Virus record (IMG/VR): IMGVR_UViG_3300046007_010222
Span: 1-28,346 of that record
Strand: one strand, 5' to 3'
DNA: 28,346 nucleotides
From: a virus
The notes under the pieces were generated by a model. The model was not told where the DNA came from. It made no database searches and saw only the letters and a program-made list of their open reading frames with translations. Position 1 is the stretch's first letter. Each line of letters begins with the position of its first letter. Below are positions 1 through 28,346 of the stretch, in pieces. The position numbers and the translations under genes are program-made.

Positions 1-35
1 GGCAGCAGGTCTGGATCAAGCTGGAAGTTCGCCAT
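1..35 (-). CDS. possible 5' end of a leftward gene, cut by the window edge
   Basis: On the minus strand an ATG at 35 opens a frame reading MANFQLDPDLL that runs off the left edge. A reverse copy of the recurring CCGTTACC motif lies just upstream (45-52), and the rightward operator/leader starts at about 105, so the region could be a divergent control region. No Shine-Dalgarno sequence is visible and only 11 codons can be read. The same bases could instead be the 3' end of a rightward gene stopping at TAA 47-49. Very uncertain. Confidence 0.2.
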   Translation of the reverse strand, partial: MANFQLDPDLL

Positions 36-104
36 CGCCGGCCGGGTAACGGCGCGGGCTCCGGCCGGGGCGGTGCGATCTTTTTTCGGGTTTCTTCACC
101 CGGC

Positions 105-176
105 GCCCTACCCGGTAACCGTTAGCCGGCTATGTAGTGTGGGCGGGGAGCGAACCAGCCCCGCAAGGAGAAGAAG
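105..176 (+). promoter_or_regulatory. operator/promoter and hairpin leader, copy 1
   Basis: A hyphenated palindrome at 116-132 (TAACCG-TTAGC-CGGCTA, one mismatch) is followed by TATG at 131-134. A leader hairpin comes next: GCGGGG at 143-148 pairs with CCCCGC at 159-164 around a loop containing GAACC. AAGGAG at 165-170 then leads to the ATG at 177. The same order (palindrome, TATG or similar, GGGCGGG...GAACC... hairpin, start codon) occurs on the minus strand before the genes starting at 13684 and 23484. The conservation is seen directly; promoter or operator function is inferred. The rest of 36-104 shows only a T-run (81-86) beside a short inverted repeat. Confidence 0.5.
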
Positions 177-347
177 ATGGGAACGAACCGCAGCGAATGG
201 ACCGAAGCCTCCCGCGCAACGTCGGCCGAACTCCGCGCCGTCGCGAGCCTCGTCACCGCGCAGGGCCGGGTGGCCCTCGCCGAACTCGCTCGCCGCGAGG
301 AGGCCGAGGCCCGCCTCGTCGCCGCCAACCGCGCGGCGCGCTCGTGA
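177..347 (+). CDS. small hypothetical protein (56 aa)
   Basis: The ATG follows a strong AAGGAG ribosome site at 165-170. The product is short, charged and Ala/Arg/Glu-rich, and looks like one or two amphipathic helices. No family is recognised. It is the first gene after the conserved operator/leader at 105-176 and overlaps the next start by GTGA (344-347), so the two are probably translationally coupled. The position suggests a small regulatory or accessory phage protein, but nothing in the sequence shows a function. Confidence 0.55.
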   Translation: MGTNRSEWTEASRATSAELRAVASLVTAQGRVALAELARREEAEARLVAANRAARS

Positions 348-562
348 GCGGCGACCCCTTCGCACAATGGGAAGCAGAAGAAGCCGCCCGGCGCATCGCC
401 GACGCCGACCGCACCGAAGCGGATCGGCGTGCGCGCCGGGCCGCCGAGTTCGCGCGGCAGGAAGCCGCCATCGCGCGTGACGTCGCCGCCGGCGTTCGCG
501 ACGCCGAAGGCAACCTGCTCGACGAGGACCTCGGCGACGAGGAGGAGGAGGACGAGGATTAG
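344..562 (+). CDS. small acidic-tailed hypothetical protein (72 aa)
   Basis: The GTG start overlaps the previous stop (GTGA). The protein is helical and charged, with an A/R/E-rich middle and a strongly acidic C-terminus ending in EEEEDED. It has no recognised domain. Acidic tails occur on phage SSBs, DNA mimics and scaffold-like proteins, but none of these can be claimed here. Its stop (TAG, 560-562) overlaps the stop of the convergent primase-like gene (TAA on the minus strand, 561-559), leaving no space for a conventional terminator between them. Confidence 0.55.
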   Translation: MSGDPFAQWEAEEAARRIADADRTEADRRARRAAEFARQEAAIARDVAAGVRDAEGNLLDEDLGDEEEEDED

Positions 563-2103
563 GCGGCGGCCCGCTGCTCGCTGCAGGCGGCGAGCAGCCG
601 CGCCCGGTAGGTCGAGCCGTCGCGCGTGACCCGCCAGCCGGGCCGGCGGGCGAGTCGTCCGGGCGAGAAGGCTGACCAGTCGACGGCGCCTCCGTCGCAC
701 CCGAGCCCCCACGCGGCGGCAAGGAGGCGCTCGCCGAGTGCGGCGTACCACCGGCGAACGGTCGGGTCGGCGAACCACGACTCGGCCGGCAGTCGCCCGG
801 CGACCGGCCTCGCGAGTTCGGCGACGACCTGCGCGCCGCCGTCGCTGGTTCGGACGACGGTCGCCCGGCCAGAGAGTCGCCGGTCGGACGCCACGATCGC
901 CAGCACGCGCGCCGCCCACTCGTCGGCCGTCGCAGAGCCGCCGAGTCGAAGGCCGTCGAGGTCGAGCAGGATGTTCGCGACGCCGCAATCGGCCCACCCG
1001 CTCGGGATGGTGACGCCGGAGCGAAGGGTGATCGTCGCCGTCGGGAACTGCGGCTGAACGCGGATCAACCGGTCGCGAACGTCGGCGATGCCCGGTCGGG
1101 GCGGCAGGCCGCGCCCGGCGTCTCGCTCCCTCCTCGCCGCCGTCTCGAACTCGGCGTCGACTACGCAGGGCCGGACGCCGCCCCAATCGGCGGTGCGCTC
1201 TGCCCGGACGATTGCTTCGATCACGCCGCCGGAGAGGGTCGACGTACCAGCCCGCGTGACCCACGAGCCCGACCGGCCGGCGACCGCCCGGAGGCCGACG
1301 CCGACGGTCGACCCGTGGAGCTTGCGAACGCTGGGCGCCCACGGCCGGCCCATGGGCCTTCCGTTGTATCGACCCGTGATTCGGCCGGTCGTTCCGGTGT
1401 TCCAGTCGTTCGCTTCTTCCCGCTGCCGGCGGGCGACCCTCGCTCCGACGGTGCCGTCCGGCGCTCGCCGCCAGCAGAACCGGAGGGGGGCGCCGTCCGG
1501 GCCTCGGCAGACGTGGCAGACACCGGCGCCGTAGCCGAGCCGCGACGCCGGGTAGATGGAGGCCGACGGTCGGGAGTCGGCGTGAAACGGGCAACAGGCG
1601 GCGACGGGCCGGCCTCCGGGCTCGGGTAGGGTGTCGGGAGCGAAGGGGGCGAAGGGCGACTCGTCCTCGGTCGGGTGCGGCGCGTCGACGCCGAACGTCA
1701 CGAGCAGGGCGTGCGCCTCGGCGTAGGTCGCCCGCTCGGCCGGACTGGCGAACACGACCCACCGATAGCGTTCGCGACCAGTTGGAACGGCGAAGCCGAG
1801 CGCCCGGAGGGCGGCGGTGGAGATCGACCGCTCGCGGAGGCCGAGCGCCTCGAACGCGACGGTCGACGCGTACTGCGAATGGACGCCGCACCGCCCGAAC
1901 TGAATGCAGGTCGGGATGGCGAGCCGGCCACCGGCGCGGAGGTTCCAGTCGTGGTCGACCGGTCGGCGACCAAGCTGGTAGAGGAACGCGCAAGCCGCCT
2001 CCTGCTGCGGCCGGGCGAGGCCGAGCACTTCACCGGCGAGGGTCGTCGCGGCGGCCGAGGGCGCGCTCAACTTGACGGGCCTCTGCGTCGCGGATACCTT
2101 CAA
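559..2103 (-). CDS. CHC2-like zinc finger plus AEP-like primase domain protein (514 aa)
   Basis: Residues 171-199 carry CPFH...CHVC (C171, H174, C196, C199), the spacing of a DnaG/T7-type CHC2 primase zinc finger. The C-terminal part has three motifs in the order of archaeo-eukaryotic primases: LLDLDG (D381, D383), TSDGGAQ (419-425, where the usual His is Gln), and D475...R483..RRPG (486-489). An additional Cys pair lies at C66 and C72. The likely role is primer synthesis or plasmid-like replication initiation. The TTG start has AGGA six bases upstream. The gene is on the opposite strand to nearly everything around it and is separate from the primase-helicase at 9860. The motifs are seen; the family call is inference, and the Gln substitution could mean loss of activity. 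A longer minus-strand frame at 122-1993 has no such motifs. Confidence 0.5.
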   Translation of the reverse strand: MKVSATQRPVKLSAPSAAATTLAGEVLGLARPQQEAACAFLYQLGRRPVDHDWNLRAGGRLAIPTCIQFGRCGVHSQYASTVAFEALGLRERSISTAALRALGFAVPTGRERYRWVVFASPAERATYAEAHALLVTFGVDAPHPTEDESPFAPFAPDTLPEPGGRPVAACCPFHADSRPSASIYPASRLGYGAGVCHVCRGPDGAPLRFCWRRAPDGTVGARVARRQREEANDWNTGTTGRITGRYNGRPMGRPWAPSVRKLHGSTVGVGLRAVAGRSGSWVTRAGTSTLSGGVIEAIVRAERTADWGGVRPCVVDAEFETAARRERDAGRGLPPRPGIADVRDRLIRVQPQFPTATITLRSGVTIPSGWADCGVANILLDLDGLRLGGSATADEWAARVLAIVASDRRLSGRATVVRTSDGGAQVVAELARPVAGRLPAESWFADPTVRRWYAALGERLLAAAWGLGCDGGAVDWSAFSPGRLARRPGWRVTRDGSTYRARLLAACSEQRAAA

Positions 2104-2139
2104 TGTGATTCCTGAGCCGGTAGTGCGGTTTGGAGTCTG

Positions 2140-2181
2140 CGGGCGGGTCGGGGTGAGAGCCGAGCCGCCCGCCCGTTTTTT
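2140..2181 (+). terminator. terminator-like hairpin in a divergent intergenic region
   Basis: CGGGCGGG (2140-2147) can pair with CCCGCCCG (2168-2175) and is followed at once by six T (2176-2181), the form of a rho-independent terminator for rightward transcription. No rightward gene ends here: the upstream gene is leftward and the next rightward gene starts at 2298. It may end a short leader or antisense RNA started inside the region, or act as an attenuator. The structure is seen; its role is inferred. Confidence 0.45.
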
Positions 2182-2210
2182 GGACGGGTGGTGTCGATCG
2201 ACTCTATAAC
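2180..2210 (+). promoter_or_regulatory. possible sigma-70-like promoter
   Basis: TTGGAC (2180-2185) and TATAAC (2205-2210) resemble -35 and -10 boxes, with a 19-base spacer that is longer than ideal. They lie 88 bases before the start at 2298, immediately downstream of the T-run of the hairpin at 2140-2181. TATAAC stands out in this GC-rich sequence. No experimental or comparative support is available. Confidence 0.3.
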
Positions 2211-2266
2211 GGGCCGACGACCGGTCGGCGATCTGGAATCGTCGGGCTGCTCGATCTTCGCCGTCG

Positions 2267-2275
2267 CCCGTTACC
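2267..2275 (+). promoter_or_regulatory. CCCGTTACC start-associated motif
   Basis: An exact CCCGTTACC, 22 bases before the ATG at 2298 and upstream of its GGAGG. It is one member of the recurring motif set described in the findings. Confidence 0.4.
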
Positions 2276-2297
2276 GTGGCGCGGAGGAACTGAATCC

Positions 2298-2912
2298 ATG
2301 CTCGACGACCCGAACGACGACATCGCCGACGACGAGGCGAACCCGGAGGTGCTCTGGCGCGAGATCGTCTCGCTCCGCCGCCGGCTCGAACTGCGCGCCG
2401 TCGAGAACCGACAGTTGGTGGTCGCGCTCGACACGATCGGGATGTGCGCGCACGCTCAGGGTCGGCGGTTCACGATCGCGATCGTGGCCGTCGCCGACGA
2501 GGGGCTCCGGCTGAACTGCACGTCGACCCTCGTCGCCGACGCCGCCGGGGACGAGGAGGCGCTTCGGGATGGCATCGTCGCCGCACTCGCAGACTCGCTC
2601 GCCGCACTCGCCGAGGCGAGGACGATCGCGCCAGTCGCCGAGAACCTGCTCGAAGTGCTCGCCGACCTCGACGCCGACGAGGTGCTCGAAGGCACATACG
2701 GTGTCGACCCCGAGTCCGACCACGAGGACGTCGAGTCGTCGACGGTGCCACCGCTCGAAGCGGCGATCTACGAGTGGCGCAGGTCGGGCTACCCGATCAC
2801 GGTCGGGCAGGCGCCGGCGCCCGGCGAGGGGTGGGAGGAGCCCGAGCCGGTCCCGGCCGGCGCCGGGAAGGTCGTTCCGATCCGATGGCCGGGCGGCAAG
2901 GGGGAGGCGTGA
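2298..2912 (+). CDS. hypothetical protein (204 aa)
   Basis: The ATG is preceded by GGAGGA (2282-2287). The protein is acidic. It has a helical, coiled-coil-like N-terminus (LRRRLELRAVENRQLVVAL), a middle segment that looks like an alpha/beta fold, and a Pro/Gly-rich C-terminus. No known family is recognised. It is the first gene of the rightward replication block and overlaps the SF2 helicase start by GTGA (2909-2912). That coupling suggests shared expression and perhaps a role in DNA metabolism, but no motif shows it. Confidence 0.6.
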   Translation: MLDDPNDDIADDEANPEVLWREIVSLRRRLELRAVENRQLVVALDTIGMCAHAQGRRFTIAIVAVADEGLRLNCTSTLVADAAGDEEALRDGIVAALADSLAALAEARTIAPVAENLLEVLADLDADEVLEGTYGVDPESDHEDVESSTVPPLEAAIYEWRRSGYPITVGQAPAPGEGWEEPEPVPAGAGKVVPIRWPGGKGEA

Positions 2913-4402
2913 CGCCGACCCGAATCACCGTCGGCGCCGAGGTCGTCGTCCACGGGCTGCGGCCGGACGAAATGCGCGCCGTGTCGGAACTGCTCAGCTA
3001 CCCGAACCCTGAGTTCGTGCGGCGCGAGAAGGCCGGGTCATGGGTCGGCAACATCGACCCGAAGATCAGGGCGTGCCGAACCGACAAGGGCTCGCTCGTT
3101 TGCCCGCGCGGCGCGTTCCACACGGTCCGGCGCAAGTTGGCCGAACTCGGCCGCGAGGGCGTGATCGAACCCGGCACAACGTTCGTCCCGCTCCGCGAGG
3201 GCGTGCCCTTCCTTGCCCCGGACGCCGCGAGCGGTGCGCCGCGCCTCTACCAGTTGGAGGCCGAGGAGCGACTGCTCCGGCAGGTTCAGGGCTACGTCGT
3301 GCTCCCGTGCGGCGCGGGCAAGACCTTCGTCGGCGCGCGCGCCCTGATTCGGTCGGGACAGGCTGCGCTCGTCCTCTGTCACACGGGCGACCTGCTCGAC
3401 CAGTGGCGCGATGCGATCTACAGGGCGAGCGGCACGCCGCCCCGGCTGATCGGCGACGAGCACTCGGGCGACTTCCGCCCGGCGCGACCGCGCGAGGTCG
3501 TCGCCGCGTTGATCCAGTCCGTGCAGGCGGCCGGGCCGAAGGCGCTCGGCCTGCTCCGCTCCGTCGGGGCGGTGCTCGTCGACGAGGCCCACCGGGCTCC
3601 GTGCGCCGGGTACGTCGACCTGTTGGCGAAGTGCCCGGCCCGCTACCGATGGGGACTGACCGCGACGCCCGACCGGGCCGACGGGCTCGGGTTCCTGCTC
3701 GGCTACCACGTCGGCCCCGAACTCTACCGCAAGACGCCGCGCGAACTCGCTGCCGAGGGACACCTCCGGCTCCCGCGCGCGGTGCTCGTCCGCACCGGCT
3801 GGACGGCCGGCGAGGACGTGCGCGACCGGACGGGCCGGCTCGAATGGCACAAGACGGTCGCCGGGTTCTCGACCGACCCGAAGCGGGACGCTGTGATCTG
3901 CGACCTCGCCGCCGCGTGCGTCGAGTCCGGCCGCACGACGCTCGTGCTCGTCCACCGGGTCGACCACGCCGGACGGATCGCAGCGCAACTCCGGAAGCGT
4001 GGGATCGCCGCCGAGGCGGTCACGGGGCAGACCGACCGGGGGCACCGGAAGCGTCGGATCAACGACGCCCGCAGGGGCCGGGTCGACTGCCTCGTCGCGA
4101 CGCAACTCGCGGACGAGGGCCTCGACGTCCCGAACCTCGCTGCGCTGGTCACGGCCGCGCCGCAACGGGCCGAGGGCCGGGCGCTCCAACGGCTCGGCCG
4201 GCTCACGCGACCGGGGACGGACAAGCTCGCGCCGATCGCGTTCGACCTCGTGGACGGAGGCCTCGAACACCAAGCGCGGGCGAGGGCCGCAGCCTACGCC
4301 CGCGAGTACGACGCCGAGCCGGGCCGGTCCATCGACCTCGCAGCCGCGCTCGTCATGCTCCGGGGGCTCGACGCCGAGGACGTGCTCGGGGTGGCGTTGT
4401 GA
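2909..4402 (+). CDS. SF2 DEAD/DEAH-box DNA helicase, XPB/UvsW-like (497 aa)
   Basis: ATP-dependent helicase or translocase with two RecA-like lobes. Visible motifs are PCGAGKT (Walker A, about 133-139), DEAH (225-228), TATP (251-254), and QRLGRLTRPG near residue 427 (motif VI). The Q-x-x-G-R-x-x-R form and compact size fit the XPB/RadD/UvsW group used by phages for branch migration and replication restart. About 110 N-terminal residues come before the helicase core and are not recognised; they may bind DNA. The GTG start overlaps the previous stop, and the stop overlaps the MT-A70 start (GTGA). The family is secure; the exact role is inferred from the neighbouring nuclease, annealase and SSB. 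Confidence 0.9.
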   Translation: MTPTRITVGAEVVVHGLRPDEMRAVSELLSYPNPEFVRREKAGSWVGNIDPKIRACRTDKGSLVCPRGAFHTVRRKLAELGREGVIEPGTTFVPLREGVPFLAPDAASGAPRLYQLEAEERLLRQVQGYVVLPCGAGKTFVGARALIRSGQAALVLCHTGDLLDQWRDAIYRASGTPPRLIGDEHSGDFRPARPREVVAALIQSVQAAGPKALGLLRSVGAVLVDEAHRAPCAGYVDLLAKCPARYRWGLTATPDRADGLGFLLGYHVGPELYRKTPRELAAEGHLRLPRAVLVRTGWTAGEDVRDRTGRLEWHKTVAGFSTDPKRDAVICDLAAACVESGRTTLVLVHRVDHAGRIAAQLRKRGIAAEAVTGQTDRGHRKRRINDARRGRVDCLVATQLADEGLDVPNLAALVTAAPQRAEGRALQRLGRLTRPGTDKLAPIAFDLVDGGLEHQARARAAAYAREYDAEPGRSIDLAAALVMLRGLDAEDVLGVAL

Positions 4403-4956
4403 GGTTCACGACGCTCCTGCTCGATCCGCCGTGGCCTGAGTCGGGCGGCGGCAAGGTGAAGCGCGGCGCAGATCGACACTACCCGCTGATGAAGGTCCGA
4501 GACATGCCCGGCGTGATCCTCGGCTCCGGGCTCTGGACGCCGGCCGAGCACGCGCACGTTTGGATGTGGACGACGAACACCTACCTGCCCGGCGCGCTCT
4601 GGCTGCTCGGGCAACTCGGCGCCGCGTACCGGACGAACGTCGCGTGGGTCAAGGACGGCCGGCCGGGGCTCGGCCAATACTTCAGGGGCAAGCACGAGCT
4701 ACTGTTGTTCGCCACGTTCGGGAACGGCAAAAACCCGACCGTGTTCTCGGGGCGGCGCGATCTCCCGACGGTGATCGTTGCGGCGCGCGGCCGGCACTCG
4801 GCGAAGCCGGAGGCCGCCTACCGGCTGATCGAGGATAGGTCGGTCGGCTATCGCGTCGAGTTCTTCGCCCGCGCCGCTCGGCCCGGCTGGGTGTCGTGGG
4901 GGCCGCACGAGGGGCTCGCTCCGGCGATCGACCAAAAAAAGGCGCCTGTCGAGTAG
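4399..4956 (+). CDS. MT-A70-family adenine-N6 methyltransferase (185 aa)
   Basis: LDPPWPE at the N-terminus holds the catalytic DPPW (9-12). Typical MT-A70 features follow: the GKHELLLFA strand, RHSAKPEAAYRLIE, and a C-terminal LFAR-like segment (EFFARAARPGWVSWG). Phage members of this family usually methylate adenine in DNA and protect it from restriction. The protein is about the usual phage MT-A70 size. The GTG start is coupled to the helicase stop. No restriction partner is encoded nearby, so this looks like an orphan protective methylase. A second methylase lies at 8808. Confidence 0.88.
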   Translation: MRFTTLLLDPPWPESGGGKVKRGADRHYPLMKVRDMPGVILGSGLWTPAEHAHVWMWTTNTYLPGALWLLGQLGAAYRTNVAWVKDGRPGLGQYFRGKHELLLFATFGNGKNPTVFSGRRDLPTVIVAARGRHSAKPEAAYRLIEDRSVGYRVEFFARAARPGWVSWGPHEGLAPAIDQKKAPVE

Positions 4957-4968
4957 GTCGTCGGGCTA

Positions 4969-4978
4969 CCCGTTACCC
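4969..4978 (+). promoter_or_regulatory. CCCGTTACC start-associated motif
   Basis: CCCGTTACCC in the 48-base gap between the MT-A70 gene and the nuclease gene, 27 bases from its ACC to the ATG at 5005. This is one of the clearest cases, because it lies in non-coding DNA. Confidence 0.45.
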
Positions 4979-5004
4979 GAGCGACGGAAGCGAGGATTAT
5001 CAAG

Positions 5005-6486
5005 ATGCAAGCCGATTTCCCGGTGGCGCGACCGCGCCCGAACTCCGTCAACGCCGACCGCTACGAGGGGGTGCCGATCCTCGGCCTGCCCGCCGACCCG
5101 CGCGTCGTGCTCGTGTCGACGTCGGAGCGCGGTGCGCTCGGTTGCGACCGGCGCTGGCTCTACGGCTACGGGCTCGGGATGCGCGGCGCGCCGTCCGACG
5201 CCATGACCTACGGGACCGCGTGGCACGAGGTCATGGAGGACGTTCACCGGTTCCTGATGGCCCTGACGCCGCCTCCGTCGGCTGGGCCGACCGCGACTCC
5301 GACGCCTTACGAGGACAGCTACCTCGAAGCGTGCGGGCTCTGTCTCGTGTCGCCGATCGTCGCGACGCCGTCCGCCCCGTGCCCGTGTTGCGGCTCGGAC
5401 GGCTCCGCGCCCGGTGACGGGCCGCTGCTTCGCATCGAGTCGCGCTGGCGCGCCGAGGCCGCCGCGGGGAAGCTTGCGGCCGGCGAGGAAGGCGAGGAGG
5501 AGGAGCCGGGCGAGTCCATCGAGCAGCGGGTCGAGCGCCTCCGGCGTGCGGCGCAGGGTTGGCTCCGCGTGAATGGTCGGGTCGGCTTGCCCGGCTACGA
5601 CGTGGTCGGCGTCGAGTTGGCGGTTGCCTGCCCCGTGCGGTCGCCCGGCTCGACGAAGCCCTACAACCCCGAGGTGCCGCTCGCGTTCGTGCCGGGCGGC
5701 TGGCGGTTCGCGCGGCCCGACGACCCGTCGGCGACCGTCCGGCGGGTGCGGTGGCCGTGGTATTGGATCGGCCGGGTCGACGCCGTGTTCCGCTCGCGCA
5801 CCGACGGCTCGCTGCTCGTCGGCGAGTGGAAGTCGTCGCGCGACCCGACCGGCTACGTCCGAGGGATCACGGTCGACCCGCAGACCTACGGCTACGGCGC
5901 GATGCTCGACCACGTCCGCGACCACTTCGGCGGCGGGCGCGTCCGCGGGTTCCTGTTCGACGTCGCGTCGTCGGTGTTGCAGCGCGACCCGGACACGCTC
6001 GCCAAGGGTGGGCTCTCGGTCGCGATGAACCGAACCGTGCCCTCGTGGCGGTTCGAGGCGGCGGTCGTTGCCCGCGGCGAGGACCCGACCTCGGAGAAGT
6101 ACGCCGACCACATCTGCGCGCTCCGCGAGCAGAAGGACCCGCGCCTGTACGTCCGCGAGCCGGGCGGCATCGGGGCGATCGACCTCGCCGCGTGGCACGT
6201 CGAGACGTTCGCGATGGCGAAGCGGATCGCAGAGAACCGCCGGAACGTGGTCGACGCGATCGACGCCGGCTCCGTCGCCCTGCTGTTCCCGCGTCAGCCG
6301 GTCTGCCGCCAGCCGGGCGGGTTCTGCAGCTACCGCGGCCCGTGCTCGGCCGACGGGCCGGACGCCCGGCGCGCTTTCCCTGTCCGCGTCGATCCCGTCT
6401 GGACCGACCCGAACCTTCCGCTCGCCGCCGGAAACGACGCGGCGCCCGTTACCCAACCCTCGGAGAAAGAAGAATCATGGCTCTGA
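5005..6486 (+). CDS. PD-(D/E)XK nuclease with probable Fe-S cluster, Cas4/AddB-like (493 aa)
   Basis: The nuclease core is visible as GRVDAVF (D259) followed by GEWKSS (E274, K276), the D...ExK signature of RecB/Cas4-type exonucleases. One N-terminal Cys (C47, followed by DRRWLYGYGL) and a C-terminal cluster (C434, C441, C447) match the iron-sulfur staple of Cas4 and AddB. A second Cys-rich patch near residues 111-130 (CGLC...CPCC) looks like an inserted zinc ribbon. The likely role is resecting DNA ends to feed the adjacent Sak4-like ATPase and SSB. The ATG at 5005 has GAGG about ten bases upstream. The gene overlaps the next start by 10 bases. Confidence 0.85.
   Translation: MQADFPVARPRPNSVNADRYEGVPILGLPADPRVVLVSTSERGALGCDRRWLYGYGLGMRGAPSDAMTYGTAWHEVMEDVHRFLMALTPPPSAGPTATPTPYEDSYLEACGLCLVSPIVATPSAPCPCCGSDGSAPGDGPLLRIESRWRAEAAAGKLAAGEEGEEEEPGESIEQRVERLRRAAQGWLRVNGRVGLPGYDVVGVELAVACPVRSPGSTKPYNPEVPLAFVPGGWRFARPDDPSATVRRVRWPWYWIGRVDAVFRSRTDGSLLVGEWKSSRDPTGYVRGITVDPQTYGYGAMLDHVRDHFGGGRVRGFLFDVASSVLQRDPDTLAKGGLSVAMNRTVPSWRFEAAVVARGEDPTSEKYADHICALREQKDPRLYVREPGGIGAIDLAAWHVETFAMAKRIAENRRNVVDAIDAGSVALLFPRQPVCRQPGGFCSYRGPCSADGPDARRAFPVRVDPVWTDPNLPLAAGNDAAPVTQPSEKEESWL
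6445..6454 (+). promoter_or_regulatory. CCCGTTACC start-associated motif
   Basis: CCCGTTACCC inside the 3' end of the nuclease gene (encoding part of APVTQ), 23 bases from its ACC to the ATG at 6477. Confidence 0.4.
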
Positions 6487-7469
6487 ACTACGACACCGTC
6501 ACCGACATCGACACGCACACGAAGATGCTCCTGTTCGGACCGTCCGGCTCCGGCAAGAGCTACACGGCGGCCAAGGCCGGCGGCACGAGCGAGAGCCCGG
6601 AGGGGCGCGTCGCGATCCTCCTGCTCGAACCGAACGGGCTCGCCTCGATCCGAGCGAGCAACCGGCACGCGGTCGTCGTGACCGCCTACGACCCGAAGCG
6701 ATACGGCAAGGTCTACGCGTGGGAGGTGGTCGAGCAGTTCATTCGCGACGCGATGGACGGCACGCTCGCCGCGGCCGGCGTCAAGACGATCGTGGTTGAC
6801 AGCCTGACCGAGTTGCAGCGCGTGTGGCGCGACCGGTGCCTGATCGACGACGGCGTGGAGCCGAAGCGGCTCGCGCTCCACAAGATGACGCAGCAGCAGT
6901 GGGGCGTCTGGACCGAGCGGTTCCGCCGCGTCCTCCGCACCTTCCGCGACTTGCCGATGAACGTGATCGCCATCGCCCTCGTGCAGAACGAGACGGACGA
7001 CGACGGGAACATCACGGCGATCGTGCCCGCCTTCGAGGGCAAGAAGTTGCCGAACGAGGTGGCGCAGTTCTACTCGGCCGTCGGGTACTGCTTCAAGAAG
7101 GAGGTCAAGCTCACGCTCGGCGAGGGCGAGGCGCAGCGCACGGAGACGAAGATCGAGCACCGCGTCCTGTTCCAGACCGGGGGCAAGCTCGTTGTGAAGC
7201 CCTTTCCCGGCCTCGCCGCCGTCGAGGCGCCCGACCCGAAAATCTGGCACGCGAAGTACCTCGCCGCGCTCGCGGTGTCGGACGCCGACCCGGCGCCCGA
7301 GGCCGAGCAGCAGGCCGCGCCCGAAGTGGTCGCGGTCGAGCAGGCGGCCGTCCAGCAGGCCGAGGCGGAAACGAAGCCGGCGCCCGTTACCCAAGCAGCG
7401 GAACCGGCGCCCACGCCGGCCCGCAAGAAGCGCGGGGCGGCAGGCGAAGAAGCCACGGCCGCCAAGTAG
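6477..7469 (+). CDS. Sak4-like RecA-fold ATPase / single-strand annealing protein (330 aa)
   Basis: A RecA-core ATPase with Walker A GPSGSGKS (21-28) and Walker B TIVVDSLTE (D108). It lacks the larger domains of host RecA, matching the phage Sak4/AAA_24 group, whose members anneal or pair single strands with SSB. The last ~70 residues are low-complexity Ala/Glu/Pro with a basic end (ARKKRG), probably a disordered tail for DNA or partner binding. It sits between a Cas4-like nuclease and an SSB, the usual phage recombination set. The ATG overlaps the nuclease 3' end, with GGAG 11 bases upstream. Confidence 0.82.
   Translation: MALNYDTVTDIDTHTKMLLFGPSGSGKSYTAAKAGGTSESPEGRVAILLLEPNGLASIRASNRHAVVVTAYDPKRYGKVYAWEVVEQFIRDAMDGTLAAAGVKTIVVDSLTELQRVWRDRCLIDDGVEPKRLALHKMTQQQWGVWTERFRRVLRTFRDLPMNVIAIALVQNETDDDGNITAIVPAFEGKKLPNEVAQFYSAVGYCFKKEVKLTLGEGEAQRTETKIEHRVLFQTGGKLVVKPFPGLAAVEAPDPKIWHAKYLAALAVSDADPAPEAEQQAAPEVVAVEQAAVQQAEAETKPAPVTQAAEPAPTPARKKRGAAGEEATAAK
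7383..7392 (+). promoter_or_regulatory. CCCGTTACC motif inside the Sak4-like gene
   Basis: CCCGTTACCC near the 3' end of the Sak4-like gene, about 108 bases before the SSB start at 7500. It is much farther from a start than most copies, so a shared function is less certain. Confidence 0.25.
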
Positions 7470-7499
7470 ACCCAACCAACCAACTCAGGAGATATCGAC

Positions 7500-8129
7500 A
7501 TGGCTTTCGACCCGAACCAGCACCCCGACAAGAACTTCGAGCCGCCGACCGCAGGCGACAAGGTGGCCGCGTGGGTACGCGTGGCAACCGAGCAGACCAC
7601 CAAGAACGGCAACCCGTATTTCCCGACGACCCTCGTGATCTTGCAGGACCGCGTCGCGGCGCCCGGCGAGAAGGGCGACAAGGGGTCGCTCCTGTTCGAC
7701 GACGTGATGACGTCGGCGAACATGGGCTGGCGGCTCGCCAAGGTGTGCCGCGCGGTCAAGAACATGGCGCCGTTCGACGAGCGCGATCACAAGGCGATGC
7801 AGAAGCGGCTCATGCTCAACGACGCCGGCGAGGCGGTGGCGGTCGTCGTGACGGTCGCCCGCGAGAGCTACACCAAGAACGACGGCACGACCGGCGTGAA
7901 GGCGAAGATCACCGACTTCAAGCCCTACGGCGGCGCGTGGGGCGACGACTTCGACGACCTGATCGAAGCCGGCGAGAAGAAGGCGAAGGAGGCCGCCGAC
8001 AAGGCCGCGGGCAAGCGGTCGGGCGGTGGGTCCGGGTCCAGCGGCGGCGCGCGTCCTGCGCGTCAGGCCGACGACACGGGGATGCCGTTCGACGGCGGCG
8101 GCGCCGACGACAGCGAGATTCCGTTCTAG
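7500..8129 (+). CDS. ssb: phage single-stranded DNA-binding protein (209 aa)
   Basis: An N-terminal beta-rich region of about 145 residues reads like the DUF669-type phage SSB fold. A Lys/Ala/Gly/Ser linker follows, then a C-terminal acidic tip ending DDSEIPF, which matches the DDDIPF interaction tip of bacterial SSBs. It would coat single-stranded DNA and recruit partners. AGGAG lies eight bases before the ATG. The place directly after a Sak4-like ATPase strongly supports the call, because Sak4 proteins act with SSB. The alternative is an unrelated OB-like protein, but the acidic tip argues against that. Confidence 0.78.
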   Translation: MAFDPNQHPDKNFEPPTAGDKVAAWVRVATEQTTKNGNPYFPTTLVILQDRVAAPGEKGDKGSLLFDDVMTSANMGWRLAKVCRAVKNMAPFDERDHKAMQKRLMLNDAGEAVAVVVTVARESYTKNDGTTGVKAKITDFKPYGGAWGDDFDDLIEAGEKKAKEAADKAAGKRSGGGSGSSGGARPARQADDTGMPFDGGGADDSEIPF

Positions 8130-8132
8130 GCG

Positions 8133-8798
8133 ATGGACGAGAACGCCATTTGGTCGGCGCTCTGCGCCTTCCTCCCGGCAGATCGGCGGCGCGCTCTCAC
8201 CGGGGCGCGCCGCGATCGTCTCAGGGCTCGCGTTGCCGAGCACGGCGCCGAGGCCGTGGTTCGTGTCGGCCAGTGGGTCGCCGAGTCGAAGCACGAGCGG
8301 GCCGCGTTCCTGCGCGCGCGCGGCGACGTCGACACGCTACTGTGGCGGTCGAAGTTCCAAGCCTACGCGGAGTTCTCGATGGAGCCTGACGTCGACGTGC
8401 GTGCGATCGCGGCGTTCATGCGCTGGCGGTCGCTGACCGGCTCCGACGTCGAGTTGTCACCCGTCCTTGCCGCTCCGATCTTGTCCGCGATCGAAGCGGT
8501 CGGGTGTCCCGCGACGATCCGGGTGATCGAGTGGGTCCTGCTCGGGCAGGACGACCGGGCGCGGTTCCTGCGCTCGAAGGGCGTCACGTCGCTCGCCGGC
8601 ATCCTGCGGGCCGACAAGCTCCACGGGCGAGTCGATCTCGCAAAAGCGGCGAAACCGACGAGGGTGGACGCGCCGCCCGTTACCCTGTCGGCGGCCACGG
8701 GCTCCCCCGGCGTCGACGAGATCGACCTTGGACCCAACGCCTCGCTCGGCTACGCGCCGACCGACCACCTACGCCGCCCGCGCCGCCCGGCGACCTAA
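8133..8798 (+). CDS. hypothetical protein with a duplicated WxxFLR-type motif (221 aa)
   Basis: No full-length family is recognised. Two stretches resemble each other: about 43-77 (VGQWVAESKHERAAFLRARG...LLWRSKF) and about 129-164 (VIEWVLLGQDDRARFLRSKG...ILRADKL). Each has a helix with W, then a D/E-rich turn, FLR, and a short helix ending K-F/L. This resembles the C-terminal motif of some phage replisome organisers and helicase loaders (W..D....LRP.TLxR..KF), which is inference only. Location between SSB and methylase/primase-helicase fits a replication accessory role. The start is only three bases after the SSB stop. Confidence 0.6.
   Translation: MDENAIWSALCAFLPADRRRALTGARRDRLRARVAEHGAEAVVRVGQWVAESKHERAAFLRARGDVDTLLWRSKFQAYAEFSMEPDVDVRAIAAFMRWRSLTGSDVELSPVLAAPILSAIEAVGCPATIRVIEWVLLGQDDRARFLRSKGVTSLAGILRADKLHGRVDLAKAAKPTRVDAPPVTLSAATGSPGVDEIDLGPNASLGYAPTDHLRRPRRPAT
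8676..8685 (+). promoter_or_regulatory. CCCGTTACC motif inside the upstream gene
   Basis: CCCGTTACCC inside the 3' part of the 8133-8798 gene, about 123 bases before the methylase start at 8808. This spacing is outside the tight group, so the assignment is weak. Confidence 0.25.
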
Positions 8799-8807
8799 CG
8801 AGGAAAT

Positions 8808-9860
8808 ATGACGAAGCACGCCCTGAGCGCCGGGACGATCCACGTCGGCGACTGGCTCGAAGCCGACCTCGCCCCCGGCTACACCCTCGCGATCGTGGAC
8901 GGCCCCTACGGCATGGGAAAGGCGGCATGGGATCGCGTGAGCATTGACGACCTCGCCGACTGGTACGCGCCGCACGTCGCCCGCGTGTCCGCCCTGCTCG
9001 CCCCGTCGGCGTCGGTCTACCTGTGGAACACCGCCGAGGGGTGGTCGCGGCTCGACCCGGTGATGCGGGCGGCGGGGTGGACGTTTCGGGCGCTGGTGAC
9101 GTGGGACAAGGGGATCGCCTCGCTTGCAGGGAAGGGCGTCGAGGCGCTGACCGGGTGGCCCGACGTGACGGAAGTGGCTGGGTTCTACCAGCGGGAACCC
9201 AGCGAGGTTGATCTGTGGAATCGGCGCGGAGACGCGCACCCCGTTCGGCGGTATCTCGACGAAGCGCGAGAGCGCGCCGGGCTCACGAACGCGCAGGTGG
9301 ACGACGCGATCGGGGTTCGCGGAATGGCGAGACACTGGTTCTCGTGGACGCAGTGGTGCCTTCCGAGCCCGGAGCGATACGCGCAACTTCAGCGACTTCT
9401 TCCCGGTCTTGATCGAGAACTTGGCGATCTTCGCGCCGAACACGCGGACATATGGGCTCGACATCGTTCAGAGTGGGAGCAGATCAGGGCGCCATTCGCC
9501 CCCCCAATGGCGACCACGAATGTTTGGGCTGAACTGCCCGTTGCCGGCCCGGAACGGCTTCGTCTCGCTGACGGTTCGCCTCTCCACCAATGCCAAAAGC
9601 CCCTGCTGTTCGCCGAGCGCATGATCCGCGCCTCGACCCGCCCCGGTGAGCGCGTGCTCGTCCCGTTCGGCGGCACCTGTCGCGAGGCTGTGATCTGCGA
9701 GTGGCTGGCGCGAACGACGCCGGCCGATGCGCGCGGCTACGACGTGTGCGAACTGAACGCGGACGGGGTGGACTACATCGGGCCGGTGCTCGCGCAGATA
9801 CGCGGGGAGGACATGCGACCGAGGGCGGCGGGACAGGTCCGGTTGTTCGGGGGCTCCTGA
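8808..9860 (+). CDS. DNA methyltransferase with a DGPY catalytic motif (350 aa)
   Basis: LAIVDGPYGMG (D31-G32-P33-Y34) aligns with the DPPY catalytic motif IV of N4-cytosine/N6-adenine methylases, but the first Pro is Gly. A C-terminal QKPLLFAERMI helix and VLVPFGGTCREAV (near 285) match the target-side helix and the SAM-binding FxGxG motif in circularly permuted (beta-class) order. The middle (about 130-215) contains an HTH-like stretch (LTNAQVDDAIGV) that may belong to target recognition. AGGAAAT precedes the ATG. Likely an orphan methylase that protects phage DNA. The family is firm; base specificity is unknown. Confidence 0.82.
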   Translation: MTKHALSAGTIHVGDWLEADLAPGYTLAIVDGPYGMGKAAWDRVSIDDLADWYAPHVARVSALLAPSASVYLWNTAEGWSRLDPVMRAAGWTFRALVTWDKGIASLAGKGVEALTGWPDVTEVAGFYQREPSEVDLWNRRGDAHPVRRYLDEARERAGLTNAQVDDAIGVRGMARHWFSWTQWCLPSPERYAQLQRLLPGLDRELGDLRAEHADIWARHRSEWEQIRAPFAPPMATTNVWAELPVAGPERLRLADGSPLHQCQKPLLFAERMIRASTRPGERVLVPFGGTCREAVICEWLARTTPADARGYDVCELNADGVDYIGPVLAQIRGEDMRPRAAGQVRLFGGS

Positions 9861-12115
9861 TGTCGTTCCCGAAGCACGTTCTCGACGCGATCCGAGATCG
9901 CGCGGACCTCGCCGCCATGATCGGGGTGACCGTCACCCTCCGACGCGAGGGCCGCGACCTCGTCGGCTGCTGCCCGTTCCACAACGAGAAGTCTGCGTCG
10001 TTCCACGTCACGCCGTCGACCGGCCTTTACCATTGTTTCGGCTGTGGCGAGGGCGGCGGCGTGTTCGAGTGGGTCCAGAAGCGCGAGGGCGTGTCGTTCC
10101 CCGACGCGGTCCGCAAGCTGGCCGCCGAGTTGGGCGTCGACCTCGGCAGCGAGCCGGCGAAGCCGAGCGCGGCGCCTGCGGCCCGGCGTGGCCGGGTGCT
10201 CCCGATCGAAGGTGCCGGGAGCGGCGACGCCGGCGGCCGACGGAAGCGGTCGGTGCCGAGCGAGGACGACGAGCAGGGCGACGACGCGCAGCCGGAGGAC
10301 CACAAGGACGCCGAGCACCGGGCGACCAAGCTCAGGGCGTCCGCGGCGTTCCGGGCGCTTCCGTGGGGGCCGGACATCGTCGAGAAGATCGAGGCGACGC
10401 TGTGGGCCGACGACGGCGCGGCGCCGGTCCGCGAGTACCTGCTCAACCGTCGGCGGCTCACGGAGGAGACGCTGTGCGAGTTCGGCGTTGGGGCGGTCGT
10501 CGTTCGCGACGCGAGCGGGAAGGTGCTCGACCTGTGGGCCGCGATCCCAATCTACGACCGGGACAAGCGCGTCCAGAACGTGAAGCTCCGCGCGGTGCCC
10601 GGCCCGTGCCCGGCGTGCGAGTCGAAGGGCTGCGAGCGGTGCGCCGGGACCGGCAAGACGCCGGACAAGCCGAAATACCTCGCGCTCCCTCGTCGCCCCT
10701 TGCCGCTGTTCGGGGCCGACCGGCTCGACGGCAACGCGAAGCACTCGGTCTACGTCACCGAGGGCGAGTTCGACGTGCTCGCGCTCCACCAGTACGGTTG
10801 GACGAGCAACGTCGTGTCGGGCACCGCCGGGGCCGCGAAGTGGGACGACGCATGGCTCGACGAGATCGAACCCTACGAGCAAGCGGTCCTGCTCTACGAC
10901 CCCGACACGGCGGGCGAGAAGGGGGCGGACGCGCTCGCGGGCAAGCTGGGCCGGGACAAGTGCGCGCGGGTGGTCCTGCCGCACAAGGACCCCGGCGAGT
11001 GCGTGGAGCGTGGGATCGCGCGCGAGGTGGTCGAGCGGGCGGTCCGGATGGCGAAGCCGATGACCGGGCTCTCGATCGTCCGGCCGTCGTCGTTCGCGGC
11101 TGAGATCGAAGCGCGGATCGCCGACCCCGAGCGCATGGTCGGGTATGCCACGGGCTCGGCGAAGGTCGACCGGTGCCTCGGCGGCGACCGGCCGGGGCTA
11201 ACGATCGTCACCGGGGACAGCGGCTCGGGCAAGACGACGTTCACCTGTTGGCAGGCATGGGAGCGGGCTCGGATCGGAGTCCCGTCGCTCACGACCGCGT
11301 TCGAGCAGTCGCCCGTCATGTTCGCCGAGAAGCTGCTCCGGCTTCAGATCGGAGGCGACTTCAGCCGGGCGACGCCGGCCGAGCGTGCCGCCGCGTGGGC
11401 GGCCCTCGACGCCTTGCCGCTCTACGTCGTCGGGCACCACGGGCAGACGAACTACGACGACATCCTCGCGACGGTCCGCTACGCGGTGCGGCGGCTCGAC
11501 GTGAAGTTCGCCCTGCTCGATCACCTCGGGTACTTCGTCGACCCGGACGCGAAGGACAAGGTGAACGAGATCGAGCGGGTCGTGAAGGGGCTCGCGCTGG
11601 CGGCGACGTCCGAGGGTTGGGCGTGCTGGCTGGTCGCGCACCCGTCGAACCAGAACATCGCTCAGCAGCGCCGGGTGCAGATGGGCGACCTGAAAGGGGC
11701 GAGTGCGATCCGGCAGGAGGCCGCGGCCGTGATCGTGGTCGAGCGGAACCCGTCGTCGCCGAGCCGGGCGTTCCCGAGCACGAGCCTGCACTTCGACAAG
11801 GTGCGCGCCGAGTGGGGGCTCGCTGGGTCGTCCTGCTGGCTCGCGTTCGATCCCGAGTCGACCCGGTACGCCGACGGCTGGGAGCAGACGCCGATGGGCG
11901 CGCGCCTCGGGGGCAAGCCGCCGCCGAACGCGCCGGGGGCGCCCGTGGACGTCGGGGCCGACGGCGAGGCCCGCACGGGGCCTGTCCGGCGCCGTAGGAC
12001 GGTGCCGGCCGAGGAGGCGGGCGAGGTCGCGCCGCCGAAGCCGGCCGTCCCGTCTTGGCACGACCGGGACGAGCGCGACGACGTCACGCTCGACGCGGAC
12101 GGGATTCCGGTCTGA
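9860..12115 (+). CDS. bifunctional DNA primase-helicase, T7 gp4-like (751 aa)
   Basis: The domains run in order. A CHC2 zinc finger (C38, H41, C59, C62) recognises priming sites. Next comes a primase body with an inserted zinc-ribbon (CPAC...CERCAGTG, about 250-265, DnaJ-like spacing). The TOPRIM core shows VTEGEFD (about 300) and LLYDPDTAG. A DnaB-type helicase domain follows, with Walker A GDSGSGKTT near residue 452. The C-terminus is low-complexity and acidic. It would unwind the fork and lay down primers. The ATG overlaps the methylase stop (TGATG). Length and order match phage primase-helicases. The window also encodes a separate AEP-like primase at 559-2103, which is unusual. Confidence 0.9.
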   Translation: MSFPKHVLDAIRDRADLAAMIGVTVTLRREGRDLVGCCPFHNEKSASFHVTPSTGLYHCFGCGEGGGVFEWVQKREGVSFPDAVRKLAAELGVDLGSEPAKPSAAPAARRGRVLPIEGAGSGDAGGRRKRSVPSEDDEQGDDAQPEDHKDAEHRATKLRASAAFRALPWGPDIVEKIEATLWADDGAAPVREYLLNRRRLTEETLCEFGVGAVVVRDASGKVLDLWAAIPIYDRDKRVQNVKLRAVPGPCPACESKGCERCAGTGKTPDKPKYLALPRRPLPLFGADRLDGNAKHSVYVTEGEFDVLALHQYGWTSNVVSGTAGAAKWDDAWLDEIEPYEQAVLLYDPDTAGEKGADALAGKLGRDKCARVVLPHKDPGECVERGIAREVVERAVRMAKPMTGLSIVRPSSFAAEIEARIADPERMVGYATGSAKVDRCLGGDRPGLTIVTGDSGSGKTTFTCWQAWERARIGVPSLTTAFEQSPVMFAEKLLRLQIGGDFSRATPAERAAAWAALDALPLYVVGHHGQTNYDDILATVRYAVRRLDVKFALLDHLGYFVDPDAKDKVNEIERVVKGLALAATSEGWACWLVAHPSNQNIAQQRRVQMGDLKGASAIRQEAAAVIVVERNPSSPSRAFPSTSLHFDKVRAEWGLAGSSCWLAFDPESTRYADGWEQTPMGARLGGKPPPNAPGAPVDVGADGEARTGPVRRRRTVPAEEAGEVAPPKPAVPSWHDRDERDDVTLDADGIPV

Positions 12116-12138
12116 CGTTCCGCCAACTACGCCGCCCG

Positions 12139-12147
12139 CCCGTTACC
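12139..12147 (+). promoter_or_regulatory. CCCGTTACC start-associated motif
   Basis: An exact CCCGTTACC in the 54-base gap after the primase-helicase, 22 bases before the TTG at 12170. It is non-coding and at the commonest spacing. Confidence 0.45.
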
Positions 12148-12169
12148 TCGCTAGCCACAAGGAGTTCTC

Positions 12170-13123
12170 TTGCCCGTTCCAGACCTGTCGACCTCTCCCG
12201 CGCAGGCGCGCGGCTCCCTTCAGAAGCTCAGCGTGCGGCGCGACCCTGACGGCGCAGGCCCCGACGACCTGCTGTTCGACGCCGACGTGGCTCACATGCT
12301 CGACCCGAACGACGCCGCCGACATGGGCCGGCTCGACGCGGTGGTTCCCGGCGCGGCGACCCTCGCCTCGTCGGCGAGCGGGTCGCAGACCCGCGCTCGG
12401 CTCGCGCACGCGGTCGACCGCGGCGACCGTTGGATCAGCATCGCCGACTCGAACGGCAAGCTGATCGTCAACGCGCGGAAGTCGGAGGTGCGTGGCGTGA
12501 CCGTCCGCGTCGCCGGCCCGCTCGTGACCATGACGGTTCGGCACCGCATCCGGGGGCTCGACCTCGTCGACGCCGCCCGGCTGATGCGGAGCCTCGACGC
12601 CGAGGTCGACTGCGAGGTGGTCGACGCTCAGCAGACCATGTTCCCCGGCGCCGGGGCGGTCGCGGGCCGACGGAGCGCCATCGGGCGCGGCTGGTCCGGC
12701 TCCGGCCCGTCCGGCGTCGGGCTGGTCGTGATCGGCTCGATCGTCGTTCCCGGCGGCGGGCGGCGCGACGTGTGCGGCGTGGTGCAGTCGGTCACTCCCG
12801 ACGCGAGCGGTATCGGCGGCGAAATGCTCTGCGTTCGCGACACGGCGGCCGACGAGCCGGCGGTCTACGTCACGAGCAACGACGTCGCGCAGACGATCGC
12901 GGTGGTCGCGCCCGACGGGCAGACGATCGAGGACGTGCTCGCCGGCTACGTCGCTGGGTGCGCGGCCGACGGGTTCGAGCCGACGTGGGCGGCGCTCGTC
13001 GAGGCCTGCGGGAACCTCTACGCCGAGGACGGCGTCGGGTTCGGCCCGGCCGGCGAGTTCGTGATCGACGACCGGGTGGTGACGCGGGCGCTCGACCTCG
13101 CTCGCGACGAGGCGGCGGCGTAG
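12170..13123 (+). CDS. hypothetical protein (317 aa)
   Basis: The TTG start is chosen because AAGGAG lies five bases upstream and no better start is near. The product is a soluble, mixed alpha/beta protein, acidic overall, with a Gly/Ser/Arg-rich patch around 155-185 that may be a flexible loop. The C-terminal ~80 residues look helical. No catalytic motif, signal peptide or membrane segment is visible, and no family is recognised. It follows the primase-helicase with a CCCGTTACC motif in the gap, which suggests that it has its own control signal. Confidence 0.6.
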   Translation: MPVPDLSTSPAQARGSLQKLSVRRDPDGAGPDDLLFDADVAHMLDPNDAADMGRLDAVVPGAATLASSASGSQTRARLAHAVDRGDRWISIADSNGKLIVNARKSEVRGVTVRVAGPLVTMTVRHRIRGLDLVDAARLMRSLDAEVDCEVVDAQQTMFPGAGAVAGRRSAIGRGWSGSGPSGVGLVVIGSIVVPGGGRRDVCGVVQSVTPDASGIGGEMLCVRDTAADEPAVYVTSNDVAQTIAVVAPDGQTIEDVLAGYVAGCAADGFEPTWAALVEACGNLYAEDGVGFGPAGEFVIDDRVVTRALDLARDEAAA

Positions 13124-13126
13124 CCT

Positions 13127-13405
13127 GTGCGCTGGCGCGTCGTCCGCGACCTGCAGTTCGTCGCCAAGCCCGACGGCGACCCGCGCGAGCGGGTGACGTT
13201 GAAGGCAGGCGTGGTCGTCGAGTCGATCCCGGAGGGGGCGATGCGGGCGGGCGACCTCGTCGCGTGGAAGGCGCATCAGGCCCGGACCGCGCGCGAGGAC
13301 GTCGCAGCGAAGCCGATCGCCGTCGAGTGGCTCGGCAAGGTGCGGCTGCTACGCGCGCCGGGCGACGTGGTCGCCGCGCAGAACGCGCGGCGGCTGCCCG
13401 ATTAG
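13127..13405 (+). CDS. small hypothetical protein (92 aa)
   Basis: The GTG start is three bases after the upstream stop, with only a weak ribosome site, so translation probably depends on the upstream gene. The product is basic and beta-rich at the N-terminus (WRVVRDLQFVAKPDG...VTLKAGVVVESIP) and looks like a small SH3- or OB-like barrel, which is speculative. No recognised family. It converges with the minus-strand gene whose stop is at 13418. Confidence 0.5.
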   Translation: MRWRVVRDLQFVAKPDGDPRERVTLKAGVVVESIPEGAMRAGDLVAWKAHQARTAREDVAAKPIAVEWLGKVRLLRAPGDVVAAQNARRLPD

Positions 13406-13417
13406 GCCGTCCGGCCG

Positions 13418-13684
13418 TTACGCCGCTTCGGCGGCGGCGACGGCGCGCTCGGCGAGGATGACGCCCCACCGGGCGTCGTTGCAGCGGGCGGAGGCGGCGT
13501 CGATGGCGGCGGCGGCCTTGGCGGCGGCGGCGCGCTCGGGGGAGCCGAGGTCCGTGCCGAATGCTGCGGTATATGCGGCGTCGGCCGCGCGAGATGCGCC
13601 GACGGCGTTCGCCTTGGCGGCCTTGGCGGCGCGCTCGGCGGAGGCGAGGGCGAGGAGGGCGGCGGTGAGGTTCGAGGCGTTCAT
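13418..13684 (-). CDS. Ala-rich small protein (88 aa), operator-linked
   Basis: More than a third of the residues are Ala and the whole protein reads as long amphipathic helices, likely a small helical bundle. No family is recognised. Its upstream region is the notable feature: a perfect 17-bp palindrome and a hairpin leader nearly identical to those before the gene starting at 23484. This suggests control by the same regulator. The ATG at 13684-13682 is supported by that shared leader position. The GC-rich codons also allow an open frame on the other strand (13458-13733), which lacks the conserved leader and is taken as a shadow. Confidence 0.6.
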   Translation of the reverse strand: MNASNLTAALLALASAERAAKAAKANAVGASRAADAAYTAAFGTDLGSPERAAAAKAAAAIDAASARCNDARWGVILAERAVAAAEAA

Positions 13685-13694
13685 CTTGTCGTCC

Positions 13695-13758
13695 GGGGTT
13701 GTTCGCGGGTTCCTTCCCGCCCCTCAATCATAACCGGCTATCGGTTATCGTCGAGAAG
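13695..13758 (-). promoter_or_regulatory. operator/promoter and hairpin leader, copy 2
   Basis: Read on the minus strand: a perfect palindrome TAACCG-ATAGC-CGGTTA (13747-13731) overlaps a good -10-like TATGAT, with a possible -35 (TCGACG, 16 bases before it). A leader hairpin follows (GCGGG-AAGGAA-CCCGC, 13720-13705). A 20-base stretch (13704-13723) is identical to 23508-23527. It lies between the leftward gene at 13684 and the rightward helicase at 13826, so it could control both. The identity is seen; regulator and promoter function are inferred. Confidence 0.6.
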
Positions 13759-13800
13759 TTTCTTGCGGATTCGTGAAGAAAGTTTCGAGAGGCCGTCCGA

Positions 13801-13809
13801 CCGTTACCC
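13801..13809 (+). promoter_or_regulatory. CCGTTACCC start-associated motif
   Basis: CCGTTACCC in non-coding DNA 17 bases before the ATG at 13826, just upstream of the AGAGG ribosome site. Confidence 0.4.
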
Positions 13810-13825
13810 GACCGTAGAGGGCGTG

Positions 13826-16024
13826 ATGGCGACGAAGCAGCTTGTGAACTCGGAGCGGCCGTGGACCGCGGGCCTGCTTCGGCGGGCCGAGGAGACGAAC
13901 GAGCCGCTCGCCGACATCGTCGCGGACGTGTTCGCGCCCGGCGGCCCGATGGAGCAGGCCGGGTTCCCGGCGCGCGAGGGTCAGCCTGCGCTCGCCGCGA
14001 TGATCGCCCGGTGCGTCGCGGGCGTCGCGAACGGCGGCGGCTGGCGCATGGGCGAGGCGCCGACGGGGCTCGGGAAGTCGCTCGCCTACTTGATCCCCGG
14101 CCTGCTCGCGACCCGCCGGGCTCGGTCGCGTTGGGACAAGACCGACAAGCGGCCGTGGCGCCTTGCGATCTCGACGGCGAACATCGCCCTGCAGAACCAG
14201 ATCACGAACAAGGACGCCGCGCTCGCCGCCTCGATCCTCGGTGTGAGCACGTCGGTCGCTACCGTCGTCGGCCGGTCGAACTACGTCTGCCCGCTCCGGC
14301 TGAACGAGGCGCGGCTGACGTTCGGCGGGGCGTTCACGACCGCCGAGACGCGGGTTGAGATCGACAAGATCGCCGACTGGTACGACGGGCTCGACGACCC
14401 GTCGAACGCGCACAAGGACCACGCGCCGTTTGCGGTCACGCCGATCGCGTGGGGGAGGTGCTCGACCGACACCGACGGCTGCGCGGCGAAGGGGTGCCCG
14501 CACCACGAGCCGAAGGAGGGGTTCGCCCCGTGCCCGGCCGAAATGGCGAAGGCGGCGGCTGCGGCGGCCGAGATCGTAGTCCTGAACCACGCGTTCCTCT
14601 CGCGCGGCTACCCGGCGCTCGGCCCGACCTCGCTGCTCGTGGTTGACGAGGGGCACGCCTTCGAGGACGCCTGCCGCGGGGCGGGTGAGCGGCGGATCAA
14701 CCGCGGGGCGGCGGCGAGGGCGGCCCGGTTCGCGTCGGAGGTCATGCCGAAGGCGGACGCGCAGCGCCTCGTCGCCGAGCCGTTCCGCGCGACGGTCAGG
14801 GCCGCGCGTACCTACCTCGAAAAGATGGGCGCCAGCCGACCGGGCGAGAAGCGACCGCTGCGGCCGGGCTGGTCGGGCGCGGTCAGGGGCGCGCCGACCG
14901 AGGCCGACTTCGAGGGCGTCCGGCAGGCCGCGGGTGCGATCGAGGCGCTGATGATCGGGCAGTCGGACGACGTCGAGCGCGAGCGCATGAAGCACGCGAT
15001 CGACCAGCTACGGCAACTGCGCGAACGGGCGCTCGCCCTGCTCGACGGTCGGCCGCCGGCTGCGGACGCGAACGCGCTTCCGGGCGAGTGGGCGACGTGG
15101 GCTGAGATCGACGGCAGCATGGACGACGGCGCCGCGCTCGCGTGCGCGCCGGCGGACGCCGGGGCGGTGGTTCAGGCGATCCAGAAGTCGATCCCGCGCT
15201 GCTCGATCACGTCGGCCACGCTCGCGCCCGGCGGGGACGCGGGGCCGACCGAGGCGGCGCTCGGGGCGACGTTCGCCGAGCCGACCCTCCTTCTGCCGAG
15301 CCCGTGGCCTTTGGCTTCGATGGGCGTCCTCGTCGTGCCGGTCGGGCCGAGCACGAAAGACCCGCTCTGGTCCGGCTGGGCCGACCGGTGCGCCGTCGAG
15401 GCGGTCAGAGCGGCGAGGGGACGGACGCTCGTCCTGTGTACGTCGTGGGCGCGGGCGAAGGCGGCGAGCGAGGCGATCCGGTGCGCCGGCCTGCCTTACT
15501 CGCTGCTCGTCCAAGGCGAGGCCGGGCGCGACGTTCTGTCGCGCCGGTTCCGCGACGACACGCACTCGATCCTCGTCGCGACACGCTCGTTCTTCGAGGG
15601 GCTCGACGTGCAGGGCGAGAGCTTGTCCTGCGTCGTGATCGAGAAGCTGCCGTTCGACCCGCCGGGCGACCCGCTCGAAGAAGCCGCCGGCAACGTCGCG
15701 GCGAAACGGATGGGCGGGTCGCCGTTCCTCGCCCGCTCGTTGCCGAAGATGGCGGCGGCGCTCGCGCAGGCGGCGGGCCGGTTGATCCGGTCGCCGACCG
15801 ACCGAGGCGCGATCGTCTGCCTCGACGGGCGCGTGGCCGAGCGGACGAGCATCGGTCAGGCGGCAAGGCGGGCGCTCCCGCCGTTCCCGATCTCAACGCT
15901 GATCGAGGACGTCGGCAACCTGCTCGACGGGCGCCCGCTCCTCCTTGCCGCCAAGGGCTCGCCGGCCGTTACCCCGGACGCAGACGACGGATCGACCGTC
16001 GCCCGCAAGCGGAGGACAGCATGA
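13826..16024 (+). CDS. DinG/XPD-like Fe-S superfamily 2 helicase (732 aa)
   Basis: Walker A is APTGLGKS (78-85), preceded by a REGQ Q-motif-like stretch (50-53). Motif II is DEGH (274-277) in place of DEAH. Between them are cysteines at 155, 212, 219, 224 and 236, in the place of the XPD/DinG 4Fe-4S domain. Motif VI is QAAGRLIRS near residue 648. These 5'-3' helicases unwind forked, R-loop or quadruplex DNA; in a phage the likely use is replication or recombination. ATG 13826 is chosen over upstream in-frame starts because AGAGG and the CCGTTACCC motif lie just before it. It overlaps the epimerase start (ATGA). Confidence 0.87.
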   Translation: MATKQLVNSERPWTAGLLRRAEETNEPLADIVADVFAPGGPMEQAGFPAREGQPALAAMIARCVAGVANGGGWRMGEAPTGLGKSLAYLIPGLLATRRARSRWDKTDKRPWRLAISTANIALQNQITNKDAALAASILGVSTSVATVVGRSNYVCPLRLNEARLTFGGAFTTAETRVEIDKIADWYDGLDDPSNAHKDHAPFAVTPIAWGRCSTDTDGCAAKGCPHHEPKEGFAPCPAEMAKAAAAAAEIVVLNHAFLSRGYPALGPTSLLVVDEGHAFEDACRGAGERRINRGAAARAARFASEVMPKADAQRLVAEPFRATVRAARTYLEKMGASRPGEKRPLRPGWSGAVRGAPTEADFEGVRQAAGAIEALMIGQSDDVERERMKHAIDQLRQLRERALALLDGRPPAADANALPGEWATWAEIDGSMDDGAALACAPADAGAVVQAIQKSIPRCSITSATLAPGGDAGPTEAALGATFAEPTLLLPSPWPLASMGVLVVPVGPSTKDPLWSGWADRCAVEAVRAARGRTLVLCTSWARAKAASEAIRCAGLPYSLLVQGEAGRDVLSRRFRDDTHSILVATRSFFEGLDVQGESLSCVVIEKLPFDPPGDPLEEAAGNVAAKRMGGSPFLARSLPKMAAALAQAAGRLIRSPTDRGAIVCLDGRVAERTSIGQAARRALPPFPISTLIEDVGNLLDGRPLLLAAKGSPAVTPDADDGSTVARKRRTA
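15966..15975 (+). promoter_or_regulatory. CCGTTACC motif before the epimerase gene
   Basis: CCGTTACCCC inside the helicase 3' end, 47 bases before the ATG at 16021. The spacing is longer than in the main group. Confidence 0.3.
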
Positions 16025-17343
16025 ACCCCGTCGTCATCGTCGCCGGGACGCGTCCCGAGCACCTGAAGGTCGCCGAGGTGATTCGCGAGCTTCGCGGCTG
16101 CGGCCGCACGGTTCGCTACGTCTGGACCGGCCAGCACACATCCCCTTCCCTCGCCGCCGACGTGTTCGCCGCGACCGATGGCCCGTACCCCGACGTGGTC
16201 CTGCCGTGGCCGGCGGTCAAGGCGCGGTCAGGCAGATCGCCGAGGGTCGGCGCTGACAAGCCGCCGCAGTTGGTTTGGGCCGCCGCCCTCTGGTCGGCCT
16301 CCGCGATCGAGCCGCACCTCGCCGACGCGGCGCTCGTCCTCGTCCAAGGCGACACGGCGTCGGCGCTGGCCGGGGCGCTGGCGGCGAAGCGGGTCGGGGG
16401 GCTCCCGCTCGCGCACCTCGAAGCTGGGCTGCGGTCCTACGACTGGACGATGCCGGAGGAGCACGTTCGGGTGGCGATCGACGCCGAGGCCGACCTGCTC
16501 TTGTGTCCCTCGCCGCTCGCCGCCGCGACCTGCCGGATCGAGCGCGCCGCGCTGACGGCGAAGCGGGGGCGGCGAGGGTCGGCGAGGATCGCCCACGTCG
16601 GGCAGACCGGGATCGACTCGCTCGTCCGGGCGGCGACCGCCGACCGCGACTGGCCGTCGTTCCGGGCCGGGATCGAGGCCCTGTTTGCGGCCGACGAGGG
16701 CCGGTGGGCGCTCGTGACGCTCCACCGGGCGGCGCTGACCGACGACCCGGCCCTGCTCAGGGCGACCGTCGCGTCGATCGCCGGGGCGTGCGTCGAAGCC
16801 GGCTACCGTCCGGTGTGGGCGACCCACCCGAGGGTGACGGGGAACCCCGGCCACGCGAAGGCGCTGTCGGCGTTCCTCGCGCTCGGCGGCAGGGTGATCG
16901 ACCCGCTCGGCTACCGTACCCTCGCCGCCCTGCTGCTCGCGCGCGACGGCCGAGGCGAGGTGTCCGGGTTCGCCGACCGTGCGATCGTCGTCACCGACTC
17001 CGGCGGGCTCGCGGAGGACGCGGCGTATGCACGAGTGCCGGTCGTGATCGTCCGGCCGACGACCGAGCGGCAGGAGCTTCTCGCGGCGTTTCCGTGGCGG
17101 GTCGGCATCGCCGCGCCCGGCTGGGACGACTCGGCGATGCGCGGGGCGGTGAAGGACGCGGTGGCGGCGACGAGGGGCTACGCGCCGATTCCTCCCGAGT
17201 ACGGATACCGCGACTTCCTCGGCGTCGCCCCCTATCCCTACGCGCCGCCGCTCGTCGCGAACCTGACCGGCGAACTGTCGGCGTCGGCGACGACGGCCCT
17301 CGCGATCTCGGACTACCTGACCGCCGGTTATAAGGCCGACTGA
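16021..17343 (+). CDS. wecB: UDP-N-acetylglucosamine 2-epimerase, WecB-like (440 aa)
   Basis: Non-hydrolysing epimerase fold (GT-B type) that interconverts UDP-GlcNAc and UDP-ManNAc. Family signatures are plain: AGTRPEHLK at the N-terminus, TGQH, VQGDTAS (D111, matching the catalytic Asp), HLEAGLRS (E134), MPEEHVR (E146/E147), LHRA (H235), and TDSGGLAEDA...RPTTERQE at the C-terminus. All catalytic positions known from E. coli WecB appear present. It is somewhat longer than typical, with a Tyr/Pro-rich C-terminus. Its place between a helicase and the preQ0 operon is unusual. It might supply a sugar nucleotide for DNA or surface glycosylation, but no glycosyltransferase is visible nearby. Confidence 0.88.
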   Translation: MNPVVIVAGTRPEHLKVAEVIRELRGCGRTVRYVWTGQHTSPSLAADVFAATDGPYPDVVLPWPAVKARSGRSPRVGADKPPQLVWAAALWSASAIEPHLADAALVLVQGDTASALAGALAAKRVGGLPLAHLEAGLRSYDWTMPEEHVRVAIDAEADLLLCPSPLAAATCRIERAALTAKRGRRGSARIAHVGQTGIDSLVRAATADRDWPSFRAGIEALFAADEGRWALVTLHRAALTDDPALLRATVASIAGACVEAGYRPVWATHPRVTGNPGHAKALSAFLALGGRVIDPLGYRTLAALLLARDGRGEVSGFADRAIVVTDSGGLAEDAAYARVPVVIVRPTTERQELLAAFPWRVGIAAPGWDDSAMRGAVKDAVAATRGYAPIPPEYGYRDFLGVAPYPYAPPLVANLTGELSASATTALAISDYLTAGYKAD

Positions 17344-17660
17344 TGAAAGAGCCGAACCCCGTCGCCAACTTCGACCCGTCCTCCACGCTGCTCGTCGAGA
17401 CGTCGCCCGACCCCGAGAAGGGGGCGAGCACGGCGTTGACGTGCGCCGTCTGCGACGGGTACACGCCGACGATCTCGTGGCTCGTCACGAAGGAGGACGG
17501 CGAGCAGGCGATCGTCGTCCTGATGGCGAGGCCGTCGAGGGCGGGCACGCAGTTCCGCCAGCCGTGGACATGGCGGCCGGCGTCGACGTTGCTCGCGTTC
17601 GCGGCGGTCGGTCTGTGGGTGCTCGTGGGATGCGTGATTCTTGCCGTCGTGGTACGCTGA
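17343..17660 (+). CDS. single-pass membrane protein (105 aa)
   Basis: The N-terminal ~75 residues are soluble and contain a CAVC pair. The C-terminus is one strong membrane helix (about 80-104, TLLAFAAVGLWVLVGCVILA plus three valines) ending in Arg, so the protein is tail-anchored with its bulk probably in the cytoplasm. There is no signal peptide. It overlaps the epimerase stop (TGATG), with AAGG seven bases before the ATG. No family is recognised. Small phage membrane proteins of this form include superinfection-exclusion and holin-like proteins, but neither is shown by the sequence. Confidence 0.62.
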   Translation: MKEPNPVANFDPSSTLLVETSPDPEKGASTALTCAVCDGYTPTISWLVTKEDGEQAIVVLMARPSRAGTQFRQPWTWRPASTLLAFAAVGLWVLVGCVILAVVVR

Positions 17661-17683
17661 CGGCAAGTCGCCCCACGAGGCCA

Positions 17684-18346
17684 ATGCTCCGCGTCAAAGA
17701 GGTTTTCGCAACAGTCCAAGGTGAAGGCAGCAACGCGGGCCGGTCTGCGGTGTTCGTGCGACTGGTTGGCTGCAACCTCTGGTTTGGACTCCAAGGCGGC
17801 CGGGCAACCGGGAAGGGCGTCTGCGCCGGATGGTGCGACACGGACTTCGTCGGCGGTGAGGCGTTCGAGGTCGATGCATTGATCGCGAAGGTTACCGCAA
17901 CAAACCGGTCGCGCGAGGTTCGACCGCTCGTTGTGATCACGGGTGGCGAGCCGACGCTGCAACTGGCGAAGCCGGACGGAGAGCGGTTCGTGCTGCGGCT
18001 GCTCGTCGAGGGGTTCGACGTCGCGATCGAAACGAACGGGACGGTCGCGGCCCGCGTGCTGTCGTTGCCGGGCGTTCACGTCTGCGTGTCACCGAAGGCG
18101 CTCCGCGACGCTCCGGGGCTCGACCACGTCGTCGTGCGGACCGGGACCGAGATCAAGATCGTGGCGCCGCAGTGGACCGAAGCCGACGTCGAGGCGATGT
18201 CGGCGTGGGGCTTCCGATACCGCTACGTCCAGCCGCTCGACGTGGGCGGTGGGGCGCTCGGGAACGTCGCCGAGGCCCTCGCGCTGGCCGGGCGGCACGG
18301 GTGGCGGGTCGGGCTGCAAACGCACAAGCTGCTGGGGGTTCCGTGA
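17684..18346 (+). CDS. queE: 7-carboxy-7-deazaguanine synthase (QueE), radical SAM (220 aa)
   Basis: Converts 6-carboxytetrahydropterin to 7-carboxy-7-deazaguanine using SAM and a 4Fe-4S cluster. The N-terminal VQGEGSNAGR stretch (11-20) and CNLW (C30) are typical. The cluster cysteines are C30, C47 and C51 (C-x16-C-x3-C) followed by DTDF, an expanded form like QueE variants with an insertion instead of the canonical C-x3-C-x2-C. ITGGEPTLQ is the SAM-binding GGE motif, and THKLLGVP is a typical QueE C-terminus. First gene of the preQ0 operon. GAGG lies just before the ATG, and the stop overlaps folE (GTGA). Confidence 0.92.
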   Translation: MLRVKEVFATVQGEGSNAGRSAVFVRLVGCNLWFGLQGGRATGKGVCAGWCDTDFVGGEAFEVDALIAKVTATNRSREVRPLVVITGGEPTLQLAKPDGERFVLRLLVEGFDVAIETNGTVAARVLSLPGVHVCVSPKALRDAPGLDHVVVRTGTEIKIVAPQWTEADVEAMSAWGFRYRYVQPLDVGGGALGNVAEALALAGRHGWRVGLQTHKLLGVP

Positions 18347-18933
18347 CCGATCTTGCCGCCGCGTCTGCCGCCGTTCGCGACCTGTTGCGGGCACTCGGGG
18401 AGGACCCCGAACGCGAGGGCCTGCTCGACACGCCGATGCGGGTAGCGAAGGCGTGGGACGAGATTCTGTCGGGTCGGCTGCTCGACCCTGCCGCCGTCCT
18501 GAAGACGTCGTCCGGGGCTGACGGGTTCGACGAGGTCGGCGGCTATGACCAAATGATCGTCGTGTCGAGCATCCCGTTCGCGTCGGTCTGCGAGCACCAC
18601 ATGCTGCCGTTCATCGGGCACGCTGACGTCGGCTACCTTCCGGGTGCGTCGGGTCGGGTGGTCGGCCTGTCGAAGATTCCACGGCTCGTCGACGCGTTCG
18701 CGCGCCGGCTGCAGGTTCAGGAGCGCATGACCCAGCAGGTCGCCGACGCGCTTCTGACCCACCTCGGCGCGCAGGGCGTCGGCGTTCGGATCACAAGCGA
18801 GCACCTCTGCGCCTCTTGCCGTGGCGTCCGCAAGCAGAGCCGGATGGTCACGGAGGCGCTGCTCGGCAAGTTTCGCGAGCACGCCGTTCGCGAGGAGTTC
18901 TGGCACCTTTCAGACCGAGGACGTACCGCATGA
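18343..18933 (+). CDS. folE: GTP cyclohydrolase I (FolE) (196 aa)
   Basis: Makes 7,8-dihydroneopterin triphosphate from GTP, the first step to preQ0. CEHHMLPF (C83, H86) and HLCASCRGV (C156) supply the three zinc ligands of type I enzymes; Ser/Cys follow where Met is common. GRVVGLSKIPRLVDAFARRLQVQERMTQQ is split here as GLSKIPR and RLQVQERMT, both strong FolE signatures. It is shorter than the E. coli enzyme at the N-terminus, as in many phage copies. The GTG start overlaps queE; the stop overlaps the ParB-like gene (ATGA). A phage copy in a que operon most likely serves deazaguanine synthesis and not folate. Confidence 0.94.
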   Translation: MTDLAAASAAVRDLLRALGEDPEREGLLDTPMRVAKAWDEILSGRLLDPAAVLKTSSGADGFDEVGGYDQMIVVSSIPFASVCEHHMLPFIGHADVGYLPGASGRVVGLSKIPRLVDAFARRLQVQERMTQQVADALLTHLGAQGVGVRITSEHLCASCRGVRKQSRMVTEALLGKFREHAVREEFWHLSDRGRTA

Positions 18934-19553
18934 GCAAGCCGAAGCCGAAGGACGGGGAAGTCGCCGCCGAGTGGGTCGAAGCGTCGTCCCTCGTTCCGTG
19001 GGAAGGCAACCCGAGGATCAACGACCACGCAGTCGAGAAGGTCGCCGCGTCGATCGTCGAGTTCGGCTGGGCCGAGGTGATCGTCGCTCGCCGGGCGGAC
19101 AGTATGGTCATTTCGGGGCACACGCGCCTGAAGGCCGCGCAGAAGCTCGGCATGACACGAGTCCCGGTTCGGTTCCTCGACGTGGACGACCGGCAAGCGC
19201 GCAAGCTGGCACTCGCCGCGAACAAGCTCGGCGAGTTGTCGGTGTGGGACAACGACGGGCTCGCAAAGGTGCTTGCCGAGTTGACCGCCGAGTATGGCGA
19301 CCTCGACCTGACGTTCGACGCCGAGGCGCTCGGCTTCTCGAAGTTGGAGATCGACGCGCTGCTCCGGTCGCCCGGCGCGTGGGCGTCCGAAGGCGCGGTC
19401 GACCCCGGCTCGATCGGGGACTACGACCCGGCGGCCGAAACGTATGTGATCAAGGTGCTCGGGATCAAGGCGGCAGACCGGGACGCGACGCTCGACGCCG
19501 TGACCGCCGCGCTCGCCGCCCTTGGGACCGGCTACGTCGCCAAGGCGTTTTGA
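18930..19553 (+). CDS. ParB/sulfiredoxin-fold protein, candidate DpdA partner (207 aa)
   Basis: The N-terminal ~100 residues are a ParB nuclease-like domain: LVPWEGNPRIND, a helix, VIVARRADSMVISGHTRLKAA (G63-H64-T65-R66 is the box II signature), then VPVRFLDVDD. The C-terminal part is the helical region (LAKVLAELTAEYGDLDL) common to phage ParB-like proteins. Such proteins bind or nick DNA or hydrolyse nucleotides. It is cotranscribed between folE and two dpdA genes. Bacterial dpd islands pair DpdA with DpdB, a ParB/Srx-superfamily ATPase, so a similar partnership is a reasonable inference. The domain is firm; the role is not. Confidence 0.8.
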   Translation: MSKPKPKDGEVAAEWVEASSLVPWEGNPRINDHAVEKVAASIVEFGWAEVIVARRADSMVISGHTRLKAAQKLGMTRVPVRFLDVDDRQARKLALAANKLGELSVWDNDGLAKVLAELTAEYGDLDLTFDAEALGFSKLEIDALLRSPGAWASEGAVDPGSIGDYDPAAETYVIKVLGIKAADRDATLDAVTAALAALGTGYVAKAF

Positions 19554-20558
19554 TTGACGACGGGGACCGCGAGCTTTGCGACGGACGAACCGGTCGTGAT
19601 CGACGGGGTTGCCCGTTGTCGGTTCCCGTACCTCGTGAGCTATGCGTACCTTCGCCAACGACCGGCGGCGCAAATCCGGACAATCCTCGACGACCCGCGT
19701 CGGGAGGTGCTGCTCGACTCCGGCGCGTTTACCGCGTTCAATGCGGGCAAGGCGATCGAGGTCGGCGATTACATCGACTTCCTTCACGAGTGGAAGGACA
19801 AGCTGTTCGGGTATTTCCTGCTCGACAAGATTCAAGACCCGGCGGCGACCGAGGCGAACTGGCAGACCATGCTCGCCGCCGGCCTGTCGCCGATCCCGAT
19901 CCACGTTTTCGGCGAGGACGGCGCTGCGATGGATCGGTTCTTCGAGCGGTCGCCTTACGTCGGACTCGGCGGGTTTCGTCGTCCGTCGAGGGGGAAGGCT
20001 CCGATCGAGTACGTCAAGCAGAAGATGACGTGGGCCGCCGCGCGGCCGGTCCACTGGCTCGGGTACACCGACGAAGAAACGCTGCGCGCGTTCCGGCCGT
20101 TCTCGTGCGACAGCGCGTCAGCGTGGGCCGCCTCGCAGTTCGGCGTGTGCCACCTGTACCGCGGGAATGGCAAGTGGTGGGCCGGCGAGCACCACGAGTG
20201 GATCAAGGTGTCGGGAGCCGAGGCTCGGTCGCTGCGAGCAACGCTGGTCGAATACGGGTGTTCACCCGACGCGCTTGACAGTGCCGATTCGTGGCGGTGG
20301 CAGAACGCAAGCGAGGCTGAACGCGTGTGCGACACGCGGACGTATGTTCGGACGTCACGCAATCATGATCAACCGACCCACGTTGCGGCGCACCTCGCGG
20401 TTCGTTCGTTCGTTCGGTACATATATGACATTCGTCGCATGTTCGGGACGCGGGTGTTCCTCGCCTGCACTTGCGACACCCGGTTCGACCGGATCGTCGA
20501 CTGTGCGTTGGAGGTCGCCCACGCTCGCGGCTGGGATCGACCGTTGGGTGTGGCGTGA
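19554..20558 (+). CDS. dpdA: DpdA-like DNA guanine transglycosylase, copy 1 (334 aa)
   Basis: A TGT-fold protein predicted to swap guanine for preQ0 in DNA. LLDSGAFTAF (D55) matches the DSGGFQ active-site loop of tRNA-guanine transglycosylases, and FSCDSASAW (D186) is at the second catalytic Asp position, in the phage DpdA form. VGLGGFRRP is the Gly-rich substrate loop. The start is TTG directly after the ParB-like stop, with AAGG eight bases upstream. The 3' third contains four TTCG units (20401-20416) and is visibly less GC-rich than the neighbouring genes. The stop overlaps the next dpdA start (GTGA). A tRNA enzyme is less likely given this phage operon. Confidence 0.82.
   Translation: MTTGTASFATDEPVVIDGVARCRFPYLVSYAYLRQRPAAQIRTILDDPRREVLLDSGAFTAFNAGKAIEVGDYIDFLHEWKDKLFGYFLLDKIQDPAATEANWQTMLAAGLSPIPIHVFGEDGAAMDRFFERSPYVGLGGFRRPSRGKAPIEYVKQKMTWAAARPVHWLGYTDEETLRAFRPFSCDSASAWAASQFGVCHLYRGNGKWWAGEHHEWIKVSGAEARSLRATLVEYGCSPDALDSADSWRWQNASEAERVCDTRTYVRTSRNHDQPTHVAAHLAVRSFVRYIYDIRRMFGTRVFLACTCDTRFDRIVDCALEVAHARGWDRPLGVA
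20401..20416. repeat. (TTCG)4 short tandem repeat in dpdA-1
   Basis: Four TTCG units in the coding region for VRSFVR. Gain or loss of one unit would shift the frame. Four units is short for a phase-variable tract, so this is only noted. Confidence 0.5.
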
Positions 20559-20753
20559 CCAAGGTTCCCATCCTTGCGAGCTATGCCTACCTTCGGGAAA
20601 CTGATCCCGACCGCGTGCGGCAACTCGTTGCAGATCCACGGATTGAGTTCCTGCTGGATTCTGGCGCGTTTACGGCGTTCAATGTTGGGAAGGCGATCGA
20701 CTTGCAAGATTACATCGCGTGGGTCCATGCGTGGAAGTCGCACCTGTTCGGCT

Positions 20754-20805
20754 ACATGGCGCTCGATGTGCTCCAAGACACATGGCGCTCGATGTGCTCC
20801 AAGAC
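20754..20805. repeat. exact 26-bp tandem duplication in dpdA-2
   Basis: 20754-20779 and 20780-20805 are identical and directly adjacent (each starts ACATGGCGCTCG and ends CTCCAAGAC). Because 26 is not a multiple of three, the dpdA-2 frame is broken. Flanking bases differ (20753 T against 20779 C; 20780 A against 20806 C), so the unit is exactly 26 bases. Confidence 0.95.
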
Positions 20806-21128
20806 CCGGTTGCCACGGACGCCAACCAACAGACGATGATGGCGGCGGGCTTGGTTCCGATTCCTGTTCATGTATTCGGTGACGACGAAGCGAGGATGAA
20901 CCAACTGTTCAGCTATTCCTCTTGGGTGGCGCTGGGTGGGTTGCGTCGCCCGCATCGGGGAGCCGCGCCGGACACCTATGTCAAGCTGAAGATGAAGTGG
21001 GCGGCCGGCAGGAATGTTCATTGGCTTGGGTATACCGAACAGGCGATGATCAAGGGGTTCTCCCCGTATTCTGTGGACTGTGCGTCGTGGACGGCCGGAC
21101 GCACGTTCGGACAGATGCACGTCTATAT

Positions 21129-21137
21129 GGGGGGGGG
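21129..21137. repeat. run of nine G in dpdA-2
   Basis: A homopolymer of nine G within the downstream half of dpdA-2 (ATG-GGG-GGG-GGA codons). Runs of this length are prone to slippage in polymerases and sequencers. It is the longest G run noticed in the window. Confidence 0.85.
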
Positions 21138-21489
21138 AGACATGCTCAACTTCGCTGAGCCCGATTGGAGGGCTGGGCGGTTCCGGGCCGGACTTGCGGC
21201 AAGCAAAGTCAGGGCGGCTGTGGCGCGACTTGGGATAGACCCCAAGGTGTTCGACCTGTCAGAAAGCTGGCGGAATCAACACTATGTTCACCGAGTGCAG
21301 ATGCTCAACGCTCGGTCGTGGATCGCGTACTCGTTGGACGTCAAGAAACATCTTGGCACGCGCCTGTTCGTGTCGGTGTTGCCCGACAAGCAAGACGTCG
21401 ACGCGATCGTGGCCGCCTTGGATTGGGCGTGTGGACCTATCCGTCAACCAACGATTGCCGGCCTTAGTGCTGTTGGATAGGGAGTAATG

Positions 21490-21921
21490 ATGAAGCCGAC
21501 TTGTACCCGCCGCTTGGAGTTCGACGCCGCCCATCGGGTGACGCGCCACGAGTCGAAGTGTCGCAACCTGCACGGGCACCGGTACGCCGTCGAGATCACG
21601 GTCGAGGCCGACGGGCTCGACGAGTGCGGCCGGGTGGTAGACTTCGGCGAGGTCAAGTCGATCGTCGGGACGTGGATCGACGAGCGGTGGGACCACGGGA
21701 CGCTCCTGCATCCCGATGACGTCGACCTGCACGCGCTCTGCGATGCCTCCGGCTGGCGGCACTACACGATGTCGTCTGAGCCGACCGCCGAGAACATCGC
21801 CGCCGAACTCGGGCGGGTTGCCGGGGAACTGCTCGCCGGCCGAGGGCTGCGGATCGTCCGCGTCCGTGTCTACGAAACGCCGAACTGCTGGGCCGACTGG
21901 CTCGGCCCGGAGTCCACATGA
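21490..21921 (+). CDS. queD: 6-carboxytetrahydropterin synthase (QueD) (143 aa)
   Basis: Makes 6-carboxy-5,6,7,8-tetrahydropterin from dihydroneopterin triphosphate. Zinc ligands H15 (in FDAAHR), H28 and H30 (HGHRY) and catalytic C24 (C-RNL-HGH) match E. coli QueD. VVDFGEVK, the PTAENIA helix and VYETPNCWADW complete the family pattern. Two ATGs stand side by side (21487, 21490). GGGAG at 21480-21484 is two bases from the first and five from the second, so the second is preferred. The stop overlaps queC (ATGA). It lies downstream of the broken dpdA-2, so it needs its own ribosome site, which it has. Confidence 0.93.
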   Translation: MKPTCTRRLEFDAAHRVTRHESKCRNLHGHRYAVEITVEADGLDECGRVVDFGEVKSIVGTWIDERWDHGTLLHPDDVDLHALCDASGWRHYTMSSEPTAENIAAELGRVAGELLAGRGLRIVRVRVYETPNCWADWLGPEST

Positions 21922-22601
21922 AAGCCAAGTCGATCGCCGTCGTCCTGTTCTCGGGGGGGCAGGACAGCACGACGTGCCTGTATTGGGCGCGTGACCGGTT
22001 CGAGCGCGTGGTCGCGCTGTCGATCCACTACGGGCAGCGCCACGCCGTCGAGGTCGAGGCCGCGCGCACCATCGCGGCGGCGGCAGGGGTCGAGCACGAG
22101 GTCTTGGAGGTCGGCCGCATCCTGCGCGGGACGTCGCCGCTCGTGTCGGACGCGCCCGTCGGGCAGTACGCCTCGGCGAACGACCTGCCGGGGGGCGTCG
22201 AGCCGACGTTCGTGCCGGCTCGGAACGCGCTGTTCCTCGTCCTCGCAGCCAACGTTGCCACGGTGCTCGGGTCGCGCGACCTCGTGACCGGCGTCTGCGA
22301 GGCCGACTTCGGGGGCTACCCCGACTGTCGACGCGACTTCATCGACGCGATGGAGCGGACGCTCGGGCTCGGGATCGACGGCGACGCCGAGGCGTTCCGC
22401 GTCCACACGCCGCTGATGTACCTCACGAAAGCGGACACGGTGAGGCTTGCGCAGGCGTTGCCGGGCTGCATGGAGGCCCTCGCCGACTCGCACACCTGCT
22501 ACCGGGGGGAGCGCCCCCCCTGTGGCAAGTGCCACGCCTGCATCATTCGGGCGCGGGGCTTCGACGAGGTCGGGGTCGTCGACCCGATCTCAGGCCAGTA
22601 A
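21918..22601 (+). CDS. queC: 7-cyano-7-deazaguanine synthase (QueC) (227 aa)
   Basis: Uses ATP and ammonia to convert 7-carboxy-7-deazaguanine to preQ0. FSGGQDSTTC (11-20) is the PP-loop ATP-binding motif, IHYGQRHAVE is a QueC signature, and the C-terminal C-x7-C-x2-C-x2-C (TCYRGERPPCGKCHAC) binds zinc. The length is the normal single-domain size, with no fused amidotransferase domain. This argues for preQ0 and not the G+ (archaeosine-type) base as the operon's product. It overlaps queD by ATGA and is the last gene of the operon. A seven-G run lies in the PP-loop codons. Confidence 0.95.
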   Translation: MKAKSIAVVLFSGGQDSTTCLYWARDRFERVVALSIHYGQRHAVEVEAARTIAAAAGVEHEVLEVGRILRGTSPLVSDAPVGQYASANDLPGGVEPTFVPARNALFLVLAANVATVLGSRDLVTGVCEADFGGYPDCRRDFIDAMERTLGLGIDGDAEAFRVHTPLMYLTKADTVRLAQALPGCMEALADSHTCYRGERPPCGKCHACIIRARGFDEVGVVDPISGQ

Positions 22602-22609
22602 AACGACAA

Positions 22610-22633
22610 GACGCCGGGACCATTCCCGGCGTC
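22610..22633 (-). terminator. intrinsic terminator between convergent genes
   Basis: GACGCCGGG and CCCGGCGTC form a perfect 9-bp stem with a six-base loop. On the minus strand the stem is followed by TTGTCGTTTT, so it fits best as the terminator of the leftward gene ending at 22648. It may also stall rightward transcripts from queC, although no T-run follows on that side. Confidence 0.7.
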
Positions 22634-22647
22634 CGTCGGCCGAGGGC

Positions 22648-23484
22648 TTACTCGCGGCTGATCGTCACGCACTCCTTGTGAAGTGAGGCGCGCAGGCCGA
22701 CGGCGGCGAGCGCACGACCGGCCGTGCTGGACTTCGGCGACCACGCTGCGGCGTACTTCGTGACCGACCCGGCGAAGCCGGCGGTGGCGAGTTCAGCGAA
22801 GGTGACGTCGCGTTCGGGTACGTCGGCCGTGAGCAGGGCCGCTTGCGCGGTGGCCCACGTTGCCCACTTCCCGTCCGCCTTCACGGCGGGCTGGTTCGCC
22901 TTCTCCCCCTTGCCGCCCGCCACCACGCCGAGCGCGATCTCGCCGGCCCGCACCCGCAAGGCGCGCAGGACGCTCGCCCGGCACGCGCCGCGCGTTTCGG
23001 CTTCGTGGGCGGCCCGGACTTCGTCGAGGGTGGTCAGGACGGGCTCGGCGGCGACCACGGGGGCCGGGAGCATGGCGGCGATGTTCGCCTCGGCCTTCGC
23101 GAAGTCGACCGGGTCGAGTTCGACCACGACCGGATCGGCGTCGACGACCTCGACGATCTCCGGCTCGACGACCGCGACGTTCCCCGCGGTCAACTGAATC
23201 TCGCGCATGTCGCCGCCGAGGACGAGCACCTCGTCGAAGCTGCTGCGGAGCGTCTCGATGGCGCGCACGCCGCCGAACGCGGTGTCGTGGTCGACCGCCC
23301 ACGCGCCCTCGCCGCCGACTTCGAGGGCGGCGTACTTCGTGCCGTACAGGGCGATGCGGGCGGGGTGCCCGCCGACCGTGCCCTCCTGCGCTACCACCGC
23401 GTCGTACATGGCGCGGGCCGTCTTGTCCGACGGGTTGCGGGCGATCTTCGCGGCGGGGGCTTCGGTGTTCTTCTTGCTGGGCAT
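22648..23484 (-). CDS. hypothetical protein, operator-linked (278 aa)
   Basis: A basic N-terminus (MPSKKNTEAPAAKIARNPSDKTAR) leads into a small alpha/beta region with the stretch AWAVDHDTAFGGVRAIETL. A Val/Glu/Pro-rich low-complexity linker (about 105-150) is followed by an Ala-rich helical C-terminal domain. No family is recognised. The ATG at 23484-23482 is preferred over upstream in-frame starts because GGAG lies six bases before it, and the conserved leader ends at this point as in the 13684 gene. It is expressed leftward against the main direction under the shared palindromic operator, and ends at the 22610-22633 hairpin. Confidence 0.65.
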   Translation of the reverse strand: MPSKKNTEAPAAKIARNPSDKTARAMYDAVVAQEGTVGGHPARIALYGTKYAALEVGGEGAWAVDHDTAFGGVRAIETLRSSFDEVLVLGGDMREIQLTAGNVAVVEPEIVEVVDADPVVVELDPVDFAKAEANIAAMLPAPVVAAEPVLTTLDEVRAAHEAETRGACRASVLRALRVRAGEIALGVVAGGKGEKANQPAVKADGKWATWATAQAALLTADVPERDVTFAELATAGFAGSVTKYAAAWSPKSSTAGRALAAVGLRASLHKECVTISRE

Positions 23485-23494
23485 CTTGTTCTCC

Positions 23495-23560
23495 GTGGGT
23501 TGTTGAGCGCGGGTTCCTTCCCGCCCCAATCATGTAACCGCCTATCGGATAGCGTAAAGG
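23495..23560 (-). promoter_or_regulatory. operator/promoter and hairpin leader, copy 3
   Basis: On the minus strand: a near-perfect palindrome TATCCG-ATAGG-CGGTTA (23551-23535), then ATGATT, then a leader hairpin within a 20-base block (23508-23527) identical to 13704-13723. The rest of the divergent gap to 23651 holds an A-rich run (23580-23586), a GC-rich inverted repeat and a CTCGTTACC motif copy. Confidence 0.6.
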
Positions 23561-23623
23561 AAGCGGAGCGCAGATAGTCGAAAAAAGTTCGCGGCTCGCT
23601 CCAGCCGGCGGCGCCGCGGCTCG

Positions 23624-23632
23624 CTCGTTACC
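23624..23632 (+). promoter_or_regulatory. CTCGTTACC start-associated motif, one mismatch
   Basis: CTCGTTACC in non-coding DNA, 18 bases before the ATG at 23651 and just before a strong GGAGGTGAT ribosome site. It is one base from the consensus. Confidence 0.35.
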
Positions 23633-23650
23633 GTGGGCGGGAGGTGATCG

Positions 23651-24274
23651 ATGGACGAAACGAGCGGTGCCGAGAAGGCGGTGCGAGCGGTGCTCGGCTA
23701 CCCGGCGAGCGGTGAGATCAAGACGACGGCGGGCTTCCCCGACGCGATGCCGGCCGACCGGCAGCGCCGCTGCGTTCGGGTCGCGCACGTCGTCGTACCG
23801 GACGAGAGCGAGGAGTCTGACGACACCCGCACCTTCCACGTCCTCGTCGGCCGCGCGTGGATGCACATGCTCGCCCGGACCGGCCGACCGGTCGGCGGGC
23901 CGTCGAGCTTGATCCGATGCGTCTGCGTCGAGGCCGTGCTCCGCGACTACGTCGCCCGCGAACTGGCCGAGGGGCTCGGCACCGAGGGGCGGGAACGGTT
24001 CGGCGAGCGAGATGCCGACTGCGTCGCGCTTCACCGGCGGCTGGAGATCGACCCGCTGACCCTGCTGACCCGCTTCGAGCGCCCGCTGTACGCCGACGCC
24101 CGGATTCACCTCCCGCTCGGCGCCGTCGTCGAGGCGTCCGGGCTCCGGGTCGACTTCGGCGACGAGACGGTGCCCGAGCGGCTCGTCGCCCACGCCGAAG
24201 GGTGCTCGATGCCGTACCCTGCGAAGCTCGTGGCGACGAAGGCGTCTGAGGAGGTCGTCGGCGATGTCTCGTGA
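23651..24274 (+). CDS. hypothetical protein (207 aa)
   Basis: It has the strongest Shine-Dalgarno in the window (GGAGGTGAT, ending just before the ATG). The product is a mixed alpha/beta acidic protein with several Cys residues (CVCVE, DADCVALH, EGCSMP) that do not form a clear zinc motif. No family is recognised. It opens a rightward run of overlapping genes and overlaps the ASCH gene by 11 bases. Confidence 0.6.
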   Translation: MDETSGAEKAVRAVLGYPASGEIKTTAGFPDAMPADRQRRCVRVAHVVVPDESEESDDTRTFHVLVGRAWMHMLARTGRPVGGPSSLIRCVCVEAVLRDYVARELAEGLGTEGRERFGERDADCVALHRRLEIDPLTLLTRFERPLYADARIHLPLGAVVEASGLRVDFGDETVPERLVAHAEGCSMPYPAKLVATKASEEVVGDVS

Positions 24275-24809
24275 ACTCTACGCGCTGACCGTCCTGCAGC
24301 CGTTCGCGACGGGCATCGCGTCGTGGGGGAAGGACGTCGAGAACCGGACGTGGCTTCCGGGGCGCCGGCTTCCCGTCGGCGCGTGGCTCGCGATCCACGC
24401 CGGAAAGCAGAACTACCCCGACGCGGACTCGCCGGAGTTCCGCGACTGGCTCGCCGTGACCGCCGGGCCGTTCCTCCCGGCCGACCTGACCGACGTGCGC
24501 GTGGAGCGACACGTCGGCAACAGGGAGTCGCGGTGGCGCACCGTCCGCGCCGGCTACCTCGCCGCCCTGCCCCGCAGCGCGGTCGTCGCCGTCGTCCGGG
24601 TCGCCGCGTTATCGGACCCTGCCGCCAAGGCGAGCCCGTGGGCCGTTCCCGGCCACGAGCAGTGGCGGTTCGATCGTGTCCACGCCCTCGCCGTCCCGGT
24701 GCCGTGCAAGGGCGCGCAGGGCCTGTGGCGCGTTCCCGACGACGTCGTTGCCGCGGTCAGGGCCGGTCCCGCCGGCGCGACGCTTGCCGTCTACCCGGTG
24801 TGCCCGTGA
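24264..24809 (+). CDS. ASCH-domain protein (181 aa)
   Basis: The N-terminus ALTVLQPFATGIASWGKDVENRTW matches, in shorter pieces, the ASCH signature (P-x-A-x-x-I...GxKxxEnRxW), followed by LPVGAWLAIHAGK, where the usual basic pocket residue sits. Later strands (VVAVVRVAAL, WRFDRVHALAVPVPCKG, GLWRVP) fit the barrel. ASCH/PUA-like domains bind RNA or modified bases, and some members act on modified nucleosides. In a phage that probably carries deazaguanine DNA, it could recognise or protect the modification, but this is only inference. GAGGAGG lies nine bases before the ATG; the stop overlaps the next gene (GTGA). Confidence 0.75.
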   Translation: MSRELYALTVLQPFATGIASWGKDVENRTWLPGRRLPVGAWLAIHAGKQNYPDADSPEFRDWLAVTAGPFLPADLTDVRVERHVGNRESRWRTVRAGYLAALPRSAVVAVVRVAALSDPAAKASPWAVPGHEQWRFDRVHALAVPVPCKGAQGLWRVPDDVVAAVRAGPAGATLAVYPVCP

Positions 24810-25171
24810 AGCCGCTCCCGAGGCTATCCGAGCGGCCCGACATGCCCGCCGTGTGGGTGAGCGGTCACGCCCGCGAGCGGGTGGCCGAGCACCACGACGT
24901 TCGGTCCGCGTGGGCCGTCTGCGAGTTGATCGACGAGGCGACCGAGATCGAATCCGACCTCGCGTGTACGATCTTGCAGCGCCGCCAGCCGCGAGGGCCG
25001 GGGCGCGACCGTTACCTCCTCGCCGCCGACCGCCGCGGTATGTTCGTGGTCGCGCCGAGTTGGGTCGAGGGGTCCGCGTTCGTCTACACCCTCGTCACCT
25101 ACCTGCGATTCAGCGAGGGCCAGACCGCGGCGCTCGCCAACCTGTTCCCGACGGAGAAGAAGGACCGATGA
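24806..25171 (+). CDS. hypothetical protein (121 aa)
   Basis: The GTG start overlaps the ASCH stop. The product has an N-terminal helix (HARERVAEHHDV), a second helix (VCELIDEA), then three strands (DRYLLAADRRGMFVVAPSW, FVYTLVTYLRF). The helix-helix-sheet order is reminiscent of RelE- or BrnT-like small folds, but no catalytic residues or antitoxin partner are evident, so no toxin call is made. It overlaps the following gene by ATGA. Confidence 0.55.
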   Translation: MKPLPRLSERPDMPAVWVSGHARERVAEHHDVRSAWAVCELIDEATEIESDLACTILQRRQPRGPGRDRYLLAADRRGMFVVAPSWVEGSAFVYTLVTYLRFSEGQTAALANLFPTEKKDR

Positions 25172-26373
25172 TGCTGCTATGCGAAGTCACGAAGCACGAG
25201 GCCACCGGCAAGCCGTGTCCGGGCGAGGGGACCGCCACGGTGTCCATGCTCTACCGCTCCGGCGTGAGCGAGCAGAAGCGCGTCTGCCCGCACCACGCGG
25301 TCCAGATCGCAGAGTCGAACGCGCTGGTCGCCGCCGAGCGGCGGGAGCGGTTCGGCGAGCGAGCGGCCGAGTCGGACGACCGGGCGAGCCTGCTCGTTGC
25401 CGAGCGACCGGCCAAGCCGAAGGCGCCACGGCCGTTCGAGCACGACGGCCGCAAGCCCTACCGGTCGTGCCGATGGGGCGACTGCATGAAGCTCGGCCGG
25501 GTGCCGCTGTGCAACCAGCACACGGCGCGGGCCAAGACCATGAGGGAGGACGGCGACATTCCGGCCGACTTCGATGCGGCGACGGCGCCGCACGAGGCGT
25601 TCGAGACGCTGTGGGCCGCCCGGCAGAGGCGGATCGCCGAGCGAACGAACAAGACGCCGACCGTCGCCGACCTCGCCGCCGGCGCCGAGGGGCCGCCTGC
25701 CGTCGCCGACCTATCCCCCGAGGGGCCGCCTGCCGTCGAGGCGCAGGCCGCGCCGTGCCTCCCGACCGCGGGGGAGCCGGGCGAGCCGCCGACGCCGCCG
25801 ACCGAGATCGAAGCCGTCCGGGCATGGGCCGAGCGGGCAGAGGCGACCATCGGCAAGATGGAGATCGAACGGGACGCGGCGCACCTCGTCCTCGACGCGG
25901 CGCAGGTTCCGTCGGGGCTCGCGCTCGAACATCGGATCGCGCGGCTCGCCGACAAGCTGCGCGTCGAGCGCAACCGCGGCGACGACCTGTCGAAGTCCGC
26001 CCTGATCTTCTCGGCCGAACGCAACGAGGCCGTCGCCACGTTGGCCGCCGTCCGCGCCGACGCGGCAGAGCACGCCGCCCTGCTCGCCTTCATGCACGAC
26101 GGGAACGACGTCGCCGGCCTATCGGTCCCGACGCACCAAGCCCTCGACGCCTATGACGACCGTCGTGGGATCGGAAGCAAGCCGAACGCCGACCTCGCCG
26201 CCGAGTCGAGCCGAGAGCGGTGGATGCTGTCGGTCCTGAAGTACGTCGCGGGGCAGATGCTCGACGACCTCGAAGGCGCCGTCGAGGACGGGCGGTCGCC
26301 GTCCGCCGTCACCGTCCGAGCCCTGCGCGCGATCGTCGAGGGCCGGACGCCCGAGCCTGAAGGCGGCCGGTGA
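25168..26373 (+). CDS. hypothetical protein with Cys-rich N-terminus and coiled coil (401 aa)
   Basis: The N-terminal half has two Cys/His clusters: C5...C17...CPHH (about 40-43) and CRWGDC...CNQH (about 102-119), likely zinc-binding. A Pro-rich linker (about 170-210) includes a duplicated EGPPAV unit. The C-terminal half is helical and coiled-coil-like (ERAEATIGKMEIERDAAH and on). No family is recognised. Tandem ATGs at 25168 and 25171 both follow GAAGGA; the second has better spacing (six bases) but the first gives the overlap with the upstream stop. Confidence 0.6.
   Translation: MMLLCEVTKHEATGKPCPGEGTATVSMLYRSGVSEQKRVCPHHAVQIAESNALVAAERRERFGERAAESDDRASLLVAERPAKPKAPRPFEHDGRKPYRSCRWGDCMKLGRVPLCNQHTARAKTMREDGDIPADFDAATAPHEAFETLWAARQRRIAERTNKTPTVADLAAGAEGPPAVADLSPEGPPAVEAQAAPCLPTAGEPGEPPTPPTEIEAVRAWAERAEATIGKMEIERDAAHLVLDAAQVPSGLALEHRIARLADKLRVERNRGDDLSKSALIFSAERNEAVATLAAVRADAAEHAALLAFMHDGNDVAGLSVPTHQALDAYDDRRGIGSKPNADLAAESSRERWMLSVLKYVAGQMLDDLEGAVEDGRSPSAVTVRALRAIVEGRTPEPEGGR
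25685..25738. repeat. in-frame direct repeat, 21-bp identical units 33 bp apart
   Basis: CCGAGGGGCCGCCTGCCGTC plus a following G occurs at 25685-25705 and 25718-25738. The 33-base period keeps the frame and duplicates EGPPAV in the Pro-rich linker of the 25168 gene. Confidence 0.85.
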
Positions 26374-26395
26374 GCCGCGCCGCCGGCCCGGACCG

Positions 26396-26776
26396 ATGAT
26401 CGGGGCCGTCGACACGAAGGCCGCTCGCGGGTGGGTCGTCGTGGTCGACGGCGTGCGCTGTCGCGTGCTCGGGACCGTGGGCGCCGACCGCTGGCGACTG
26501 CTGCGGCCGGACCGCTCCACCTTCCTCCTCGCCGCCGGCTCGCCGCCCATCGCGGCCGTCGAAGCGACGCTCGCCCGGCTCGGGCGGCTACCCGAGAACA
26601 GGCCGTCGGCGCGATTGGAGGCACGCGTTCCGGCGTTCGCCGCCGCCGATACTGCCGGCGTTCAAGCCGTCGAACCCGAGCGGCGAGCCGTGCCCGCTAC
26701 CGCCTCCGAGGCTACCCCGCGGTCGTCGACGGCCGAGGCCACGTCGCGGACATGCGCCAGCGACGAGAAAACGTAG
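26396..26776 (+). CDS. hypothetical protein (126 aa)
   Basis: The N-terminal ~70 residues form a short beta-rich segment (WVVVVDGVRCRVLGTVGADRWRLLRP) that may be a small barrel. The C-terminus is Ala/Thr/Ser/Glu-rich and probably disordered. No family is recognised. The ATG at 26396 has no strong ribosome site and lies 22 bases after the previous stop. The call rests on codon pattern and tight packing. Confidence 0.45.
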   Translation: MIGAVDTKAARGWVVVVDGVRCRVLGTVGADRWRLLRPDRSTFLLAAGSPPIAAVEATLARLGRLPENRPSARLEARVPAFAAADTAGVQAVEPERRAVPATASEATPRSSTAEATSRTCASDEKT

Positions 26777-26783
26777 GCTGCGG

Positions 26784-26800
26784 GCGCGCTCTCGGCGCGC
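26784..26800 (+). promoter_or_regulatory. GCGCGC hairpin before the 26813 gene
   Basis: GCGCGC-TCTCG-GCGCGC forms a 6-bp perfect stem one base before the AAAGGA ribosome site at 26802-26807. It could affect translation start or mark a processing site. No T-run follows, so it is not a standard terminator. Confidence 0.35.
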
Positions 26801-26812
26801 TAAAGGATGACC

Positions 26813-28168
26813 GTGGCCGACAAGAACACGAAGGCGCAGACGGCGACCGACAAGCGGACGGCCAAGAGGTTGTCGGGCGCCGCCCTCGCGTCTGCGATCC
26901 GGGTTCGGGCTCGGGTCGAGTTGCCGCGGGTGAGGGGCGAGACAGCCCCGGAGCACCGGGCGTTCCTGATGTGGGCGATGGCGGGCGGGACGTCGTACCC
27001 GAACCAGATGGCGTTGCTCGCGGCCTGCGCCGCCGCGACGTCCACCTCGAAGTACCTGATGCGGCTCGCCCACAAGAACCGCAAGTTCGCGGCTCGGATC
27101 GAAGGGTTCGCCCGGCCGGACGAGGTCGCATACGTGACGTACCGGCGGCTGTACCTGCTCGAAATGAGCGGGCGCGAGATTCTCGGGATCGCCGCCGTCC
27201 TCGACCCGCCGGCCGACTCCATCCCGGAACTCTGGCTTTGCTCGGCCGCCCGGCTCGCGGAGGACATCGAGGCGCGGCAGAACGAGCGCCGGTCGAGCCG
27301 GCACGACCATTTCGCGGCCGCGATCGCCGATGCCGAGCCCGTAAGCGTGCAGAACGGGATGAAGGCCGGCACGCCGAGAGGGGGGCGGACGGTCGACCTC
27401 GAAGCGGTCAAGCCGGCACCGTCGGACGGGTCGGTCGTGGCGAAGCTGATCGGCGACGACGTGGGCTCGGCGATCGCGGACGCCGTCGGGCGCAAGCCGC
27501 GGACAAGGGGCGCGGCCCTCGAAGCGCGGGCGAAGGCGGCCGAGGCCGTGGCGCGGACCGCGGATCGGATCGCCGACCGGGAGCGCAAGGGCGGCGAGAA
27601 GGTCGTGCTGACGGCGCAGGACGCCCGGAACGTGCTGCGCTCGATCATGGGCTCGCCCATCGACGAGCGGTCGCTGCGGGAGGTCGACCGCGAACTGCTG
27701 GCCGCCGCACGGGCCGCGAGCCCGGACGCCGAGGTTCGGCTCCTGTCGCTGCTCGCGACCCAGCGGGCCGAGGCCGAGGCCGCCGCCGCGGACCCGACCG
27801 ACCGGCTCGTGAAGCTGGTCGACGCGGCGTTCGGGTACTTCGCCCGCGAACTCGGGGCGGGCAAGGTCAAGGTCACGATGTCCTCGCTGCCGATGCTGAT
27901 CAAGGCGCGGGCGCTCCTGACCGGGGGCGCGACGTCCCGCACGGAGCACACCGGCCTGCTCGACGCCCGCGGGGCCGGGTGGCGCGACTCGGCGCGGGTC
28001 GCCGACGCTCGCCAGTCCACCGACAAGGGCGCGCTCGTCCGGGCCATGCGCGACGACGTCGCGGAGTTGGCCGTGATCCTCGACGCGCTCGGCGAGGTCG
28101 GGGATGAAGGCGACGCCGTTACGATCGGCGTCGAGTCGTCGCCCGTTACCGAAGCGGTGGGAGAATAG
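26813..28168 (+). CDS. hypothetical protein, possibly terminase small-subunit-like (451 aa)
   Basis: GTG 26813 is preferred to ATG 26807, because AAAGGA (26802-26807) would touch the ATG but sits five bases before the GTG. The N-terminal ~120 residues look like a helical, HTH-containing domain (GTSYPNQMALLAACAAATST, then RLAHKNRKFAARIE). The middle is Ala/Arg-rich. The C-terminal part has GAGKVKVTMSSLPMLIKARALL, which resembles the tail of some terminase small subunits and phage DNA-binding proteins. That is weak inference; no large terminase is visible in the window. A seven-G run and two very short frames follow. Confidence 0.5.
   Translation: MADKNTKAQTATDKRTAKRLSGAALASAIRVRARVELPRVRGETAPEHRAFLMWAMAGGTSYPNQMALLAACAAATSTSKYLMRLAHKNRKFAARIEGFARPDEVAYVTYRRLYLLEMSGREILGIAAVLDPPADSIPELWLCSAARLAEDIEARQNERRSSRHDHFAAAIADAEPVSVQNGMKAGTPRGGRTVDLEAVKPAPSDGSVVAKLIGDDVGSAIADAVGRKPRTRGAALEARAKAAEAVARTADRIADRERKGGEKVVLTAQDARNVLRSIMGSPIDERSLREVDRELLAAARAASPDAEVRLLSLLATQRAEAEAAAADPTDRLVKLVDAAFGYFARELGAGKVKVTMSSLPMLIKARALLTGGATSRTEHTGLLDARGAGWRDSARVADARQSTDKGALVRAMRDDVAELAVILDALGEVGDEGDAVTIGVESSPVTEAVGE
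28142..28150 (+). promoter_or_regulatory. CCCGTTACC start-associated motif
   Basis: An exact CCCGTTACC in the 3' end of the 26813 gene, 21 bases before the ATG at 28172. A partial copy (CCGTTACG) lies at 28116-28123. Confidence 0.35.
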
Positions 28169-28171
28169 GCG

Positions 28172-28219
28172 ATGGCGATCTACGATGCGCTCGTGGACTG
28201 CGGGGGGGTGGCGTCGTGA
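28172..28219 (+). CDS. very short ORF (15 aa), possible leader peptide
   Basis: ATG to TGA encoding MAIYDALVDCGGVAS, preceded by a CCCGTTACC motif and GGGAG. It overlaps the next frame by GTGA (28216-28219), like real gene pairs in this window. It could be a leader peptide, or the two frames could be one gene split by slippage in the seven-G run (28202-28208). Low confidence. Confidence 0.3.
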   Translation: MAIYDALVDCGGVAS

Positions 28220-28346
28220 GCGGCGACGTGCGGTGGCTGCGCTGCCCTGAGTCGCTGGGGGTGGCGCTGTGGCGCACCCTGCGCGATTTGCTCGGCCAGC
28301 CGGATTCGGGCGTAGGCGTTGGAGCCTCGTATACCAGCGATGACCA
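28216..28346 (+). CDS. partial gene cut by the right window edge
   Basis: The GTG start overlaps the previous stop, and the frame is open to the end (43 codons visible, beginning VSGDVRWLRCPESLGVALW). Too little is present to recognise a family. Codon use is typical of the neighbouring genes. Confidence 0.45.
   Translation, partial: MSGDVRWLRCPESLGVALWRTLRDLLGQPDSGVGVGASYTSDD

Follow-up and report, generated by a model that had tools for sequence, protein, structure and literature searches.

Among described primases of the archaeo-eukaryotic (AEP) superfamily, RepB' of plasmid RSF1010 (structure 3h25) works with a separate helicase. Host Pol III elongates the RepB' primers; ColE2 Rep binds its own origin (both PMC4538821). 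RepB' carries no zinc-binding motif and has a C-terminal helix bundle after its AEP domain. Many AEPs need the His of motif II, yet PolpTN2-like and RepB' enzymes have a conserved Gln at that position; PolpTN2 itself, with this Gln, is an active primase and polymerase in which a motif IV Arg (Arg231), following motif III, is essential (PMC5862659). Among the PolpTN2-like AEPs (PrimPol-PV1 supergroup), PolpTN2 has its AEP domain first, ahead of PriCT-1, PriL-like and winged-helix domains. In the All3500-like PrimPol of cyanophage S-2L, which has the motif II His and no N-terminal zinc site, the AEP domain also comes first, before PriCT-2 and another C-terminal domain. No separate TOPRIM primase-helicase is annotated in S-2L, and its PrimPol is the sole possible polymerase, with an adjoining SF2 helicase and a PD-(D/E)XK nuclease nearby (PMC8065100). 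Eukaryotic PrimPol and herpes UL52 combine an AEP domain with a C-H-C-C zinc finger on a single polypeptide, the finger standing after the AEP domain and motif II having its His. DnaG and T7 gp4, finally, share the CHC2-type zinc site.

We analysed a window of 28,346 nucleotides (virus record IMGVR_UViG_3300046007_010222, positions 1 to 28,346), whose minus strand encodes at 559-2103 a protein of 514 amino acids that combines features of these systems differently. Unlike RepB', it carries a zinc site and another domain before the AEP domain; no significant sequence link between the two proteins was found, and the RepB' order (AEP then PriCT-1, no zinc site) is not that of the window family. 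As in eukaryotic PrimPol and UL52, AEP domain and zinc finger share one chain, but here the finger precedes the AEP domain and gives a weak match to the DnaG type. The likeness to DnaG and T7 gp4 ends with the zinc site (PF01807, weak): neither Pfam nor PHROGs matched a TOPRIM domain in the window protein, and its catalytic domain is of unrelated origin. The window family thus represents an AEP with a DnaG-like zinc finger preceding the catalytic domain.

Gene call, domain layout and homologues

The ORF at 559-2103 (minus strand) is a real gene. It opens with TTG, an SD sequence (AGGA) lies a few bases upstream, and its codon-position GC (0.72/0.63/0.88, with the high GC3) is the coding pattern of the other genes in the genome. 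It recurs without a single base difference in two further IMG/VR contigs from this virus. A longer overlapping ORF (122-1993, minus strand) was rejected, as the genome's coding pattern is absent from it (0.83/0.70/0.69).

When the complete protein and its separate domains were used as queries, IMG/VR yielded identical copies alone, while phage, plasmid and genome-contig sequences yielded no match; a query with the CHC2 part alone brought up ordinary DnaG-type proteins. Relatives were reached through the neighbouring SF2 helicase (2864-4402), which led to syntenic phages; an HMM from the first three sequences then gave further members, and a six-member alignment more. The final set holds 14 distinct proteins, all from uncultivated phages, and the family is carried by the window phage and at least 13 relatives. 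No relative was found when 50,697 phage records were searched with four family members. The AEP domain matched nothing in Pfam, NCBIfam, PHROGs or PDB sequence searches, where the zinc finger alone was detected, and the family is absent from the databases searched. Because DxD and RRPGW were part of the search pattern that found L136 and L141-L149, conservation of those motifs is biased there; it is free of bias in L101, L103, L115, L119 and L123, which were reached via the helicase, and conservation of the Gln, the zinc ligands and the third Asp is unaffected throughout.

Three parts can be discerned in the protein. The first (residues ~1-145, 1669-2103, minus strand) is helical in the AlphaFold2 model; it is conserved across the family and degenerate in the window's own copy. 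The CHC2-type zinc site follows at residues ~165-223 (1435-1611, minus strand), and the AEP domain at residues ~255-514 (562-1341, minus strand). The initial annotation had proposed a two-part chain, a zinc finger fused to an AEP-like domain located at its C-terminal motifs: both parts are present, while the layout includes the additional N-terminal domain and the AEP domain reaches well beyond the motifs.

For the zinc finger, profile scores are low and the ligands invariant. In the window protein the match to PF01807 is weak (E 0.018, 15.3 bits, below the curated cut-off of 24.9) and that to the PHROG 'DNA primase' phrog_360 has an E of 2.5e-4, yet the CHC2 match recurs in 10 of the 14 homologues (best E 3.1e-4). 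Residues 170-199 read CCPFHADSRPS...CHVC, and the ligands C171, H174, C196 and C199, together with P172, D176, P179 and S180, are kept in 14/14. All 14 have the zinc site N-terminal to the AEP domain, with which the chain ends.

The N-terminal domain has no Pfam or PDB match; a winged-helix label would be a guess and was not adopted. In L116 (9156-9866) and L120 (7960-9210) the domain stands free of zinc finger and AEP, directly upstream of the same helicase, and L125 likewise has an N-terminal-domain-only protein just upstream of the helicase. Its occurrence alone in these three phages suggests that the domain has a separate role and that the zinc-AEP part was added to it.

Motifs and predicted fold of the AEP domain

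The catalytic motifs were placed correctly from the start: DLDG lies at residues 381-384, TSDGGAQ at 419-425, and D475...R483..R486-R-P-G spans 475-489. They do not result from chance, as all of them persist across 14 homologues whose identity to the window protein is only 22-31%. Invariant in 14/14 are D381, D383, T419, G423, Q425, D475, R483 and the run R486-R487-P488-G489-W490-R491; the residue preceding D475 varies among V, L, A and P in the 14 homologues, and the family shows the hhhDhD of motif I and the hD of motif III. The sxH of the superfamily's motif II is not found. The Gln seen initially in place of the usual His proves to be invariant (Gln425, 14/14), so that the family is a clear case of Gln fixed in AEP motif II. 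This does not exclude it from the superfamily, since a family-specific Gln in this motif is already described for the PolpTN2-like and RepB' AEPs (PMC5862659); nor is it a sign of inactivity, as the active PolpTN2 has the same residue.

The comparison with PolpTN2, in which Q179, R231 and N237 were confirmed on the plasmid sequence, extends to the order of motifs: both have DxD, then TG..GLQ.W with Gln, then the motif IV Arg followed by Pro. TGGGLQLW and DPARIVRAP of PolpTN2 stand against TGPTGLQIW and GRFGRRPGW in the window family, and R486-x-P aligns with R231-A-P; the PrimPol-PV1 feature of a motif IV Arg with a relaxed motif II is thus present, R483 and R486 being invariant. Unlike PolpTN2, the window family has Leu or Val in place of Asn237. 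With S-2L PrimPol, the D-x7-R-h-x-R-x-x-G spacing after motif III is identical as judged by eye.

An AlphaFold2 model from three sequences was too poor (pLDDT 36.5 overall), with the core strand order already right; with 14 sequences, pLDDT rose to 82-95 for most of the 370-470 stretch and to 63.6 for the whole chain. In the Foldseek comparison with the PDB, ranks 1-13 are all AEP structures (probability 0.77-1.00), headed by the LigD PolDom 4mky (E 6.1e-4, probability 1.0) and including HSV UL52 primase, HP0184 and Prim-PolC. VIA gave AEP matches of Z 7-8.4 that span model residues ~264-511, the best being RepB' 3h25 (Z 8.4, 135 aligned, 3.7 A), then Prim-PolC (8.1), LigD (8.0) and S-2L PrimPol (7.9). 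From this span, the AEP domain is predicted to begin near residue 255 and to fill the remaining chain. MscS/MSL channels scored higher in VIA (Z 9.5, ~87 residues) and were set aside, as they cover only residues 375-472, a likeness judged to reflect the common ferredoxin-like arrangement.

None of the 14 members matches an AEP Pfam family, and the profile comparison with S-2L PrimPol and PolpTN2 did not rise above shuffled controls, so that superfamily membership rests on fold and motif order. As modelled, the domain of residues ~255-514 shows the AEP catalytic fold, an RRM-like module together with an N-terminal module, and belongs to the AEP superfamily. The checks called for in the initial annotation thus came out in favour of the domain where structure prediction and motif conservation are concerned; of the profile searches, CHC2 answered weakly and the AEP models remained silent.

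Replication module and intergenic hairpins

The AEP gene faces a divergent operon on the plus strand. The operon starts with a 204-residue protein (2298-2912) and an SF2 (ResIII-like) helicase (2864-4402), recognised by Pfam and homologues and syntenic with the AEP gene in relatives; a PD-(D/E)XK (Cas4/RecB-like) exonuclease (5005-6486) belongs to the same module, as SF2 helicase and PD-(D/E)XK nuclease do among the S-2L replication genes. The divergent pair of AEP gene and SF2 helicase occurs in 10 phages, and this conserved layout accounts for the reverse-strand position. In L101 the module additionally holds a Sak4-like annealing protein and RecU. Two DNA methyltransferases (4402-4953, MT-A70 type; 8808-9857, N6/N4 type) are found inside the replication module of the window. 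Beside the module of L004 (13670-14869 and 15017-16624) and of L104 (12402-13970), a MoxR-like AAA ATPase / VWA-domain-like pair was assigned by eye.

The T7-type primase-helicase reported in the initial annotation is confirmed at ~9701-12115 (plus strand), with CHC2 (E 3.5e-30), TOPRIM and DnaB_C; its ORF overlaps that of a methyltransferase, and translation probably begins further downstream. The pairing of two primases of unlike descent is no peculiarity of the window: 12 of the 14 AEP-bearing phages have this TOPRIM/DnaB primase-helicase. Standard annotation would credit phages of the family with the T7-type primase alone. If the AEP is active, two primases of different ancestry coexist stably in one phage lineage, and the dedication of one of them to origin priming becomes testable. 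The AEP gene is absent from the available contigs of the related phages L100, L104 and L124, and hence not essential to the whole group.

DNA polymerases of family A were absent in 22 records, of family C in 21 and of family B in 13, in records not known to be complete and with weak controls in the search for protein-primed family B enzymes. Several of the polymerase-negative records (G000-G021) are 61-86 kb long and carry the primase-helicase.

Strong hairpins lie in the intergenic region between the divergent genes (z -5.3 in L103, z -3.0 in the window). The one in the window, a GC-rich hairpin followed by CGTTTTTT (2139-2172), is terminator-like and possibly an origin or leader hairpin. Five relatives have another hairpin between the AEP and helicase genes (L142 9649-9716, L144 9727-9800, L146 9713-9778, L147 9630-9698, L149 8818-8888), in a single copy per record, with a 13-bp stem and an invariant 22-base loop, AGCACAGTGTCAGCAGCGCAGG. 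In the stem 90.8% of cells are paired and three pairs are changed on both sides, against less than 47% pairing in slid versions; coming from five related sequences of one subclade, this apparent covariation is supportive, not conclusive. Rfam holds no match for the hairpin. It stands ~10-15 nt from the helicase ATG, for which reason it may equally be an mRNA leader; overall, it may be an origin, an ssi-like priming site or an mRNA leader.

Possible roles of the AEP protein

The intact Asp triad, the Gln-type motif II, the Arg motif after motif III and the replication-recombination context are shown by computation. Origin priming, repair and defence had initially been suggested as special roles for the second primase; the genomic context favours replication. 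The best explanation, to which we would give an even chance, is an initiator primase of the AEP superfamily, similar to RepB' or ColE2 Rep, that leaves the extension of its primers to host Pol III. A site on the phage DNA, possibly in the divergent intergenic region, would be recognised by the N-terminal domain together with the zinc site, and the AEP domain would synthesise the first primer at that site. Extension would fall to the host's own replicase, presumably Pol III, after which the T7/DnaB-type primase-helicase would unwind the fork and prime the lagging strand. Such a scheme is the RepB'/ssi or ColE2-Rep mode of working, performed by a protein of different architecture. More tentatively, we consider it possible that a polymerase-less phage lineage splits priming between two unrelated enzymes: the zinc-finger AEP of the new family would initiate at a structured site flanked by the two divergent replication genes, the T7-type TOPRIM primase-helicase would prime the moving fork, and the hairpin with the 22-base loop would be the priming site.

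The main competitors to an initiator primase are a replicative and a repair or restart PrimPol. A replicative primase-polymerase (PrimPol) as in S-2L and NrS-1, copying much or all of the genome, would explain why family A, B and C polymerases are absent from the records searched; S-2L itself offers the precedent, and the AEP domain matches polymerising AEPs in both Foldseek and VIA. RepB', an equally good match, is however described as primase-only, host Pol III serves many phages, and the records may be incomplete. The PrimPols of S-2L and NrS-1 have extra domains (a helicase domain in NrS-1) that the window protein lacks, and there are related phages whose contigs encode this primase-helicase and no AEP gene. 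We consider this role doubtful. The absence of the gene from some relatives would suit a repair or restart PrimPol, which would renew priming or close gaps at ends that have stalled or are recombining, together with the SF2 helicase, the Sak4-like protein, the PD-(D/E)XK exonuclease and RecU. The recombination genes adjoin, and the NHEJ polymerase domains of LigD are the best Foldseek matches, although LigD PolDom is heavily represented among the AEP entries of the PDB. No Ku gene was found in the NHEJ check, the protein is not fused to a ligase, and the divergent helicase-side placement and extra N-terminal domain resemble an initiator locus, so that a repair function appears unlikely.

Two further explanations carry little weight. 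That the change from His to Gln left the AEP domain catalytically dead, the protein being only a DNA-binding initiator, could be argued from the motif II His that is essential in many AEPs (PMC5862659). We regard it as very improbable, given that none of the 14 homologues departs from the three Asp or the Arg motif and that PolpTN2 is active as primase and polymerase with Gln at the same site (PMC5862659). An enzyme of defence or inter-phage conflict is disfavoured and hardly credible: PADLOC gives weak zinc-finger matches to DRT-associated models and nothing more, in most relatives the AEP gene is part of the replication module, and there is no conserved defence partner gene.

Outside the replication module, the window carries at 18816-22601 a ParB-like protein, a TGT/DpdA-like transglycosylase, PTPS (QueD-like) and QueC, a set for 7-deazaguanine DNA modification. 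A UDP-N-acetylglucosamine 2-epimerase (16027-17340, E 1.6e-40) follows a DinG-like helicase. A 75-base repeat, 91% identical between intergenic regions, occurs at 13674-13747 in the window and at 16703-16776 in L004, with similar letters near 107-140 of the window; it contains a TACC.GGTAACCGTTAGCCGGCTATG-like stretch and may be a promoter or regulatory element of the phage.
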